This document shows, piece after piece, positions 1 to 64,000 of a stretch of DNA of 64,000 nt. How positions within the stretch are numbered: position 1 is the first letter of the stretch; the number at the start of each line of letters is the position of its first letter. This stretch comes from Burkholderia contaminans. Its GTDB lineage: Bacteria > Pseudomonadota > Gammaproteobacteria > Burkholderiales > Burkholderiaceae. The DNA lies in assembly GCF_029633825.1 (NCBI RefSeq), contig NZ_CP090641.1, forward strand, positions 1,984,001 to 2,048,000, in the 5' to 3' direction. The translations under genes were made by a program, and so were the position numbers. The notes under the pieces were generated by a model that saw only the letters and a list, made by a program, of their open reading frames with translations, did no database searches and was not told where the DNA came from.

Positions 1-537
1 GCCATATTGCTCGACGTTGCCGATCGTCGGGCCGACGGCCGCGCCGAGCGTGGTCATCGAGATCCACGTCAGGTAGAGGCCCATGCAGATGCCCGCGTAA
101 TAGGGCACGCTGATGTGCGTGGCCGAGCGGGCCCGGGCGTCGGCGAGCGACATCGCCCAGCTTTCGTCGCACATGAAGAACAGCGCGAAGAACGCGCGGC
201 GGCGCGGCAGGCGGCGGATATACGGCTCGAATGCGGCGCCCATCAGGATGTGGCGCGAATTCACGAGGAACGACATCGCGACGATCAGCGCGATGTGCGG
301 CGGCGACGACCACAGATGGATCGCCGCGAATTCGGAGCCGCCGCCGAAGTTCATGCCGGTCATCATCGGCACTTCGAACAGGCTCAGCCCTTTCTGCGCG
401 GCCTGTGCGCCCAGCACGAGCGCGAACGGCACGAAACCCAGCATGACGGGCAGCGCCGCGCGCAATCCACGGCCCATCTCGGCGACATAGGCGGGCTTGT
501 CGCGAAGCCCTGACGACGTTGAAACGCTACTGCTCAT
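1..537 (-). CDS. AzlC family branched-chain amino acid permease, partial
   Basis: The minus strand reads a hydrophobic protein beginning MSSSVSTSSGLRDK and running off the left edge of the window, so the C-terminal part is missing. Its early segments (GFVPFALVLGAQA, MNFGGGSEFAAIHLW, MSFLVNSRHILMGA) are characteristic of AzlC, the large subunit of inner-membrane exporters for branched-chain amino acids and analogues that usually work with a small AzlD partner. AzlD would be expected just outside the window. The start is ATG at 537, preceded by a strong GGAGGA at 541-546. An Lrp/AsnC regulator is divergent from it 118 bp away, the usual arrangement for azlCD-type loci. Family assignment is from recognised sequence pattern; the exact substrate is inferred. 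Confidence 0.8.
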   Translation of the reverse strand, partial: MSSSVSTSSGLRDKPAYVAEMGRGLRAALPVMLGFVPFALVLGAQAAQKGLSLFEVPMMTGMNFGGGSEFAAIHLWSSPPHIALIVAMSFLVNSRHILMGAAFEPYIRRLPRRRAFFALFFMCDESWAMSLADARARSATHISVPYYAGICMGLYLTWISMTTLGAAVGPTIGNVEQYG

Positions 538-655
538 TACTCCTCCTTCGGGGGAGGAATTGTCTGCTTTTTTGACTCGAATCGGGTTGCGTTGTGGCCA
601 GATTTTTCTCAGAATTTGGCATTGAACGCGTGATTTGTGAATTTTTTGGAATCGA

Positions 656-1120
656 ATGCCAATGAAACTTGACGCCATCGACCGCCGGATCCTGAGCGCG
701 CTCCAGCGCGACGGCCGCATGCAGAACGTGGAGCTCGCGCATGAGGTCGGGCTGTCGCCGTCGCCGTGCCTGCGGCGTGTGCGCCTCCTCGAGGAAGCCG
801 GCGTGATCGAGAAATACGTGGCCGTGCTGAATCCCGCGAAAGTCGGCAAGGGGCTGACGATCTTCACGCGCGTGTGGCTGAAGGGGCAGGACGCGGAATC
901 GGTGAACCGTTTCGCCGAGGCCGTCCAGCAGATGCCGGAAGTCGTCGAGTGCCACCTGATGGCGGGCGATTGCGATTTCCTGCTGCGCGTCGTCGCGGCC
1001 GACATCGACGATTACCGGCGCTTCCAGATGGAATACCTCACGCGTATTCCGGGCGTGCTGAGCGTGAAGACCGACATCCCGATGCAGAAGGTCAAGCTCA
1101 CGTCGGCGCTGCCGACCTAG
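656..1120 (+). CDS. Lrp/AsnC family transcriptional regulator
   Basis: This 154-residue protein has the full Lrp/AsnC layout. An N-terminal helix-turn-helix spans about residues 5-55 (LDAIDRRILSALQRDGRMQN, then LSPSPCLRRVRLLEEAGVI) and a C-terminal RAM ligand-binding domain spans about residues 65-145, with the usual VVECHLMAGDCDFLLRV segment. Such proteins are multimeric DNA-binding regulators that respond to amino acids. It is divergent from the AzlC-like permease gene, so control of that exporter is the likely job (inference). Two in-frame ATGs (656 and 662) are possible starts; neither has a strong ribosome binding site. The AT-rich 118-bp gap between the two genes probably holds both promoters. 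Confidence 0.88.
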   Translation: MPMKLDAIDRRILSALQRDGRMQNVELAHEVGLSPSPCLRRVRLLEEAGVIEKYVAVLNPAKVGKGLTIFTRVWLKGQDAESVNRFAEAVQQMPEVVECHLMAGDCDFLLRVVAADIDDYRRFQMEYLTRIPGVLSVKTDIPMQKVKLTSALPT

Positions 1121-1349
1121 CGCAACGCGGGTGCGTGGCTACGAGACGGACGGGTCGACGAACGGTCACGGCTCGGTGACAATCGCCCGATAGACTGACG
1201 AATCACACTGCTTCGAGCATGTCGCCCGTGATGTCGCGCGACGTTCGATGCGCAAGCAACTAACGGTCAATGTCGACGCGATCGGGCAGGCGGCGCTGCG
1301 CGCCGGGTCGCGCGCTGATGCGGATGCGTTTCTTCTTGTCGGGCCATTC

Positions 1350-1919
1350 ATGCAGCCAATCAACACGCCGTGGAATTCGCTGGAAATCGTCAAGCTCGTG
1401 CTCGGCGTGCTGACGCCGTTGTCGGTCGCGTGTCTCGGCTGGCTCGTCGCGCGCCGGCTGAAGCGGCTCGAACTCGTGCAGTGGACCAACCAGCGCTTGA
1501 TCGAGAAGCGGCTCGCGCTGTACGACGCGGTCGCGCCGCAGCTCAATGCGCTGCTGTGCTTCTACACGTGGATCGGCTACTGGAAGGACATTTCGCCGGA
1601 CGACGTGATCCGCGCGAAGCGCGAGCTCGACCGCACGTTCCACATCTACCGCTACCTGTTCGACGACGACGTGTACGACGCGTATCACACGTACATCCAC
1701 GCGCTGTTCGACGTGCATACGGGCCCGGGCCGCGATGCGCGGATCCGCTCGCTGATCCAGGCGCCCGACGGCGATCGCAGCGTGCACGGCGCGTATGAAT
1801 GGAAACCGGCGTGGTCGGACCGTTTCGCGACAGCGAACGTCGTGCCGAAGGACGACGTGCTGCGGTACTACACACAGTTGATGGAGCGGCTGCGCGTGGC
1901 GCTGGGCGCGACACGCTGA
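1350..1919 (+). CDS. Membrane-anchored hypothetical protein
   Basis: I do not recognise a characterised family. From the ATG at 1350 the product is about 189 residues: a single hydrophobic segment near residues 12-30 (VLGVLTPLSVACLGWLVA) followed by a basic stretch and a mostly soluble, aromatic-rich domain (LLCFYTWIGYWKDI, TFHIYRYLFDDDVYDAYHTY). The reading frame is open upstream to 1248, but that extension has poor coding character and would place a random-looking N-terminus before the membrane segment, so the 1350 start is preferred. The protein probably sits in the inner membrane with a cytoplasmic domain. It stands alone between the Lrp gene and the YebB-like gene. Role unknown. Confidence 0.6.
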   Translation: MQPINTPWNSLEIVKLVLGVLTPLSVACLGWLVARRLKRLELVQWTNQRLIEKRLALYDAVAPQLNALLCFYTWIGYWKDISPDDVIRAKRELDRTFHIYRYLFDDDVYDAYHTYIHALFDVHTGPGRDARIRSLIQAPDGDRSVHGAYEWKPAWSDRFATANVVPKDDVLRYYTQLMERLRVALGATR

Positions 1920-2055
1920 AGGCCGCGCGGCGTCCGCGCGCCGGTATCGAAATTCGCCACCCGGCGGCGCGGATATCCGTCCTTGCGCAAGAAGCGGGTG
2001 CGGCGCGCGGCGGCGGCTGACATGCTCGCGCCATCTCCACTCGCGCGAGGTCCGT

Positions 2056-2757
2056 ATGGTTGTCGATACCGGCTGCCGGCCGCTCATGATCCGTTCGCCC
2101 GACGCGGGCCGGCGGCGTCTCTTCTCCACGGGTGCTCACGATCGGCATGACATGCCGTTGCCGGTCGAGCCTGAGATCGGCGACATCGTCTTCATCCGCG
2201 TGACCGTGCGGCCGTTTCTCGAAGTGGCGAGCGCGACGCGCTCGTGGACGAATCATGTCGGGATCGTCATCGGCGAGCGCGGCGGCGAGCCGTTGATTGC
2301 GGAGAGCACGTTTCCGTTGTCGCGCGTCACGACGATGTCGCGGTTTCTCGCGCGCTCCGATCGCGGCGCATGCGTGATCGCGCGGCTGAAGCAGCCGCTC
2401 GATGCCGCGCAGCGGCGCCGGCTCGTGGAGGCGGCAATGCGCCGGATCGGCGTGGTGTACGACACGGGGTTCAATCTCGCGTCGCGCCGGCAGTTCTGCT
2501 CGCGCTTCGTGCGCGAAGTCGTGCGCGATGCGACGCGGATCGTGCTCGGCGACGTCGAGACCTTCGACATGCTGCTGCGCCGGAACCCCGATCATCCGCT
2601 CGGCTTCTGGAAGATCTGGTACTTCGGCCGGATTCCGTGGCGCCGCCGCACGGTGACGCCGGCGAGCTTGCTGGGTAGCGGGGCGTTACGGGTGGTGGAG
2701 GATACGCGCGAGGGCGTTGAAAACGTGTCCGAAGGTGACGATCCAGATAGCGTATGA
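2056..2757 (+). CDS. YebB/YiiX-like permuted papain-fold hydrolase
   Basis: The 233-residue product matches the pattern of the YebB/YiiX group of permuted NlpC/P60 (papain-fold) enzymes. After a variable N-terminus comes EPEIGDIVFI, then the conserved NHVGIVIGE block with the histidine near residue 75, and later a region around FCSRFVREV supplying the cysteine near residue 149. These two blocks fit a catalytic His and Cys in permuted order. Known members act on amide or ester bonds in cell-wall or lipid substrates; the substrate here cannot be read from the sequence. The start at 2056 follows a modest GAGG; internal ATGs at about 2095 and 2149 are alternatives. No signal peptide is evident. 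The gene appears to be a single unit. Confidence 0.65.
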   Translation: MVVDTGCRPLMIRSPDAGRRRLFSTGAHDRHDMPLPVEPEIGDIVFIRVTVRPFLEVASATRSWTNHVGIVIGERGGEPLIAESTFPLSRVTTMSRFLARSDRGACVIARLKQPLDAAQRRRLVEAAMRRIGVVYDTGFNLASRRQFCSRFVREVVRDATRIVLGDVETFDMLLRRNPDHPLGFWKIWYFGRIPWRRRTVTPASLLGSGALRVVEDTREGVENVSEGDDPDSV

Positions 2758-2776
2758 CTCGAGCGAGCGAGATCAC

Positions 2777-3058
2777 TCACCTTTTGTCACCGGACGACGC
2801 CCGCTTGAGCGGCGTATCGAGTGATGGCGCACGCCGGCTCGCCACGAACGCGAGCCGGTGTTACTCCACCGTGGGCGCGCTCGGCTCCGTGCCTTCCACG
2901 ATATCGGCCGACGCAACGCCGGCCGCTCGCCGCGCGGCAAGCGTTGCATCGAGCGCTGCAAATTCCTCGCGGTTCAGCCGTTCGTATTCAGCGCGCAACT
3001 CGGGGTCGGACAATGCGCGCATGCGCAGATCTTCATACGTTCCCGCATCAAACCTCAT
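2777..3058 (-). pseudogene. Decayed HigA/XRE-type antitoxin gene
   Basis: From ATG 3058 the minus strand encodes MRFDAGTYEDLRMRALSDP and continues as AEYERLNREEFAALDATLAA, the classic N-terminal linker of XRE antitoxins that pair with RelE/HigB toxins. Where the helix-turn-helix should be, the sequence has drifted (AARRAAGVASADIVEG) and a TAA stops the frame at 2861. The same frame after the stop still reads RRAPSLDTPLKRA, matching the end of this antitoxin family (usually SPSLDTLKRY-like). The gene therefore looks inactivated by an in-frame stop plus decay of the recognition helix. No toxin gene lies on either side; LysE follows at 3100. A functional 65-residue truncated protein is possible but less likely. 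Confidence 0.55.
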
Positions 3059-3099
3059 TCATTCGATTGCACCAGCGTGATTCCCCGACCGGTTCACGA

Positions 3100-3732
3100 C
3101 TACTGCCGCCCCGCCACCGCCAACCGCGCCGCCAGCCCCACGAACACCGAACCGAGCAGATATTGCGGCAGCTTCGACGGGCGGCGGCGCGCGCCGATCC
3201 GCTGGCTCAGCCGGCTCGCGGACAATATGACCGCGCCGTTCACGACGATCCCGATCAGGTTCAGCACCGTCGCGAGCACGAGAATCTGCACGGCGATCGA
3301 ACCATACTCGGGCCGCACGAACTGCGGAAACAGCGCGAGCACGAACAGCGCCATCTTCGGATTCAGCAGGTTCGTCGTCAGCCCCTGGCGGAAGATCGTC
3401 GCGGTCGAGTGGCGACGCTGCGACGCGACGGGCGACAGTGCGGTTGCATCCGAACGGAACGTCTTCCACGCGAGATACAGCAGATAGGCGGCGCCCGCGA
3501 AGCGCACGGCGTCATAGGCGAGCGGCACCGCGACGAAGAGCTGCGACAGCCCGAGCGCGGCCGCGAGCGCGTGACAGTAGGTGCCGGCCTGGATGCCCGC
3601 GAGCGTCGCGAAACCTGCGCGCCGGCCCTGGCTCACGCTGCGGGACGCGATCAGCAGCATGTCGGGGCCCGGCGTGGCGGTCAGTGCGAGACACGCGCCG
3701 GAGAACAGCGCGAGCGTGGAGAGGTCGATCAT
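3100..3732 (-). CDS. LysE/RhtB family amino acid exporter
   Basis: The 210-residue inner-membrane protein has the LysE/RhtB signature near the N-terminus (ALTATPGPDMLLIASRSVSQG, where GPD and the following Gly-rich loop are conserved) and about six hydrophobic segments. The second conserved block, FRQGLTTNLLNPKMALFVLA, is also typical. Family members export amino acids such as threonine, homoserine or lysine using the proton gradient. The substrate cannot be predicted. The ATG at 3732 has weak upstream complementarity to 16S rRNA. No regulator gene is adjacent. The length agrees with the usual 205-215 residues, so the gene seems intact. Confidence 0.88.
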   Translation of the reverse strand: MIDLSTLALFSGACLALTATPGPDMLLIASRSVSQGRRAGFATLAGIQAGTYCHALAAALGLSQLFVAVPLAYDAVRFAGAAYLLYLAWKTFRSDATALSPVASQRRHSTATIFRQGLTTNLLNPKMALFVLALFPQFVRPEYGSIAVQILVLATVLNLIGIVVNGAVILSASRLSQRIGARRRPSKLPQYLLGSVFVGLAARLAVAGRQ

Positions 3733-3942
3733 GGGCGTCCCTTTCGTGGATGAAGCGTAAAAGGGAGGTCAGTTTAGGAGCGCGCGCGAGGCCGGTCAAT
3801 CGAACGAACGGACGATGATTCGGCTGGCCGTCGAGGCCGACCGCCAATGCACGTGCGCTGCCCCTGGCACGTCGGCACTACTCGAAATCGCATCAAAGGC
3901 GCACACCGATGCAACGACTTGCGCGGTCGATCGCCGCCCCGC

Positions 3943-4812
3943 TCAAGGTTTGCGGCAGGCCACCTGATAATCGATCACGGTGTTCGCCGACGGCTTGTCC
4001 GGCTCGCCACCGACCGTCGTCATGCCGAGCACGCCGGCTGCGTTTCGGTAGCGTAGCGCGCAATAGCCCATGCCGGTGCCCGAACACGCTTCGGCTTCGA
4101 TGATGCCGTGCTTCGCGAGCGTCGCCGCGCCGTCCGTCGCATCCGGTTTCTCGCGCGGGCGCAGCGGTTGCCAGCCTTTCGCGATCAGGATCCGGCGCGC
4201 GACGTCGAGCGGTTTGCCGTACACGTTCGGCACGACCGCGCGGCCCTGGCAGTAAGTGCTTTCAGCCGCGACACGGGTCAGGCGCAGGCCGCCGTTCTCT
4301 TCGTGAAGTTCGCCGATGGGCGGCGCCGGGCCGTCGCCGCCCCAGATCAGCAGCGCGCCGTTTTCCAGCCGGTCGGCCGTGCCGAGCTGCCAGCCGGCCT
4401 TGCGCGCGGTGTAGCCGAGCGCGACGAGCGTCGTGCCGTCGAACACGCCGACGTTGCCGTTGCGCGCGAAACAGATCGCGCTCGTGCCGGCGCTGAATCC
4501 GCTCGCGAACGTGACGACCGTGTAGCGGCCGAGCGGTGCTTCGGACGTCACGATCCAGTCGCGCTTCGCGACTTCACGGCCGGCCGCGGTGGTCGTCTTC
4601 GCGCGATAGCGCGTGCAGAACGGGGCGAGCGAGCCGTTCTCAGGCGAGTGCGGCAGCGCACCGAGCGGCACCAGCGACGCACCGGCGATATCGGAGGCCG
4701 TCCGCAGCGGATCGGCCGAGGCGGTGCCGCCGAGCGCGGCACACGCAACGGCCGCGATCGAAACGATCGAAGCCGGACGGCGGGCAAAGGGCAACGCAAC
4801 GAAACGGGCCAC
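3943..4812 (-). CDS. Exported protein with C-terminal PASTA-like segment
   Basis: The best start is GTG at 4812, which follows GGAGA with good spacing and gives a signal peptide (VARFVALPFARRPASIVSIA, then AALGGTASA as the likely cleavage region). The open frame extends upstream to 4887 without a site as good. The mature part has no clear enzyme signature. Its C-terminal third begins VVPNVYGKPLDVARRILIAK, which resembles the start of PASTA/VPNVxG-type repeats, and it contains several cysteines (YCQG, EACSGTGMGYCALRY, YQVACRKP) that could form disulfides in the periplasm. The gene is isolated on the minus strand. Function unknown; the envelope location is an inference from the signal peptide. 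Confidence 0.6.
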   Translation of the reverse strand: MARFVALPFARRPASIVSIAAVACAALGGTASADPLRTASDIAGASLVPLGALPHSPENGSLAPFCTRYRAKTTTAAGREVAKRDWIVTSEAPLGRYTVVTFASGFSAGTSAICFARNGNVGVFDGTTLVALGYTARKAGWQLGTADRLENGALLIWGGDGPAPPIGELHEENGGLRLTRVAAESTYCQGRAVVPNVYGKPLDVARRILIAKGWQPLRPREKPDATDGAATLAKHGIIEAEACSGTGMGYCALRYRNAAGVLGMTTVGGEPDKPSANTVIDYQVACRKP

Positions 4813-4920
4813 GCAGGCTGTCTCCGGGGAAAGGGATACGGGCGCGACGACCGCGGGCTTTCGCCCGCGTGTCGCGGTCGCGCGCACTGTCCGGCAGCGT
4901 ACCGGCGTGCCGCCGGCGAT

Positions 4921-5253
4921 TCAGCCCTTCGCGACGACGTCGATCCGCAGCGCTTCGCCGCCGTCGACGATTGCCAGCAGGCGATCGACGTTCGGATGCG
5001 CGCCCGGGCGGTTGCGTGCGTCGGCCGTATGTTCGGCGAACACCGCGAGGCCGTGCTCGGCGGCTTTCGCGTCGAGCGTGCCGAATGCCTGCTTCAGGTA
5101 GTGGTACACCGCGAGCGAGCCTTGCTTGCCCGGCTGGTTCTCGATGGTCGCGACCACGTCGCCGTTCGCGCCGACGAGATCGATGCGCGCGACGCTGTCG
5201 ATGGCCGGCAGTTGCGCGAGGTTGTCCTTGAATACTGGGGTCGGTTGAATCAC
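4921..5253 (-). CDS. DUF2322-like small protein
   Basis: The coding part begins at GTG 5253 (VIQPTPVFKDNLAQLP), with GGAG eight bases upstream; the open frame continues upstream to 5379 but with non-protein-like sequence. The 110-residue product is soluble and acidic, ending in LLAIVDGGEALRIDVVAKG. It resembles the DUF2322 family of small proteobacterial proteins as I remember it, including the opening sequence and the Gly-Asn/Gly-Asp hairpin (VGANGDVVATIENQPGKQG). No biochemical role is established for that family. The neighbours are unrelated, and no operon is evident. Confidence 0.6.
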   Translation of the reverse strand: MIQPTPVFKDNLAQLPAIDSVARIDLVGANGDVVATIENQPGKQGSLAVYHYLKQAFGTLDAKAAEHGLAVFAEHTADARNRPGAHPNVDRLLAIVDGGEALRIDVVAKG

Positions 5254-5440
5254 TGAAAACACTCCGTCGGTTCGGTCAGGGGCCAATGAGCATGGCCGGC
5301 CGTATCTTATCCGATCGGTCTCCCCACACCGGCCGGCACGCGGGCGCCGGCCGTGCGCCGCGCCATCGGCCGGCGGCAACGATCCGGTTCAGCCGGCAGG
5401 GGGCATTGCCCCACCGTGCTGGCCATCGCGTTCCACGCCA

Positions 5441-6142
5441 CTACCGCCCGGCGCCGGCCGGCACGCCCGCATCACGCGCGCGCTCGATGTCCGGGCTGCG
5501 ATACGCGCGCTCGGGAATCTCGGCGAGTCGCGACGCATGCACCTGATGCGGCGTGAGGCCATAGAACTTCTGGAAGCTCATGATCAGCGGCGACCACTTG
5601 TCCGGATCGATGCGGTCCGCATGCCCGTCCATCAGCAGGTCGGGATGCACGTGCACGCGCTGGATGCGCAACTCGAACACGCGGATGTGGCCACGCACGT
5701 CGGGCGCTTCCTCGCCGATCCCGTGCGTGGCCGCGACGACCGCTTCCATATGCACCGGGCATTCGAGCGCACGCGGCGGCGCGACGGTTTGCGAAGCCGC
5801 GGCCGTGAGCCCGGCCGTGCCGAACTTGTCGGGCTCGTACACGTAGCCCTTCGCGCGCTTGCCGTCCGGCACCGGCCAGGTGCCCGTCGTACGCGCGATC
5901 CGGTCGACCGCGTGGGCCTGTGCCGACGACGGCAGGTTCAGCACGCACTCGCCGGTGCGCAGCAGGTTGCGGGTGGTCTGCGAACTGGCGGCGATGCCGA
6001 TCACGCCGCGCCAGCCGAGCCAGAACGCGGACGAGATCGGCGCGAGATTGGCCGTGCCGTCTTCGTTCAGCGTGCTGACCAGCACGACGGGCGTGCCGAA
6101 ATAGAGGATGTTCGGTTCGGTGACGCAATGCGGAGCGTTCAT
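5441..6142 (-). CDS. Flavin reductase-like FMN-binding split-barrel protein
   Basis: From ATG 6142 the product is about 233 residues: MNAPHCVTEPNILYFGTPVV followed by LVSTLNEDGTANLAPISSAF, the FMN-binding split-barrel pattern of the flavin reductase/DIM6 group (N-terminal strand, then SAFWLGW and ASSQTTRNL). Proteins of this type bind FMN and either reduce flavin for a partner oxygenase or act as small flavoenzymes. No oxygenase gene lies next to it, so the partner is unknown. The frame is open further upstream to 6427, with an alternative ATG at 6175, but those extensions look non-coding. The 227-bp gap to the divergent thioredoxin-like gene probably holds both promoters. Confidence 0.75.
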   Translation of the reverse strand: MNAPHCVTEPNILYFGTPVVLVSTLNEDGTANLAPISSAFWLGWRGVIGIAASSQTTRNLLRTGECVLNLPSSAQAHAVDRIARTTGTWPVPDGKRAKGYVYEPDKFGTAGLTAAASQTVAPPRALECPVHMEAVVAATHGIGEEAPDVRGHIRVFELRIQRVHVHPDLLMDGHADRIDPDKWSPLIMSFQKFYGLTPHQVHASRLAEIPERAYRSPDIERARDAGVPAGAGR

Positions 6143-6369
6143 GATCGGTGCCTTCGTTGAGGGATCAGTCCGCATGCTGATCCCGCCGCGGCGGCGCGGC
6201 GCTCCGAATCTTGTCGTGTCATTCCGGAAGGTGCGCAGGAACGCCATTTGCGCCGTCAGGACCGCCCGGCATCGCGCGCGCTTTTCCGCTACAGTAGGAA
6301 ATCGCAGGCCGCGCCCGCCGCGTCGCACGAGCGCGCGCGGCCCTGGTCGCCAACGTACACGAGGGCTTG

Positions 6370-6696
6370 ATGGATACCGAGCAACGCTACACCGCCAACG
6401 CGCCGACGCGCGCGGAAGTCGACGCACTGGGCGGCCCGACCGTCATCGAATTCGGCGCGAACTGGTGCGGGATCTGCGCGGGCGCGCAGCCGGCGATCGT
6501 CGCGTCGTTTTCCGCGCATCCCGCCGTGCGGCACCTGAAGATCGAGGATGGCCCGGGCCGCCCGCTCGGCCGCTCGTTCGGCGTGAAGCTGTGGCCCACC
6601 CTGGTGTTCCTGCGCGATGGCGTCGAAGTCGCGCGCGTCGTGCGGCCTGCCGACGCGAAGCAGATCGAAGCCGACGGCTTCGCCGCGCTGGCCTGA
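6370..6696 (+). CDS. Thioredoxin family protein
   Basis: The 108-residue protein has a single thioredoxin domain with the active site WCGIC near residue 35 (FGANWCGICAGAQP) and the cis-proline motif LWPTLVFLRDG near residue 80. The two active-site cysteines are separated by Gly-Ile rather than the Gly-Pro of classical thioredoxin, which suggests an altered redox potential. No signal peptide is present, so it is cytoplasmic. The ATG at 6370 has GAGGG at 6361-6365; TTG at 6367 is the only alternative. It ends only 10 bp before the YjbQ gene, so the two are probably co-transcribed. Confidence 0.85.
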   Translation: MDTEQRYTANAPTRAEVDALGGPTVIEFGANWCGICAGAQPAIVASFSAHPAVRHLKIEDGPGRPLGRSFGVKLWPTLVFLRDGVEVARVVRPADAKQIEADGFAALA

Positions 6697-6706
6697 GGTC
6701 ACGACG

Positions 6707-7126
6707 ATGCAACAGGCGATCACGCATATCGGTATCGACACGCGCGGCAGCGGCCTCGTCGAATTCACGTCGCAGGTGCGCGCGTTCGTCGACCAGCAGG
6801 CCATCAGCACCGGCCTGCTCACCGTGTTCTGTCGCCACACCTCGGCGTCGCTGCTGATCCAGGAGAACGCCGATTCGTCGGTGCAGCGCGACATCGAGCG
6901 CTACTTCGCGACGCTCGCGCCCGAGGACGCCACGCGCTACGAGCACGACACCGAAGGCACCGACGACATGCCGGCACACCTGCGCACGGCGCTCACGCAG
7001 GTGCAATTGTCGATCCCGGTCGAGCAGGGGCGCATGGTGCTCGGCACGTGGCAGGGAATTTATCTGTTCGAGCATCGCCGCGCGGCGCACCGCCGGGATA
7101 TCGTGCTGCACCTGATCGGCGAGTAA
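6707..7126 (+). CDS. YjbQ family (UPF0047) protein
   Basis: The 139-residue product is a typical YjbQ/UPF0047 protein: GLLTVFCRHTSASLLIQENA near residues 35-55 carries the conserved His-Thr-Ser, and the C-terminal half has LSIPVEQGRMVLGTWQGIYL followed by FEHRRAAHRRDI. Members form small trimers with a metal- or phosphate-binding pocket, and some show weak thiamine-phosphate synthase activity; the physiological role is unsettled. The start ATG 6707 follows GAGGTC. The gene sits 10 bp after the thioredoxin-like gene in the same direction, suggesting one transcript. Length and motifs indicate an intact gene. Confidence 0.85.
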   Translation: MQQAITHIGIDTRGSGLVEFTSQVRAFVDQQAISTGLLTVFCRHTSASLLIQENADSSVQRDIERYFATLAPEDATRYEHDTEGTDDMPAHLRTALTQVQLSIPVEQGRMVLGTWQGIYLFEHRRAAHRRDIVLHLIGE

Positions 7127-7170
7127 GCGGCAACAAGCGGCAACACGCCGCGCATTGCCGGCGCACCGGC

Positions 7171-8991
7171 TCAGGCGAACAGCTTCTCGACGAGCGCGCC
7201 GAGTTCGCGCAGGTGGACGGGCTTCGGCAGGAATGCGTCGAACACCTGCTTGTTCTCGCGCAGCGCGGCTGATTCATATGCGCTGACGCCGAGGATCGCG
7301 GGATGCCGGCCGTCGTCGTCGGGTACCGCGACCGCGCGAATGCGCCGCGCGACTTCGAAGCCGCTCAAGTCCGGCAGTTCGAGGTCGATCACGACGATGT
7401 CGTAATGGCTCGTACCGAAGCGCGCGACGCCGTCCTGCCCGGTGCCGCACAGATCGGCTTCGATGCCGAGCGCCGACAGCATCGCGCCGAGCGTTTCGCG
7501 CGCGTTGTCGTCGTCGTCGACCACCAGCGCGCGCCGGTCGCGGTGCGCGGCCGCGTGCGGCAGCGCGAGCGCGTCGCCGGCCGCGTTGCCGGCGGTGTCG
7601 ATGCCGGGCACTTCGGCCGGCAGCGTCACGACGAACTCGCTGCCTTCGCCCACGACGCTGCGCACGTCCACATGCCCGCGCAGCGTCGTCACGATTTCGC
7701 GCACGACCGCGAGCCCCATGCCGATCCCGTCCACGTGCAGCCCGACCGCGTCGTTCGCGCGATAGAACGGCTCGAAGATCTTCGACAGGTGCGGCTTCGC
7801 GATGCCGGCGCCCGTGTCGCGCACCGCGATCTTCAATTGCGGGCCGGCCGGCGCGTCGGCGAGCGTGATCGACACGTCGATCGACCCGCCGAGCGTGTAC
7901 TTGACCGAGTTCTCGATCAGGTTCGACAGCACCTGGCGCAGTAGCTTGCGATCGGAACGGATCGCAAGGTCGTGCGGCTCGACCTGCTGCGAGATCGCGA
8001 TCCGCTTGGCCGCGATCTTCTCGCGCAGCGGGTCGAGCACCTCGGCGAGCAACGAAGCCATGCCGACGGTTTCCCGTTCGGCGAGGCGCTTCGTCGAGCG
8101 CAGCTTGATGTAGTCGGTCAGATCCTTGACGAGCGCCTCGAGCGACAACGCGGAATTCTGCAGCCGCCGGATCGTCTTCAGGTTGGCCTCCGACTGCGGG
8201 CGCGCGAGCAGGATTTCGACCGATCCGCAGATCGCCTGCAGCGGGGTGCGCAACTCGTGGCTGACCATCCCGAGGAACGCATTTTTCGCCTCGATCATTT
8301 CGAACGCGCGGTCGGACGCCTTGCGTTCGGCGTCGAGTGCCGCGTCCTGCCGTTCGAGCAGGTCGTCACGCGTGCGCATCGTATAGAACAGCAGCAGGAA
8401 CAGCGCGCACAGGATCACGCCGAGCACGATGCCGAGGATCAGGATCGCGCGCTGCTTCTCCTTCAGCTGATGGAACGTGAAGTCGCGCTGCGCCATTTCG
8501 ATCGCGCGGAAATAGTTCGCGAGGCCGTTGACCTTCGGCCAGTACGCATTGACCTCGTCGATCACCTGCTGCGCGTTTTTCGGCGAATCGCGCAGCAACG
8601 GTACTTCGCGCTTCAGGCGCGTCATGAAGTCGCCGAGCGCGTCGATCTCGTTGCGCGCGCGCGGGATGCGCAGCCAGTATTCGGACACTTCCGACGGCCG
8701 CTGCAGAAAGCCGAACGACACCGACAGGCTGTCGAGCTGCATCTGCACGTGATTGAAGTCGTCGTCCTGGTGCGTTGCGTAGAGGATCAGCTGCCGGTCG
8801 AACCGCGTATAGACGTTGCGGTATTGCGCGGCGGTCCAGAACACGCCTTCGCGCGGCCCTTCGAGCACGCCTTCGTTGACCGAGGTGGCGAGGAGGTCCC
8901 ACAGCAGGAACGCCCACGCGGCGAACCCCATGATCCACAGCGAGCCGAGGACCAGGATGATTTTTCTATTTTTCCATCGCCGGCGTTTCAT
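7171..8991 (-). CDS. Hybrid sensor histidine kinase with C-terminal receiver
   Basis: From ATG 8991 the product is about 606 residues. A first membrane helix (KIILVLGSLWIMGFAAWAFL, residues about 9-28) and a second (LILGIVLGVILCALFLLLF, about 190-210) enclose an extracytoplasmic sensor region of about 160 residues. The cytoplasmic part has HisKA with the phospho-accepting His near residue 245 (MVSHELRTPLQ), HATPase with NLIENSVKY and the DTGAGI box, and a receiver with acidic pocket VVDDDDN and acceptor Asp near residue 536 (VIDLELPDLSG). The start overlaps the stop of the upstream gene (ATGA at 8988-8991), so the kinase is translationally coupled to the exported oxidoreductase-fold protein. 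Together with the BetR-type protein this forms a three-gene signalling operon. Confidence 0.9.
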   Translation of the reverse strand: MKRRRWKNRKIILVLGSLWIMGFAAWAFLLWDLLATSVNEGVLEGPREGVFWTAAQYRNVYTRFDRQLILYATHQDDDFNHVQMQLDSLSVSFGFLQRPSEVSEYWLRIPRARNEIDALGDFMTRLKREVPLLRDSPKNAQQVIDEVNAYWPKVNGLANYFRAIEMAQRDFTFHQLKEKQRAILILGIVLGVILCALFLLLFYTMRTRDDLLERQDAALDAERKASDRAFEMIEAKNAFLGMVSHELRTPLQAICGSVEILLARPQSEANLKTIRRLQNSALSLEALVKDLTDYIKLRSTKRLAERETVGMASLLAEVLDPLREKIAAKRIAISQQVEPHDLAIRSDRKLLRQVLSNLIENSVKYTLGGSIDVSITLADAPAGPQLKIAVRDTGAGIAKPHLSKIFEPFYRANDAVGLHVDGIGMGLAVVREIVTTLRGHVDVRSVVGEGSEFVVTLPAEVPGIDTAGNAAGDALALPHAAAHRDRRALVVDDDDNARETLGAMLSALGIEADLCGTGQDGVARFGTSHYDIVVIDLELPDLSGFEVARRIRAVAVPDDDGRHPAILGVSAYESAALRENKQVFDAFLPKPVHLRELGALVEKLFA

Positions 8992-9491
8992 TTCACCGTC
9001 AGGCCGATGATCTGCCACGCGAACTTGGCTTCGCCGAGCGGCGTCTTCAGTTCATCGGGATACTGGTCGCGCGGGTACATGATCCACAGCGGGCCGTAGT
9101 TGTCGTTGCCGAGCACCTTGCCGTTCATCGTCCGCGCGAGGATCACGCCGTAGCGATCGGCATCGGATACGGGAATCGTGAACGTGTACTCGTCGATGCA
9201 GCGGAATTCGATCTGCGTGCCGTGCGCGCCGACGGTCTTCAGGATGTCGGACAGGCGCGGGCCGGTGAAGGCCGCCTTCGGCGTCCAGCTCGTGGACGTG
9301 ACGATCGTGTGCTGCGGCAGCGCCATCAGCGCCTGCTCGGAAAACACGTACGCCTTCTTGCCCTGCTGGTTGTGCTTGTCGATCTTGCCGTCGACGGTGA
9401 ACGTAAACGACGAAGCGGCCCAGGTCGCGGCCGCCATGCCGAGCAGGCAGGCCGTCAGCAGGCTCTTGGTCCAGATGGTCGAAATTCGCAT
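8988..9491 (-). CDS. Exported molybdopterin-oxidoreductase-fold protein
   Basis: The 167-residue protein has a signal peptide (MRISTIWTKSLLTACLLGMA ending in ATWA) and a mature part resembling the SUOX-like molybdopterin-binding fold found in stand-alone proteins beside Burkholderia sensor kinases: FTGPRLSDILKTVGA, then the cysteine in FRCIDEYTFTIPVSD, and NYGPLWIMYPRDQYP near the end. It is much shorter than a full sulfite-oxidase domain, so catalysis is uncertain. Its stop overlaps the start of the kinase gene. A periplasmic protein coupled to a membrane sensor kinase suggests that it presents a signal, such as a redox state or ligand, to the kinase; this is inference from gene order. Confidence 0.7.
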   Translation of the reverse strand: MRISTIWTKSLLTACLLGMAAATWAASSFTFTVDGKIDKHNQQGKKAYVFSEQALMALPQHTIVTSTSWTPKAAFTGPRLSDILKTVGAHGTQIEFRCIDEYTFTIPVSDADRYGVILARTMNGKVLGNDNYGPLWIMYPRDQYPDELKTPLGEAKFAWQIIGLTVK

Positions 9492-9533
9492 GTCTTGCCC
9501 TCGGTCGTGCAGTGGTGATTTGTCGTTGGAGCC

Positions 9534-10406
9534 TCAGTTCGCGGCGGCGGCGGCCGGCAGTGTGATCTTCAGTTCGCGCGCCACTTCGGCGAACAGGATC
9601 GGCAGGCGCACCGGCTTTTCCTCGCAGCGCGCGTTGTAGTGCGACACGATGTGCGCGATCTCGTCCTCGCTGGCTTCGCCGGTCGAGATCTTGCCGGTCA
9701 GCAGGAAGATCGGCGCGCCGCTGTTCTCGCTCGAGCGGATGCCGCGCACGAGTTCGGCGGCGGTCTGGTCGCCGAGCATCCAGTCGAGGATGTAGCCGTC
9801 GAAATCCTCGACTTCCAGTGCCTTGCGGAACGTTGCGCCGTCGAAGTACGGAATCGCGTTCACGCCTTTCTCGATGAAATATTCACAAACCGTTTCGGCG
9901 ACGTCCTGCGAATCGTCCACCACCGCGATGCGCGCCGCATACACGTTCGGCTGGGTCGAACGCAGCTCGATGACGTCGACCGGATACGTGCGCCCCTCGC
10001 GCGCGTGCTGACGCTCGGTGATCAGCCATTCGCCCTGCCACTGCAGCGCGACGAAGTCCGTCTCGGCCTGGCTGCTGGCTTTCGACGAGATCGCGGCGCG
10101 GCAGCGGAAACGCCGCGACTCGATCACGAGCGTCGCGTCGATCATCTCGGCGGCGGCCGGTTGCGTGCCCTTGTCGTCGAGCAGGATCGCCGGCGGCACG
10201 CCAAAGTGCGTCGCGATGTCCTGCAACTGCGACAGATTCCACGGGATCAGGCCTTTCATCTTGCGCGTGACGACCGAGAAGCTCAGGCCGAGCACATTCG
10301 CGATCGTCGTGTTGTGACTTCGCGGCGGAATGCCGTTCCGGTTCAGTAGGTCGCGCACCTTGTTGGCGGTGATCAGATCGACGTTGGCCTGCTCGGTGGT
10401 GGACAT
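9534..10406 (-). CDS. BetR-type HTH protein with C-terminal receiver domain
   Basis: Starting at ATG 10406 (MSTTEQANVDLITANKVRDL, preceded by GGAGA), the 290-residue product has an N-terminal helix-turn-helix region of the BetR type (RNGIPPRSHNTTIANVLGLS, then FSVVTRKMKGLIPWNLSQL) over about residues 10-80. A middle segment of unclear fold follows, then a C-terminal receiver domain (IAVVDDSQDVAETVCEYF with the acidic pair; acceptor Asp in YILDWMLGDQTAA; Lys of EEKPVRLP). The order, DNA binding first and receiver last, is the reverse of most response regulators. It heads the minus-strand operon with the exported protein and the hybrid kinase, so it is the likely output of that kinase. The open frame upstream to 10445 lacks a better start. 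Confidence 0.8.
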   Translation of the reverse strand: MSTTEQANVDLITANKVRDLLNRNGIPPRSHNTTIANVLGLSFSVVTRKMKGLIPWNLSQLQDIATHFGVPPAILLDDKGTQPAAAEMIDATLVIESRRFRCRAAISSKASSQAETDFVALQWQGEWLITERQHAREGRTYPVDVIELRSTQPNVYAARIAVVDDSQDVAETVCEYFIEKGVNAIPYFDGATFRKALEVEDFDGYILDWMLGDQTAAELVRGIRSSENSGAPIFLLTGKISTGEASEDEIAHIVSHYNARCEEKPVRLPILFAEVARELKITLPAAAAAN

Positions 10407-10453
10407 CTCGATGGGGTCTCCAAGGGTTTTTGCGAGGGTGAGCATATCAAAAC

Positions 10454-10551
10454 TGACGCGTCATGCAAACTTTGAAAATGCGAATGACCTTGACATGCCG
10501 TTTTTCTTCATTATTATTGCTCACCACGTCACTATTGTTTGTCGCGTCATG
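10454..10551. promoter_or_regulatory. Paired GCGTCATG sites around a promoter
   Basis: TGACGCGTCA at 10454-10463 is a perfect 10-bp palindrome, and the octamer GCGTCATG that overlaps it recurs at 10544-10551. Together they flank the predicted promoter at 10490-10517 in the gap between the BetR-type gene and the Sel1 lipoprotein gene. The arrangement looks like a regulator binding region, possibly for the adjacent BetR-type protein. The sites are seen directly; their function is inference. Confidence 0.35.
10490..10517 (+). promoter_or_regulatory. Sigma-70-like promoter for the Sel1 lipoprotein gene
   Basis: TTGACA at 10490-10495, a 16-bp spacer and TATTAT at 10512-10517 form a near-consensus sigma-70 promoter on the plus strand in a markedly AT-rich patch. 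It points at the lipoprotein gene at 10765, implying a transcribed leader of roughly 240 nt. No start-site data are available. Confidence 0.5.
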
Positions 10552-10764
10552 TTTGGAGATCGATACCGGCCCCGGTCGGACCGTCGAAAACGCCGGCAAA
10601 GAAGCAGTGACAGAACGATTCGAAGAGAGAACCTGAGAGAGCCTTGGAATGCGTGTCGGCGTTGGCGGATTGTATCCGTTGCGCCGCACGCCGCCGGGTG
10701 CGAGCTCACGGGGGTGGGATAGCTCGCAGAATTGCGGCGCCAATAAAACCTGAGGGAAGTAACA

Positions 10765-11352
10765 ATGTACCGCCGTTTACTCGCACCGGGGCTGCTGTTG
10801 CTATTGGCCGCGTGCGCGCAGGATCCGTCGATCACCAGCAACACGGTGCGGATCTGCGACGACACAGGCTGTTCGGACCGTCCTAAAGATCAGGTGTCCT
10901 ATCAAAAAAGGGACGATTCGGAAGACCAGGAAAGCCCGCGCATCGCTGCGCTGAAGCAGACCGCGAAGACCCAGCCGAAGGCCGCCTACGACCTCGGCTT
11001 GCGTTATTTCCGCGGCGACGGCGTGCGCCAGGACAGCTACCAGGCCCTCAAGTGGATGCGCGAAGCCGCCGAGCGTGGCGACCTGCAGGCGCAGAAGGCG
11101 CTCGGCAGTTTCTACCTGTTCGGCCTCGAGGAAATGGGCTCCGACGCGCGCGAGGCGGAGAAGTGGCTGTCGATCGCCGCCGGCCGAGGCGACAAGGAGT
11201 CGAAGAAGCTGCTCGACCTGGCGCGCAAGGCCAAGAAGGAAGACGAAGAAGACTGGAAATGGCGCACGGAATGGCGTGACCGCTATTACGGCTACTGGTA
11301 CTCGGGCTATCCGTACTACGGCGTCTGGCAGCAGACGTACTGGTACTACTGA
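10765..11352 (+). CDS. Sel1-repeat lipoprotein
   Basis: The 195-residue protein begins MYRRLLAPGLLLLLAACAQD, with a lipobox (LAAC) that makes Cys17 the probable lipidated residue. Residues about 70-145 hold Sel1-type repeats (AAYDLGLRYFRGDGVRQDSY, AQKALGSFYLFGLE, AEKWLSIAAGRGDKESKKLL), helix pairs that scaffold protein contacts. A charged stretch (KAKKEDEEDWKWRTEW) and an unusual tyrosine/tryptophan-rich C-terminus (RYYGYWYSGYPYYGVWQ) follow. It is an envelope lipoprotein, probably of the outer membrane since no Asp follows the Cys. It lies in a run of three lipoprotein genes in the same direction, each separated by more than 100 bp. Function unknown. Confidence 0.82.
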   Translation: MYRRLLAPGLLLLLAACAQDPSITSNTVRICDDTGCSDRPKDQVSYQKRDDSEDQESPRIAALKQTAKTQPKAAYDLGLRYFRGDGVRQDSYQALKWMREAAERGDLQAQKALGSFYLFGLEEMGSDAREAEKWLSIAAGRGDKESKKLLDLARKAKKEDEEDWKWRTEWRDRYYGYWYSGYPYYGVWQQTYWYY

Positions 11353-11472
11353 CCGGGCCTGAAGCAACGGGGGCAGCAGCGGGGAGACCACCATCGCGCG
11401 CCAGCCGGGGGGCTTATCGAAGTTCGCACGAACACATAAGCCGAACAACGACTCTAATCGATCGACAACGAC

Positions 11473-12300
11473 ATGAAGACCATCCTTTCCCAACGTCTCA
11501 CTCAAGGTGCGCTGGCGGCAGCGCTTTGCGCGTCCGTCGCGGGTTGCGGCGGCGTGGTGACGCCCGGCGGCCAGAACGCGGGCGTGACCGGTGCCGCCGC
11601 GGGCGGCGCGAGCGCCGGCGCCGATTCGGGGCTGCAGCGCTGTGCGTCGCCGCTCGGCACGATCGCCGTCGATGACGGCCGCAACGCCGACTGGTGGGGC
11701 CCTTTCGGCAGCGCGACGAAGATGACGACGATCGACCCGCTGCTGCGCCTGGCCGTGCAGCAGTCGAACTGCTTCGTGATCACGTCGATCGGCAACCAGA
11801 AGAGCGACGCGCGCCTGTCGCGCATCACGCAGCTGCAGCGCAACTCGGGCGAATACCGCGCGGGCTCGAAGCAGCAGAAGGGCCAGCGTGTCGCGGCCGA
11901 CTATTACATGGAACCGCAGATCGTCATCAACGATTCGCCGATCGGCGGCATCGGCAGCATGATCGGCGGGCTGATCGGCAACAGCGCGGTCGCAGCCGTG
12001 GCCGGCCACCTGCAGACGAAGGCATCGGTCGTCACGCTGACGCTGTTCGACGTGCGCTCGGCCGTGCAGATCGCGGCGTCGGAAGGCAGCTCGACGGCGA
12101 CCAACTACGGCGCGGCGCTGGGCGGTTTCGGCGGCGGCGTGGGCGGCGCGCTCGCCGGCTTCTCGTCGACCCCGGAAGGCAAGGCGACCGTCGTCGCGTT
12201 CATCGACGCGTACAACAAGATGGTCGTTGCGCTGCGCAGCTACAAGGCGCAGGACGTCAAGGGCGGCCTCGGCCGCGGTGGCCAGCTGCAGGTCAACTGA
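11473..12300 (+). CDS. CsgG/HfaB-like lipoprotein
   Basis: This 275-residue lipoprotein has a signal peptide ending in the lipobox SVAGC. The mature part resembles the CsgG/HfaB family: LGTIAVDDGR near residue 60, TTIDPLLRLAVQQSNCFVIT, ADYYMEPQIVINDSP, and a Gly-rich hydrophobic region (GGIGSMIGGLIGNSAVAAVA) followed by ASVVTLTLFDVRSAVQI. CsgG forms an outer-membrane channel for curli, while relatives in Burkholderia are poorly studied and may have other envelope roles. No curli subunit genes flank it. It stands between two other lipoprotein genes, so a shared envelope function is possible. The assignment is at family level only. Confidence 0.75.
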   Translation: MKTILSQRLTQGALAAALCASVAGCGGVVTPGGQNAGVTGAAAGGASAGADSGLQRCASPLGTIAVDDGRNADWWGPFGSATKMTTIDPLLRLAVQQSNCFVITSIGNQKSDARLSRITQLQRNSGEYRAGSKQQKGQRVAADYYMEPQIVINDSPIGGIGSMIGGLIGNSAVAAVAGHLQTKASVVTLTLFDVRSAVQIAASEGSSTATNYGAALGGFGGGVGGALAGFSSTPEGKATVVAFIDAYNKMVVALRSYKAQDVKGGLGRGGQLQVN

Positions 12301-12424
12301 CGTTCCCGGGCCGGCGGTGCGCCGCCGGCCGGTTCCTGATTCCGATGCCTGACTGTCCGTGCGCGCGGTGTGATCCGCGTGTACCGGCTTCGTTCATCCC
12401 TTTTTTCGCACCGAGGTGATTCCG

Positions 12425-13453
12425 ATGAAAGCCGTTGCTCTGATCGCATTGACCTGCCTGGCGCTGGCCGCTTGCGGCGGCGACGATTCCTCGACTGCGG
12501 CGTCCGGCGGCGGTTCGGGTACGAGCAACAACGGCGGCACCGGCGGCACAGGTTCGGGTGGAACGGGGAGTGGCGGTAACGGCGGTTCGGGTGGCTCGGG
12601 CGGTTCCGGCGGCTCGGGCGGCAGCACGCTGACGTGGCGCTACGACGCGCAGCCCGTGGCCGTGGATCGAGCGAGCTTCCTGACGCTGGTCAACAATGAA
12701 GGCGCGAAGGGTTACCGATATCTGGGCGACTACTTCTACAGCGCGGCCAACGGTGGCACGCAGTCGATCTTCGTGAACGACGGCACTGCTCAGACGTATG
12801 CGTACCAGTTGCAAACGGCGTCGTCCGACATGACGTCCTTCATCAACGCGGCCAACGCGCAAGGGGCGAGCGGCTACCGCTACGAAGGGCCGCTCACGTA
12901 CGGCGATCTCTATCGCAAGGATGGCGGCTCGTCGGCCACGTACACGTATGCGACGACCGGCCTGCCGGCCGATGCGAATGCGTTCCTCACGCAGGCGAAC
13001 GGCCAGGGCCAGTCGGGCTACTGGTTCGTCGGCCCGCTGATGGTCGGGGCCGCGCAGGCGAACGTCTACATGAAGAACAACGCGTCGAATGCGACCTATA
13101 CGTATGACGCGCTGGCGCCGACCTCGACCGTCAACGACTTCATCGCGCAGGCCAACAGCGAAGGCGCGAAGGGTTATCGTGCAAAGGGCGCGATGGCGTT
13201 CGGCACGGCGATCTCGTGGGTCTACGTGAAGGACCAGACGCAATCGCCGACCTTCGCGTACCAGTCGGCCGCGATCCAGGGCTCGGGCGCGAGCTTCGTC
13301 CAGCAGTCGAATACGCTCGGCGCGCAGGGCGCTGCCTATCTGGGCGATCTCGCGCTCGGCACGTCGAATCCGGTGATCGCGTCGTTCTATTTCACGCCGA
13401 AGAACTGCACGGGTTTCCTGTGCACGACACTGAATCCCCTCACGCAGAACTGA
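12425..13453 (+). CDS. Lipoprotein with Gly/Ser linker and five tandem repeats
   Basis: Starting at ATG 12425, the 342-residue product has a lipobox (LALAAC, then GGDDSS) and a linker of about 45 residues made almost only of Gly, Ser, Thr and Asn. The rest is five divergent repeats of about 47-55 residues. Each opens with an aromatic strand (TWRYD, TYAYQ, TYTYA, TYTYD, TFAYQ), continues with a helix-like segment ending in QGxxGY or EGAKGYR, and closes with a strand ending in YVKD-like sequence. The last repeat is followed by two cysteines (KNCTGFLCTT). The layout of lipid anchor, flexible stalk and repeat domains suggests a surface or periplasmic binding protein. I do not recognise a named family. 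A GC-rich hairpin follows. Confidence 0.7.
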   Translation: MKAVALIALTCLALAACGGDDSSTAASGGGSGTSNNGGTGGTGSGGTGSGGNGGSGGSGGSGGSGGSTLTWRYDAQPVAVDRASFLTLVNNEGAKGYRYLGDYFYSAANGGTQSIFVNDGTAQTYAYQLQTASSDMTSFINAANAQGASGYRYEGPLTYGDLYRKDGGSSATYTYATTGLPADANAFLTQANGQGQSGYWFVGPLMVGAAQANVYMKNNASNATYTYDALAPTSTVNDFIAQANSEGAKGYRAKGAMAFGTAISWVYVKDQTQSPTFAYQSAAIQGSGASFVQQSNTLGAQGAAYLGDLALGTSNPVIASFYFTPKNCTGFLCTTLNPLTQN

Positions 13454-13510
13454 GCGCGCGCACGCAGAACGAGGTGTCTCAGGCGTGCGTTCCTCGGGCA
13501 CGTCTTTTCG

Positions 13511-13528
13511 CCGCCGGCTTGCCGGCGG
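13511..13528 (+). terminator. Probable terminator hairpin
   Basis: CCGCCGGC and GCCGGCGG form an 8-bp inverted repeat around TT, followed by TATTTCG with no long T-run. It lies 58 bp after the repeat lipoprotein gene. Termination is likely but may be inefficient. The remaining 277 bp up to the kinase gene becomes AT-rich and contains TACTAAAT-like sequence near 13673 but no gene. Confidence 0.4.
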
Positions 13529-13817
13529 TATTTCGTTTACGCGTGCTCGCGGCTGCTCGTCGCAAGGCAGGCGCGCTTGCCCGATCGGCTGATCATTCCG
13601 GCATGACCGGGCGATAAATTCGCAACGAAAATTCGGTCGAGTTCAAAACAATTCACAATTCCACTGGGACGTGTACTAAATAGGTATTTTGCGACTGATT
13701 TCCGCTGCGCCGTTTGGCATGATCGGGATACCTCCATCCCACCGGTTTTCATCGTGACGCGCATTCGGGCCGGAAACGAGCAGTATTCCGGCACCGGATT
13801 CGGCGTTGCGTCTGGTC

Positions 13818-16800
13818 ATGCCATACAGCACGCTTCAGTCCATTCGTCGCTATCAGAGCATTTCGATGTTCGGCGGCGCCATCGTCGTGACGATCCTCAT
13901 CCTGATCGCCTGCGGGCTCGGGATCGTGTCGATCGTCTACGGCTATCTGGACGGCCAGCGGCGCAATTTCCTGAACGGCGTCGAGGAAACCGCAGACGAA
14001 ATTCAGGTAAGCGAAACGTCGTTCCGCAACGGCGTCGCGAATACGCAGCTGATCTGGCGCGAGCTCGGCCCGGCGCCGGCCGATGTCGTGGACGGCTTCT
14101 TCGCCAACGGCCAACAACTGGCGATCACACCCTACCCGTCGCTCGTGGTCGGCGTGCCGGGCCAGACCGCGCAGCGCGACGAGGTCGCGCGCTACCTCGC
14201 GCTGTCGTTCATGCTGTCGCGCATCTGCGCGGCGAGCTCGCTCAATCGCGGGCGCACGCTGGAGGGCTACCACTACAGCACGCGCACGGGGCTGTTCGGC
14301 TTCGTGCCGCACCTGTCGCGCGACAACCCCGCGCTCGCGACGGCCGACGCGCGTGCGCACGTGATGGCCGCACTGCATATCGATTTTCCCCCGCTGCCGC
14401 GCGAAGCCGACGATGGCCGGCCGCGCGTGCACTGGCTGCCGCCGTACGCGAATCCCGTGACCGGGCAGTCCCGCATACGGATCGCCGCCGAAGCGCGGGC
14501 CCATGGCCAGCCGTTCGCGGTGCTCGTGACCGAGTACGCACCCGACTACCTGCTGTCGTGGCTGGCGGGGCGCGGGTCGACCGGCGTGTTCTTCATCACG
14601 ACCGCGGACAACCGGCTCATCACGATCGATCCGGACATCGAACGAACGGCTGCGCTGACCGAACGGCTGCTGAAGTTCGACGTCGCGAACGGCGGCACGG
14701 CGGCCGGCGAGGCGGCCGGCGAGGCGGCCTTCCGCGATGGCTCGATCGTGTTCAGCAGCCGGCTGGGCACGACGGGCTGGACGATCGCCTACGCGCTGTC
14801 GTGGGCGGATGTGGCGGCCGGCGTCGGTGTGCAGGCGGGCTTGCTGGCAGGCGCGACGCTGCTCGCCATCGGCGTGATGTGGCTGTTGCTCGCACGCTTT
14901 CGCCGGCGCGTGCTGCTGCCCGTCTATGCCAGTTCGGCCCGCGTGTTCGACAGCGAGGCGCTGTGCCGCAGCGTGATCGAGACGGCCCCGATCGGCCTCG
15001 GCCTGATCTCGCGCGCGGACGGTCATTTCATGCTTGTCAGTCCCGCACTCACCGAAATGATCGCGCGGCTCGGCAGCGATTACCGCACGTTGTCCACGCA
15101 GGCCGTGGCGCGCTACGAAGCGTTCGTCGCGAGCGGAGCGGCCGGCGGCACGCTGCAGACCGATTTCGTGCTGGCCGACGCGAGCGCCGGGGCGGCGCCG
15201 CTGCATCTGGAGGTGAGCGCCAGCGGCGCGCGCTATCAGGAGATCGACGTGCTGATCGTCGCGGTCGCCGACGTGACGGCGCGCCGGCAACTCGTCCGGC
15301 AGCTCGAGGACGCGGTGCGCGCGGCCGATTCGGCGAATGCGGCGAAGTCGTCGTTCCTCGCGGCGATGACGCATGAAATCCGCACGCCGCTGAACGTGAT
15401 CCTCGGCAATCTCGAACTGCTCGAACGTTCCGCGCTGGACGCGTCGCAGCACGGCCGCGTGCAGACGTTGAGGACGGCCGCGTCGGGCCTGCTCGGGCTC
15501 GTCAGCGACATCCTCGACTTCTCGAAAATCGAAGCCGGTGCAATGACGGTCGAAGCGATCGAATTCGACGTGGCCGGCGTGATCGAGCGCACGCTCGGCG
15601 CCTTCGCACCGGTCGCGAAGGCGAAGGGGTTGCCGTTGTTCTGCGAGATCGACGCGAGCGTTTCGCAGCGGATGCGCGGCGATCCCACCCGGCTCGGGCA
15701 GGTGCTCGGCAACCTGCTCAGCAACGCGATCAAGTTCACCGCCAGCGGGCACGTGCTCGTGCGCGTGTCGGTCGTCTCGACCGATCACGGGCGCGCCGAC
15801 TTGTCGATTGCGGTGGAGGACACCGGCATCGGCATCGCCGGTGCCGATCGGCACAAGCTGTTCAACGCGTTCTCGCAGGTCGACGCGACGATCACGCGGC
15901 GCTACGGCGGCACGGGGCTCGGGCTCGCGCTGTGCGATCGCCTCGCGGCCGCGATGGGCGGGCGCATCGACGTCGCGAGCGCGCCGGGCGCCGGCAGCTG
16001 TTTCACGGTGACGGTGCCGCTCGGGATGGCCGTCGTACCGCTCGACCCGCATGCCGTGCGCGGCACGCGCGTGCCGCTGATCGTCGTCGCGTGCACCGAG
16101 TGGCAGCGCTTTGCGTTACCGCACCTGCGCGCATGGGGCTTCGAGGTCGACGCGTACGATCGCCCGTCGCGGGTTCCGGCCGATCGCTACGCGCGGGCCG
16201 TCGCGATCGTCGTGTTCGGCGAATCCGACAGCGACGCGCGCCCGGCGCTCGACAGCCTGGGCGGCGACAAGCCGGTCGTGTTCGCCACGCCGGACGGCCC
16301 GCTGCAGGCTTACCGGGCTGGCACGACGATGCACGTGTCGAGTTACGCGCTCGGCGGCTTCAAGGCCGCGCTCGTGCAGGCCGTGGCCGCGGCCCGGGCC
16401 GGTGAGCCGGCTGCGCAGGTGCCGGCGCTCGCGCACACGGTGCCCGGCCGTCCGCGCGCGTTGCGCGTGGTGCTTGCCGGCGTCGATTCCGTCGGCGGCA
16501 CGCTCTTGCGGGAACAGCTCGACGTGCTGGGTTGCGAGGTGGCGGCGGCCGGGTCCGCCGAAGCGGCGCTCGACCTGCTGGCCACCGGCGCGTGGGACGC
16601 CCTGCTGCTGGATACCGGCCTGCCCGGAACGTCGGGCTGCGCGTTGGCGAGCGCGGCACGCGATCTCTGCGCGGGCTGCGACGTGGTGGTCGTGACGTCG
16701 CATGTCGCGCCGGGTGACCGGCGCCGCTATGCGGACGCAGGAGTCGACTGCGTGCTGACCAAGCCGGTGACGCTCGCGCATCTGCGCGGTGCATTGGCGG

Positions 16801-16886
16801 GCATCACGCGACGGCATGGTGTGCCGGAGCAAGAAGGGATACAAGAACAGGACGTCGCGCAGTGCGCGCATGGCGATGCGACATGA
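13818..16886 (+). CDS. Hybrid sensor kinase 1 of the pilus locus
   Basis: The product is about 1022 residues from ATG 13818 (TTG 13806 is an alternative). Two membrane helices (GAIVVTILILIACGLGIVSI near 20-40; GLLAGATLLAIGVMWLLLA near 345-365) enclose a sensor domain of about 300 residues. The cytoplasmic part holds a PAS-like region, HisKA with His near 518 (MTHEIRTPLN), HATPase (NLLSNAIKF, EDTGIGI, GGTGLGL) and a C-terminal receiver. The receiver keeps the acceptor Asp (LLLDTGLPG) and the Lys-Pro near the end, but its acidic pair is replaced: VLAGVDSVGG stands where VLVAEDHPAS stands in kinase 2. There is no HPt domain. The RcsB-like regulator and second kinase follow, as in cable-pilus regulation (cblS/T/R) and the Rcs relay. 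A function in pilus control is inferred from position. Confidence 0.88.
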   Translation: MPYSTLQSIRRYQSISMFGGAIVVTILILIACGLGIVSIVYGYLDGQRRNFLNGVEETADEIQVSETSFRNGVANTQLIWRELGPAPADVVDGFFANGQQLAITPYPSLVVGVPGQTAQRDEVARYLALSFMLSRICAASSLNRGRTLEGYHYSTRTGLFGFVPHLSRDNPALATADARAHVMAALHIDFPPLPREADDGRPRVHWLPPYANPVTGQSRIRIAAEARAHGQPFAVLVTEYAPDYLLSWLAGRGSTGVFFITTADNRLITIDPDIERTAALTERLLKFDVANGGTAAGEAAGEAAFRDGSIVFSSRLGTTGWTIAYALSWADVAAGVGVQAGLLAGATLLAIGVMWLLLARFRRRVLLPVYASSARVFDSEALCRSVIETAPIGLGLISRADGHFMLVSPALTEMIARLGSDYRTLSTQAVARYEAFVASGAAGGTLQTDFVLADASAGAAPLHLEVSASGARYQEIDVLIVAVADVTARRQLVRQLEDAVRAADSANAAKSSFLAAMTHEIRTPLNVILGNLELLERSALDASQHGRVQTLRTAASGLLGLVSDILDFSKIEAGAMTVEAIEFDVAGVIERTLGAFAPVAKAKGLPLFCEIDASVSQRMRGDPTRLGQVLGNLLSNAIKFTASGHVLVRVSVVSTDHGRADLSIAVEDTGIGIAGADRHKLFNAFSQVDATITRRYGGTGLGLALCDRLAAAMGGRIDVASAPGAGSCFTVTVPLGMAVVPLDPHAVRGTRVPLIVVACTEWQRFALPHLRAWGFEVDAYDRPSRVPADRYARAVAIVVFGESDSDARPALDSLGGDKPVVFATPDGPLQAYRAGTTMHVSSYALGGFKAALVQAVAAARAGEPAAQVPALAHTVPGRPRALRVVLAGVDSVGGTLLREQLDVLGCEVAAAGSAEAALDLLATGAWDALLLDTGLPGTSGCALASAARDLCAGCDVVVVTSHVAPGDRRRYADAGVDCVLTKPVTLAHLRGALAGITRRHGVPEQEGIQEQDVAQCAHGDAT

Positions 16887-16992
16887 AGCAGCGTGTATCG
16901 CTACGGGCGGCGACGAGGTCCGAAGAGTGGAAGGCAGCGTGTCGCATCGGCAAGTGCGACGCAGATCAACCAGGTGAAGAGAGGGGAAGACC

Positions 16993-17181
16993 GTGCGCTA
17001 CATGGTGAAAGTCTTCGTAATGCTGCTCGATTTCGCCACGCTTCCCGAGAAGTCCCGGAAGGATTTTCTCGGCAGGATGAATGAATTCCTGATCATGTCG
17101 CCGACGCAGAAGCGGCGCGCGGTCAGCGAATGGAAGCAGGAGGTGGAGGAACGGGGCGAATCGGGTGAGAGCGGACCATAA
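16993..17181 (+). CDS. Small protein between kinase 1 and the regulator
   Basis: GTG at 16993 is preceded by AGGGGAA and gives 62 residues (MRYMVKVFVMLLDFATLPEK, then SRKDFLGRMNEFLIMSPTQK). The product has a hydrophobic N-terminal strand followed by two amphipathic helices and a charged tail (WKQEVEERGESGESGP). No signal peptide or known family is evident. The ribosome binding site, the codon use and its place between two signalling genes support real translation. It could be a small modulator of the relay, but that is speculation. Confidence 0.5.
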   Translation: MRYMVKVFVMLLDFATLPEKSRKDFLGRMNEFLIMSPTQKRRAVSEWKQEVEERGESGESGP

Positions 17182-17579
17182 CGATGATCCCGGCGCGGAT
17201 GCACGACCGCTGCGCGACAGGATCGCAGCCGCGTGAACGACGGCGGCACCGGGGTGGCCGGGCAATGCGACGTTGCGGCCGGGGCGTCGCAGCGCGAGTG
17301 GTCGACGGCGCCGCTCGCACCCGTGGCGCATGCCCGCAAGCGTAGGTTGGCCGCCTTGAGGGGCGATGCGGAGCACGGCCCGCGTCTGCCGGGCGGCGCG
17401 CGGCTTGCAGCCTTGACCACGTTTTATCTTAAAATCTAGGCGCGCTTGCATTCTCCGATGTGTCGAAGCGACGGGTCGACGGCGGCCTGTCGGCGGGATG
17501 GAACGGAACCGGAACGGCGGCCCGCATCCTGCGGCCGTCGACGGATGCGCGATCGAATGCCTCGGGGAGAACAGGGACG
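17182..17579. other. Non-coding gap before the RcsB-like gene
   Basis: This 398-bp stretch holds no convincing gene. An AT-rich patch near 17410-17440 (TTGACC followed by TATCTTAAAAT) interrupts GC-rich sequence and may contain the promoter of the regulator gene, but the spacing of the hexamers is poor, so I do not call one. Confidence 0.4.
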
Positions 17580-18254
17580 ATGGATGAATTCTTTGTGCGG
17601 GTGATGGTGGCGGACGACCATCCATCGGCCGCGATCGGGATGTCGCAGGCGCTCGCCGAGAGCAGCACGATCCGGCTCGTCGGCTCCGTGTCCAATTCGA
17701 CCGATCTCGTGACGGCGCTCGACGAGAAGCCGAGCGACGTGCTCGTCGTCGACTACGTGATGCCCGGCGGCAAATTCGGCGACGGGCTCGTGCTGCTGGC
17801 GTTCCTGCAGCGCCGTTATCCCGCGCTGCGTCTCGTGACGATCACCATGATCGACAATCCCAGCGTGCTGCATGCGATCCGCAAGCAGGGTGTCGGCTGC
17901 ATCCTGAGCAAGTCGGATGCGATTTCGCATCTGGTCGGCGCGGTGCACGCGGCATATGTCGGCGCCAACTACCTGTCGCCGCATATCAAGCAGTTGCTGG
18001 AGTCGACGGGCACCTCCGATACGGCCCGCCCGCTGACGACACGCGAAATCGAAGTGGTGCGGCTGTTCGGTTCCGGTTATACGGTTGGCGAGATCGCCAC
18101 GCAGCTCCATCGCAGCAAGCAGACGATCAGTTCGCAGAAAGCCAGCGCGATGAAGAAGCTCGGCATCGCGCGCGACGCCGACCTGATCCGCTATGCGAGC
18201 GACGGCAACCTGGCCGACCCGGCAGCGCCCGATGCGCCGGCCGCAAGCGAGTAG
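17580..18254 (+). CDS. RcsB-like LuxR-family response regulator
   Basis: From ATG 17580 (preceded by GGGGAGAACAGGGACG) the 224-residue product has a receiver domain (residues 5-125) with acidic pair VADDHPS, acceptor Asp in VVDYVMPGGKFGDG, and Lys in ILSKSDA. A LuxR/GerE helix-turn-helix follows (residues 150-212: LTTREIEVVRLFGSGYTVGE, RSKQTISSQKASAMKKLGI). The DNA-binding domain and the KFGDG insertion are close to enterobacterial RcsB in pattern (KYGDG, RSIKTISSQKKSAM). It lies between two hybrid kinases and upstream of pilus genes, the position of CblR in cable-pilus loci of Burkholderia cenocepacia. It is the probable activator of the pilus operon. Confidence 0.9.
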   Translation: MDEFFVRVMVADDHPSAAIGMSQALAESSTIRLVGSVSNSTDLVTALDEKPSDVLVVDYVMPGGKFGDGLVLLAFLQRRYPALRLVTITMIDNPSVLHAIRKQGVGCILSKSDAISHLVGAVHAAYVGANYLSPHIKQLLESTGTSDTARPLTTREIEVVRLFGSGYTVGEIATQLHRSKQTISSQKASAMKKLGIARDADLIRYASDGNLADPAAPDAPAASE

Positions 18255-18394
18255 CCGGCGCGCCGGGCGTCGCGATGCAGGACGCATCGACAGACGTCCG
18301 CATGGCCGGATGGCGCGCGATCGGGCCGGGCAGCCGGCCGGGCGCCGCATGCGCCGACGGTGACCCTCTCATCCGGCGCCGCCGATAACGATCC

Positions 18395-21300
18395 ATGCCC
18401 GCAAAACTGAAACGACTTCTCGCGCACGCGGCGGCGGTGGGCCGCAAGCCGTTCGATCCCGGGCGCGTGCGGCGGCAGCAGCAGATGCTGCTGTACGGCG
18501 GCGGGTGTGCGATTACCGCGTTCATTGTCGTGTGCGCGGCGCTGGTTGTCCGGCTCGACGTCCAGGACAGCCTGGAGCGGGCGCGCTCGACGTTTCTTCA
18601 GCGCGAAGCGGAGTTCTACGCGAACCTGCAGACTTTGGACCGCATGCTGGCGATGCTCGGCAACCGCACGGAAGAGCTGTGGCGCAAGGGCGCACCGCCG
18701 CCGCAGGACGCCCTCAGGGCATTTGCGGCAGACCACGGCCGGTTGGCCGCCAGCAACGCCGGCGGCGGGACGCCGTTTTTCGCGATGGCCGAGGTGACGC
18801 CGGCCCGGCCGGCCGAATCCTATGCCCGATATCTGGGGGCGGCACTCGGGCAAGTCGACCGGGGCGCGCGCTACCCGCCGGTCCCGATGCGCGCCGAGCC
18901 GATCGGGGGCTACCTGATCGCGCTCGATGGCCCGTTTCTCGGCGTGTTGGGGCCGGGGGTCGTCGCGCGCGCGCGGGCGCTGCCGCCCGATACCGACCTG
19001 CGGGCATTGATCGACCGCCTGATGCCCAACGGCGCAGCGAAGCAGAAGCCGGACATGCAAGGCGCGACATTCATGCTCGACCGTCGCTACGACCCGGTCG
19101 TCGGGCGCACCGTCATACGGTTCGCGCGGCGGCTCGACGACGACGATGGCCGCCCGTTCGGATGGCTCGTCCTCAACGGCCGTTTCCGTCTCGACGACAT
19201 CATGTCGCCGCAGTCCGACGACGAGGACGTCGCGGTCCTGGCTGCGGATGGCCGTGTCGTGTTCGGTCGGCCGCGCGACCCGGCGCTGATCGCGCGGGCG
19301 ATGGCCGATGCGGGTGCGCAGTCCGGCAAGCATGTCGTCGTACGCCGGATCGGCACGCGGTTCGCGATCGTGGACAGCCTGTCCGATACCGGCCTGACCA
19401 TGGCGGCCACCTTTTCGTGGCGAAGCGTCGCGAGGGCGACGGCTGTCGGCGTGAGCGTGACGCTCGGCGCCGCGTTGTTTACCGTCGCGATGCTGTGGAT
19501 CACGATCGTGACGTTCGATCGTCGTGCGCTGCGCCCGGCACACCGGCGCGCGATCCGTCTGATCGAAAGCGAGGCGTTCAACCGGACGTTGATTCATACC
19601 GCACCGGCCGGCCTGCTGCTGCTCGCGGCGGCCGACGGCGAAACGATGGTCCGCAACGACGCCGCGCTAGCCTACGAAGACGGCGCATCGGGGCTCCCGC
19701 TCGGCAAGCGTATCTGGCAGGCCTGCCGCGAGCGGCAACGGGCCGGCACGGGCGAGCGGCGCTTCGTGATGCAGCAGGAACTGGCCGTCGAGCGCGCGGG
19801 CCACGACACGACCTATCTCGCGGCGCACATCGTCCGCACCAAGTTCCGCGGTGTCGCCGTGCTGCTCTGCACGCTCACCGACGTCACGGCGCGCCGGCTG
19901 ACCGAGAACAAGCTGCGTGAGGCGCGAGTGGCAGCGGACGACGCCAACAAGGCGAAATCGACGTTCCTCGCGACGATGAGCCACGAGATCCGCACGCCGC
20001 TGAACGCGATCGTCGGCAACCTGGAGCTGATGGAGCGGGCCGAATTGCCGTCGGTCGAGCGGCAGCGCCTGAAGACGATCGTGTCGTCGTCGGATGCGCT
20101 GCTGCGCGTGATCAACGACGTGCTCGACCTGTCGAAGGCTGAATCGAACCAGATGGCGCTCGAGCAGATCCCGTTCGACCTGAGACGGGTGCTGCAGGAC
20201 GTCGCGGCGATTTTCCGGCCGCTCGCGGAAGCGAAAGGGTTGACGCTCGAGTGCGATGTCGCGGCCGAACTGGCGGATGGTCATGTCGGCGATCCGACGC
20301 GGTTGCGGCAGCTCGTGTCGAACCTCGTGGGCAATGCGATCAAGTTCACCGAGTATGGCGGGATTGCGATCGACGCACGGCGCGTGCGCGGCGGCGACGG
20401 TGCCGGTGAGGTCGAGATCGCCGTGCGCGATACGGGTGTCGGTATTCCAGAGGACGCGTTGCCGACGCTGTTCGACGTCTACATGCAGGCCGATGCATCG
20501 ATCTATCGTCGTTTCGGCGGCACCGGGCTTGGATTGCCGCTGTGCCGGCGCATTGCGCGATTGATGCACGGCGAGCTGACGGTCGAGAGCCAGGTAGGTT
20601 CGGGTTCGACGTTCGTGGCAACGTTGCCGCTGCCCGCCGCGCCGGCCGGCTGGCGCAGCGCCGAACCCGAACCGGATACGGCGCTCGCGCCGCAGCAACG
20701 CACCGACGTGCAGCCGCTGCGCGTGCTGGTGGCTGAAGATCATCCGGCGAGCCGCGCACTGCTGCGGGATCAGCTCGACGCCCTCGGTCACGACGCGACG
20801 ATCGTCGAGAACGGTGTCGAGGCGATGCGCGCGTACTTCGAGCACCCGTTCGACGTGGTGCTGACCGACCTGAGCATGCCGCAGCTCGACGGCTTCGCAT
20901 TGGCGAATTTCCTGCGCGAGCAGGGGGCATCGGTGCCGGTGATCGCGATGACCGCGCATGCGACCGATGACGATCGCCGCCGCTGTGCGCAGGTCGGGGT
21001 GGCGGAGGTCGTGCTCAAGCCGCTGTCGATCGACGTGCTCGACGAGGCATTGCAGCGGCATGGGGGGCAGCGCGGCGTGCGGGCGGAACAGGCGCAATCC
21101 GGCGCGCATGAGCAGGCGCCGGCCGTCACCGGTGAAATTCGTCACGCGCTGCGCGAAGCCACGCTGCGTTCGCTGGGCGCGATCGAGGCGGCGCTGTCAG
21201 CCGGCAACACGAACGCGCTTGTGATCGAACTGCACTCGATGCGCGGCGGCTTCGCACTGGCCGGCGACAGTGTTGCGCGAGACGCATGTGCGCAGATGGA

Positions 21301-21397
21301 AGCGACTGTGAAATCGGGCGGCGCCGCGGCGTTTGAATCGCACTGGGATGCGTTCCGGAGCGCGATCGAACACGCGATGGAGCGGATCGGCCAGTGA
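18395..21397 (+). CDS. Hybrid sensor kinase 2 with receiver and HPt domains
   Basis: The 1000-residue protein has two membrane helices (CAITAFIVVCAALVVRL near 40-56; VGVSVTLGAALFTVAMLWIT near 350-370) around a large sensor domain. The rest is a PAS-like linker, HisKA with His near 530 (MSHEIRTPLN), HATPase (NLVGNAIKF, RDTGVGI, GGTGLGL), a complete receiver (VLVAEDHPAS; acceptor Asp near 825 in VVLTDLSMPQLDG; VVLKPLS) and a C-terminal HPt domain with the phospho-His in ELHSMRGGFALAG near 946. This is a full His-Asp-His relay of the BvgS/EvgS type and could pass phosphate to the RcsB-like protein. Kinase 1 lacks an HPt, so kinase 2 may supply it. The pilus operon begins 475 bp downstream. Confidence 0.9.
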   Translation: MPAKLKRLLAHAAAVGRKPFDPGRVRRQQQMLLYGGGCAITAFIVVCAALVVRLDVQDSLERARSTFLQREAEFYANLQTLDRMLAMLGNRTEELWRKGAPPPQDALRAFAADHGRLAASNAGGGTPFFAMAEVTPARPAESYARYLGAALGQVDRGARYPPVPMRAEPIGGYLIALDGPFLGVLGPGVVARARALPPDTDLRALIDRLMPNGAAKQKPDMQGATFMLDRRYDPVVGRTVIRFARRLDDDDGRPFGWLVLNGRFRLDDIMSPQSDDEDVAVLAADGRVVFGRPRDPALIARAMADAGAQSGKHVVVRRIGTRFAIVDSLSDTGLTMAATFSWRSVARATAVGVSVTLGAALFTVAMLWITIVTFDRRALRPAHRRAIRLIESEAFNRTLIHTAPAGLLLLAAADGETMVRNDAALAYEDGASGLPLGKRIWQACRERQRAGTGERRFVMQQELAVERAGHDTTYLAAHIVRTKFRGVAVLLCTLTDVTARRLTENKLREARVAADDANKAKSTFLATMSHEIRTPLNAIVGNLELMERAELPSVERQRLKTIVSSSDALLRVINDVLDLSKAESNQMALEQIPFDLRRVLQDVAAIFRPLAEAKGLTLECDVAAELADGHVGDPTRLRQLVSNLVGNAIKFTEYGGIAIDARRVRGGDGAGEVEIAVRDTGVGIPEDALPTLFDVYMQADASIYRRFGGTGLGLPLCRRIARLMHGELTVESQVGSGSTFVATLPLPAAPAGWRSAEPEPDTALAPQQRTDVQPLRVLVAEDHPASRALLRDQLDALGHDATIVENGVEAMRAYFEHPFDVVLTDLSMPQLDGFALANFLREQGASVPVIAMTAHATDDDRRRCAQVGVAEVVLKPLSIDVLDEALQRHGGQRGVRAEQAQSGAHEQAPAVTGEIRHALREATLRSLGAIEAALSAGNTNALVIELHSMRGGFALAGDSVARDACAQMEATVKSGGAAAFESHWDAFRSAIEHAMERIGQ

Positions 21398-21872
21398 GGT
21401 GGCGCGGCGGTCGTCGCGTTTCCGGCCGATACGTCGACATGCTGCCGGTCTCCGCGCGGAGGGAAGTGACCCGAAGCCAATTCGGGCGGCGGCGCATTCA
21501 TTAGAAGAATTAGAAGAAAACGAACGCGTCGCACGGAGGCGGGCGCGATCGTGTCGTCGCGCGGCGCAACGCCGGATTCGATCGCCCGACAGTCAGTGAA
21601 CCGCGGTGGCGGCGTTTTTCTGCCCACCGCGACACGACTGGTACGAGTGAATCGTTAAAACGATCTGACAATCAACGAGTTAATTCGGCGAATATTTTAA
21701 TTTCGTACTTGTACTAGTTGTTTTGAAAGCATAGCGATAGGTTGTCCTATCGCTCGCACGCGTTCGCTCATCGAAAATAGCGTCAGTGGAATTGATCTTC
21801 CACGCGTTTGAATACGGATTAGTTAATCAGTATTCGATCTCCGTAAATCAATCTTTAAATAGAGATCCATCG
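21398..21872 (+). promoter_or_regulatory. AT-rich control region of the pilus operon
   Basis: This 475-bp gap contains no gene. From about 21650 the composition turns AT-rich (runs such as GAATATTTTAATTT and ATAGAGATCCATCG), as expected for a regulated pilin promoter. A perfect 9-bp inverted repeat, AGCGATAGG and CCTATCGCT separated by TTGT, lies at 21733-21754 about 120 bp before the pilin start. It could be an operator or a leader hairpin. The RcsB-like protein is the obvious candidate regulator, but no clear match to the enteric RcsB box was found. Confidence 0.5.
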
Positions 21873-22421
21873 ATGAAACTCAGCAAACTCGTTCTGGCAA
21901 TGGGCGTCACCACGGCACTGTTCGGCATGGCACACACGGCACAGGCCGACACCGTGTCGAAGAAGGTCACGCTGACCGCGCAAATCAACGACGGCATCTT
22001 CGTGTCGAAGCCGGACGGCTCGACGTGGTACGGCACGGAAGAGCTGGAAGCCAACGACTACACGCAAACGAAGTTCTCGAAGACCCTGCCGGTCCGCGTG
22101 TATACGAAGAACCCCGACTTCAACATTTCGCTGGCGTCGCCGCTGAAGCTGACGAACGGCAACTACGAAATGAAGAACGCGAAGGTCACGCTCGGCAGCG
22201 CCGCAGGTGATTCGGAAGTCAAGTTCGGCGCAGTTCAGAAAGTCACGCAAACGGTCTCGGGCAACGGCGGCTTCGACGAAGTCCACAACCTGAAGATCAA
22301 CGTCGACGCACCGACGATGGTCGGTACCAACAGCACCAACGGCAGCTACAGCGGCGATCTCGTGATGGTGTTCGAGCCGCTGGCAGCAGCGGGCGGCGGC
22401 GATACGCCGGCCTCGAAGTAA
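21873..22421 (+). CDS. CS1-type/cable-pilus-like major pilin
   Basis: The 182-residue product has a signal peptide (MKLSKLVLAMGVTTALFGMA, cleavage after AQA) and a mature part rich in Thr, Asn, Lys and beta-strand sequence (KKVTLTAQINDGIFVSKPDG, LPVRVYTKNPDFNISLASPL, SGDLVMVFEPLA). This pattern is that of CS1/CFA-I-type major subunits, the class that includes cable-pilus CblA, which are assembled by donor-strand exchange through an alternate chaperone-usher pathway. It is the first gene of the operon and is followed by a strong hairpin, consistent with excess production of the main subunit. Mature cysteines are absent, as is usual for this class. Confidence 0.85.
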   Translation: MKLSKLVLAMGVTTALFGMAHTAQADTVSKKVTLTAQINDGIFVSKPDGSTWYGTEELEANDYTQTKFSKTLPVRVYTKNPDFNISLASPLKLTNGNYEMKNAKVTLGSAAGDSEVKFGAVQKVTQTVSGNGGFDEVHNLKINVDAPTMVGTNSTNGSYSGDLVMVFEPLAAAGGGDTPASK

Positions 22422-22439
22422 CCCCGTCGTAGTTCCATC

Positions 22440-22465
22440 GCGAAGCCCCGCTTCCGGGGCTTCGC
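22440..22465 (+). terminator. Intra-operon hairpin between pilin and usher genes
   Basis: An 11-bp perfect inverted repeat (GCGAAGCCCCG and CGGGGCTTCGC, loop CTTC) lies 18 bp after the pilin stop and 76 bp before the usher start. There is no T-run. It probably stabilises the 3' end of the pilin message or attenuates read-through, giving much more pilin than usher; this is inference from other pilus operons. Confidence 0.6.
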
Positions 22466-22541
22466 TTCCCGATTCGTTCCTGTGTCCAGTCGGCATTGCC
22501 GCTCTGGCTTCTGATTTCGTTCCTATTGCAAAGAGAATAGC

Positions 22542-24830
22542 GTGTCGACCTATCGAGCTCCATTTCCGTTCAATAGGCTGTGGCTCGGTGCATTCGTGTT
22601 CATCTCGTCGCAGTCTTTCGCTGAAGTCAAGGTGTCGTACGGCGTGCCTGAAGGTTTCAGTGCGGCCGAGATGGATGATAGCGCGCGTTATGTCGCGACG
22701 TTCAACGGCAAGACGTTGCCGGGCTTCGTGCGTTATTCGGCAACCGAATCGGTGCTCGAATTCGACGCGGCGAAGTACGCGGCAAACGGTGTTTCGCCGG
22801 ACGACGTCGATACGATTCGCAACGTCGTTTCGAAGATCGACTACAAGCGCTGCAGCAAGGGTTGCGATATCGAGGTCGACGGCTATTACGTCACCATCGA
22901 CAAGCTTCGGCGCTCGATATCGATTCGCAATTCCCGTGAGGATTACTTCGCACCGGAAACGACCTTCGGGCTGGTCAACAACCAGTCGGTCGACTTTCGT
23001 GCGTCGTCAAACGGTTATCGCGCCGCCAACCTGAACGGCGCGACCTGGGTCGGGCTGCCGTCGCGCAGCTTCGGCTACGTAAGCTGGTATGCGAACCGCA
23101 CTCAAACCCGCGGCACGAGCTACGGGTCGCAGGGCGTTTCGTCGTATTACCTGCAGAAGAACTTCGCGGGAACCTACCTGCGGGCCGGCAAGCAGAACAG
23201 CATCGACTATGCGTCCGGTTCGGTCAGCACGCTGCTGTCGCCGAGTTTCGACCAGTTCGTGACGTTCGGCAGCCAGAGCAACCTGCAGGTGAATCGCGAT
23301 GCGGGTTCGCTGGTGCTGTACGCGACGGCCGAAGGCAATTACGAGTTTTACCGGAACGGCCGCCTGATCATGAAGCGCCCGGCCGCGCTCGGCCGCAACG
23401 AGATCAGCTTCGCGGATCTGCCGGGCGGCTATTACCCGGTGCAGGTGCGCCTGGTCGACCGCAACGGCAACCTGGTCTCGCAGGAAATTCGCGAGATCAA
23501 CAACGTCAACTTCGGCGCCGGCGGCGGCAACGCATGGCATTTCACGGTCGGCAAGGAGATGAGCGATCGTGGCGGCTTCCTGATGGAAGGCGCGATGAGC
23601 CGCAACTTCCGCCAGTTCTACATGAACGCGTCGACGCTCGTCGGTCGCGGCGGGGATTGGGCGGCGGAAGTGAACGTTACGCGTCCGACAAAGATCGGCG
23701 ACGTCGACGTCACGCCTACGCTCGGCGTGCTGGCGGGCGAGCGCAAGGCAGGCGGCTACGTCAGCCTAGCGGCGTCGAGCGAAGCGCTCGGCAGCCTGTC
23801 GGCCAGCCGCTATCTGAACAACGACGTGTCGCGGTTCTATGCGGGCACGTCGAGCACCAGCGTGACGTACAGCCGCATGGTGCGCAAGGCGACCGTCGGC
23901 TACAACTACCAGCAGTCGGGGTTCGGTGCGACGCACCAGGCGGAAGTGCGCTGGAACTATCGACCGAACGGCCTGTGGGCAACTTTCGCGCTCGGCGTGC
24001 AGAAGGGCAGCTTCAGTCGCACGAGCGGCGGATATGGCGTGTATTTCAACATGACCATGCAGCTCGACAAGGTTCAGGCGAGCTTCAGTGCCGCACGTTC
24101 CGGCGGCCAGACGCAGTTGAGCGGCGATTACCGGAAGGATTTCCAGGACGGTTTCGGTACGACGACACTCGGGGTGACGGGCAACCGTATCAACTCCGAT
24201 TACGGCATCAACGTATACGGCTCGCGCTCGGGCACGCGCGGTGACGCTTCGCTGAACCTCGGCTACAACGGCGATGCCTCCAACGTCGATTTCAACTACC
24301 GCGGCATGGTTGCGGCCAGCAAGGATGGTGTTGCATTCGGTCGCTACAGCAACGGCGGCAGCGCGATGTTGCTGCGCACGCCGAAGCTCGACGGGATGCG
24401 TTACGGCTTCAACGTGGAAGGTAGCCCGGTCGGTGGCGGCAGCACCTATGCGGTGCCGTTGAATACCTATACCGACGTAGCGTTCGCTCGCGTGTACAGC
24501 AACAGCGACAAGCTCGACATGAACATCGAGGTGCCCGCCAACATCGTTCGCGCGCATCCGGGGCAGGTCTATGCGGCGCAGGCGAAGGTCGACATCAACA
24601 TGGTCTACAGCGGCTTCCTGAAAGATACCGAAGGCAAGCCGATCAGCGGCAAGGTCGTCGAAACCGGTGACGTCGTCCATCGTAACGGCCTGTTCTCGAT
24701 CGTCAGCAAGACGATGCTGTCGCAGGTCACGGTCGACGGCGACGGGCATCGATACACATGCAGCCTGAAGGATGCGAGCGGCAACGATTTCCGCTGCGAA
24801 CTGCCAGGGCTCAAGGAATCAAAGGAGTAA
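22542..24830 (+). CDS. Alternate-pathway (CS1/CFA type) outer-membrane usher
   Basis: The 762-residue protein starts at GTG 22542 after AAGAGAA. It has a signal peptide (ending QSFA), a periplasmic N-terminal domain with paired cysteines (YKRCSKGCDIEVDGYYV), and a long beta-barrel region with alternating aromatic strands (ATWVGLPSRSFGYVSWYANR, GSLVLYATAEGNYEFYRNGR). A C-terminal domain follows with another cysteine pair (RYTCSLKDASGNDFRCELPG). The size and pattern match ushers of the CS1/CFA-I class (CooC, CfaC, CblC), which form the outer-membrane pore and order subunits. The chaperone gene starts 4 bp after its stop, so the two are translationally linked. Confidence 0.88.
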   Translation: MSTYRAPFPFNRLWLGAFVFISSQSFAEVKVSYGVPEGFSAAEMDDSARYVATFNGKTLPGFVRYSATESVLEFDAAKYAANGVSPDDVDTIRNVVSKIDYKRCSKGCDIEVDGYYVTIDKLRRSISIRNSREDYFAPETTFGLVNNQSVDFRASSNGYRAANLNGATWVGLPSRSFGYVSWYANRTQTRGTSYGSQGVSSYYLQKNFAGTYLRAGKQNSIDYASGSVSTLLSPSFDQFVTFGSQSNLQVNRDAGSLVLYATAEGNYEFYRNGRLIMKRPAALGRNEISFADLPGGYYPVQVRLVDRNGNLVSQEIREINNVNFGAGGGNAWHFTVGKEMSDRGGFLMEGAMSRNFRQFYMNASTLVGRGGDWAAEVNVTRPTKIGDVDVTPTLGVLAGERKAGGYVSLAASSEALGSLSASRYLNNDVSRFYAGTSSTSVTYSRMVRKATVGYNYQQSGFGATHQAEVRWNYRPNGLWATFALGVQKGSFSRTSGGYGVYFNMTMQLDKVQASFSAARSGGQTQLSGDYRKDFQDGFGTTTLGVTGNRINSDYGINVYGSRSGTRGDASLNLGYNGDASNVDFNYRGMVAASKDGVAFGRYSNGGSAMLLRTPKLDGMRYGFNVEGSPVGGGSTYAVPLNTYTDVAFARVYSNSDKLDMNIEVPANIVRAHPGQVYAAQAKVDINMVYSGFLKDTEGKPISGKVVETGDVVHRNGLFSIVSKTMLSQVTVDGDGHRYTCSLKDASGNDFRCELPGLKESKE

Positions 24831-24834
24831 GCAC

Positions 24835-25521
24835 ATGAATTTCAACGCGAAGCATTGGGCATTGGCTCTCGTCGCGCTCGCGTGCGCGACTGTCCGTCCG
24901 GCACTGGCCGAAGGCGAACTGATGGTGATGCCGGCGGCAACCCGCGTGTATGCCACGCACGACCAGAAGGTGACCGTGCGCAACATGGGCGATGCACCGC
25001 TCTTCCTGTCGATCACGTTGCAGAAGATCATGAATCCGGGCGTGACGCCCGAGAAGAAGGTTGACCTCGGGCAACTGGACAATCCAGGCATGCTCGCGAG
25101 CCCGGACAAGCTCACGCTCGGGCCAGGCCAGAGCCGGCAGATCGAGCTGAAGTCGCTGACGGATCCCGCGCAGGAAGAGGTCTACCGGCTGTACGTGGTG
25201 CCGATCCGGTCACTGAAGGTGGAAGACGCACCGGCTGACAAGATTACCGCGCCGATGTCGGTGGCGATCGGCTATGGCGTGCTGGTCCGGCATTTGCCGC
25301 CGCCGGGCAAGCTGAACGTGGCCTGGACCCATCGCTGCGAGGATGGCGGCATCACGCTGGAAAGCACCGGCAACGTGCGCACGCTGTTCTCGAACGCGTC
25401 GTATGACGGTGTGAAGCAACCGCAGACCATCGCGGTATTTCCGGGCACGCCGCAGCATTTCGCGACCAAGCGCATGACGCTCAGTGTCCAGGATGAGCCC
25501 AAGACGCTGCAATGTCCGTGA
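24835..25521 (+). CDS. Pilus chaperone 1, two-domain
   Basis: From ATG 24835 (RBS AAGGAG) the 228-residue protein has a signal peptide (ending PALA) and a fimbrial chaperone fold. Domain 1 covers about residues 25-150 (MVMPAATRVYATHDQKVTVR, FLSITLQKIMNPGVTPEKK, GPGQSRQIELKSL, YRLYVVPI), and a second domain with two cysteines (WTHRCEDGGITLESTGNVRT, KTLQC) follows. Such chaperones bind pilin subunits in the periplasm and donate a strand until delivery to the usher. It is most like CooB/CfaA/CblB-type chaperones of the alternate pathway. The end of the gene overlaps the next chaperone. Confidence 0.85.
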   Translation: MNFNAKHWALALVALACATVRPALAEGELMVMPAATRVYATHDQKVTVRNMGDAPLFLSITLQKIMNPGVTPEKKVDLGQLDNPGMLASPDKLTLGPGQSRQIELKSLTDPAQEEVYRLYVVPIRSLKVEDAPADKITAPMSVAIGYGVLVRHLPPPGKLNVAWTHRCEDGGITLESTGNVRTLFSNASYDGVKQPQTIAVFPGTPQHFATKRMTLSVQDEPKTLQCP

Positions 25522-25997
25522 TGAACCGCGCGCTGTGCCGAGCGCTGGGTGCGTTGCTGCTGCTCTGGAGCAGCGGCAGTTTTGCCGCAGGCATTCTGAA
25601 GTTGTCTCGCACCGAGCTCACGTTGGCACCCGATAAACCCGCCAATGAACTGTGGGTCGAGAACGTCGGCGATACACCGTTGTATCTCGATATCACGCAG
25701 CAGCGGGTCTTGAATCCGGGGCATTTGCCGGAACAGCTCGTGCCGGTCGAGGAGGTGTCGCAGCCCACCTTGCTGGTACTGCCCACTCGGCTGGCGCTAT
25801 CGCCGGGGCAGAAATACCGGATGGCGTTGAAAGAGCTTTCCATGCCGGATGAGTCTCAAGTGTGGCGAGTGACATTCCGGCCACGGGAGCACATCGTCGT
25901 TGACGCGGATCGCGATGGCGACACGACGGCGCCGCTGTTCGTGAGTGTCGGCTATGGCGTGGTTATTTATCAGTCGTTGGCTGGGGCAGTAAGATAA
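25521..25997 (+). CDS. Pilus chaperone 2, single-domain
   Basis: The start is ATG 25521, which shares a base with the TGA of the previous gene (TGATG); an in-frame ATG at 25512 is an alternative. The 158-residue product has a signal peptide (MNRALCRALGALLLLWSSGS, then FAAG) and a chaperone domain 1 (LKLSRTELTLAPDKPANELW, YLDITQQRVLNPGHLPEQ, LSPGQKYRMALKEL, VWRVTFRP). It ends right after the G-strand-like GVVIYQSLAG. The second domain seen in chaperones 1 and 3 is absent, and no remnant of it lies after the stop. It may be a truncated helper or a specialised one-domain chaperone for the tip protein that follows. Confidence 0.75.
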   Translation: MNRALCRALGALLLLWSSGSFAAGILKLSRTELTLAPDKPANELWVENVGDTPLYLDITQQRVLNPGHLPEQLVPVEEVSQPTLLVLPTRLALSPGQKYRMALKELSMPDESQVWRVTFRPREHIVVDADRDGDTTAPLFVSVGYGVVIYQSLAGAVR

Positions 25998-26076
25998 ATA
26001 TTGTCTTGGTGGTCGATTTGTGATTTTTTTGATCATTAAATTGGAGTGGTCGGGAATTTTGACCGGAGAATTTTAA

Positions 26077-27096
26077 ATGAATCGAATTTCTCGTGAACGG
26101 GGTTCGTTCGGAAGGTGGTGCAAGGTCGTATTATTGTTCTTTCTCGCAATGTCTGTCGGTAGAGCGTACGGATATATTCTTGTTCTCGATAATTTGAGCA
26201 ATGGATACAGTGGTTGCTCATGGGTCGATAACGGGAATGGAACCAGCACCGTCAGTGTTTCGATTGACTACAAGAGTGTGGTAGGTCATTTGGGCGGTCG
26301 ATTATTCACGTCTCGAGGCATACTTATTTACACGTATAACAGAAACGGGGAGCTCAATCCAAGTGCCAACGTCGCAAGGGCAATGAATATAAATGGCAAG
26401 CCGTACGAAAGTGCTTTTGTCGGGACGGGGTATGTCATGTATAAGAATTCTAATTATCCAGGGCCCAGTACGGGGGATTGGACGAACGGTTCCCCGTTTA
26501 TCGCGAATGTTGTTGCAACTGTGTCGAATTCAGTAATTGCGGATTGGCCTGCTATTGGTATTCGTGCTGGGAACTATACGGATGGTGATGATGTTGGTGA
26601 AGTGACCGGGGTTGCATACATTCGCTTCGGGGAAAATAGGGGTGTTTGCAATATTGTGGTGAACCCTGAAGTGCCGCCACCGCCGGTAGAGATCACAATG
26701 AACATGACCGCTCCGGACTGGAATCTGGGAGATTTGGGTCAAGGAGATTCGAAGAAGACGTTTTCCGATACGGCGAACCAACTTTGCTTCACCTATCCCG
26801 GTTCAGTGGTTACGGGTGTGCGCTTTATAGTAAATGCGAAAAATGTCAATGGTGAGGTGGCAAACCGCTACAGACTCAAAAATGTCGACGATGCGTCGCA
26901 GTTCGTTCCTTACAGCATCAAGCTGGATGGGGGTGGGTCAACCCTATCTTTGCCGAACTCCTCGAACATGGCCATGCGTTTCGCCAGTTCGGGAAAAACG
27001 TGTTTTGTGCCGACGTTCGAGACCACTGTTGATAGCAACGTAAAAGAAGGCGACTACGTCGATGTGCTCATATTCACCGTCGTTACACCTTCGTAG
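26077..27096 (+). CDS. CooD/CfaE/CblD-like pilus tip protein
   Basis: The 339-residue product starts at ATG 26077 after GGAGAA. It has a signal peptide (VVLLFFLAMSVGRAYG), an N-terminal adhesin-like domain of about 190 residues (YSGCSWVDNGNGTSTVSVSI ... GVCNIVV, a likely disulfide) and, after a proline linker (PEVPPPPVEITMNM), a C-terminal pilin-like domain with a second cysteine pair (NQLCFTYPG, GKTCFVPTF). This two-domain layout is that of tip initiator/adhesins of CS1-class pili. The gene is clearly more AT-rich than its neighbours, especially over 26000-26700, suggesting a different or more recent origin of the receptor-binding part. Confidence 0.82.
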   Translation: MNRISRERGSFGRWCKVVLLFFLAMSVGRAYGYILVLDNLSNGYSGCSWVDNGNGTSTVSVSIDYKSVVGHLGGRLFTSRGILIYTYNRNGELNPSANVARAMNINGKPYESAFVGTGYVMYKNSNYPGPSTGDWTNGSPFIANVVATVSNSVIADWPAIGIRAGNYTDGDDVGEVTGVAYIRFGENRGVCNIVVNPEVPPPPVEITMNMTAPDWNLGDLGQGDSKKTFSDTANQLCFTYPGSVVTGVRFIVNAKNVNGEVANRYRLKNVDDASQFVPYSIKLDGGGSTLSLPNSSNMAMRFASSGKTCFVPTFETTVDSNVKEGDYVDVLIFTVVTPS

Positions 27097-27104
27097 GAGT
27101 TCAC

Positions 27105-27650
27105 GTGAAGAGTGTTTTGAAAAAGTGTCTGATCGTATCGTTGATGCTCCCGGCTGTTTTGCTCGCCGAACCGGTGAAACTGACCGGGAAGACGACGAGC
27201 CGGGTCACCGCTCACGTCTCGCGGCCGAACAATCTGTTCGTTACGGATGACAAGGGCGGCTGGTTCGATCAAGGGCTGCAAATGCAGCAGCTCGGCGGAT
27301 GGGATACCCCATACGAGGTGCAGGCGAGGTTGAAAATCGTGTCGACCAGCGGTGTGTTTCAGGTTCGCCTGGATTCGCCACTGACCATCACACATCAATC
27401 GAAACCCACGTTGGTGTTTAGAACGCCGACAGTCAAGCTCGCGCCCGAAGGCGGTGTACCGAAACCTCTGCTGGTCGGTCAGGGTACGGAGTTTCAGAAT
27501 CCGGCCGCATCAGGGGCGCGGGACGATTCGGTGGGCTATTACAACCTCGACATCGCCGCTTATCCGCCAACTGGTAACTTCAAGGACAACACGGGTACGT
27601 ACAAAGGCGTGTTGTCCATGACGTTCGAACCAGTGATCAAGGCGCCTTGA
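27105..27650 (+). CDS. CS1-type minor pilin
   Basis: GTG 27105 follows TAGGAG, only 8 bp after the tip gene. The 181-residue product has a short signal peptide (VSLMLPAVLLAEP) and a pilin-like beta-sandwich (LTGKTTSRVTAHVSRPNNLF, ARLKIVSTSGVFQVRLDSPL, GTYKGVLSMTFEPVIKAP). The C-terminal strand resembles that of the major pilin (GSYSGDLVMVFEPL), supporting common ancestry. It lacks cysteines. It may be a minor shaft subunit, an adaptor between tip and shaft, or an anchor. Most CS1-class loci have only one shaft pilin, so this is an extra component. Confidence 0.75.
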   Translation: MKSVLKKCLIVSLMLPAVLLAEPVKLTGKTTSRVTAHVSRPNNLFVTDDKGGWFDQGLQMQQLGGWDTPYEVQARLKIVSTSGVFQVRLDSPLTITHQSKPTLVFRTPTVKLAPEGGVPKPLLVGQGTEFQNPAASGARDDSVGYYNLDIAAYPPTGNFKDNTGTYKGVLSMTFEPVIKAP

Positions 27651-27735
27651 CGGTCATCTTGCGACTACGCGTTTATCAAGCCGCATCGTCAAGAATCGGA
27701 CGGGACGCCTGCAGATCGATTAAAGGACATGCAGC

Positions 27736-28416
27736 ATGAAAAAATACTCATCTACGTTGGGGCGCATCGCATGCATGGCCACACTGGCGTTTCCGATATC
27801 GGCGGCCGCGGCGATCGACATGGTGCCGAAGGACGTCACCCTCAAGGAAACAGTCACCTCGGTCGAGGTGATCAACAATGGAGATCGCGCCGAATACGTC
27901 AGCGTGTCGTTGTCGCGCCTGCTGAATCCTGGCGTGCCGTTCGAAAATGAGCGGCTCGAGCCGGTTGGCGAGATCGATCAGCCGTCCATTTATGCATCAC
28001 CATTCCGAATGAGCCTTGCTCCCGGGCAGACAAAGACCATCGCGATCAAGGTATTGCGTCCGGTCGACACGGAAACGGTTTACCGACTCGATGTGAAGCC
28101 GGTGATCAAGGTCCTCGGTACGGGCCACGCGAAGTCATCGGCCAGTGTCGTCGCTAATCTCGCATTCAGCGGGATCGTACGCCAGATGCCCTCCAAAACG
28201 CGGGCAGCGCTCGCTGTGGCGTGCGAAGCGTCGGGCGCACGACTGACGGCGACCGGCAATGTTCACTATCGTGTGGAAGGCGCCAAAGCCGACGGGCAAC
28301 GCCTCGACGATTTCAATGTGTATCCAGGCGTGCCGCTCCCGGTACCGGGGCGCATCGTCGATATTCCCGGTCATTCCGTGTGCGGTGCGGCAGCCGCGAA
28401 GTCGCCTCTCCCCTGA
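27736..28416 (+). CDS. Pilus chaperone 3, two-domain
   Basis: The 226-residue product starts at ATG 27736 with AAAGGA upstream. It has a signal peptide (ending ISAAAA) and a full two-domain fimbrial chaperone (MVPKDVTLKETVTSVEVINN, VSVSLSRLLNPGVPFENERL, LAPGQTKTIAIKVLRPVDTE, VYRLDVKPVIKV; cysteines in AVACEASG and HSVCGAAA). It differs clearly from chaperone 1, so it probably serves a different subunit such as the minor pilin just upstream. It is the last gene of the operon, and a strong terminator lies 324 bp downstream. Confidence 0.83.
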   Translation: MKKYSSTLGRIACMATLAFPISAAAAIDMVPKDVTLKETVTSVEVINNGDRAEYVSVSLSRLLNPGVPFENERLEPVGEIDQPSIYASPFRMSLAPGQTKTIAIKVLRPVDTETVYRLDVKPVIKVLGTGHAKSSASVVANLAFSGIVRQMPSKTRAALAVACEASGARLTATGNVHYRVEGAKADGQRLDDFNVYPGVPLPVPGRIVDIPGHSVCGAAAAKSPLP

Positions 28417-28739
28417 TTGATGATGCCTCTGCGGCATTTGCTGGAGGCATACGATCGTGTACCGTTGCTACCGTCGACAGATATGTCGATGCTTCGGATA
28501 GCGACTCTTCTTCCTATTCCCCGGGCCTGCATTTGACTCTGTCTATAGAGCGCGATGTGGCCCAGGCGTTGCGATGCGTGACGTCAACGGATTCTGAATA
28601 TCGCGGCAGCACGTCAACATCGTTGATGCGGGCACGGCATAGAAGGTGAACCGCGTTAAAAAAAGCATGAGCGTCTCGTACAACGACAAGGTACGCGTTC
28701 TCTAAGGTGATGTTGCAGCGTGGCTGCTACAGCGGTATC
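28417..28739. other. Non-coding gap after the pilus operon
   Basis: I see no gene in this 323-bp stretch on either strand. Short open frames present here have no ribosome binding sites and no protein-like composition. It probably forms the 3' untranslated region of the pilus transcript up to the terminator. Confidence 0.5.
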
Positions 28740-28783
28740 GCGATGACGGGCGGCTTCGAAGAAATCGCCCGTCATCGCTTTTT
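28740..28783 (+). terminator. Intrinsic terminator of the pilus operon
   Basis: A 13-bp perfect stem (GCGATGACGGGCG with CGCCCGTCATCGC) with a 13-nt loop is followed by five Ts at 28779-28783. It reads on the plus strand and separates the pilus operon from the convergent exoprotein genes. Confidence 0.8.
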
Positions 28784-28847
28784 CGCCCCCCGCTCGTTAG
28801 CCGAGCGGAGAGTTTATTATGCCGAACCCAACGCGTTCGACTGGTCC

Positions 28848-31800
28848 TTATCGATCGACAGGGCCGTAATACCATTGCCCGTTGATCTTGCCGATACTCA
28901 GGCCGACCATGTAATACGGTTGGGCGGCACCTTCAACCGAGCTGGCTTCGATGTTGCCGGATCTGTTGTTGTACCCGACCAGGGTGCCCCAGGAACGCCC
29001 ACCGTATATCGTCGATGCCGGATCGATACGACTGCTCGACGTCGATGCGCGGATCGTGCCTGCGTTTTCGCCGACGAGGCCGCCCAGGGTTGAAAAGGTG
29101 CCCGCAATCGTGCCGGTGGACGACGCGTCGTCGATGACAGCACCCTGATCGTTCAGCCCCACCAGACCGCCGACGGTCGAATTGTTCGCCCCGACATTGC
29201 CGGTCGTGGCCGCATGGCGCACGATTGCGCGGTTGCCTTGGTTCGTGCCGACCAGTCCGCCGACGCGGCTGCCGTTGCCAGCCGTTACGTTGCCGGTGGC
29301 TGTCACGGTGTCCAGTTCCCCCGTGTTCAGGCCGACGAGTCCGCCGGCATCGCTCGCCTCGCCTGCGCTGACCCGGCCAGTGGCGCTGGAGTTCGACACG
29401 GCGCCGTCATTCGTGCCGACGAGCCCGCCGGCGTGGCTGTTCCGGCCGGTCGTTACCGTGCTTCTGGCCTGCGCGTGACGAATCGTGCCGCCGTTCCTGC
29501 CCGCCAGACCGCCGACATGGCCGCTGGCAAGATCCGTGACGTCGCCGTCCGATTGCACACCGTCCAGCGTGCCGCCTGCGTTGTCGCCGACGAAGCCACC
29601 GATTGCGAGCGCACCGTTGGCCCAGACCGGGCCGGATGCGGACGCGTTCGCGATCGTGCCGTCGTCCCTGATTTTTCCGGCAAAGCCGCCGACGTAGCTG
29701 CCTTTGCCTGCCGTGACCGTGGCGTTGGCCGACGCGTTGCGAATCGTGCCGAAATTGATGCCGACAAAGCCGCCGGTGCTCGTGTCGTCGCGGCCGGACA
29801 CGCGCCCGCGGCTCGACGAACGAACGATCTCGCCGTTGTTCGTGCCGACGAACCCGCCGATGCTCTGGACCTCGCGGCTGTACGATCCCTGGAACGGCGA
29901 GCCGGAACTGCCGGACAAGGTGACGTCGGCGGACGCCGTACTGTCGGCGATCGTGCCGCCGTTGACGCTGGCCAGGCCACCGACGGAGAGCGTGTTGGCG
30001 CTACCCGAGACACGCCCGGCAAAGTTCGCGCGGTCGATCGTGCCGAGGTTCCGGCCGACGAGGCCGCCCATCATGACCATGTTCCGGCCGTTGTACGAGA
30101 CGCTCGTGTTTTTCGCGTTGACGTTCTCGATGCGTCCCAGGTTGTCGCCGACGAGGCCGCCGACGAACGTGGCGCGGGCGGCCGACGTGCCGTCGACGGT
30201 GAGCGAGTCGAGCGTCAGGTTGGCAAGATAGCCGGTGCTTTGCCCGAACAGGCCGATGTTCGGCCCGGTGCCGGTGATCGACAGCCGGCTGATCGTGTTG
30301 CCGAGGCCGTCGAACACGCCGGTGAACGTGCCGCTGCCGCCGATGCTGCGGAAGCTCGTGTTCGCGCCGTCGATCGCGTTCCCGATTACGTAGCGGCCGC
30401 CAAGATTCGCATCGACGTTGCGCAGGTCGGCCATGTTGTGGAGAACCTTGTAGTCTTCGCCGTTCGAACGGAACGACGCGTTGTCGCCGGACAGCGTGAC
30501 GACGACGTCCTTGTTCAGCGTATGGCCGTTCTTCGAATTGAGCTCGAGGTGTGCGTTGCGGCCGGTGAGTTTGATCGTATCGTTGATGCGGATCTTGTCA
30601 GCGGCGTTGACGTTCAGGCTCGCATTCGCGCTGGCGGACGACACCGCTTGCTGCAGATCGACGTTGCCCTTCTGCGACGTGAGCGTGAGCGAGCGATCGC
30701 TGTTCCATGCGACCGGGCCGCCAACCGTCAGGTCGCCCTGCGTGTTGGTCAGCGCGACGTTGGTGGTGCCGAGGTTGTTCGACAGCGTGTCGCCGTCGAT
30801 CGATGCGCCGGCCGGATAGAGCGTGTCTGCGTTGTTGTTCGCAACGCCGGCGTTGGCCGCTTCGATGGCCCAGGTGCCGGCCGTATTGCCTGCGCGCGTG
30901 TCGACCGTGGTACCGCGTGCAACGCGAACCTGTTCGCCTCGCGTGACGATCGAGCCTGCCGGTGCGCCAGCTTCGGCTGCGCTCGCGTCGAGCTTGCCGC
31001 CGACGAGGACGGTGCCGCCGTCGAGCGTGATCTTGCCGGCGCGGCTGGCGAGGCCCTTCGCTTCGATGGTGCCGGTGTTGTTCACCACGGCGTTCAACAG
31101 GTCGCCTGCTGCACGCGCGGTCATCAACACTTCGCCGCCGTCGGCCTTCAGCAGGCCGCCGTTGTTGGCCTGCGCATCGACCGCGCCGCCTTCGACCTGC
31201 AGGCTGAGCAGGTCGCTGCCGTCGAAGTTGACCTTGAACGTGTTGCCGGCGCCGAGCGCGACGCGGCCCATCTTCGCCTGGATCACGCCATTGTTGGACA
31301 CGCGCGCACCGAGCAGCGCGACGCCGCCGCCGTCGGCGGCGGTGATGCGACCGTCGTTGACGATGGAGGCGGTGGAGTTACCCGAGAAGCGATAGTTGCC
31401 GGCGAGGAAATCGGCGTCGGCGATGTTCTGGGTGGAAGCGACGAGGCCGCCGACGTTGATCTGTGCGCCGGAGCCGAACAGCACGCCGTTGGGGTTGACG
31501 AGGAAGACCTTGCCGTTGGCGTCGAGCTGGCCCTGGATCTGGCTGCCGTTGTTGCCGACGACGCGGTTCAGCGCGATCGACTGCTTGCCGGGCTGATAAA
31601 ACGTGACGCGCTCGCCGCCGGCGATGTCGAATTCCTTCCAGTTGGTGATGAGCTTGTCGGTATGCTGGTTGATCGACATCGTCTTGCCGTCTGCGTCGCG
31701 CAGGATGTCGGCCTTGCCGGCGGTGATGTTCTCGCCGGAGGGCAGCGCGAAGGCGGGCAGGCTGACGATACCGAGCAGGGAGAGTGCGGCGGCGACGCGC

Positions 31801-31898
31801 TTGGCGCTGCCGGGTTTGGCACGGCGGCGCGCGGTTTCCCCGACGGCGATCCAGCGGCCGTGTAGCGGATTCCATACCAAAGCGTAGGTCTTGTTCAT
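28848..31898 (-). CDS. TPS exoprotein A (filamentous hemagglutinin type, GLUG tail)
   Basis: From ATG 31898 (after GGAGATG) the product is 1016 residues. It opens with an extended signal peptide (MNKTYALVWNPLHGRWIAVG, then ETARRRAKPG and a hydrophobic core ending PAFA) followed by a two-partner-secretion domain: LPSGENITAGKADIL, NVGGLVAST and the NPNGVLFGSG motif near residue 135. After about residue 515 the sequence turns into GLUG-like repeats of about 22-26 residues (VGGLVGxNxGxI pattern, more than a dozen copies). It ends KINGQWYYGPVDR without a toxin-like domain. Such proteins are exported by an FhaC/ShlB partner, here the gene at 38671-40425, and act as surface adhesins. It is the last of three tandem paralogues. 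Confidence 0.88.
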   Translation of the reverse strand: MNKTYALVWNPLHGRWIAVGETARRRAKPGSAKRVAAALSLLGIVSLPAFALPSGENITAGKADILRDADGKTMSINQHTDKLITNWKEFDIAGGERVTFYQPGKQSIALNRVVGNNGSQIQGQLDANGKVFLVNPNGVLFGSGAQINVGGLVASTQNIADADFLAGNYRFSGNSTASIVNDGRITAADGGGVALLGARVSNNGVIQAKMGRVALGAGNTFKVNFDGSDLLSLQVEGGAVDAQANNGGLLKADGGEVLMTARAAGDLLNAVVNNTGTIEAKGLASRAGKITLDGGTVLVGGKLDASAAEAGAPAGSIVTRGEQVRVARGTTVDTRAGNTAGTWAIEAANAGVANNNADTLYPAGASIDGDTLSNNLGTTNVALTNTQGDLTVGGPVAWNSDRSLTLTSQKGNVDLQQAVSSASANASLNVNAADKIRINDTIKLTGRNAHLELNSKNGHTLNKDVVVTLSGDNASFRSNGEDYKVLHNMADLRNVDANLGGRYVIGNAIDGANTSFRSIGGSGTFTGVFDGLGNTISRLSITGTGPNIGLFGQSTGYLANLTLDSLTVDGTSAARATFVGGLVGDNLGRIENVNAKNTSVSYNGRNMVMMGGLVGRNLGTIDRANFAGRVSGSANTLSVGGLASVNGGTIADSTASADVTLSGSSGSPFQGSYSREVQSIGGFVGTNNGEIVRSSSRGRVSGRDDTSTGGFVGINFGTIRNASANATVTAGKGSYVGGFAGKIRDDGTIANASASGPVWANGALAIGGFVGDNAGGTLDGVQSDGDVTDLASGHVGGLAGRNGGTIRHAQARSTVTTGRNSHAGGLVGTNDGAVSNSSATGRVSAGEASDAGGLVGLNTGELDTVTATGNVTAGNGSRVGGLVGTNQGNRAIVRHAATTGNVGANNSTVGGLVGLNDQGAVIDDASSTGTIAGTFSTLGGLVGENAGTIRASTSSSRIDPASTIYGGRSWGTLVGYNNRSGNIEASSVEGAAQPYYMVGLSIGKINGQWYYGPVDR
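30355..31898 (-). repeat. Conserved 5' segment, exoprotein A copy
   Basis: This roughly 1.54-kb DNA segment, covering the signal peptide, the secretion domain and following repeats up to about residue 515, is nearly identical to segments at 33415-34958 and 36952-38497. The boundaries are estimated by eye from where the encoded proteins stop matching. Confidence 0.75.
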
Positions 31899-32051
31899 GA
31901 TTTCATCTCCAGAGATTGGATGGGATGTCGGGCCGATGCGGCTGAGCACCGACAGAGAGGGCGGCGATCGGGCCGGGTGTGCCGATCGCCAGGAGCGGGG
32001 GTGTGGCCCCCGCCGTATCGGCGGACGTCAGCGACGTCCGCGCGGATGGGG

Positions 32052-34958
32052 TCAGTCCTGCAGGCGACCGGCGTTGAAACCGACGAGCGGTACATCCGGG
32101 CCGTTCCCGCTTGCGGTGTTGCCGATGAGCTGGCCGTAGTTGATGCCGGCGAGCGCGCCGTAGCGCTGCGCAAGTTCGCTCCGATAGGCGATCCGGCTGG
32201 TCGTGGACGAACGCTCGACCGTGCCGAAGTTGCTGCCGGCCAAGCCGCCCAGCTTCGCTGTGTATCCGCCCGACACCGTGCCCGACGACGAGGACGTACG
32301 GATCCGTCCGCCGTTGTTGCCGACGAGGCCGCCGACCAGGCTGACATTGCCGCCGGATACCGCGCCGGCGGCCGTGGAGGCGTCCAGCAAGCCGCTGAGC
32401 TGGCCGACGAGGCCGCCGACCTGGCTGCCGTCGCCGGCGCTCACATCGCCCGTCGCACTGGCGCGACGGATCACATACCGGCTGCTTCCTGCGAACCCGC
32501 CCGCCAGGCTGGCATGACCGGCCTCGACGTTGCCCGTCGCGCTCGACGTATCGATGACGCCAAGGTTGTTGCCGACGAACCCGCCCACCATGCCGGCGAT
32601 CGAGGCCGTGACCATGCCGCTCGCGCGTGATGCGCTGACGTCGCCGTGGTTCGTGCCGACCGCGCCGCCCGCGACGCTGTTCTCCCCGACCCGGATCGAG
32701 CCGCCGGCCTTCGAGTGGGCGAGCAGGCCGGCGTTCAGACCGACGAGGCCACCCGCCACGACATCGTTGCCTGCCGTGATGGTCGTGGTCGACGACGTGT
32801 TGCGCACGACACCATTCGCTTCGTTGTGGCCGACGAGCCCACCGATCAGGGCGGTGTCGCCGGTCATCGTGACGCTACCCGCACTCGACGAGGTTTCGAC
32901 GATGCCGCTGTTGATGCCGACCAACCCACCCGCCGTGCCGCGCGCGGTGGTCACGTGGACGTCGGCGTGGCTGTCGGCGATGCGCGCGACGGGCGCGTTC
33001 TTTTGCGCAAGCGTGAGGTTGGCGCCGGCGAGACTGCCGATCGCTACCGTCTCCCTGTCGCCGTCGACGCGTCCCGACACCCGCGCACGCTCGATCGTGC
33101 CGCCGCGGTTGGCGCCGACCAGACCGCCGACGTACGCGCGTCCGGCGGCGGAGACAGTGACATCGGTGGCCGTGACGTTCGAGATCGTGCCGAAGTTGTC
33201 GCCGGCGAGCGCGCCGATCAACAGCGTGCGCCGGGGCGCGCTGCCGGTTGCGCTGAGGCCTTTCAGTTCGAGGTTCGCGATGCGGCCGCGGTTGATGCCG
33301 AACAGGCCGACGACGTGATGGCCAGGGTTGGTGATCGCGAGCCGGCTGATCGTATTGCCGAGGCCGTCGAAGATGCCGGTGAACGCATTGCCGGTAGCGC
33401 CGCCGATACTGACAAAGTTCGCGTTCGCGCCGTCGATCGTGTTGCCGATCACGTAGCGGCCGCCGAGGTTCGCGTCGACGTTGCGCAGGTCGGCGATGGT
33501 GTGGAGCACCTTGTAGTCCTCGCCGTTCGAGCGGAACGATGCGTTGTCGCCGGACAGCGTGACGGCAGCATCGTTGGTCAGCGTGTGGCCGTTCTTCGAA
33601 TTGAGCTCGAGATGCGCGTTACGGCCGGTGAGCTTGACCGCATCGTTGATGCGGATCTTGTCGGCGGCGTTGACGTTCAGGCTCGCATTCGCGCTGGCGG
33701 ACAGCGTCTGCTGCAGATCGACGTTGCCCTTCTGCGACGTGAGCGTGAGTGCGCGATCGCTGTTCCATGCGACCGGGCCGGCGACCGTCAGGTCACCCTG
33801 CGTGTTGGTCAGCGCGACGTTGGTGGTGCCGAGGTTGTTCGACAGCGTGTCGGCATCGATCGATACGCCGGCCGGATAGAGGCTGTAGGCATTGTTTTTC
33901 GCGACGCCGGCGTTGGCCGCTTCGATGGTCCAGGTGCCGGCCGTATTGCCCGCGCGCGTGTCGACCGTGGTGCCGCGCACAACGCGAACCTGTTCGCCGC
34001 GCGTGAGGATCGAGCCGGCCGGCGCGCCGGCCTCTGCTGCGCTCGCGTCGAGCTTGCCGCCGACGAGGACGGTGCCGCCGTCGAGCGTGATCTTGCCGGC
34101 GTGGCTGGCAAGTCCCTTCGCTTCGATCGCGCCGGTGTTGTTCACCACGGCATTGAGCAAGTTGCCTGCCGCCTGCGCGGTCATCAGCACTTCACCGCCG
34201 TCGGCCTTGAGCAGGCCGCCGTTGTTGGCCTGCGCATCGACTGCGCCGCCTTCGACCTGCAGGCTGAGCAGGTCGCTGCCGTCGAAGTTGACCTTGAAGG
34301 TGTTGCCGGCGCCGAGCGCGACGCGGCCCATCTTGGCCTGGATCACGCCGTTGTTGGATACGCGCGCACCGAGCAGCGCGACGCTGCCGCCGTCGGCGGC
34401 GGTGATGCGGCCGTCGTTGACGATGGAGGCGGTGGAGTTACCCGAGAAGCGATAGTTGCCGGCGAGGAAATCGGCGTCGGCGATGTTCTGGGTGGAGGCA
34501 ACGAGGCCGCCGACGTTGATCTGCGCGCCTGAGCCGAACAGCACGCCGTTGGGGTTGACGAGGAAGACCTTGCCGTTGGCTTCGAGCTGGCCCTGGATCT
34601 GGCTGCCGTTGTTGCCGACGACGCGGTTCAGTGCGATCGAATGCTTGCCGGGTTGATAGAACGAGACGCGCTCGCCGCCGGCGATGTTGAAGTCGTTCCA
34701 GTTGGTGATGAGCTTGTCGGTGTGCTGGTCGATGCGCATCGACTTGCCGTCTGCGTCGCGCAGGATATCGGCCTTGCCAGCGGTGATATTCTCGCCGGAA
34801 GGCAGCGCGAAGGCGGGCAGGCTGACGACGCCGAGCAGCGAGAGCGCGGCGGCGACACGCTTGGTGCTGCCGGGCTTGGCGCGGCGGCGTGCGGTTTCCC
34901 CGACCGCGCTCCAGCATCCCTGGGCCTGGTTCCAGATCAGTGCGTAGGTCTTGTTCAT
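32052..34958 (-). CDS. TPS exoprotein B (filamentous hemagglutinin type, GLUG tail)
   Basis: The start is ATG 34958 after AGGAAGACC. The 968-residue product has the same extended signal peptide (MNKTYALIWNQAQGCWSAVG) and secretion domain as exoproteins A and C, with only scattered substitutions over the first 515 or so residues. The tail is different: GLUG-like units such as VGGLVGANRGGTIERARVSG and LAGSNFGTVERSST, ending PLVGFNAGRLQD. It lies 153 bp upstream of exoprotein A and 179 bp downstream of C on the same strand. It is probably exported by the same outer-membrane partner because the recognised N-terminal domain is shared. It is likely an adhesin; the ligand is unknown. Confidence 0.88.
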   Translation of the reverse strand: MNKTYALIWNQAQGCWSAVGETARRRAKPGSTKRVAAALSLLGVVSLPAFALPSGENITAGKADILRDADGKSMRIDQHTDKLITNWNDFNIAGGERVSFYQPGKHSIALNRVVGNNGSQIQGQLEANGKVFLVNPNGVLFGSGAQINVGGLVASTQNIADADFLAGNYRFSGNSTASIVNDGRITAADGGSVALLGARVSNNGVIQAKMGRVALGAGNTFKVNFDGSDLLSLQVEGGAVDAQANNGGLLKADGGEVLMTAQAAGNLLNAVVNNTGAIEAKGLASHAGKITLDGGTVLVGGKLDASAAEAGAPAGSILTRGEQVRVVRGTTVDTRAGNTAGTWTIEAANAGVAKNNAYSLYPAGVSIDADTLSNNLGTTNVALTNTQGDLTVAGPVAWNSDRALTLTSQKGNVDLQQTLSASANASLNVNAADKIRINDAVKLTGRNAHLELNSKNGHTLTNDAAVTLSGDNASFRSNGEDYKVLHTIADLRNVDANLGGRYVIGNTIDGANANFVSIGGATGNAFTGIFDGLGNTISRLAITNPGHHVVGLFGINRGRIANLELKGLSATGSAPRRTLLIGALAGDNFGTISNVTATDVTVSAAGRAYVGGLVGANRGGTIERARVSGRVDGDRETVAIGSLAGANLTLAQKNAPVARIADSHADVHVTTARGTAGGLVGINSGIVETSSSAGSVTMTGDTALIGGLVGHNEANGVVRNTSSTTTITAGNDVVAGGLVGLNAGLLAHSKAGGSIRVGENSVAGGAVGTNHGDVSASRASGMVTASIAGMVGGFVGNNLGVIDTSSATGNVEAGHASLAGGFAGSSRYVIRRASATGDVSAGDGSQVGGLVGQLSGLLDASTAAGAVSGGNVSLVGGLVGNNGGRIRTSSSSGTVSGGYTAKLGGLAGSNFGTVERSSTTSRIAYRSELAQRYGALAGINYGQLIGNTASGNGPDVPLVGFNAGRLQD
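33415..34958 (-). repeat. Conserved 5' segment, exoprotein B copy
   Basis: This is the second copy of the roughly 1.54-kb near-identical 5' segment. It differs from the copy at 36952-38497 by few substitutions and by small indels around the LQQTLSASANAS / LQQTLSATGANAS site. Confidence 0.75.
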
Positions 34959-35137
34959 CGTTTGGTCTTCCTGATGGTTTTTTTAGGAAGTCCGGCCGAC
35001 CGTGAAGGCTGATCGACCGGAGGGTGGCGGCCGGCGGCCGGGCGGCCACCGGCAACGAGCGGCCGGGCCGCTCGTATCAGGTGACGGAATCCGGCCTGCC
35101 GTTCATGCGGCGCAGCCGGAACCGTCAAGGTTCACGT

Positions 35138-38100
35138 TCAGGGCTTCACCAGACCGTAGTTCAGGCCGACCAGCGGGCCGTAAAACTGGTCGTAGCCAGC
35201 CTTCACGTCCACGCGGCTGGTGCTCGACGAGCCGTAGATGCTGCCGAAATTGCCGCCGACGAGGCCGCCGAGCCGCGCGTACTGGCCGCCGGATACGGTG
35301 CCGTTCGACGACGACGACGCGGTGATGGTGCCGCCGTTGTTGCCGACGAGGCCGCCGACATAGCTGGCGAAGCCGCCCCGGGCGGAGCCCGTCGCACGCG
35401 ACTGGTCGACAGTCCCGGTCTGGCTGCCGACGAGGCCGCCGACATTGCTCTGCGCGCCGCCTTCGACGTCGCCCGACGCCGTCGACCGGACGATGCTGCC
35501 CCGCTCGTTGCTGCCGACGAGGCCACCGACCGACGAGAAGTCGCCCGCCTTCACCAGGCCCGTCGCACGGGAATCGGCGATCGTGCCGAAGTTGCGTCCG
35601 ACGAGGCCGCCTGCGCGGCTCGAGTACCGGGTCGATACGTTGCCCTTGGCGCTCGACGTGAGGATGCGGCCCACGTTGTACCCGACGAGACCGCCTGCCG
35701 AGCTGTTCTCCAGCGCGATGACGTTGCCCGACGCGTTGGAGGAATCCAGCGTGCCGGCGTTGGTGCCCGCAAAGCCGCCCGCGATGGCGTTGTAGCCCGC
35801 CACGACGTCGCCGGATGCGTCGGATGCCTCGATGCGGCCGGCGTTCACGCCGACAAAACCGCCGACCGTGGCGCTGTAGTCGCCGGCTACCTTGCCGCTG
35901 GCCAGCGACGTTTCGATGAAGCCGTCGTTCGTGCCCGCGAAGCCGCCGAGCGTCGATTTGCCGAGGGCCCGGACATGGCCTTGCGCGTCGGACGCATGAA
36001 TGCGGCCCGCCGTGCCGTTGCGGCCGACGAAGCCGCCGACGATGCTGTCTGCACCGGCGACGACGTTGCCCGTCGCGGTCGACGCATCGATGTCGCCGTC
36101 GTTGTAGCCGGCGAAGCCGCCGGCCAGTGCCTGGGTGCCTGCCGTCACGTTGCCGTTGGCCCGCGACGCGCGGATCCGGCCGCTGTTCGTGCCGACGAGG
36201 CCGCCGATCGTGCTCGATGCGTCTGCGAACACGTTGCCGTCGGCCGTGGACGATTCGATGCCGCCGAGGTTCACGCCCACCAGGCCACCTGCGATCGCGT
36301 TGTTGCGCGCAGTCACGGTCGCGGACGACGACGACTGCTTGATGAGGCCGTTGTCGTCATTGAGGCCGACGAGGCCGCCGACCTTCGCGTTGGCGGCGCT
36401 CGCGTTGATGGAAGCCGCACTCGACGAGCGCTCGATCATGCCCGTGTTGTGGCCGACCAGGCCGCCGGTGAGGCCATCGTGCGCGGCGTCGATGCGGACG
36501 TCGGCATGGCTGTCGCGGATCGATGCCGAGATAGGCGGCTGGTTCAGCCGCGTCAGGTTCTCGCCCACGAGGCCGCCGATCACGTACGCGTAGCGATCGC
36601 CTTCGATACGGCCGGATACCTTGGCGCGCTCGATCGTGCCGCCATAGTTGCTGCCGACGAGACCGCCGACGACCGTCTGCCCCGTCGCCGAGACCGTGAC
36701 GTTGTTGGCCGTCACGTTCGAGATCGTGCCCGTGTTGCCGCCGGCGAGCGTGCCGACCGAAGTCACCCAGTACGGCACACCCGATGCGGTCGTGACGATG
36801 TCGCTCAGGTTGAGGTTGGCGATGCGGCCGGCGTTGTGCGAGAACAGGCCGACGTTCGACTGGCCCGGATTGGAAATCCGCAGGCGCGTGACCGTATTGC
36901 CGAGGCCGTCGAACACGCCGTAGAACGACTGGGTGCCGCCGATGCTGCGCAGGTTCGTGTTCGCGCCGTCGATCGTGTTGCCGATCACGTAGCGGCCACC
37001 GCGGTTCGCATCGACGTTACGCAGGTCGGCGATGGTGTGGAGCACCTTGTAGTCCTCGCCGTTCGAGCGGAACGACGCGTTGTCGCCGGACAGCGTGACG
37101 GCAGCGCCGTTGTTCACCGAATGGCCGTTCTTCGAATTGAGTTCGAGGTGCGCGTTGCGGCCGGTGAGCTTGACCGCATCGTTGATGCGGATCTTGTCGG
37201 CGGCGTTGACGTTCAGGCTCGCATTCGCGCCGGTAGCGGACAGCGTCTGCTGCAGATCGACGTTGCCCTTCTGCGACGTGAGCGTAAGTGCGCGATCGCT
37301 GTTCCATGCGACCGGGCCGGCGACCGTCAGGTCACCCTGCGTGTTGGTCAGCGCGACGTTGGTGGTGCCGAGGTTGTTCGACAGCGTGTCGGCATCGATC
37401 GATACGCCGGCCGGATAGAGGCTGTAGGCATTGTTTTTCGCGACGCCGGCGTTGGCCGCTTCGATGGTCCAGGTGCCGGCCGTATTGCCCGCGCGTGTAT
37501 CGACCGTGGTGCCGCGCACGACGCGAACCTGTTCGCCGCGCGTGAGGATCGAGCCGGCCGGCGCGCCGGCCTCTGCTGCGCTCGCGTCGAGCTTGCCGCC
37601 GACGAGGACGGTGCCGCCGTCGAGCGTGATCTTGCCGGCGCGGCTGGCGAGGCCCTTCGCTTCGATCGTGCCGGTGTTGTTCACCACGGCGTTCAGCAGG
37701 TCGCCTGCCGCACGTGCGGTCATCAGCACTTCACCGCCGTCGGCCTTGAGCAGGCCGCCGTTGTTGGCCTGCGCATCGACTGCGCCGCCCTCGACCTGCA
37801 GGCTGAGCAGGTCGCTGCCGTCGAAGTTGACCTTGAACGTGTTGCCGGCGCCGAGCGCGACGCGGCCCATCTTCGCCTGGATCACGCCGTTGTTGGACAC
37901 GCGCGCACCGAGCAGCGCGACGCTGCCGCCGTCGGCGGCGGTGATGCGGCCGTCGTTGACGATGGACGCGGTGGAGTCGCCGGAGAAGCGATAGTTGCCG
38001 GCCAGGAAATTCTCGTCAGTGATGTTCTGGGTGGACGCGACGAGGCCGCCGACGTTGATCTGCGCGCCGGAGCCGAACAGCACGCCGTTCGGGTTGACGA

Positions 38101-38497
38101 GGAAGACCTTGCCGTTGGCGTCGAGCTGGCCCTGGATCTGGCTGCCGTTGTTGCCGATCACGCGGTTCAGCGCGATCGACTGCTTGCCGGGTTGATAGAA
38201 CGAGACGCGCTCGCCGCCGGCGATGTTGAAGTCGTTCCAGTTGGTGATCAGCTTGTCGGTGTGCTGGTCGATGCGCATCGACTTGCCGTCTGCGTCGCGC
38301 AGGATATCGGCCTTGCCGGCGGTGATGTTCTCGCCGGAAGGCAGCGCGAAGGCGGGCAGGCTGACGATACCGAGCAGGGAGAGTGCGGCGGCGACGCGCT
38401 TGGCGCTGCCGGGCTTGGCGCGGCGGCGCGCGGTTTCCCCGACCGCGCTCCAGCATCCCTGAGCCTGGTTCCAGACCAGTGCGTAGGTCTTGTTCAT
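35138..38497 (-). CDS. TPS exoprotein C (filamentous hemagglutinin type, GLUG tail)
   Basis: From ATG 38497 (after AGAGGAAAGAAAC) the 1119-residue product is the longest of the three. It has the extended signal peptide (MNKTYALVWNQAQGCWSAVG), the secretion domain with NPNGVLFGSG, and a tail of more than twenty GLUG-like units (IGGLVGTNSGRIRASRANGN, GGFAGYNDGDIDASTATGNV, SVGGLVGSNERGSIVRSTAS), ending YGPLVGLNYGLVKP. It is the first exoprotein gene after the transporter gene, 173 bp from it. The regular repeats predict a long beta-helix rod. It is probably a surface adhesin; no catalytic or toxin domain is visible. Confidence 0.88.
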   Translation of the reverse strand: MNKTYALVWNQAQGCWSAVGETARRRAKPGSAKRVAAALSLLGIVSLPAFALPSGENITAGKADILRDADGKSMRIDQHTDKLITNWNDFNIAGGERVSFYQPGKQSIALNRVIGNNGSQIQGQLDANGKVFLVNPNGVLFGSGAQINVGGLVASTQNITDENFLAGNYRFSGDSTASIVNDGRITAADGGSVALLGARVSNNGVIQAKMGRVALGAGNTFKVNFDGSDLLSLQVEGGAVDAQANNGGLLKADGGEVLMTARAAGDLLNAVVNNTGTIEAKGLASRAGKITLDGGTVLVGGKLDASAAEAGAPAGSILTRGEQVRVVRGTTVDTRAGNTAGTWTIEAANAGVAKNNAYSLYPAGVSIDADTLSNNLGTTNVALTNTQGDLTVAGPVAWNSDRALTLTSQKGNVDLQQTLSATGANASLNVNAADKIRINDAVKLTGRNAHLELNSKNGHSVNNGAAVTLSGDNASFRSNGEDYKVLHTIADLRNVDANRGGRYVIGNTIDGANTNLRSIGGTQSFYGVFDGLGNTVTRLRISNPGQSNVGLFSHNAGRIANLNLSDIVTTASGVPYWVTSVGTLAGGNTGTISNVTANNVTVSATGQTVVGGLVGSNYGGTIERAKVSGRIEGDRYAYVIGGLVGENLTRLNQPPISASIRDSHADVRIDAAHDGLTGGLVGHNTGMIERSSSAASINASAANAKVGGLVGLNDDNGLIKQSSSSATVTARNNAIAGGLVGVNLGGIESSTADGNVFADASSTIGGLVGTNSGRIRASRANGNVTAGTQALAGGFAGYNDGDIDASTATGNVVAGADSIVGGFVGRNGTAGRIHASDAQGHVRALGKSTLGGFAGTNDGFIETSLASGKVAGDYSATVGGFVGVNAGRIEASDASGDVVAGYNAIAGGFAGTNAGTLDSSNASGNVIALENSSAGGLVGYNVGRILTSSAKGNVSTRYSSRAGGLVGRNFGTIADSRATGLVKAGDFSSVGGLVGSNERGSIVRSTASGDVEGGAQSNVGGLVGSQTGTVDQSRATGSARGGFASYVGGLVGNNGGTITASSSSNGTVSGGQYARLGGLVGGNFGSIYGSSSTSRVDVKAGYDQFYGPLVGLNYGLVKP
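36952..38497 (-). repeat. Conserved 5' segment, exoprotein C copy
   Basis: This is the third copy of the near-identical 5' segment. The three copies in direct orientation within 8 kb are a substrate for recombination that could delete or reshuffle tails. Confidence 0.75.
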
Positions 38498-38670
38498 GTT
38501 TCTTTCCTCTGGAAAAAGTACTGGGGTATCGTTTCGCATTGATACGTATACCTAACGAAACGGCTAAGACGGAAACGCGTGACTTTCACGCTTCCTACGG
38601 CGCGGGCAGCTACGCCGCCCGCGCTACTTGCGGCCCTGCCATGCCCGGCGGGCCGCTCGTCGTATGCCGC

Positions 38671-40425
38671 TCAGAAATACTGGGCGGCCTGCAGCCAGAC
38701 ACTCGGTGAGCGCGTGGGCGACGCGACCTGATCGGTGTAGCCGACCGGCAGCGCGGCGGTGACGCTGACTTGATGACGCGAGCCGTACCAGCTCGCGCCG
38801 ATACCGAGCGACGACAATTGCACGGTATTGCGTTCGCGCGACCAGCGCTGTTTGCTGAGCTGGATGCGGCCGGTGTCGGCGAACGTGCTCAGTTGCCAGC
38901 CGGGCGCGACCAGATAGCGCAGTTCGGCGGTGGCCTGCCAGCCCTGGTCGCCGCTGCCGGCGCCGAGCGCGAACGCACGCACGCCATACGGGCCGCCGAG
39001 GTTGAATTTTTCCGAAGAGTCGAGGTTGCGCGACGACAGTTGCGCACTGAATTGCGTGTAGAGCTGGAATCGCGAACCGAGCGCCTGCAGCCGCAGCGCG
39101 TTGATGTTCAGTTTCGCGAACTGGCCGAGGGTATGGGCGTAGTAATTCATGTCGAGCGGATCGTTGCTGCTCAAATGCCCGATGCCGACGGTCGCGGAGA
39201 AGCCGGTGCGGCCGCCGCCGCCGAAACCGTCCTGACGGTTGCCGCTCACGCCGAACGACCACAGATCGACGGTCTTGTCGCCGACCACATCGAATATGCC
39301 GTACACGTCGCGCAGGTGCTTGTTTTCGTAGGTCACCTGGGCATCGACGCTCGTGCGCCGGCTGCGCAGCAGCGGCTGCGTGACGAACGCGGAGCGGACG
39401 TCCGCTCCGCCGTGGTAGCGAAGCTCCTTCAGGCTGCCGCCGATCCGGTAGTTCATGTCGGAATACGCGATGCCGACGCGTGTGGACGCGGGGCCGACCG
39501 GCACCTGGTACGACGCGCGGTAGTAGCGCTGGTTCGTATTGCTCGTCAGGCCGCGCAGCGAGAAGCGGTCGCCGAGGCGCAGCGGCGCGTTGACGTCGAT
39601 GCTGCCCGTCGCGCGGTAGCGGCCGGTCAGCGGATCGCCGAAGTTGTCGAATTCGACCGAGCCGGTGGCGAAGCGACTGCGTTCGGCATCGATCACGAGA
39701 TCGGTCGTGCCGGGCTCGGCGCCGGGCCGCAGCGTGCCCTTCGCATCGACGCCGGGCATCTCGTTCAGCAGCATGAGGCTGCGCTCGAGACGGTTGCCGC
39801 TGACGATCTCTCCGGGCTGCAGCGACGCAAGCGGTTGACGCAGCGCGCGATCCAGTACGCGTGTGCGGTTGTGCAGCTCGAGCTGCCCGTAGCGGCCTTC
39901 GACGACGGCGATGCGCACGACGCCGTGCTCGATGTCCTGGTGAGGCAAATAGGCGCGGGCGAGCACGTAGCCGTGTTCGCGGTAATACGCCGTGATTCTC
40001 GCTGCGGCCTGTTGCAGATCGCCGAAGCTCAGTTCGCGGCCGACGAGATCGACGAGGAGCGCGTCGAGCCGTGCGGCGGGAATGGCCGCATTACCTTCGA
40101 TGGCAAATGCGCTGACCGGAATGCGTGGGCCCTCGGCCGTGGCAGACGAAGGCGCTTCGTCGGATGGCGGCATCGCGAGATCGGGCGCGGCGGGAACGGG
40201 CAGTGTCGGGCGGAGTGTCTCGACATCGCGCAGCGACTGTCCCGCATTCGGCACCTGCGCTTGCGCATGGGCGATACCGTGAAGCGATAGCGCGAGGCTC
40301 GTCAGGCACGCGATGCGTAACCGGCCTGATCGCCTGTCGGCAATGGAATCGGAGCGGAGGAGCGGGCGGGCACGGCGCATGGCCGCTCGCTTGGCGGGAG
40401 GAAAAGCGGGTACTGGCGCCTGCAT
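38671..40425 (-). CDS. ShlB/FhaC/HecB-type two-partner secretion transporter
   Basis: The chosen start is ATG 40425 (584 residues); the frame is open to 40578 and another ATG lies at 40380. No start has a strong ribosome binding site. A signal peptide (LTSLALSLHGIAHAQAQ) is followed by a proline-rich linker and POTRA domains (IPVSAFAIEGNAAIPAARLD, VVRIAVVEGRYGQLELHNRT, MPGVDAKGTLRPGAEPG). A 16-stranded-barrel region follows (GSVEFDNFGDPLTGRYRATG ... GPYGVRAFALGAGSGDQGW, conserved near the end) and terminates in a C-terminal aromatic (QAAQYF). It moves TPS exoproteins across the outer membrane. It is upstream of three exoprotein genes on the same strand, and no other partner is visible in the window. 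Confidence 0.88.
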   Translation of the reverse strand: MQAPVPAFPPAKRAAMRRARPLLRSDSIADRRSGRLRIACLTSLALSLHGIAHAQAQVPNAGQSLRDVETLRPTLPVPAAPDLAMPPSDEAPSSATAEGPRIPVSAFAIEGNAAIPAARLDALLVDLVGRELSFGDLQQAAARITAYYREHGYVLARAYLPHQDIEHGVVRIAVVEGRYGQLELHNRTRVLDRALRQPLASLQPGEIVSGNRLERSLMLLNEMPGVDAKGTLRPGAEPGTTDLVIDAERSRFATGSVEFDNFGDPLTGRYRATGSIDVNAPLRLGDRFSLRGLTSNTNQRYYRASYQVPVGPASTRVGIAYSDMNYRIGGSLKELRYHGGADVRSAFVTQPLLRSRRTSVDAQVTYENKHLRDVYGIFDVVGDKTVDLWSFGVSGNRQDGFGGGGRTGFSATVGIGHLSSNDPLDMNYYAHTLGQFAKLNINALRLQALGSRFQLYTQFSAQLSSRNLDSSEKFNLGGPYGVRAFALGAGSGDQGWQATAELRYLVAPGWQLSTFADTGRIQLSKQRWSRERNTVQLSSLGIGASWYGSRHQVSVTAALPVGYTDQVASPTRSPSVWLQAAQYF

Positions 40426-40993
40426 CGGGGGCGTCCCGGGCTCGGCGTCGAGAGAGCGGATGAAGGGGATTTTCGACCTCGATCGGTTGTGCGGTTCGGC
40501 CGATGCGTGGTCTCTCGCTTCGGCCGTTTGAGATGCCGACGATGGTACGAAATGGTTCCGGAGATGAATATGGAACAAGTACGAGTGGCTCGTTCCCTTT
40601 ATTCATTCTTGTCAGATTCTTGAGTTCAGTCTGTGCCGCGCTCGAGAAACCGATGCGCTGCGCGACTACGGGGCATGTGTACGGCGTACCGGTGCTGCGA
40701 CTCTGTTACCGGCGAAAATGTGCCGACGTCCTCGACGACCAGGCGCTACCCGGGCCTCGCGATCCGATGCCGACACCAAGCGATTGCGTGATTCAGGTCC
40801 GTGCGCTGCAGGATGTATCACATTGCAGTCGCGATGAAGTGTGTTGCTTGCACGCGGAACGATACCGTCGTGCCTTTTCCGATTTCATCGGGTCGCTGAC
40901 CAGATCGCGCGACCGATCACGTCATTTCGCGGGAGCCCGGAGGAGGCGCGGTGCAAAACGGTCGGATTCGCATCGCGCGCCTGCCGAACCCTA
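40426..40993. other. Gap between the TPS transporter and acdS
   Basis: This stretch holds the upstream region of the transporter gene. The part around 40545-40620 is AT-richer and probably carries its promoter. Open frames on the plus strand through this region (for example from 40503) lack ribosome binding sites and run into acdS antisense, so I call no gene. Confidence 0.45.
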
Positions 40994-42010
40994 TCAGCCC
41001 TCCCGGAAAATCCCGCTATACGCGCTCAACGCCGGCACGCCGCCGAGATGCGCATACAGCACCTTCGACCCCGGCTCGAATTCCCCGAGCCGTACCTTGT
41101 CGATCATCCCGTGCATCGACTTCCCTTCGTACACCGGATCCGTCAGCATGCCTTCGAGCCGCGCGCACAGGCGGATCGCTTCGAGCGTGCCGTCGTTCGG
41201 CAGCCCGTATTCGGGGCCGGCGTAGCGCGTGTCGAGCACGACGTCCGCGGCGGTGATCGGCCGGCCGAGATCCACGAGCTCGGCGGTGTGCCGCGCGATG
41301 CGCGTGATCTGCTCGTGCGTGCGCTCGGGCGTGGCCGACGCGTCGATCCCGATCACGCGGTCGGCGCGCCCGTCGGCCGCGAACCCGACGACCATCCCCG
41401 CCTGCGTGCTGCCCGTGACCGAGCACACGACGATGTAGTCGAACCTGAAGCCGAGTTGCGCCTCCTGCGCACGCACTTCTTCCGCGAAACCGACGAAGCC
41501 GAGCCCGCCGAGCGGGTGCTCCGAGCAGCCGGCCGGAATCGGGTAAGGCTTGCCGCCCGCCTGCCGCACACTCTCCATCGCTTCTTCCCAACTGCGGCGA
41601 ATGCCGATGTCGAAGCCGTCGGACACGAGCCGCACGTCCGCGCCCATCATGCGCGACAGCTGGATGTTGCCGACCCGGTCGTACACCGGATCTTCGTAGT
41701 TGACCCAGTGCTCCTGCACGAGCACGCATTTCATCCCGAGATGCGCGGCGACGGCCGCGACCTGGCGCGTCTGGTTCGACTGCACGCCGCCGATCGACAC
41801 GAGCGTATCCGCGCCCTGCGCGAGCGCGTCGGGGACGAGGTATTCGAGCTTGCGCGTCTTGTTGCCGCCGAACGCGAGGCCGCTGTTGCAGTCCTCGCGC
41901 TTCGCATACAGCTCGACCTTGCCGCCGAGGTGCGCGCTCAGGCGCTTGAGCGGCTGGATCGGCGTCGGGCCGAACGTGAGCGGATAACGGGAGAAACGTT
42001 GCAGGTTCAT
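40994..42010 (-). CDS. acdS: 1-aminocyclopropane-1-carboxylate deaminase
   Basis: The 338-residue protein matches AcdS along its length. The PLP lysine is Lys51 ([10 protein letters not shown]), and the residues that separate true ACC deaminases from D-cysteine desulfhydrases are present: Tyr294-Glu295 ([11 protein letters not shown]) and Leu322 (YAHLGGVPA). Other blocks such as [16 protein letters not shown] and [13 protein letters not shown] also agree. The enzyme converts ACC, the ethylene precursor of plants, to 2-oxobutyrate and ammonia in the cytoplasm, letting rhizosphere bacteria use ACC as nitrogen and lower plant ethylene. It is divergent from an Lrp-type gene, the usual acdS-acdR arrangement. 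The gene is full length. Confidence 0.95.
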
Positions 42011-42147
42011 CGGCGGGCTCCGGAAAGCAAAGGACAGGGCGGGAAATCGGATCGTTCGGGCGCGGCTGGCCGGCCGTGTTCCGACGAGAAAAATGATAGG
42101 CAGAAGCGGGAGAAATGAGCTTGCGAAATCAATTGCGTCGGCCTACG

Positions 42148-42173
42148 TTATCGACGATATGAGCACGCGATAA
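42148..42173. promoter_or_regulatory. Inverted repeat in the acdS-acdR intergenic region
   Basis: TTATCG and CGATAA form a 6-bp inverted repeat with a 14-bp spacer, within an AT-richer part of the 197-bp gap. AATTGC and GCAATT at 42131 and 42174 flank it. In known systems the Lrp-type AcdR binds this gap; the exact site here is inferred. Confidence 0.4.
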
Positions 42174-42207
42174 GCAATTTTGAATCGTTGAACAGGAGAA
42201 TGACGCA

Positions 42208-42708
42208 ATGAAATTAGATCGAGGCCGCGCATCGCCGACCGACGCCGCACCGGCGCTCGATCGCATCGACCGCGCGATCCTGCGGCAACTGCAGCAGGAC
42301 GCGTCGATCTCCAACGTGAGCCTCGCGGCGAAGGTGAAGCTGAGCGCGCCGGCGTGCCTGCGGCGCGTCGAGCGGTTGAAGGAAATGGGGCTGATCCGCG
42401 GCATCGTCGCGTTGCTCGACCCGAAGCCGCTCGGCGCGGGGATGCTGGTCGTGATCGGCTTCGTGCTGGATCGCTCGACGCCCGAAGCGTTCGCGGCGTT
42501 CGAGAAGGCCGCGCAGAAGGTGTCGGGATGCGTCGAGTGTCACGTCGTGACCGGGGAGTTCGACTACTTCATGCTGGTGCGCACGCGAGACAACGACAGC
42601 TTCAACCGGTTGCACGCCGAACAGCTGCTTTACCTGCCGGGGGTGCGGCAGGTGCGCTCGTTCATGGTGCTCAAGGAGATTCTCTCGACGCATGCGCTGC
42701 CGTTGTAG
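42208..42708 (+). CDS. acdR: Lrp/AsnC-type regulator of ACC deaminase
   Basis: The 166-residue product has an N-terminal helix-turn-helix ([37 protein letters not shown]) and a RAM domain ([20 protein letters not shown]). It starts at ATG 42208 after CAGGAGAATGACGCA and is divergent from acdS across 197 bp. In Pseudomonas and Burkholderia, AcdR is the Lrp-type activator of acdS in response to ACC, so the symbol is given on family plus position. It is longer at the N-terminus than the Lrp protein at 656-1120, which is typical of AcdR. Confidence 0.85.
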
Positions 42709-42952
42709 GCGCGCGTATTCGACGAAGGCATGCCGGAGCGGCGCCGGGCTCGCCCGTCAATCCGTCTGTTTGCCGACGAAACGGCGACAGTCGCCCGACA
42801 CCGCCGAAAGGGGCCCGAACGACACGCACGCAAGTGCTTCGCACCTTCACGACGCGTCGCGAAACGATCGCGTATGCTCGTTCGTTCGGTGGCGAAGGCG
42901 GGCACCGCGGCCGATTCTTTCGTGTGACGACCCATCAACGAGCGAGGGCAGC

Positions 42953-44674
42953 ATGGCAAAACAGACGATGGCGGAATATCTGGCGAAGACGCTGGCGGCA
43001 GCAGGCGTCGAGCGCATCTGGGGCGTGACGGGCGACAGCCTGAACGGCCTGTCGTTCAGCCTGGGCCAGATCGGCTCGATCCGCTGGATGCATACGCGGC
43101 ACGAGGAAAGCGCCGCGTTCGCGGCCGGCGCGGATGCCGCGTCGACCGGGCGGCTCGCGGTGTGCGCAGGCAGCTGCGGCCCGGGCAACCTGCACCTGAT
43201 CAACGGGTTGTACGACTGCCATCGCAATCACCAGCCGGTGCTCGCGATCGCCGCGCACATTCCGTCGACCGAGATCGGCCTCGGCTACTTCCAGGAAACC
43301 CATCCGCAGGAGCTGTTCCGCGAGTGCAGCCACTTCGCCGAACTCGTGACGAACGCGTCGCAGTTCCCGCGCGTGCTCGCGCGCGCGATGCGCACCGCGA
43401 TCGAGGAGCGCGGCGTCGCGGTGATCGTGCTGCCGGGCGACATCGCACTCGGCGACGGCCCGGACGAGCTGCCGGCGTGGAGCGAATCGGCGCCGCCTTC
43501 AATTCTGCCCGCCGACGCCGATCTCGACCGGCTCGCGGCGCTGCTCAACGCATCCGATGCGGTCACGCTGCTGTGCGGCAGCGGCACGCAGAGTGCGCAC
43601 GACGAGGTGGTCGCGCTGGCCGACACGCTCGGCGCGCCGGTCGTGCATGCGCTGCGCGGCAAGCAGTTCGTCGAATGGGACAACCCGTTCGACGTCGGGA
43701 TGACGGGGCTGATCGGCTTCAGCTCGGGTTATCACGCGATGGAATCGTGCGATACGCTGCTGATGCTCGGCACGGATTTCCCGTACCGGCCGTTCTATCC
43801 GTCGAACGCGAAGGTCGCGCAGATCGACTGGAAGGGTTCGCAGCTCGGCCATCGCGCGCCGCTTGCGCTCGGCCTCGTCGGCACCGTGAAGGAAACGATC
43901 GCGGCGCTGCTGCCGCGCCTCACGCGCAAGACGCAGCGTCGCTTCCTCGAGAACGCGCTGAAGCACTACGCGGCGGCGCGCAAGGGGCTCGACGATCTCG
44001 CGGTGGCCGAGCCGCCGGGCCGTGCGATCCATCCGCAATACCTGACGAAGATCGTCGACGAAGTCGCGGCGGAAGACGCGATCTTCACGGCCGACGTCGG
44101 CACGCCCACGCTGTGGGCCGCGCGCTACCTGACGATGAACGGCAAGCGCCAGCTGCACGGCTCGTTCAATCACGGGTCGATGGCGAACGCGATGCCGCAG
44201 GCGCTCGGTGCGCAGGGCGCGCATCCGGGGCGGCAGGTGGTGTCGCTGTCCGGCGACGGCGGGTTGTCGATGCTGCTCGGCGATCTGTTGACCGCGCGCC
44301 AGCTCAAGCTGCCGATCAAGATCGTCGTGTACAACAACAGCCTGCTCGGCTTCGTGTCGATGGAGCTGAAGGCGGCCGGCTATCTCGACACGAACGTCGA
44401 CCTGAGCCCGACCGACTTCGCGGCGATCGCGAAGGGCGCGGGCATCTTCAGCGTGCGGGTCGAGCATTCGGAGAACGTCGAAGAAGCGTTGCGCATGGCG
44501 TTCGCGCATGACGGGCCGGCCGTCGTCGACGTCGTCACGTCGAAGTACGAGCTCGCGATGCCGCCGAAGATCGAACTCGCGCATGCGAAGGGCTTCAGCC
44601 TGTTCATGCTGCGCGCGATCCTCAGCGGGCGCGGCGACGAGATCGTCGAGCTCGCGAGAACCAACCTGCGGTAA
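42953..44674 (+). CDS. poxB: Thiamine-diphosphate-dependent pyruvate dehydrogenase (quinone)
   Basis: From ATG 42953 (after AGCGAGGGCAGC) the product is 573 residues, close to E. coli PoxB (572). It has the ThDP-enzyme layout: a pyrimidine-binding domain with catalytic Glu in [15 protein letters not shown] near residue 50, a central FAD-binding domain, and a pyrophosphate domain with the [15 protein letters not shown] motif and downstream NN ([10 protein letters not shown]). Stretches such as HSVD-type [16 protein letters not shown] and [17 protein letters not shown] are typical. The enzyme decarboxylates pyruvate to acetate, passing electrons to ubiquinone at the membrane. A related ThDP enzyme with another substrate cannot be excluded. 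It stands alone downstream of acdR. Confidence 0.85.
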
Positions 44675-44779
44675 TGCGGTGCCGCGCGCGGTGCGTCGGG
44701 CAGCGCGCGCGGCACAACGCATCGGCGAACGCGCCGGAGTGCATTCGTCTGCGCAGCACGCATTGAACAACACCCGAAC

Positions 44780-45220
44780 ATGGCAATCGAAATTCGCGCC
44801 TACGAGGCATCCGACCTGCACACGCTGTCGGCCATCTGGTTCGATGCGTCGCTGCTCGCGCATGCGTTTCTCGGCGAGGCGCGGCTGCGCGAGCAGCGCG
44901 CGCTGATCGAAGCGGTTTATCTGCCCAAGGCGGAAACATGGGTCGCGTGTCGGGCTGGCGAGCCGGTCGGTTTCATCGGCCTGCTCGATGATTCGATCGG
45001 CGGCTTGTTCGTCGCGCCGGCCATGCACGGCCACGGGATCGGCCGCGCGCTGGTCGAGCATGCGCTCGCGCTCAAGGGCGCGCTCGATCTGGAGGTGTAT
45101 GCCGACAATCTCGACGCCCGCGCGTTCTATGCACGGCTCGGCTTCGACGAAATTTCGCGGCGCGACGGGGACGACGAAGGCTTGCCGTTCGTGAACATCC
45201 TGATGCGCTCGACGCGTTGA
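44780..45220 (+). CDS. GNAT family N-acetyltransferase
   Basis: The 146-residue protein is a single GNAT domain: MAIEIRAYEASDLHTLSAIW at the start, GEPVGFIGLLDDSIGGLFVA (beta4), the acetyl-CoA loop as MHGHGIGRALVEHAL near residues 83-97 (Q/R-x-x-G-x-A variant), and NLDARAFYARLGF near residue 115. GNAT enzymes transfer an acetyl group from acetyl-CoA to an amine; the acceptor here is unknown. Length and motifs indicate an intact gene. It lies 105 bp after poxB and has no obvious operon partner except the small ORF that follows. Confidence 0.85.
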   Translation: MAIEIRAYEASDLHTLSAIWFDASLLAHAFLGEARLREQRALIEAVYLPKAETWVACRAGEPVGFIGLLDDSIGGLFVAPAMHGHGIGRALVEHALALKGALDLEVYADNLDARAFYARLGFDEISRRDGDDEGLPFVNILMRSTR

Positions 45221-45230
45221 ACGAGCGGTC

Positions 45231-45335
45231 ATGCCGACCGCCGCCGATCTCGCCGCGATCGGGACCGCACTGCAGCAAATCAGGATCGTCGGCGAGCGCT
45301 ATCCCGCGCATTTCCACCAGCGCATCGACTGCTGA
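45231..45335 (+). CDS. Possible 34-residue ORF
   Basis: ATG 45231 opens a 34-codon frame (MPTAADLAAIGTALQQIRIV, then GERYPAHFHQRIDC) ten bases after the acetyltransferase stop, with codon use like a real gene. The opening resembles the start of a longer helical protein, so it may be a remnant. There is no strong ribosome binding site. No family is recognised. Confidence 0.25.
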   Translation: MPTAADLAAIGTALQQIRIVGERYPAHFHQRIDC

Positions 45336-45475
45336 CCGGCGCGCGCCAGCTGATCCGGCCCGAATTGGTCAGGCAAATCAGGGTCAATCTTCACGTCAGC
45401 TTAAGTTTGTGTTTCCTAGAATCGATTGACACGTCGCGTAAACAGCGACGGACCGATTCGCCCAGGAGGATGCGC

Positions 45476-45565
45476 ATGAACCCTACCCGTGTCGCCGTAG
45501 CCCCGTTCCGCGCGATCATCGGCACGCCGCCGCTGACCGCGCAAGCACCGGAGGGCCGCCGATGA
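45476..45565 (+). CDS. 29-residue ORF coupled to the methyltransferase
   Basis: ATG 45476 is preceded by AGGAGG at 45464-45469, one of the best Shine-Dalgarno sites in the window. It opens a 29-codon frame (MNPTRVAVAPFRAIIGTPPL, then TAQAPEGRR) whose TGA overlaps the methyltransferase ATG (ATGA at 45562-45565). The peptide has no signal or membrane segment. The arrangement fits translational coupling or a leader peptide. The alternative is that the methyltransferase starts alone, using the GGAGG at about 45550. Confidence 0.45.
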   Translation: MNPTRVAVAPFRAIIGTPPLTAQAPEGRR

Positions 45566-46152
45566 TGTGGCCGAACGCGTGGCGTGTCTCGGCACTGTTC
45601 GTGCGCGAGTGGGTCGGCCGTCCGGCCGCGGTGGGCGCGTTGTGCCCGAGTTCGCGGCAGCTGGCGCGCGAAATGGCCGATGCGGTGCCGGACGGCGACG
45701 GGCTGGTCGTCGAGCTTGGCGGCGGCACCGGCGCGATCACCGCGGCGTTGCTCGAACGCGGCGTCGCGCCGCGGCGGCTCGTGGTGGTCGAGCGTTCGCC
45801 GGCGTTCGTCCAGCATCTGCGGCGACGCTTTCCCGGCATCACGATCGTATCGGGCGACGCACGGCAGCTCGAGCGGCTGCTGCCGCCCGATGCGCACGTC
45901 GACGCGATCGTGTCGTGCCTGCCGCTGCGCACGCTGCCACGGCAGGACGTAGCGGCGATCGTCGATCAGTGCCATCGCGTGCTGTCCGCCGACGGCGTGA
46001 TGATTCAGTTCACGTACGACCTGCGGCCGCCCGGCCGTCATCCGCTCGGCGATTCGGCATTTGTTGCCTGCGGCAGCCGGATCGTGTGGGCAAACATACC
46101 GCCGGCGCGCATCGTGACCGTGCGCAGCGTCACTGCCGAACACGCGGAATGA
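45562..46152 (+). CDS. SAM-dependent methyltransferase, phospholipid N-methyltransferase-like
   Basis: The 196-residue product has SAM motif I as VVELGGGTGAITAALLERGV near residues 48-67, the acidic end of strand 2 in LVVVERSPAF, and SGDARQL and SCLPLRTLPRQD in later motifs. The N-terminal FVREWVGRPAAVGALCPSSR resembles PmtA-type phospholipid N-methyltransferases, which also share a fold with rRNA adenine dimethylases. The substrate is therefore probably phosphatidylethanolamine, but this rests on pattern only. It lies upstream of the phosphatase cluster, and membrane-lipid remodelling would fit a phosphate-stress context (inference). A 29-residue ORF precedes it. Confidence 0.7.
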   Translation: MMWPNAWRVSALFVREWVGRPAAVGALCPSSRQLAREMADAVPDGDGLVVELGGGTGAITAALLERGVAPRRLVVVERSPAFVQHLRRRFPGITIVSGDARQLERLLPPDAHVDAIVSCLPLRTLPRQDVAAIVDQCHRVLSADGVMIQFTYDLRPPGRHPLGDSAFVACGSRIVWANIPPARIVTVRSVTAEHAE

Positions 46153-46230
46153 CGCGGCTTCACGTGGGGCGCTCGACCGTAGCGCCTCGCTTTCCACTTT
46201 CATAAGCCCTTCGCATCCTTCCAATCACCC

Positions 46231-46248
46231 TTCACATTGCCGTCACAT
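46231..46248 (+). promoter_or_regulatory. Pho-box-like direct repeat upstream of phosphatase genes
   Basis: TTCACAT at 46231-46237 and GTCACAT at 46242-46248 are 7-mer direct repeats with 11-bp periodicity, the geometry of a PhoB box (two CTGTCAT-like half-sites with 4-bp spacers). The site is about 60 bp upstream of the first PhoA-type gene. The match to consensus is partial, so regulation by PhoB is likely but not proven. Confidence 0.5.
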
Positions 46249-46306
46249 CAGGTTCCTACCATCGCCTTTCATTTCGAAAGCATCAATGGCGGGGGGAACC
46301 GGCGAC

Positions 46307-47740
46307 ATGAATCGAATCAAACTGGCGGCGCTGCTGTGTGCAGGCGCCTTTGCACTGGCCGGATGCGGCAGCGACGACGGCCCGACCAGCACGGCGCCCG
46401 GCCCCGTGCAGGCGGCGGCGCGCAACGTGATCTTCTTCCTCGGCGACGGCATGGGGATCACGACGATGACGGCCGCGCGCATCTATGCGGTCGGTGAAGA
46501 CGGCGCGCTCACGATCGACACGCTGCCCGAAACCGCGTTCGTGAAGACCTATTCCAACGATGCGCAGGTGACGGACAGCGCGCCGTCGATGTCGGCGTAC
46601 ATGACCGGCGTCAAGACCAACAACGAAGTGATCTCGATGACGCCCGACACGAAGGCGATCGAGCCGACCGCGAGCCTCACCGGCAACTGCGGCGCGAACA
46701 ACGGCAAATCGGCGACGACGCTGCTCGAGATCGCGAAGGCGAAGGGGCTGGCTACCGGTGTCGTGACGACCACGCGCGTCACGCATGCCACGCCCGCCGC
46801 AACGTACGCACACGTGTGCCATCGCGACGCCGAGAACGACATCGCCGCGCAGCTCGTGCCGGGCGGCGCGGGCTACAACGGCGCGCTGGGCGACGGCGTC
46901 GACGTCGTGCTCGGCGGCGGCACGCAATTCTTCGTGCCGAAGGATGGCGGCGGCAAGCGCACCGACGGGCGCAACCTCGTCAACGAGCTGAAGGCGAAGG
47001 GCTATGCGGTCGCGCAGAACCGCGACGACCTGCTGGCCGCCGATGCGACGAAGGGCGGCAAGCTGGTCGGCCTGTTCTCGTCGAGCCACATGAGCTACGA
47101 CCTCGATCGCGGCGCGACCAAGGAGCCGAGCCTCACCGACATGGCGACGCGCGCGCTCGACGTGCTGCAGAAGAACCCGAACGGCTATTTCCTGATGGTC
47201 GAAGGCGGCCGGATCGACCACGCGCTGCACGACACCAATGCGAAGCGCGCGCTGCAGGACACGGTGGCGTTCGACAACGCGATCAAGGCCACGATCGACA
47301 AGGTGCGCCAGACCGATCCTGACCTGAAGAACACGCTGATCGTCGTCACGGCCGATCACGACCACACGCTGGTGCTGAACGGCTATGCGGCGCGCACCGG
47401 CAAGACCGAGGCGGGCAAGCCCGGCGTGCTCGGCGTGCTGCGCAGCTACCAGACCGGCTCGGTCGCGAAGGATGCGGACGGCGCGCCGTACACGATCATC
47501 GGCTTCGGCAACGGCGAGAACCGCGTGCAGGGCAGCCGCGCGGGCACGGCGCTCACCGACGCGGTGACGGGCGCCGACGACTATCGCCAGGAGGCGGTCG
47601 TGCGCATGGACAAGGGCAGCGAGACGCACGGCGGCACCGATGTGTTCCTAGGTGCGATCGGCCGCGGCGCGGATGCGTTCCACGGCGTGATCGAGAACAA
47701 CAAGGTCTTCGAGCTGGTGCGCAACGCGGTGCAGCTGTGA
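46307..47740 (+). CDS. phoA: Alkaline phosphatase, lipoprotein form
   Basis: From ATG 46307 the product is 477 residues. It starts with a lipoprotein signal (LLCAGAFALAGC) and then follows the PhoA family: NVIFFLGDGMGITTMTAARI with metal-binding Asp, the nucleophile Ser in DSAPSMSAYMTG, THATPAATYAHV, LMVEGGRIDHALHDTNA and VVTADHDHTLVLNG with Asp-His metal ligands, and SETHGGTDVFLGAIG at the C-terminus. The enzyme hydrolyses phosphate monoesters outside the cytoplasm, using two Zn and one Mg. The lipid anchor would hold it to the membrane, unlike the second copy. A Pho-box-like repeat lies just upstream. Confidence 0.9.
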   Translation: MNRIKLAALLCAGAFALAGCGSDDGPTSTAPGPVQAAARNVIFFLGDGMGITTMTAARIYAVGEDGALTIDTLPETAFVKTYSNDAQVTDSAPSMSAYMTGVKTNNEVISMTPDTKAIEPTASLTGNCGANNGKSATTLLEIAKAKGLATGVVTTTRVTHATPAATYAHVCHRDAENDIAAQLVPGGAGYNGALGDGVDVVLGGGTQFFVPKDGGGKRTDGRNLVNELKAKGYAVAQNRDDLLAADATKGGKLVGLFSSSHMSYDLDRGATKEPSLTDMATRALDVLQKNPNGYFLMVEGGRIDHALHDTNAKRALQDTVAFDNAIKATIDKVRQTDPDLKNTLIVVTADHDHTLVLNGYAARTGKTEAGKPGVLGVLRSYQTGSVAKDADGAPYTIIGFGNGENRVQGSRAGTALTDAVTGADDYRQEAVVRMDKGSETHGGTDVFLGAIGRGADAFHGVIENNKVFELVRNAVQL

Positions 47741-47772
47741 GCGCCGACCATACGGGTACAGGGGAATACAGG

Positions 47773-49164
47773 ATGTCGACCATCAAGTGCATCGCGGCGG
47801 CGCTGGCCGTCGCCGGTTTCGCATGCGGCGCGGCGCAGGCCGCCGGCCAGGCGAAGAACGTGATTTTCTTTCTCGGCGACGGCATGGGGCCGACGACCGT
47901 GACGGCGAGCCGGATCTACAAGGTCGGTGAGTCGGGACAACTGACGATGGAGAAGCTGGCCCGCACCGCGCGCGTCAAGACCTTCTCGAACGACGCGCAG
48001 ACGACCGACAGCGCGCCGTCGATGGCCGCGTACATGACCGGCGTGAAGATGAACAACGAAGTGCTGTCGATGTCGTCGGACACGCGCGCGGTCGCGCCGG
48101 GCAACGACGCCAACGGCAACAAGACGGTCAACAACTGCGCGCCGGGCAACGGCCAGCCGGTCGCGACGCTGCTGGAGCTCGCGAAGGCGCGCGGCAAGGC
48201 GGTGGGCGCGATCACGACGACCGAGCTCACGCACGCGACGCCCGCCGCGACCTATTCGCACATCTGCCATCGCGATGCGCAGTACGACATCGCCGCGCAG
48301 GCGGCGCCGGGCGGCGCGGGCTACAATGCGGCGCTCGGCGACGGCGTCGACGTGCTGATGGGCGGCGGCCGCAACCACTGGACACCGTTCGATCCGGTGG
48401 CCAACAAGCGCGGCCGCGCGGACGGGCGCAACCTGCTCAACGAGATGAAGGCGAAGGGCTACACGGTCGTCGCGACCAGGGACCAGCTCGCGCAGGCCGG
48501 CAACGGCAAGCTGGTCGGCCTCTTCAGCTCGACGAGCCACCTCGAGTACGAACTCGACCGCGTCGCGGGCAAGGGCGAGGGGCCGACGCAGCCGAGCCTC
48601 GCGGAGATGACGTCGAAGGCGATCGACGTGCTGTCGAAGAATTCGAACGGCTACTTCCTGATGGTCGAAGGCGGCCGGATCGATCACGCGCTGCACGGCA
48701 CCAACGCGAAGCGTGCGCTGGAGGACACGGCGGCATTCGACGAAGCGATCCGCGTCGCGCTGTCGAAGGTCGACCTGTCGAACACGCTGATCGTCGTGAC
48801 GGCCGACCACGACCACACGATGACGATCAACGGGTATTCGAAGCGCGGCAACCCGATTCTCGACATCAGCCGCAACTATCGCGACGGCCAGCCGAGCAAG
48901 GACGCCGACGGCAACACCTACACGACGCTCGTGTTCGGCAACGGCGCGAACCGGCCGAACGTGCGCGCGTCGGTCGATTCGGCCACCGCGACGAACGACG
49001 CGTATCTGCAGGAAGTCGGTGTGCGGATGGGCAGCGCGGGCTCGGAGACGCACGGCGGCGGCGACGTGATGCTGTTCGCCGACGGCGCGGACGCGAAGGC
49101 GTTCAAGGGCACGATCGACAACACGAAGGTGTTCGGCCTCGTGCGCTCGGCGTTCGGTTTCTGA
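47773..49164 (+). CDS. phoA: Alkaline phosphatase, periplasmic form
   Basis: ATG 47773, after AGGGGAA, gives 463 residues with an ordinary signal peptide (CIAAALAVAGFACGAAQA). The rest closely parallels the upstream enzyme: VIFFLGDGMGPTTVTASRIY, nucleophile Ser in DSAPSMAAYMTGVKMNN, THATPAATYSHICHRDA, LMVEGGRIDHALHGTNAK, VTADHDHTMTINGYS and SETHGGGDVMLFADG. It differs by small insertions and by being soluble. The two genes are 32 bp apart and are almost certainly an operon arising by tandem duplication. Having one anchored and one soluble form may widen the range of substrates reached. Confidence 0.9.
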   Translation: MSTIKCIAAALAVAGFACGAAQAAGQAKNVIFFLGDGMGPTTVTASRIYKVGESGQLTMEKLARTARVKTFSNDAQTTDSAPSMAAYMTGVKMNNEVLSMSSDTRAVAPGNDANGNKTVNNCAPGNGQPVATLLELAKARGKAVGAITTTELTHATPAATYSHICHRDAQYDIAAQAAPGGAGYNAALGDGVDVLMGGGRNHWTPFDPVANKRGRADGRNLLNEMKAKGYTVVATRDQLAQAGNGKLVGLFSSTSHLEYELDRVAGKGEGPTQPSLAEMTSKAIDVLSKNSNGYFLMVEGGRIDHALHGTNAKRALEDTAAFDEAIRVALSKVDLSNTLIVVTADHDHTMTINGYSKRGNPILDISRNYRDGQPSKDADGNTYTTLVFGNGANRPNVRASVDSATATNDAYLQEVGVRMGSAGSETHGGGDVMLFADGADAKAFKGTIDNTKVFGLVRSAFGF

Positions 49165-49197
49165 ATCCGTTGACGGCATGAGGAACGGGAACGCCCG

Positions 49198-49938
49198 ATG
49201 AAACGTCAGCTTCTTTACGCGCTCGCTTGCGGGTGGGTTGCGCTGCCGGCCCTTGCAGCGGCCGATCTCGACGCGGTGCTGGTGCACGAGAGCCGCACGG
49301 TGTCGGCCGATGGCGTGACGCGCACGACGATGTATCGCGAACGGATGGTGCGGCGCGACGCGCACGTGTGGGTCGAGCGCGTGCTGCCCGTCGCGGCGGC
49401 CGGCGGTCACGGTAATGATCACGATCACGACCATGATCACGACGCGGGGGCTCGCACCGGTGTGCAGCCGGCCGCTGCCCACGCGGGCCACAAGCATTTC
49501 AACTTCCAGGCGGCCGCGCGGCATGTGACGTACGACGGCAAGACGGCCCGCATCGAGTACGTGGACACGGCGAACCGGACGGTCGTCAGCGTGCCGCCGG
49601 CCGAGTACGAAACCACGGGCTTCGACGGCTCGTGGGACAACGCGTACTACGTTACGCCGCCGTCGCAGTTGAAGCGGCTCGCGGTGGCGAAGCGCGGCGA
49701 CACGCCCGGCACCCGCTGGTACGAGCAGGCGGTTGACACACCGGGCGCGCGCGGCGTGAACCGGATCCTGTGGAGCGAGAAGCTGCAGGCGCCGCTGTCG
49801 GTCGAATTCCGGAGCGCCGACGGCCGCGTCGTGCGCAAGCTGACGCTGACCCCGGCGACGGCTGCTCGGCACGAGACGTTGCCGTGGCAGACGCTCGCCG
49901 GTTATTCGCGCAAGGAATACGCGGATTATCTCGACTGA
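49198..49938 (+). CDS. Exported His-rich protein of the phosphatase operon
   Basis: The 246-residue protein begins 33 bp after the second phosphatase. It has a signal peptide (LLYALACGWVALPALAAA) and a mature part with a histidine/aspartate cluster, GGHGNDHDHDHDHDAG followed by AAHAGHKHF (residues about 70-105), that looks like a metal-binding or metal-storage loop. The rest is beta-rich (HVTYDGKTARIEYVDTANRT, WSEKLQAPLSVEFRSADGRV). No family is recognised. Since PhoA enzymes need Zn and Mg, a role in supplying or buffering metal for them is a reasonable inference from operon context. Confidence 0.65.
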   Translation: MKRQLLYALACGWVALPALAAADLDAVLVHESRTVSADGVTRTTMYRERMVRRDAHVWVERVLPVAAAGGHGNDHDHDHDHDAGARTGVQPAAAHAGHKHFNFQAAARHVTYDGKTARIEYVDTANRTVVSVPPAEYETTGFDGSWDNAYYVTPPSQLKRLAVAKRGDTPGTRWYEQAVDTPGARGVNRILWSEKLQAPLSVEFRSADGRVVRKLTLTPATAARHETLPWQTLAGYSRKEYADYLD

Positions 49939-50067
49939 TCGACGACGTCGACCCTCTGTACGCGGGGCTTGCGGTCAGGCCGGCCGGTATCGTCGAGCGA
50001 TACGGCCGGGCCCTGGCCGATTTTTTCTTCTTCTCCCTGCGACCCGGCAGCGATAACCGATGACGCG

Positions 50068-51207
50068 CTAGAAGCGCGCGCCGTCCGGCACGCGCGCTGA
50101 AGGCCGCGATGCGATTCGCTTGACGAAGCGGTCGAGCGGTGTCGCATAGCCGCGCGCGATCGCCGCGCTCAGCGCCGCCGACAACGCCAGATACGCAATC
50201 AGCAACAGCAGCTTCGTGTCGCCGTGCGTGGCGGACGGCGGCCAGAACGTGCGCAGCCCGCCGAGCACGATCAGATGGAACAGGTACAGCTCGTAGCTGA
50301 GCTTGCCGGCGCGGCCCAGCGGCGCGAGCAGGCGGCCCGGCACGCGCTCGCCGTTGACGTGCGCACCGATCAGCAGCACGGCCGTGCCGAGCGCCATCGC
50401 GGTGACGCCGGCGACATGGCTTTGCGCGATCGGCCACGCCAGATACAGCGTGGCCATCGCCCCCGCGACGAGCCACTGCACGAGCGGCGCGGCCAGCCGC
50501 TGCCCGGTCACGCGCTCGGCCAGCAGCGCGGTGCAGCAGCCGATCGCAATCCCGTCGAACGACGCGAAGTACGCGTACAGGAACCCGCCTTCGTCGCCGG
50601 CGTGCGTGAAGCGGTACACGGGCCCGATCGCGGCGATAACCACCCAGAACGCGACCAGCCGCGCATCGCGGCGCAACGCGATGCACAGCAGCGGAAACGA
50701 CAGGTAGAACACCTCTTCGACCGACAGCGACCACAGCACGCCGAGCGCGTAGTTGACCCACCCGTACGCGCCGATCAGCACGTTCATCCAGAACGTCAGC
50801 GACGCGAGGTTCACCAGCCAGAATGACACGGCGATACCCTCCGGCGCATGGTTCTGGAAGATCGGCACGCCGGCCGCCGCGAGGCCGTTGACGAGCGCGA
50901 GCAGCAGGAGCAGGCACGGGACGATGCGCGCGATACGCGACACGTAGAACGCACGCACGTCGAGCGCGCCGAGGCTGCCCCAGCGGCGGCGCGCATTCGA
51001 CGTGATCAGGTAGCCGGAGATCACGAAGAACATCGTCACGCCGTAGTTGCCGTTGCGCGCCACGGCATGCACCGCGTCCCAGCCGAATACGCGCGCGAGC
51101 GACGTGTCGCGCAGCGAGTAGGGGATGTTGAAGTGGTGCAGCAGCACGAGCACGATCGACACGCCGCGCAGCATGTCGATCCGCGCATTGCGCGGGCCGG
51201 TGCTCAT
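50068..51207 (-). CDS. Acyltransferase family 3 membrane protein
   Basis: From ATG 51207 the product is 379 residues with about ten membrane segments. The N-terminus carries the family signature: RIDMLRGVSIVLVLLHHFNI with Arg and His of the proposed active site, then YGVTMFFVISGYLITSNAR. Further blocks such as VLWSLSVEEVFYLSFPLLCI (Ser-x-Glu-Glu) and KLSYELYLFHLIV are typical of OafA/NodX-type O-acyltransferases that acetylate surface sugars. The donor and acceptor are unknown. The frame stays open upstream to 51423 without a credible start. The insertion sequence ends about 295 bp upstream, and no glycan genes are adjacent. Confidence 0.85.
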   Translation of the reverse strand: MSTGPRNARIDMLRGVSIVLVLLHHFNIPYSLRDTSLARVFGWDAVHAVARNGNYGVTMFFVISGYLITSNARRRWGSLGALDVRAFYVSRIARIVPCLLLLLALVNGLAAAGVPIFQNHAPEGIAVSFWLVNLASLTFWMNVLIGAYGWVNYALGVLWSLSVEEVFYLSFPLLCIALRRDARLVAFWVVIAAIGPVYRFTHAGDEGGFLYAYFASFDGIAIGCCTALLAERVTGQRLAAPLVQWLVAGAMATLYLAWPIAQSHVAGVTAMALGTAVLLIGAHVNGERVPGRLLAPLGRAGKLSYELYLFHLIVLGGLRTFWPPSATHGDTKLLLLIAYLALSAALSAAIARGYATPLDRFVKRIASRPSARVPDGARF

Positions 51208-51502
51208 TGCGGGCTGCCCGGTTCGGCGAGGGCGGAGCGCGCGGCCGAGTGGCCGGCGGCGGATGCGGACCGGGTGTGGCGCCAGTGCTTCAAGCGATTC
51301 TCCTTCGGGCGTGAGCGGATTGCGACAGGTCGTGCGCGATGAGCGCGACGGCCGGCATCGGGGATGCAGGCCGTAGTGGTGGCACACAGTGTATCGGTGG
51401 ATCGCCGCCGGTTGACCTGTCACGGCTGACGGGACTGTCGCGCGCTTTCCGCCGGGGCCTGCTGTATCGGCCGGTCACGCGTTGCCGCGCCCACGAAAAT
51501 CT

Positions 51503-51516
51503 ATGGTCAGCCCGAT
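51503..51516 (+). repeat. Left 14-bp inverted repeat of the IS
   Basis: ATGGTCAGCCCGAT reads inward on the plus strand, followed by TTTTGCAAGCG. It matches the right repeat exactly. Confidence 0.75.
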
Positions 51517-51762
51517 TTTTGCAAGCGAGGCAGTGTTGACCTAAAGTGGACTTGCTCGAATCTATCCGGGGTCGCGGATGGGAAAGATCCCGCCCCATGA
51601 TGGGAGCCGCGCCGGGCAAACCTCAAAAAGCCCACAGCATTGAGGTGCTGTTTTTTGTGTCAGGTTACTTGCCCGGCCGTTGAGTCGTTTATGCCTTCAC
51701 GTATCTCGCGTCGCAAAACCAGAGGTGACTACTGAAACTGAAGCCGTAAGCGATAGGAAGCG
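51503..51762 (-). ncRNA. Candidate guide (seeker/bridge) RNA region of the IS
   Basis: The 260-bp flank downstream of the transposase has no ORF but several small inverted repeats (CAGCA/TGCTG around 51639-51654, CCTCAA/TTGAGG around 51623-51647, GGGA/TCCC near 51579). IS1111-type elements are known to encode a structured guide RNA in this position that pairs with donor and target DNA. The location and structure fit; the RNA itself and its borders are inferred. Confidence 0.4.
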
Positions 51763-52788
51763 TCAGACTGAGGGAACAGCCTCGATGCTCCGGTAGTGTG
51801 TCCCTTTGGCGAGGATGGCCCAGGCGATCCTCGCCAGTTTGTTGGCCAGGGCACAGGCCACCACGTTCGAGTGTCGCCGCGCCAACAGGCTGCGAATCCA
51901 GACGCCCAATGCATCCGTGCGGTGCTCGATGCGCTGCATGATGGCCCGCGCACATTGCACCAGCAATCGTCGCAGTTCCTTGTCGCCACGCTTGCTGATG
52001 CCCAGTAGCGTTGGTTTGCCGCCGGTGCTGTACTGCCGCGGCACCAGACCAACCGAAGCTGCAAACTGCCTTGCTGAGCCATATTGCTGGGCATCGCCCA
52101 ACTCAGACATCAACACGCTGGCGGTCATCGGGCCAATGCCAGGAATCTCGAGCAGTCGTTCACTGCGTTCATCCTCGTGTAGCTGGGTAAGCAACTCACG
52201 TTCGAGCTGGTGGATCTGCTCGTCCAGATACTTGAAGTGCGCCTGCAAACGTTCGAGCACGACCACCAGCCTCGGCGGCAACGATTCTGCCTCGAGCACG
52301 GCAGGCAGTCGCCGGATCACTGCCATGCCGCGCGGCAAGCTGATACCGAACTCCAACAGAAACGCATGAATCTGATTGATCGTGCCGGTGCGGTCACGCA
52401 CCAGCCGCTCGCGCACACGGTGCAAGGCTGAAACGATTTGCTGGGCTTCGTTGTGCGGGCTCACGAAACGCATGCTCGAACGAGCGGCTGCTTCGCAGAT
52501 CGCCTGGGCGTCCGCGAAATCGTTCTTGTTGCCTTGCCGGAACGGTTTGACGAATTGCGGAGAAATCAGCTTGGCCTCATGGCCCAGCGCTTGAAGTCGA
52601 CGTGCGATCCAGTGAGCACCGGCGCAGGCCTCCATGACCACAATGCAACGCGGAAAATTGCCCAGCAGCGTGAACATCTGGCTACGCGTGAGCTTTTTAC
52701 GGAACACCATCCTGCCTGACGCATCCTGTCCATGCAGGTGGAAGCAGTGCTTGCCGAGATCGATTCCGATCAGCGATACCGTGTCCAT
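51763..52788 (-). CDS. IS110 family transposase
   Basis: From ATG 52788 (MDTVSLIGIDLGKHCFHLHG) the product is 341 residues. The N-terminal RuvC-like DEDD domain shows the expected acidic residues in GIDLGKH, VVMEACAGAHW and KNDFADAQAI. The C-terminal domain has LLEIPGIGPMTASVLMSELG and the conserved catalytic Ser region GGKPTLLGISKRGDKELRRL. IS110 transposases are recombinases that use both domains and are directed by an element-encoded RNA. The frame shows no stops or shifts and the length is normal, so the element may be active. It sits on the minus strand like the genes around it. Confidence 0.9.
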   Translation of the reverse strand: MDTVSLIGIDLGKHCFHLHGQDASGRMVFRKKLTRSQMFTLLGNFPRCIVVMEACAGAHWIARRLQALGHEAKLISPQFVKPFRQGNKNDFADAQAICEAAARSSMRFVSPHNEAQQIVSALHRVRERLVRDRTGTINQIHAFLLEFGISLPRGMAVIRRLPAVLEAESLPPRLVVVLERLQAHFKYLDEQIHQLERELLTQLHEDERSERLLEIPGIGPMTASVLMSELGDAQQYGSARQFAASVGLVPRQYSTGGKPTLLGISKRGDKELRRLLVQCARAIMQRIEHRTDALGVWIRSLLARRHSNVVACALANKLARIAWAILAKGTHYRSIEAVPSV

Positions 52789-52810
52789 GATGGCCCTCCA
52801 GAAGGACAAA

Positions 52811-52843
52811 ATCCTCACTCAGCGTAGTCCACTGAGTGAGGAT
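52811..52843. repeat. 12-bp inverted repeat at the transposase 5' end of the IS
   Basis: ATCCTCACTCAG and CTGAGTGAGGAT are perfect inverted repeats separated by 9 bp, lying just upstream of the transposase start and touching the right terminal repeat. They could form a hairpin or a binding site for the transposase. Confidence 0.55.
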
Positions 52844-52855
52844 CGGGCTGACCAT
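52842..52855 (-). repeat. Right 14-bp inverted repeat of the IS
   Basis: ATCGGGCTGACCAT on the plus strand is the exact reverse complement of the left repeat and reads inward on the minus strand. Confidence 0.75.
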
Positions 52856-52863
52856 CCTATTAA

Positions 52864-52895
52864 GCCCGCCGGCAGGCTTGCGCTTGCGGGCGGGC
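52864..52895 (-). terminator. Hairpin after the porin gene
   Basis: Two 14-nt arms (52864-52877 and 52882-52895) pair with two mismatches around a 4-nt loop, 60 bp after the porin stop. In the minus direction it is followed only by TTAATAGG before the insertion sequence begins, so any original T-run may have been displaced by the insertion. Confidence 0.45.
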
Positions 52896-52954
52896 AAAGA
52901 CACCTCGGGCAGACCCGCGCGGGTGTCGCGTGAAGAACGGAGAACCGGGTTACA

Positions 52955-54106
52955 TCAGAACTTGTGGCGCAGCGCGACGCGCACGGCCACCTGGTTCGAC
53001 GTCGACGACGGCGCGTCGGTCCCGGGGATGAACGCGTTGTCGAGGATCGAGTTCGTCTTGTCGCCGGCGATGTGCTGGTACGCGGCCTGCACGTACACGT
53101 CGGTGCGCTTCGACAGGTTGTAGTCGGCCATCAGCCCGGCCGAATGGATCTTCGGCTTCGCGTTGCCGGTCGATGCGTCGTACTTCTCGAGCGACAGCAC
53201 GTACTGCGCGCCCACCATGAACGCCGGCGTGACCTGGTACGAACCGTTCACCTCGAAGTTCTGGTACTTGATCGCGCTGACCGTCGCGCCCGGGGCGATG
53301 ATCGCGCCCGGCGTGCCGAGGTAGCCGTTGCCGGTCGGGTTCTTGTAGTTCGAGTTCGTGTACGCGAAGCCGACCGTCGCCTGCCCGAACGTGTAGTTGA
53401 TGCCCGCGCCGAACACGCGCATGCGCTCGGCGATGTAGCTCGCGTCGTTCGCGGTGATCGCGCCGGCCGAGCCGTCGCCCGGGCGGTTCGCCTGCAGGTA
53501 CGCGGCGCCGATCAGCAGGCCGTTGTTCTGGTACTGCGCGCCGAAGCTGTACGCGCGGTTGTCCGAGAAGTTCGTGCTGTTGCTGAAGCTGTATGCGCCG
53601 CCGAACTGGAAGCCGCCGAAGTTCGGGCTCGCGTACTTCACCGTGTTGTCGAGGCGGAACGAGTTGTCGGTGTTGTCGTTGTCGAACGGATGCGCGAGCA
53701 GGTAGCCGCCCCAGTTGCCGTTGGCCGTGGTCGGCGCGAGATAGTCGACGACGGAGTCGTACTGGCGGCCGAACGTCAGCGTGCCGTACTGCGTCTGGCT
53801 CAGGCCGACGTACGCCTGGCGGCCGAACATGCGGCCGCCCTGGTTGAGGCGGCCGGTGTTCACGTCGAAGCCGTTCTCGAGCTGGAAGATCGCCTTCATG
53901 CCGCCGCCGAGATCCTCGCTGCCCTTCAGGCCCCAGCGGCTGCCCTGCGCGTAGCCGCTCGCCATTTCGTAGACGTGGCCGGTGCCGACGTTGTTCGTGT
54001 AGTTCAGGCCTTCGTCGATCACGCCGTACAGCGTGACGCTGCTTTGCGCGAACACGGGGGTTGCGAAGGTTGCCGTTACGGCGAGCGCCGTCAGGGTCTT
54101 TTTCAT
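52955..54106 (-). CDS. Gram-negative trimeric porin, OmpC-like
   Basis: The 383-residue product has a signal peptide (MKKTLTALAVTATFATPVFA) and the standard beta-proteobacterial porin sequence: SSVTLYGVIDEGLNYTNNVG, SRWGLKGSEDLGGGMKAIFQ, RQAYVGLSQTQYGTLTFGRQ, and a C-terminal VAVRVALRHKF ending in Phe as needed for barrel insertion. It would form a trimeric 16-stranded general-diffusion or choline-selective pore. It starts at ATG 54106 after GGAGA. It is divergent from a choline/betaine ABC transporter, and the shared upstream region carries paired inverted modules, so co-regulation is likely (inference). Confidence 0.9.
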   Translation of the reverse strand: MKKTLTALAVTATFATPVFAQSSVTLYGVIDEGLNYTNNVGTGHVYEMASGYAQGSRWGLKGSEDLGGGMKAIFQLENGFDVNTGRLNQGGRMFGRQAYVGLSQTQYGTLTFGRQYDSVVDYLAPTTANGNWGGYLLAHPFDNDNTDNSFRLDNTVKYASPNFGGFQFGGAYSFSNSTNFSDNRAYSFGAQYQNNGLLIGAAYLQANRPGDGSAGAITANDASYIAERMRVFGAGINYTFGQATVGFAYTNSNYKNPTGNGYLGTPGAIIAPGATVSAIKYQNFEVNGSYQVTPAFMVGAQYVLSLEKYDASTGNAKPKIHSAGLMADYNLSKRTDVYVQAAYQHIAGDKTNSILDNAFIPGTDAPSSTSNQVAVRVALRHKF

Positions 54107-54678
54107 TGAGAGATCTCCGGGATATCCAGCTTGTATCGGTTGTCGTGAGCGCGTCCGGCGAGGCGCGCCCCGTCATCCGGGGCAACCCGATGCAGCGCGT
54201 GCGGCGCCGGGTCGCGCAAGGCGCGGCGGCGCGGCAACCGGCGGCGTCGGGTCGTGTCTCCTCCGATGACACCGCGCATTCTTCCCAAGCCGACAAGGAA
54301 TCGAAAGCGAGTAATTTCGATGGATGGGATCGGGTTCGCCAATGGGGTCGCGACAGGCCGTTTCGACAGTCGAAACGGGTTGTGCGGCGTCGCGGTTCAA
54401 CGTCGGTCCGGCAACGGCCGAGCGGGGGCGCGACATGGCCCGCGCGGGGCCGTGGCCGGACTCGGGAAATCGGCTGGAAGGCCCGTCCGGCGGGCCTGGC
54501 AGGTGTGCCGGAAGATCGATTGGCGCTGCCGATTGCAATGATCGGAATTACTCGTTTCCCTAAACAAATTGGCGGCGGAAACATGCAGGCTGACCGGACG
54601 TGGATGCGTTCACGATTCGCCGGTCGCCGCGCATGCCGCGACGCACAAACAACAGATTCGATTTGGAGACGACCCACC
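54107..54678. promoter_or_regulatory. Divergent control region, porin / choline transporter
   Basis: This 572-bp gap has no convincing gene but contains symmetric elements. A 36-nt module at 54308-54343 recurs in inverted orientation at 54519-54554 with 27 of 36 positions identical, including CGAGTAATT at the outer end and CGCCAAT at the inner end. Reading outward, each has TTGGCG followed 17 bp later by CGRAAT, which could be promoter hexamers. Between them, CCGTTTCGA and TCGAAACGG form a 9-bp palindrome around CAG at 54358-54378. The set looks like twin outward promoters or operators controlling porin and transporter together. Confidence 0.55.
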
Positions 54679-55716
54679 ATGCAGATTCGACGACTGAAAA
54701 CGGTCCTTCTCGCCGCCGCGGCGATCCTGTCCGCGCCTGCCGCCCACGCGGCCGGCGGCGCGTGCACCGACGGCAAGACGGTCCATTTCGCGGGCATCAC
54801 ATGGGAAAGCGGGTCATTCGCGACCGAAGTGCTGCGGCAGATCATGGAGAAGGGCTACGGCTGCAAGACGGACGTCGTGCCGGGCAGCACGGCCGCCACC
54901 GAAACGGCGCTCGCGCGCAACGACCTGCAGATCTGGGCCGAGCAGTGGACGGGCCGCAGCGAGATCACCGCGAAGGCCGTCTCGTCGGGCGCCGTGAAGC
55001 TGATCGGCGACACGCTGCCGGGCGGCACGACGGAAGGTTGGTTCGTGCCCGACTACGTAGTGAAGGGCGATCCGGCGCGCAACATCAAGCCGGTCGCGCC
55101 GGGGCTCGTGTCGGTCGACGATCTGCCGAAGTTCAAGCAGGTGTTCGCCGACGAGGAGGAACCGGACAAGGGCCGCTTCCTGAACTGCCCGACGGGCTGG
55201 GACTGCGAGCGCGTGAACACGCGCCTCCTGCGCGTGCTGAAGCTCGACCAGTCGTACACGAACTTCCACCCGGGCACGGGCGCGGCGCTCGACGCGGCGA
55301 TCGCGTCCGCCTACCAGCGCGGCGCGCCGATCGTGTTCTATTACTGGGGCCCGGCCGCGCTGATGGCGAAATACAAGTTCACCGCGCTGAAGATGCCGGC
55401 CTATAACGAAGCATGCTGGAAGACGTTGCGCGACGAGAGCAGCACGCACCAGTGCGCGTCGTCGTACATGGTGTCGCGGCTGACGGTCGGCGTGTCGAAG
55501 CCGTTCGCCGATGCGAACCCCGATCTCGTCGGCGTATTCGGCAAGGTGCGTTTCCCGATGGACTTCCTGAACCAGACGATCCTCGAGATGACCACGAAGA
55601 AGATCGACGGCGCGGCGATGGCCACGCAGTTCCTGAAGACCCGCCAGGACATGTGGAAGCAGTGGGTGCCGGCCGACGTCGCGCAGAAGATCGCCGGCAG
55701 CCTGAAGGGCGCGTAA
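54679..55716 (+). CDS. Choline/glycine-betaine ABC transporter, periplasmic binding protein
   Basis: From ATG 54679 (after GGAGAC) the 345-residue product has a signal peptide (TVLLAAAAILSAPAAHAAGG) and an OpuAC/ProX-type substrate-binding domain: VHFAGITWESGSFATEVLRQ, QIWAEQWTGRSE with aromatic residues, FLNCPTGWDCERVNTRLLRV and PIVFYYWGPAALMAKYKF. Tryptophan and tyrosine side chains in such segments form the aromatic cage for quaternary ammonium ligands. It begins an operon with permease and ATPase genes. The ligand is probably choline, betaine or proline betaine; the choice is not clear from sequence. Confidence 0.88.
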   Translation: MQIRRLKTVLLAAAAILSAPAAHAAGGACTDGKTVHFAGITWESGSFATEVLRQIMEKGYGCKTDVVPGSTAATETALARNDLQIWAEQWTGRSEITAKAVSSGAVKLIGDTLPGGTTEGWFVPDYVVKGDPARNIKPVAPGLVSVDDLPKFKQVFADEEEPDKGRFLNCPTGWDCERVNTRLLRVLKLDQSYTNFHPGTGAALDAAIASAYQRGAPIVFYYWGPAALMAKYKFTALKMPAYNEACWKTLRDESSTHQCASSYMVSRLTVGVSKPFADANPDLVGVFGKVRFPMDFLNQTILEMTTKKIDGAAMATQFLKTRQDMWKQWVPADVAQKIAGSLKGA

Positions 55717-55785
55717 CCTGCGCGCGGTGGCGGGCCCGCGCCCGCCGCCGCCGTCACGCGCCTTCGCGGCGCGACGGAGAATCAA

Positions 55786-56751
55786 ATGAACGGCTTCTTT
55801 CTGCACCTGTCGATCGCCGACTGGGTGAACGGCGCGCTCGAGACGTTCGTCGCGCAATACGGCGACGGCTTCCATCACTTCAGCGTACTGGTGCTGCGCT
55901 ACCTGCTCGTGCCGCTCGAAGGCGCGCTGCGCGTGGCGCCGCCGTGGCTCGTGCTGCTGGCGGTCGGCGCGATCGCGTGGAATGCGACGCGCCGCATCGG
56001 CCTCGGCGTGCTCTTCATGCTGCTGCTCTACGCGATCGGCTGCTTCGGCCTGTGGGACAAGCTGATGCAGACGCTCGCGCTGATGCTCGTCTCGACGGTG
56101 CTGTCGGTCGCGATCGGCGTGCCGGTCGGCATCCTCGCATCGCGTAGCGCGTGGCTGCGCAGGATGCTGTTGCCCGTGCTCGACGTGATGCAGACGCTGC
56201 CGAGCTTCGTGTACCTGATCCCCGTGCTGATGCTGTTCGGCCTCGGCAAGGTGCCCGCGATCCTCGCGACGATCATCTACGCGCTGCCGCCGCTGATCCG
56301 CCTGACCGATCTCGGCATCCGCCAGGTCGATCCGGACGTGACGGAAGCCGCGCGCGCATTCGGCACGACGCGCTGGCAACTGCTCGTGAACGTGCAGTTG
56401 CCGCTCGCGCGGCCGAGCATCATGGCCGGCATCAACCAGACGACGATGATGGCGCTGTCGATGGTCGTGATCGCGTCGATGATCGGCTCGCGCGGGCTCG
56501 GCGAGGACGTGCTCGCCGGCATCCAGACGCTCGACGTCGGCAAGGGCACGCAGGCCGGCCTCGCGATCGTGATCCTTGCGATCGTGATCGACCGGATCAG
56601 CCAGGGCTTCGGCCAGGAACGCCGCGCCCGGCGGCGGCTCGCGCAGCAGCGCCGGCAGAAGGGTGCGTCGCGCGTGCCGTACCGGCTGCCGCGCAAGGCG
56701 CAGTCGGCGGGCGTCGATTCGAATCAGGCGACGCAGTCGTCGCGGGCTTAG
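55786..56751 (+). CDS. Choline/glycine-betaine ABC transporter permease
   Basis: The 321-residue inner-membrane protein has several hydrophobic helices ([40 protein letters not shown]) and the BPD-type EAA loop ([30 protein letters not shown]) that contacts the ATPase, as in ProW. It starts at ATG 55786, 69 bp after the binding-protein gene. The C-terminus carries an extra basic tail ([15 protein letters not shown]) beyond the usual end. It works with the products of the flanking genes to import quaternary amines. Confidence 0.9.
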
Positions 56752-56765
56752 GAACGGAGACAGAC

Positions 56766-57587
56766 ATGGCGACCATCGACGTCAAACACGTGTACAAGCT
56801 GTTCGGGCCGCAGGCTGCGCATGCGCGCGTGCTCGACCTGCTGCGCTCGGGCAAGCGCAAGGCCGACGTGCTGGCCGAAACGGGCTGCAACGTCGGGCTC
56901 AACGACGTGAGCCTCGGCATCGAGTCGGGCGAGATCTTCGTGATCATGGGGCTGTCGGGTTCCGGGAAATCGACGCTCGTGCGGCATTTCAACCGGCTGA
57001 TCGAGCCGACGGCCGGCGAGATCGTGATCGACGGCAGCGACGTGATCAAGCTCGACGCGCACGGGCTGCGCGAGCTGCGCCGCTTCAAGGTCAGCATGGT
57101 GTTCCAGAACTTCGGATTGCTGCCGCACCAGACCGTGCTCGACAACGCCGCGTATGCGCTGCGCACGCGCGGCGAGAAGCGGCACGATGCGGCCGAGGCC
57201 GCGCGCAACTGGCTGACGAAGGTCGGGCTCGACGGCTATGGCGATCACTATCCGGACGAGCTGTCGGGCGGGATGCGGCAGCGTGTCGGGCTGGCGCGCG
57301 CGCTGGCGGCCGATACCGACGTGCTGCTGATGGACGAAGCGTTTTCCGCGCTCGATCCGCTGATCCGTACCGAGATGCAGGATCAGTTGCTCGAGCTGCA
57401 GGCGACGCTCGCGAAGACGATCGTGTTCATCACGCACGATCTCGACGAAGCACTGCGGATCGGCGACCGGATCGCGATTTTGCGCGACGGCACGCTCGTC
57501 CAGGTCGGGACGCCGGACGATATCCTGTCGCGGCCGGCGGATGATTATGTCCGGCGGTTCGTGGAGAAGCGGACGAGCGTGAATTGA
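56766..57587 (+). CDS. Choline/glycine-betaine ABC transporter ATPase
   Basis: From ATG 56766 the 273-residue product has Walker A ([18 protein letters not shown]), Q-loop ([10 protein letters not shown]), signature motif ([17 protein letters not shown]), Walker B ([14 protein letters not shown]) and H-loop ([10 protein letters not shown]). The N-terminal extension ([20 protein letters not shown]) is typical of ProV/ChoV/OpuAA. It ends soon after the ABC domain and lacks the C-terminal CBS pair used for osmotic regulation in OpuA/ProV, which favours a choline-uptake role not gated by ionic strength. It starts 14 bp after the permease gene; a terminator follows. Confidence 0.9.
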
Positions 57588-57631
57588 CGAGGCCGCACGG
57601 GCAGGAAGCCGGGGAGGACGTATGAAGAAAG

Positions 57632-57660
57632 GCACGCCGCGATGGGCGGCGTGCTTTTTT
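57632..57660 (+). terminator. Intrinsic terminator of the choline/betaine transporter operon
   Basis: GCACGCCGC and GCGGCGTGC form a 9-bp perfect stem with a 5-nt loop, followed by six Ts at 57655-57660, 44 bp after the ATPase stop. Confidence 0.85.
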
Positions 57661-57693
57661 CGGCGCGACGGCGATGACACGTGATCGTCCACG

Positions 57694-57731
57694 AAAAAAC
57701 CGCCGCGAGCCTCGCGGACACGCGGCGGTTT
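57694..57731 (-). terminator. Intrinsic terminator of the decayed methyltransferase gene
   Basis: An 11-bp perfect stem (57697-57707 with 57721-57731) is followed on the minus strand by a run of six Ts (57699-57694). It lies 30 bp after the stop of the pseudogene, so it is probably that gene's surviving terminator. Confidence 0.75.
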
Positions 57732-57760
57732 CGTCACACTCATCGAGCGCAGATCCGTAA

Positions 57761-58051
57761 TCAGTAGTCCAACAGAACCGGCACCAACCGGAATTTCGGC
57801 TCCATTGCGGCGGCCGCATGGTCGCGGAATGAGCGACGCCCGCGATGCGGCAGGATGGTGCGGCTTCAGCGGCGAGCCTGATCGCATCGCCGGGGCCGAA
57901 CCCGACTTCGAGCGGCCCGCTTACCTTCGCCGATCGCGAGCAGCGACAGCGTCCACACATTTTCCGCCCGGTTGTAGCGGCGAATGATGCTGCCGAAGAG
58001 CCACCCGGCGAGGCCGCGTGGCAGGCCGGGTTGCCCGAGATGAGCGGTTAT
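57761..58051 (-). pseudogene. Decayed class I SAM-dependent methyltransferase
   Basis: The minus strand encodes recognisable methyltransferase pieces in shifting frames. After a good ribosome binding site (GGAAGGAG) the expected ATG is ATA at 58051, followed by TAHLGQPGLPRGLAGWLFGS and IIRRYNRAENVWTLSLLAIG. A frameshift near 57925 moves to LEVGFGPGDAIRLAAEAAPS and CRIAGVAHSATM, the SAM-binding motif I and strand 2. A large deletion then removes about half the domain, and a third frame gives AMEPKFRLVPVLLDY before TGA at 57761. About 92 codons remain of the roughly 210 expected. A terminator for this strand survives just downstream. A lost start codon, a frameshift and a deletion together argue that the gene is dead. 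Confidence 0.7.
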
Positions 58052-58677
58052 CGCGTTCTCCTTCCGCGATCGGCGGCGACATCCTGTCTCGTCCGGCGGA
58101 CGAGTAGCGAGAAGGTTCTACGTCGCCATTCCATCGCGTCCGCCGGCCGAAATCCTCGTACCTGTCGATCACCCGATCCGCGCGTGCCGGCGCTCGCCGC
58201 GGACGGGCGCCGAAGAAAAAGCGACCTATCACATTCGAAACATTTCCGAATGGCGCTTTATCCGGGTTTTTAACGCCTTGCCGGAACGAATTCGCGCGCG
58301 CCCCTGCCGGTGCGCGGGTTTGCGATCGAGAGCGAATATCCGGCGCGGCAGGCATGCCCGAATCCGCCCCGACGGCAATCTCAAAAATGAAACATGGCGC
58401 ATTTGCTGTGCCCGCGCTGGCCTGATCGGCAAGCCCTTGAATGCAAACGGGAAAGGCCTCTGCGCATCGCCAAGGCCACGGTATCGTGCCGATCGGCACG
58501 TTTCAGCGTTGAAACATGAATCGCGTGCCGGCGTCGCGCGGGGCAGGCCATGTCGCGTGAAAAATCCCACGGTCTCTTTGTATGCGGGCCGCCTGGAGGC
58601 GTGGCATCGCCGATGCGTGTTGTCGTCCGGATTGGCGCGGTCGGCCAAGCCGTTCCTCGTTACTTCAGGAGGATTTC
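58052..58677. other. Non-coding region upstream of the Gly-rich protein gene
   Basis: No gene is apparent in these 626 bp. The sequence GAAACAT occurs three times (58236, 58388 and 58512), each in an AT-richer patch, and CATTCG/CGAATG at 58230-58250 is a short inverted repeat. These could be regulator sites for the Fap-like cluster that begins at 58678. Open frames in this region look like chance readings. Confidence 0.4.
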
Positions 58678-59922
58678 ATGCGTAAGACTTTATTGGCGTC
58701 CGCTGCGCTTCTCGCCCTGGGATGCAGCGGCTACGCGATGGCGAATCCATGCAGCAGCAATGCCAGTTCGACGTGCAGCCAGAAAGCGGATGACGGATCG
58801 AACACGCTCAGCAATTCGGTCAGCTCAAGCCAGACCAGCACCACCGGGTCCAATGCAAATGAAGTCTCGCCTGGCGCGAGCGTCTATCAGGATTCCTACA
58901 ACAGCACCAAGATCGTCGCGATCAGCAAACTCGACGGGTACGTGAGCAATGTCCAGGTCTGGGGCATCGGCAACAACGCGACCAATTCGGGCAGCGCGGC
59001 CGGCGGAAGCGGTGGCAAGGGCGGCAACGGCTACGGCTACGGCGGCGCGGGCGGTAACGGCGGCAGCGGCGGCGCGGGCGGCGGCGGCGGGAAAGGCGGC
59101 AGCGCGCATAACGGCAGCGCCACGGCCGGCAACGCCAGCAACGGCAGCGCGACAGCCGGCACCGGCAACGGCGGTAGCGGCGGAACCGGCGGTTCACCTG
59201 ACGCCAGCGGCGGGGCTGGCGGCAAGGCCACGGCGAGCGGCGGCTATGGCTCCGGCAAGGGCGGCGGCGCCATCGCGGCTTCGGTCGGCGTAGGCGGCTC
59301 CGGCAGCGGCACCGGCACCGGCTGGGGTGGCGGCGGCGGTACGGCCGATGCAGGTTCCGCGTGGGCCAAGAATCATGGCAGCGGAAGCGCGTCGGCATCG
59401 GCCGGCAGCGGTACCGGCACGGGCACGGGCACCGGCAGCGGTTCGGGTAGCGGCACGGGTGGCGCAGGGTCGGCGGGTGCGTCGACGGCTTCGGGCGGAT
59501 CGGGCTCGGGTACCGGCGGCAGCGGTGCGGCCGCGGGCGGCACCGGCGGCGCGGCGACGGCCGCGGCGGGCAACGGCGGAGCCGGCGGCGCGGGCACGGG
59601 CGGCGGCGCGACGAACGGTGGCGCGACGACGACGGCCAGCAACGGCAGCGCTACCGCGGGTAGCGGCGCGGTGGGCGCGATGGGCGGCGCGGGCGGCGCA
59701 GGCGGCACGGGCAACGGCGGCGTCGGTAACGGCGCGGTCGGCGGCGCGGGTGGCGCAGGCGGAGCCAATACGGTCAATGCGGGGACATTCAACATGTCCA
59801 ACGCAATGGCGAGCGTTGGCCAGACCGCGGCGGGCATCATGGTCGCCAACCAGAACAGCGGCATGGCGTCGCTCGTTCAGCAGGCCGTGACCGTGCAGGC
59901 GAACCTGTCGGTAGGACGTTAG
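58678..59922 (+). CDS. Secreted Gly-rich protein, candidate amyloid-like subunit
   Basis: From ATG 58678 (after AGGAGGATTTC) the 414-residue product has a signal peptide (MRKTLLASAALLALGCSGYA, cleavage near AMA). An N-terminal region of about 75 residues rich in Ser, Asn and Thr comes next, then about 260 residues dominated by Gly with Ser, Ala, Thr and Asn in GGxGG and GSGTG patterns. The C-terminal domain of about 50 residues has polar beta-like sequence (NTVNAGTFNMSNAMASVGQT, NQNSGMASLVQQAVTVQANL). The two non-repetitive ends with an Asn/Gln pattern recall amyloid-forming subunits. Its position with a C39 peptidase and a coiled-coil barrel protein suggests it is the exported structural component of a Fap-like system. 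The low-complexity centre could also be a structural or antifreeze-like stalk. Confidence 0.7.
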   Translation: MRKTLLASAALLALGCSGYAMANPCSSNASSTCSQKADDGSNTLSNSVSSSQTSTTGSNANEVSPGASVYQDSYNSTKIVAISKLDGYVSNVQVWGIGNNATNSGSAAGGSGGKGGNGYGYGGAGGNGGSGGAGGGGGKGGSAHNGSATAGNASNGSATAGTGNGGSGGTGGSPDASGGAGGKATASGGYGSGKGGGAIAASVGVGGSGSGTGTGWGGGGGTADAGSAWAKNHGSGSASASAGSGTGTGTGTGSGSGSGTGGAGSAGASTASGGSGSGTGGSGAAAGGTGGAATAAAGNGGAGGAGTGGGATNGGATTTASNGSATAGSGAVGAMGGAGGAGGTGNGGVGNGAVGGAGGAGGANTVNAGTFNMSNAMASVGQTAAGIMVANQNSGMASLVQQAVTVQANLSVGR

Positions 59923-60153
59923 AACGGCCGGTTGGTCCCGGCGAGCCGGATGCGTCGACGCGGGCGCAGGCGAACCCGCGGCTCGCATTCCATCGCCAAG
60001 GGACTGGCGCGCCGGCAAGGGCGGGATGGCCGAATGGCCGTCTCGCTCTCGTCGGCGCAGGCCGGGCCGATTTACGTCGATCGACGATCACGCGGATTCC
60101 GCTCCCCGTGCGGCCGGTTCGTGCCGGCTCGCGCAGGGACCAAGGAGACAGCC

Positions 60154-60594
60154 ATGCGAATCCGAACGGCACTTTCGCAGGTGATATTGCCCGCAGCGCT
60201 GCTGCCGGGCCTGACGGCCCATGCCATGGCTGACGAGGCGCGAACCGTTGCGGTGGAGTCGGCCGCCGGCGTTGCGCCGGGCGCTGCCCCTTCCCCACCC
60301 GCCGCACGTGCGGATCAGGCCGATCCGGCCGCGGCCGCGCAAGCGGCCAGCTTCGGCGTCGCGATGACGCCCGACCAGCTCGACGAGCATCGGGGCGGCG
60401 ACGCGCTGATTGGCCAGAACTATCTGACCGGCACGGTGGCCGACAACGTCGCGAACCGGGTGTCGACCGGCTCGAATTCGATCACCGACGGCTCGTTCGC
60501 CAATGCGAGCGGTCTGCCGACGGTCATCCAGAATACCGGCGCGAACGTGCTGATTCAGAACGCGACGGTGCTCAACGTGCGCTTCGGGAATTGA
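60154..60594 (+). CDS. Exported small protein with double-glycine leader motif (1)
   Basis: From ATG 60154 (after AAGGAGAC) the 146-residue product has a Sec signal peptide (VILPAALLPGLTAHAMA), a low-complexity Ala/Pro segment, and then MTPDQLDEHRGG at residues 71-82. This has the spacing of bacteriocin GG leaders (residues -12, -11, -7 and -4 to the GG). The 64-residue tail is beta-like and Asn/Thr-rich (NYLTGTVADNVANRVSTGSN, LPTVIQNTGANVLIQNATVL). The next gene, 3 bp away, is a C39 peptidase, the family that cuts after such GG sites. The tail may therefore be released in the periplasm. I know of no named family for it. Confidence 0.7.
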   Translation: MRIRTALSQVILPAALLPGLTAHAMADEARTVAVESAAGVAPGAAPSPPAARADQADPAAAAQAASFGVAMTPDQLDEHRGGDALIGQNYLTGTVADNVANRVSTGSNSITDGSFANASGLPTVIQNTGANVLIQNATVLNVRFGN

Positions 60595-60597
60595 GCG

Positions 60598-61290
60598 ATG
60601 AGACAGCTTGCCGCCGCGAGCATCGTGGCGCTCGCGTACGCGCTATCCGGCCCGTCTGCATCGGCGGACGAGATGACGGTCGTCGATCCGGCGGGCGCCG
60701 GTTATGCGATGCACGTCACGAGTCTCAAGGAAGCGCGATTCAAGCGCACCGTCAAGCAGCAGTACGATTTCAGCTGCGGGTCGGCCGCCGTCGCGACGCT
60801 GCTGAATTATCAGTATGACTATCCGATGACCGAGCAGACCGCTTTCGCCCAGATGTGGGAGAACGGCAATCAGGAGAAGATCCGCCAGCAGGGCTTCTCG
60901 CTGCTCGACATCCGGCGTTTTCTCGAAGCGCACGGCTTCGTCGCGGACGGCTTCGAGTTGCCGTTGCAGACGCTTGCCAGGACGCACACGCCGGCGATCG
61001 TGTTGATCACCGAGCACGGCTATCACCATTTCGTGGTCGTGAAGGGGCTGCGTGACGGGCGTGTGCTCGTCGGCGATCCGGCCACCGGCACGCGGCCGAT
61101 GTCGCTGGCGAGTTTCGAGCAGAAGTGGGAAGACCATGTGATTTTCGTGATCCACAACCGGCCCGAGCGGGCGGTGTTCAACGATCCGCGTGACTGGCGC
61201 GTCGCGCCCAGCGCGCCGCTCTACACCGGCATCGCCCGCGACGGCCTGTACAACGTCGTGATGCCGAAGCACGGCCCGAGCGACTATTGA
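60598..61290 (+). CDS. Sec-exported C39 family peptidase (FapD-like)
   Basis: The 230-residue protein has a signal peptide (IVALAYALSGPSASA) and a C39 domain with all catalytic elements: Gln54/Gln55 and Cys60 in QQYDFSCGSAAVATLL, His144 in GYHHFVVVKG, and Asp160 in LVGDPATGTRPM. In most bacteria C39 domains are fused to ABC exporters and cut GG leaders in the cytoplasm; here the domain is alone and exported. FapD of the Pseudomonas functional-amyloid operon has the same design. The flanking genes on both sides encode exported proteins with GG leader motifs, which are the likely substrates. It starts at ATG 60598, 3 bp after the previous stop. Confidence 0.88.
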   Translation: MRQLAAASIVALAYALSGPSASADEMTVVDPAGAGYAMHVTSLKEARFKRTVKQQYDFSCGSAAVATLLNYQYDYPMTEQTAFAQMWENGNQEKIRQQGFSLLDIRRFLEAHGFVADGFELPLQTLARTHTPAIVLITEHGYHHFVVVKGLRDGRVLVGDPATGTRPMSLASFEQKWEDHVIFVIHNRPERAVFNDPRDWRVAPSAPLYTGIARDGLYNVVMPKHGPSDY

Positions 61291-61298
61291 GGATCGTC

Positions 61299-62018
61299 AT
61301 GAGATCCGAGACCAGGAGGATCGCCGGCATCGCCGCGATGGTGTGCGGCGGGGCGACGTCCGTGAGTGCGGCGGCGCTGCAGGACGGCGCGCCGACCGCG
61401 ATTGTCGAGCCTGTCGCGCAGGCGAGCAGCGTCGTGCCGGCTGCCGCCACGAACGCGGGCGTCGATACGGCGCCTGCAGAGTCGGGGGCCGAGGGCACGC
61501 CGATCCTGCGTGCCGGGCCGCTCGCGATGGCGGCGTGCGCGGCCGCCGGGCCGCCGGCCTCCGAGCCGGAGCCGGGCGGCGCGCCACGACGAAACTGGGC
61601 GGCAACCGGCGCGATCGCGCTCAGCGACACGCGCCTCGATGCGATGCGCGGCGGCTTCGACATGCCGAGCGGCCTGAAGATTTCGTTCGGCGTGTCGCGT
61701 GTCGCGTTCGTGGACGGCACGCTGGTCACGACGACCAGCTTCAACATCCCGGATATCAGTCATATCACCGCGCAACAGGCGCAGGCGCTGGCGGCCGCGA
61801 ACGCGGGCGCGTTGATCCAGGTGGGCGCCGGCAACGCCGCCCAGCCCGCCGCGCTGCCGGCGCTGACCGGCGCGGTGATCCAGAACACGTTGAACAACCA
61901 GCAGATCCAGGCGCTGACGACGATCAACACGACCGTCAACACACTGGCGACGTTCAAGAACCTGAACGTGATGTCGACGCTGAACAATGCGCTGCTCGGC
62001 GCGTTGCCGGGACGATGA
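61299..62018 (+). CDS. Exported protein with double-glycine leader motif (2)
   Basis: From ATG 61299 the 239-residue product has a signal-like N-terminus (RRIAGIAAMVCGGATSVSAA) and an Ala/Pro-rich stretch to about residue 100. IALSDTRLDAMRGG then ends at residues 118-119, a close match to the GG-leader consensus LSxxELxxIxGG apart from Arg at -8. The 120-residue tail is hydrophobic/polar beta sequence (FDMPSGLKISFGVSRVAFVD, LTGAVIQNTLNNQQIQALTT) and shares VIQNT with protein 1. It follows the C39 gene by 8 bp. It is probably a second substrate of that peptidase and a component of the fibre or its export apparatus. Confidence 0.7.
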   Translation: MRSETRRIAGIAAMVCGGATSVSAAALQDGAPTAIVEPVAQASSVVPAAATNAGVDTAPAESGAEGTPILRAGPLAMAACAAAGPPASEPEPGGAPRRNWAATGAIALSDTRLDAMRGGFDMPSGLKISFGVSRVAFVDGTLVTTTSFNIPDISHITAQQAQALAAANAGALIQVGAGNAAQPAALPALTGAVIQNTLNNQQIQALTTINTTVNTLATFKNLNVMSTLNNALLGALPGR

Positions 62019-62122
62019 GGATCGTTGAGCGGTCGATGACCGGCGGATGAGCGGGTAATGGCACGCGGGTGCCGGCGTGCGTCGTGCAGCCCGCTGCGGC
62101 GCATGTCGGCGCATGTCGGCGA

Positions 62123-63487
62123 TCAGAATGCAATCGGCACGCGCAGCGTCATGACCACGTCCGGCGTGTCGCGCGTGAGGCCGGCGCCGATCGAAAGATT
62201 CAGCGTGGTCTTCGGCGACAGCCGGTACGAGTAGCCGACGAGCAGTGAACCGAGGATCACGCGTACCGAGCTTGGAATCGTCTGGCCGTTCTGTTTCGTG
62301 GGCAGCACGATGCTTTGGTCGTAGCCGAGGCTCACCGATGCTTTCTCGTTCAGCGCGAGGCCCATGCCGATGTTGAAACCCCAGATGTCGCCGGGCTGCA
62401 ATTTTCCGATGAAATCCTTCTGCCCGTCGCGAATCGTGAGGCTGAGATTGTCGCGGCTGAAGCTGTGCAGATAGCTCAAGTTGCCGAAGAACACCACCGG
62501 GTCGGACGGAAAGAGCCAGGTGAGGCCCGGCTGGATCGCGTAGAAGCCCGAGCCCGTCGGCTGCTCGAGCGGCAGGCCGGTGCCGGTGGCATTGCCGACG
62601 CAGCGCGTGACGCAGTCGGTGACGACGTCGAACGGGCTCTTGCCGGTGGCGGTCTTGAAGCGCAGCCAGCCGATGTAATAGAACTTGTCGGGGCCGCCGG
62701 TATTGAACTGGTAGCGCAGCGTCATTTCGACGTCGCCGAGGCCTTTGCCGTGGCTGTTGAACGCGTTGTCCTGGGCGGAACCGGTGAAGATCTCGCGGCT
62801 GATCGTGTCGTTCGTCGAGTACACGTAGGGGACGCGGACTTCGACTTCCATCCGGTTGGTGATCCCGTAGCGCACCGCGACCGCGCCGGTCAGCGTGGTT
62901 GTCTTGACTTCCCGCACGTCGACCAGGCCGATCAGCAGCGCGGGGATGATCGTGTAGCCGACGAGTGCGACGCGGTTCGACGACGAATAGTTGAACTGGA
63001 ACGACGGCTCGACGACGAACTTGTGCTTCGGTGTCAGCACGCCGGGCTGATCGAAGATCGGCGCGACGGGCGGCGGGGCGGTTTCCGCCACCGGCGCCTG
63101 GCCGATCGGCTGGCTCGGCGGCGCGGCGGGCCCGGCCGCCGATTGCACGTTGCCGGCCGTGCCGGGTGCGCCGCCCGGGGCGCCGGTATCGGCCGGCGGC
63201 GCCGCGTCGCCGGAGCCGCCGGCATCGCCGGGGCCCGCGCCGCGCCGGGACGCGAGTTCGCGGTCGTCCAGCGCCCGGCTCAGGCGCGAAAGATGGGCTT
63301 CTTCATCGGCCAGTTTGCGCTTGAGCGCGCTCAGTTCCTGCAGATGACGATCGACTTCGTGACGCAGCGCGGAAATGTTCTCCTGGGTCGACTGGGCGTC
63401 CAGCGACTGCGCCTGCGCCTGGGCCTGAAAGAGCAGCACGCTTGCATACGTGATGGCACGGATGCAGCGAAATGGCATGCGTTTCAC
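62123..63487 (-). CDS. Coiled-coil plus beta-barrel outer-membrane protein (FapF-like)
   Basis: GTG 63487 after GGGGGAGA gives 454 residues (ATG 63478 is an alternative; the frame is open to 63610). A signal peptide (ITYASVLLFQAQAQAQS) is followed by a heptad-rich helix (TQENISALRHEVDRHLQELS, ALKRKLADEEAHLSRLSRAL), then a Gly/Pro/Ala linker of about 60 residues. A beta-barrel region (KFVVEPSFQFNYSSSNRVAL ... VVMTLRVPIAF) ends in Phe. This order (coiled coil, linker, barrel) is that of FapF, the trimeric pore that exports functional amyloid in Pseudomonas. It is convergent with the Gly-rich/C39 cluster rather than in its operon. A general phenol-degradation-type OM barrel is the other possibility. 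Confidence 0.72.
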   Translation of the reverse strand: MKRMPFRCIRAITYASVLLFQAQAQAQSLDAQSTQENISALRHEVDRHLQELSALKRKLADEEAHLSRLSRALDDRELASRRGAGPGDAGGSGDAAPPADTGAPGGAPGTAGNVQSAAGPAAPPSQPIGQAPVAETAPPPVAPIFDQPGVLTPKHKFVVEPSFQFNYSSSNRVALVGYTIIPALLIGLVDVREVKTTTLTGAVAVRYGITNRMEVEVRVPYVYSTNDTISREIFTGSAQDNAFNSHGKGLGDVEMTLRYQFNTGGPDKFYYIGWLRFKTATGKSPFDVVTDCVTRCVGNATGTGLPLEQPTGSGFYAIQPGLTWLFPSDPVVFFGNLSYLHSFSRDNLSLTIRDGQKDFIGKLQPGDIWGFNIGMGLALNEKASVSLGYDQSIVLPTKQNGQTIPSSVRVILGSLLVGYSYRLSPKTTLNLSIGAGLTRDTPDVVMTLRVPIAF

Positions 63488-63646
63488 GGCGCGTCTCCCC
63501 CATCGGGCCTGCGGTTCCCCCCCGGGGCACACCGCCGGCAGGCCGGCGCGTGCGTTGCCCTGGATCGCTTCGCTTCGCGTCACGCTGCGCGTTTGCCGAA
63601 CGCGCATCACGTCGCACGCGAGCCACCCGTTTCTCGGGGACTTTCG

Positions 63647-64000
63647 TCAGAACCGAATGCACGTTTCGAGCCTGTGCACACGGGCCGCGGGCGCGTTCAT
63701 GGCAGTGTTTTCCCGTGTGCCGGCGGCCGGTGTCCCGATCGGACGATGCAGGAGGGGGGCGGCGGCGCGACAGTGCGGGACGGTTTCGCGGGTGGGCGTC
63801 GGCGCGCCGGCGGTTTCCGTGCGTTGCGCGTCGGCCAGAATCAGGTCCGCGCCTTTCTCCGCGACCATCATCGTCGGCGCGTTGATGTTGCCCGACGTGA
63901 TGTTCGGGAACACCGACGCATCGACGATCCGCAGCGCCTGCAGCCCGTGCACGCGCAGCGACGCATCGACCACCGACGTCGCCGCGTCCGGCCCCATCGC
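63647..64000 (-). CDS. GMC family oxidoreductase, C-terminal part
   Basis: The minus strand enters from the right edge with [40 protein letters not shown] and [14 protein letters not shown]. This is the conserved C-terminal block of glucose-methanol-choline FAD oxidoreductases, including the active-site Asn in NINAPT. The N-terminal FAD-binding part lies outside the window. Odd feature: the protein continues for about 60 residues of low-quality sequence after LILAD, where family members normally stop within a few residues, so the natural stop may have been lost. The substrate cannot be told. Confidence 0.8.

Follow-up and report, generated by a model that had tools for sequence, protein, structure and literature searches.

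A divergent Fap-type export locus in Burkholderia contaminans, in which a predicted periplasmic C39 peptidase probably cuts after a shared double-glycine motif

Genes and features of the locus

The locus lies at positions 58678-63487 of the window, that is, the whole 64,000-nt stretch of Burkholderia contaminans DNA analysed here (NZ_CP090641.1, GCF_029633825.1; contig positions 1,984,001-2,048,000). An ORF check of the window shows all five reading frames at the expected coordinates, and each of the five proteins has a signal-like N-terminal segment, basic at first and hydrophobic after that. The features are as follows, L159 being an intermediate locus discussed below.

58678..59922, + strand: A, predicted secreted Gly-rich protein, 414 aa, with a signal-like N terminus, a variable Gly-rich middle and a conserved C-terminal module
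58987..59766, + strand: Gly-rich middle of A (residues 104-363), 45% Gly
59827..59907, + strand: Asn/Gln repeat-like C-terminal module of A; profile match to L159 repeats, E 3.3e-5
60154..60594, + strand: B, small predicted-exported protein, 146 aa, predicted C39 substrate
60364..60399, + strand: double-glycine leader motif of B (residues 71-82); 80/80 loci have both Gly-Gly and Leu at −7
60505..60585, + strand: repeat-like C-terminal module of B; profile match to L159 repeats, E 3.6e-6
60598..61290, + strand: C39 peptidase, FapD-like, predicted periplasmic, 230 aa
60766..60780, + strand: DFSCG motif of the peptidase, with Cys60; invariant in 21/21 chosen rows
61018..61038, + strand: GYHHFVV motif of the peptidase, with His; invariant column
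61072..61089, + strand: GDPATG motif of the peptidase, with Asp160; invariant column
61299..62018, + strand: D, FapE-like protein, 239 aa, predicted C39 substrate
61620..61655, + strand: double-glycine leader motif of D (residues 108-119)
61872..61940, + strand: Asn/Gln C-terminal module of D; match to the module of B, E 2.1e-5
62123..63487, − strand: F, FapF-like predicted outer-membrane pore with coiled coil and linker, 454 aa from GTG
63275..63406, − strand: coiled-coil region of F (residues 28-71)
63236..63271, − strand: leader-like motif at the coil-linker junction of F (residues 73-84); Arg82 invariant in 20 aligned sequences (that of L057 possibly forced)

F is read from a GTG, and an in-frame ATG lies at 63478. 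A promoter scan at the locus found none, and terminator-like sites near it occur at about chance level.

Relatives of the locus were collected by a scan of one genome per species, which gave at least 564 stretches with a relative, and the best 80 of these at least 564 loci were kept. All five genes were found by BLAST in 76 of these best 80, with A at most 3.5 kb from B, indicating that the set is held together more than by chance. Among the remainder, A was not found in L006, where there is a contig edge; the contig start cuts off F in L080; A has no BLAST match in L028, yet an A-like ORF lies upstream; and in L064 one ORF joins an A-like start and the end of B. The set is also complete in all ten Burkholderia loci fetched from a genus search, three of which (L179, L181, L184) duplicate records already among the 80 (L003, L004 and L002, respectively), so that seven are new. 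The view of the first-pass annotation that five genes fit together is thus borne out by the co-occurrence survey. Its description of the barrel gene as convergent holds for Burkholderia, but among the best 80 of at least 564 loci the pore gene is co-directional in 58 and opposite in 21; in one, ORF BLAST did not detect it. Likewise, its separate branch in Burkholderia is a separate Fap-like branch, but one carried by some Burkholderia species and by other genera too, with relatives in Paraburkholderia, Ralstonia, Cupriavidus, Pandoraea, Dyella, Luteibacter, Lysobacter, Pseudoxanthomonas and others. Cupriavidus necator, a laboratory soil species, has the locus at L030 and L072. Judging from this distribution, soil- and plant-associated bacteria carry a wide range of Fap-like exporters, of which our literature search found no description.

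Relationship of the proteins to Fap components

The peptidase scores 75.3 bits with the Pfam C39 model (PF03412, cut-off 22), and its conserved Cys, His and Asp columns together with this domain identify it as a C39 double-glycine peptidase; Cys60, the GYHHFVV histidine and Asp160 are presumably the catalytic residues, as judged by the C39 family. The Pfam search found no ABC part in its 230 residues. The best PDB matches of its model are the double-glycine peptidases PCAT1, ComA and 6mpz. The two AlphaFold models used here, that of F included, have middling mean pLDDT (70.5 and 67.2), perhaps reflecting small alignments. With the NCBIfam FapD model (NF058616, cut-off 330) the peptidase reaches 134.2 bits, in comparison with 197-286 bits for classical loci. 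This cut-off is narrow, since it is passed by 0/200 and 0/274 genomes in two sets that include classical-looking loci. In the peptidase tree, from which L089m on a stray long branch was left out of use, the peptidases that go with Gly at position −1 of the leader motif described below and those that go with Lys/Arg part at 100/100. By profile and tree, the peptidase is a relative of FapD, far below the curated cut-off.

F matches FapF structures by sequence with an E of 6.7e-28, and aligns with positions 18-420 of the 420 in the NCBIfam FapF profile (NF058560) at 140.1 bits, below the cut-off of 700. Its model comprises a helix at 34-72, a second helix at 76-82, a low-confidence linker and strands at 157-449. 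In a fold search with this model the first 18 matches are all FapF chains, the first with a TM of 0.82 of the target. F is therefore a FapF relative by sequence and fold, and is a predicted outer-membrane pore. The likeness of peptidase and barrel to FapD and FapF noted in the first-pass annotation is upheld by the profile scores, the FapF structure matches, the fold ranking and the tree; that the barrel might be an unrelated solvent-type porin lacking a coil is countered by FapF chains outranking the COG4313 channel and by the coiled coil in the model.

No family was found for A, B or D in Pfam or NCBIfam; weak family matches of B (E 0.11) and D (E 0.018) were taken as chance. D matches the FapE profile (E 1.1e-4, probability 57) over 36 columns located at the motif, and holds the gene place of FapE directly downstream of the peptidase. 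D is, on this profile match, a FapE relative, which corrects the first-pass annotation, where it is one of two small exported proteins. Direct profile matching to classical FapB/C repeats gives a weak match for B (0.0089) and none for A (0.049) or D (0.22). Against the nine repeats of L159 alone, values of 3.6e-6 for B and 3.3e-5 for A were obtained, that of the D module (0.31) being not significant; the L159 repeats in turn match FapC at 6e-4, and the B profile matches the FapC-like proteins of L159 four times each. This L159-only run replaces a first repeat comparison (B 1.9e-17, A 2.3e-10), whose values were inflated because the intermediates included B-like and A-like proteins. Together, these matches show that A and B each carry one module related to FapC-type repeats, linked through L159, and that D carries a module related to that of B. 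The statement that no subunit looks like FapB or FapC thus stands for single-sequence searches and not fully for profiles, since the intermediate locus ties the A and B modules to repeats of the FapC type. FapB and FapC have about three Fap repeats; A and B have one module each. A is likely the main fibre subunit.

Could the locus be a classical Fap system that curated models merely score too low? FapD, FapE and FapF relatives do occur in the same setting, the classical-looking loci examined also fail the FapD cut-off, and Fap proteins differ greatly between taxa, according to one report (PMC3792158). However, the gap between this peptidase and those of classical loci in FapD score, the deep split in the peptidase tree, the presence of both peptidase kinds in 4 of 65 Burkholderia genomes, and the fact that no multi-repeat FapC was seen make such a reading scarcely credible.

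A shared leader motif and its proposed role

B and D share a register of hydrophobic residues at −12, −7 and −4 followed by Gly-Gly at −2/−1, a new point that is absent from the first-pass annotation. Indeed, this is the leader register, with its double Gly, that a C39 peptidase of the PCAT kind reads, as described in PMC10885120. The hydrophobic fractions at −12/−7/−4 are 0.97/1.00/0.78 in B (78/80 loci chosen), 0.99/1.00/0.82 in D (80/80 loci) and 1.00/1.00/0.88 in FapE of 17 classical loci, with intervening positions at 0 to 0.35 in all three. A relaxed form of the motif is present in B (75/80), D (79/80) and F (73/79); elsewhere it occurs in 31/579 other ORFs and 3-8% of shuffles, and in A (3/77) and the C39 peptidase (1/80) it is not above this background. 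Classical FapE shows the same register with Lys/Arg in place of Gly at −1, a residue choice that to our knowledge is unusual among C39 substrates. The −4 position is hydrophobic in just 26 of 132 FapE-family proteins; GG/GA motifs deeper inside FapE were dropped once the upstream register appeared. Among FapD-like loci of 100-150 bits, 12/29 lack the motif in the gene after the peptidase, as do 7/7 below 100 bits, the peptidase being not located in 3 of these 19 motif-less loci. Comparison of the peptidases for residues that might account for Gly versus Lys/Arg at −1 gave group-specific positions, such as Asp117 versus Arg, but no convincing pocket.

The motif in B and D, and its weaker form in F, likely marks the cut site of the predicted periplasmic peptidase. 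Alternatively, it could be a docking site at which the C39 protein, acting as a chaperone or gate, binds to B, D and F without cutting them. Certain C39-like domains bind only (PMC5135000), classical FapE retains the register despite its Lys/Arg at −1, and the −1 residue of the F site varies. We nevertheless consider docking unlikely, given that the likely catalytic cysteine is invariant in 21/21 rows, that Gly-Gly in B and [Gly/Ala]-Gly in D are retained in 80/80 loci of this branch, and that a FapD cysteine mutant abolished FapC secretion in an E. coli assay of the Pseudomonas operon, according to PMC5557850.

A further reading, in which B and D are bacteriocin- or signal-type peptides that are matured by C39 and released through F and are not fibre parts, takes its appeal from the double-glycine leaders and C39 domains typical of PCAT peptide export (PMC10885120) and from the 64 residues of predicted mature B (146 less 82). 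It is very improbable in view of the signal-like segments with which the proteins begin, the 230-aa peptidase without an ABC part, the FapE and FapF relationships of D and F, and the four matches of the B profile to each FapC-like protein of L159.

Cleavage of F is the less certain part. Two of 79 F proteins have no site and only six have the strict motif; the hydrophobic fraction at −4 is 0.12, −1 varies (G, A, T, R, M), and Arg at −3 belonged to the rule by which sites were chosen. Leucine-rich heptads precede the motif, and there is a real though lesser chance that it is simply the end of the coiled-coil helix and no peptidase site, which would leave B and D as true substrates and is compatible with cleavage of these two. 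Against this stand Leu at −7 in 71/77 sites, matching B and D, and Arg82, the only invariant column before 129 in the 20-sequence alignment, although the L057 row lacks the motif and its Arg may be forced. FapF of classical loci, those of ten Burkholderia loci included, was inspected by eye: in L146 the motif stands in register, in the Burkholderia proteins shown it is displaced by one position, and none was seen in the others displayed.

We propose that the locus encodes a divergent Fap-type export system in which the predicted periplasmic C39 peptidase probably cuts B and D, and perhaps F, after the shared motif. All five proteins would be exported by Sec; in the periplasm the peptidase would trim the N-terminal part off B and D, freeing their module-bearing parts for passage through F, by which A and the trimmed proteins would exit, with B and D starting or anchoring a fibre of the main subunit A. 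A cut in F would detach the coiled coil from the rest of the protein (linker, plug and barrel) and might thereby close the pore, as an analogy with FapF suggests: full-length FapF is open, its barrel alone closed (PMC5557850). A 2025 review (PMC12822426) names the N terminus of FapE and the periplasmic portion of FapF as presumed targets of FapD processing. In its fullest form, the scheme would have one periplasmic C39 peptidase run the whole system, stripping leaders from two amyloid-type subunits and cutting the coil off its own pore, so licensing cargo and closing the gate, with the Lys/Arg site of classical FapE as the long-sought FapD target; we regard this larger scheme as possible, with more doubt than confidence. 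The 2017 study that showed FapD activity to be required for amyloid export saw no canonical C39 site in any Fap protein and described the target as unclear (PMC5557850). As this branch keeps a plain Gly-Gly site, it names residues to test, here and in classical FapE, and the motif would make the long-open question of the peptidase's target directly testable.

Comparison with known systems

The COG4313 outer-membrane channel (4rl8) has a related barrel fold but ranks under the FapF structures in the fold search of F, and, according to PMC6173800, no C39 peptidase had been reported alongside such channels. The Fil putative pilus system, compared by profile alone, gives NCBIfam scores of 125.7 bits (FilB) and 59.7 bits (FilC), under the cut-offs of 475 and 630. 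The peptidase-containing ABC transporters PCAT1, ComA and LahT share the C39 fold and the double-Gly leader register, whereas here the peptidase is stand-alone and predicted periplasmic, the substrates open with Sec-like signals, and exit would be through a FapF-type pore.

The Fap system (FapABCDEF) has in common with this locus a C39 peptidase that itself bears a signal-like N terminus, a FapE-like gene right after the peptidase gene, a FapF-type pore built of coiled coil, linker and barrel, and Asn/Gln-patterned subunits. It differs in that A here has a single C-terminal module and a Gly-rich middle in place of three repeats, that B is an additional small leader-bearing protein, and that the FapE-like D has Gly-Gly where classical FapE has Gly-Lys/Arg. 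Furthermore, F is convergent in the window and in Burkholderia, so that the genes do not form one operon there; a detached fapF also occurs in known Fap loci, as described in PMC3792158.

Composition and conservation of the locus

The first-pass annotation had proposed that five genes form a divergent Fap-like export locus, and all five were confirmed as reading frames in the window:

58678-59922, + strand: A, Gly-rich protein
60154-60594, + strand: B, small protein predicted to be exported
60598-61290, + strand: C39 peptidase
61299-62018, + strand: D, FapE-like protein
62123-63487, - strand: F, barrel protein, a predicted FapF-like pore

The ~1 kb upstream of A (window:57600-58677) contains mechanically called ORFs with no gene assigned, and a promoter scan of this stretch found none. 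The surrounding genome comprises 9.4 Mb in 7 contigs and contains a single match to the window peptidase at E <= 0.001. Among the matches listed, the nearest relatives of this peptidase share 96% identity with it and carry the name Burkholderia, B. contaminans in one case.

One genome per species was scanned for the peptidase, giving at least 564 encoding stretches, of which the best 80 were kept. The first-pass annotation had called for a survey of co-occurrence; in these best 80 of at least 564 loci, all five genes lie together in 76 (BLAST; A at most 3.5 kb from B). A was not found in locus L006, which has a contig edge there, F of L080 is present only as a fragment at the contig start (tblastn), and the A-like ORF of L028 gave no BLAST match. 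In L064 a single open frame (L064:6397-7941) starts A-like and ends as B, perhaps a natural fusion. Members of Burkholderiaceae, Comamonadaceae, Oxalobacteraceae and the Lysobacter-Dyella-Luteibacter group carry the 80 loci. The F gene runs in the direction of the others in 58 loci and opposite to them in 21 (including L047, where it sits upstream of A); in one, ORF BLAST did not detect it.

Within the genus, a search of 65 Burkholderia genomes found the window-type peptidase in 11 (83-100% identity), a classical FapD-like peptidase in 10 (34-39% identity) and both kinds in four, "classical" denoting loci with FapD profile scores of 197-286 bits for the peptidase, all short of the cut-off of 330. 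Ten loci of each kind were fetched, that of the window excluded. Those of window kind, three of which are the same records as L002-L004, have all five genes in 10/10, with F opposite to the others; the classical ones have relatives of FapD, FapE and FapF.

A leader motif in B, D and the FapE family

The Gly-Gly of B and D is fixed, and the part preceding it varies in length and content. Sites in B were picked by Gly-Gly after R, S or C (78/80 loci; the remaining two, L036 and L045, have Thr-Gly-Gly), and those in D by Arg-[Gly/Ala]-Gly followed by F, M, Y or L (80/80, with Ala-Gly in L040), the non-selected positions being read after site choice. Relative to the predicted cut, the fraction of hydrophobic residues (VILMFWY) at -12/-7/-4 is 0.97/1.00/0.78 in B and 0.99/1.00/0.82 in D, falling to at most 0.14 at -11 to -8, -6 and -5; a further hydrophobic position lies at -16 in B (0.86) and -15 in D (0.80). 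The C39 domain of LahT is reported to recognise leader-helix hydrophobics at -4, -7 and -12 (passages of PMC10885120). D of L060 carries two Arg-Gly-Gly leader motifs and that of L077 three, as if several cuts were made.

Seventeen classical FapE proteins, picked by Arg-Gly-[Lys/Arg]-[Phe/Tyr], have hydrophobic fractions of 1.00/1.00/0.88 at -12/-7/-4. In a wider sample of 140 FapE-family proteins (20 from one set and 120 of 297 from another), 132 fit a pattern in which -12 is V/L/I/M/A, -7 is Leu/Met, -2 is Gly and +1 is aromatic or Met. Position -1 is Lys in 106 of the 132 and Arg in the other 26; Thr occupies -3 in 101, and -4 is hydrophobic in only 26. The eight misses are P0121, whose N terminus is cut, and seven with Gly-Lys and no aromatic residue after it.

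A relaxed form of the motif occurs in B of 75/80 loci, D of 79/80 and F of 73/79, against 3/77 for A, 1/80 for C39, 31/579 for the other ORFs of these loci (at least 150 aa) and 3-8% of shuffled sequences. The strict form occurs in 71/80, 70/80 and 6/79 (B, D and F), against 0/77, 0/80 and 1/579 (A, C39 and other ORFs). Furthermore, among 58 FapD-like loci (the window's own and unlisted matches left out, four unlocated peptidases counted as misses), the stretch after the peptidase contains the motif in 14/15 above 225 bits with FapD, 7/7 at 150-225, 17/29 at 100-150 and 0/7 below 100. The gene downstream of the peptidase has Lys/Arg at -1 at 197 bits or more and Gly below; the gene before it has the motif in 15/58, as Gly-Gly or Gly-Arg. 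FapD-like peptidases without a leader motif in the adjoining stretches of their few-kb loci (L093, L101, L102, L104, L106-L110, L133-L139) are perhaps a subtype with other partners.

In F, an Arg-[Gly/Ala]-x site lies in the linker region in 77/79 loci, with Leu at -7 in 71/77, hydrophobic fractions of 0.90 at -12 and only 0.12 at -4, and a variable -1. Its Arg82 is the sole invariant column before 129 in a 20-sequence alignment that includes F of L057, where no motif was found. In the F model, helix 76-82 ends at the site and a low-confidence linker follows. A cut here is plausible, though with less certainty than for B and D; passages of one study report linker peptides of FapF as absent from mass spectrometry (PMC5557850).

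Kinship with Fap proteins

Both the peptidase (134.2 bits with FapD, cut-off 330; 125.7 with FilB, cut-off 475) and F (140.1 with FapF, cut-off 700; 59.7 with FilC, cut-off 630) score below the profile cut-offs. F matches FapF structures by sequence (E 6.7e-28), and FapF chains rank first for its structure model, the COG4313 channel lower; peptidase profile and model both match double-glycine peptidases. In a 70-row peptidase tree, with bootstrap support labelled rough by the program, the Gly and Lys/Arg kinds, apart from the stray row L089m, are separated with support of 100/100, and the window's group of 22 rows forms one side of a branch (99/85). Residue 117 of C39 (window:60946-60948) is Asp in 81/81 of the window branch versus Arg in 22/27 classical peptidases, and from this pattern is a possible specificity residue.

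D matches the FapE family, represented by the genes that follow the peptidase in 17 classical loci, over 36 columns at the motif (E 1.1e-4, probability 57). As single comparisons, the C-terminal modules give E-values of 6e-7 (B-A), 2.1e-5 (B-D) and 0.55 (A-D) with one another, and of 0.0089 (B), 0.049 (A) and 0.22 (D) directly with classical FapB/C repeats. The intermediate locus L159 encodes two FapC-like proteins with at least four repeats each, and their nine repeats match classical ones at 6e-4, B at 3.6e-6 and A at 3.3e-5, which suggests an indirect link of the A and B modules to FapC-type repeats; D showed none to this repeat set (0.31). Stronger values came from a larger intermediate set, which was set aside as it contained B-like and A-like proteins. 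The barrel protein found in L159 and L160, also intermediate, lacks coiled coil and motif.

Several FapE-family proteins (P0142, P0143, P0146-P0148, P0153-P0155 and others) are recorded as "peptidase C39" with no Pfam domain listed, a label probably copied from the neighbour gene. Burkholderia multivorans belongs to the B. cepacia complex. The FapE-family protein P0150, under that species name, stands against the statement, in passages of a 2013 paper, that the complex has no fap genes (PMC3792158).

Predicted mechanism and comparison with Fap

Sequence comparison establishes the kinship, the conservation and the motif. All five proteins would be exported by Sec. Once in the periplasm, B and D would be cut by C39 after Gly-Gly, and the trimmed parts, with A, would travel through F. 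A presumably builds the fibre, D may act as FapE does, and B may serve as an additional minor subunit. Cleavage of F might close or reset the pore; Pseudomonas FapF is reported to be open at full length and closed as a barrel without coiled coil (passages of PMC5557850). The same study, from 2017, detected no peptides from the first ~70 residues of FapE, in agreement with a cut at the FapE motif; its authors drew attention to GG and GA motifs towards the end of this stretch. No description of the leader motif or the locus was found in titles, abstract starts and passages of the open-access literature, a scope outside which most subscription journals lie. The pairing of fapD and fapF outside the known Fap range is already in print, since passages of a 2018 paper report adjacent homologues of the two genes in five further phyla (PMC6173800). 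Eight Paraburkholderia loci (L009-L016) have two tandem ORFs with an A-type C terminus, by a pattern that misses A in 16 loci, and this arrangement recalls the FapB/FapC pair of Fap.
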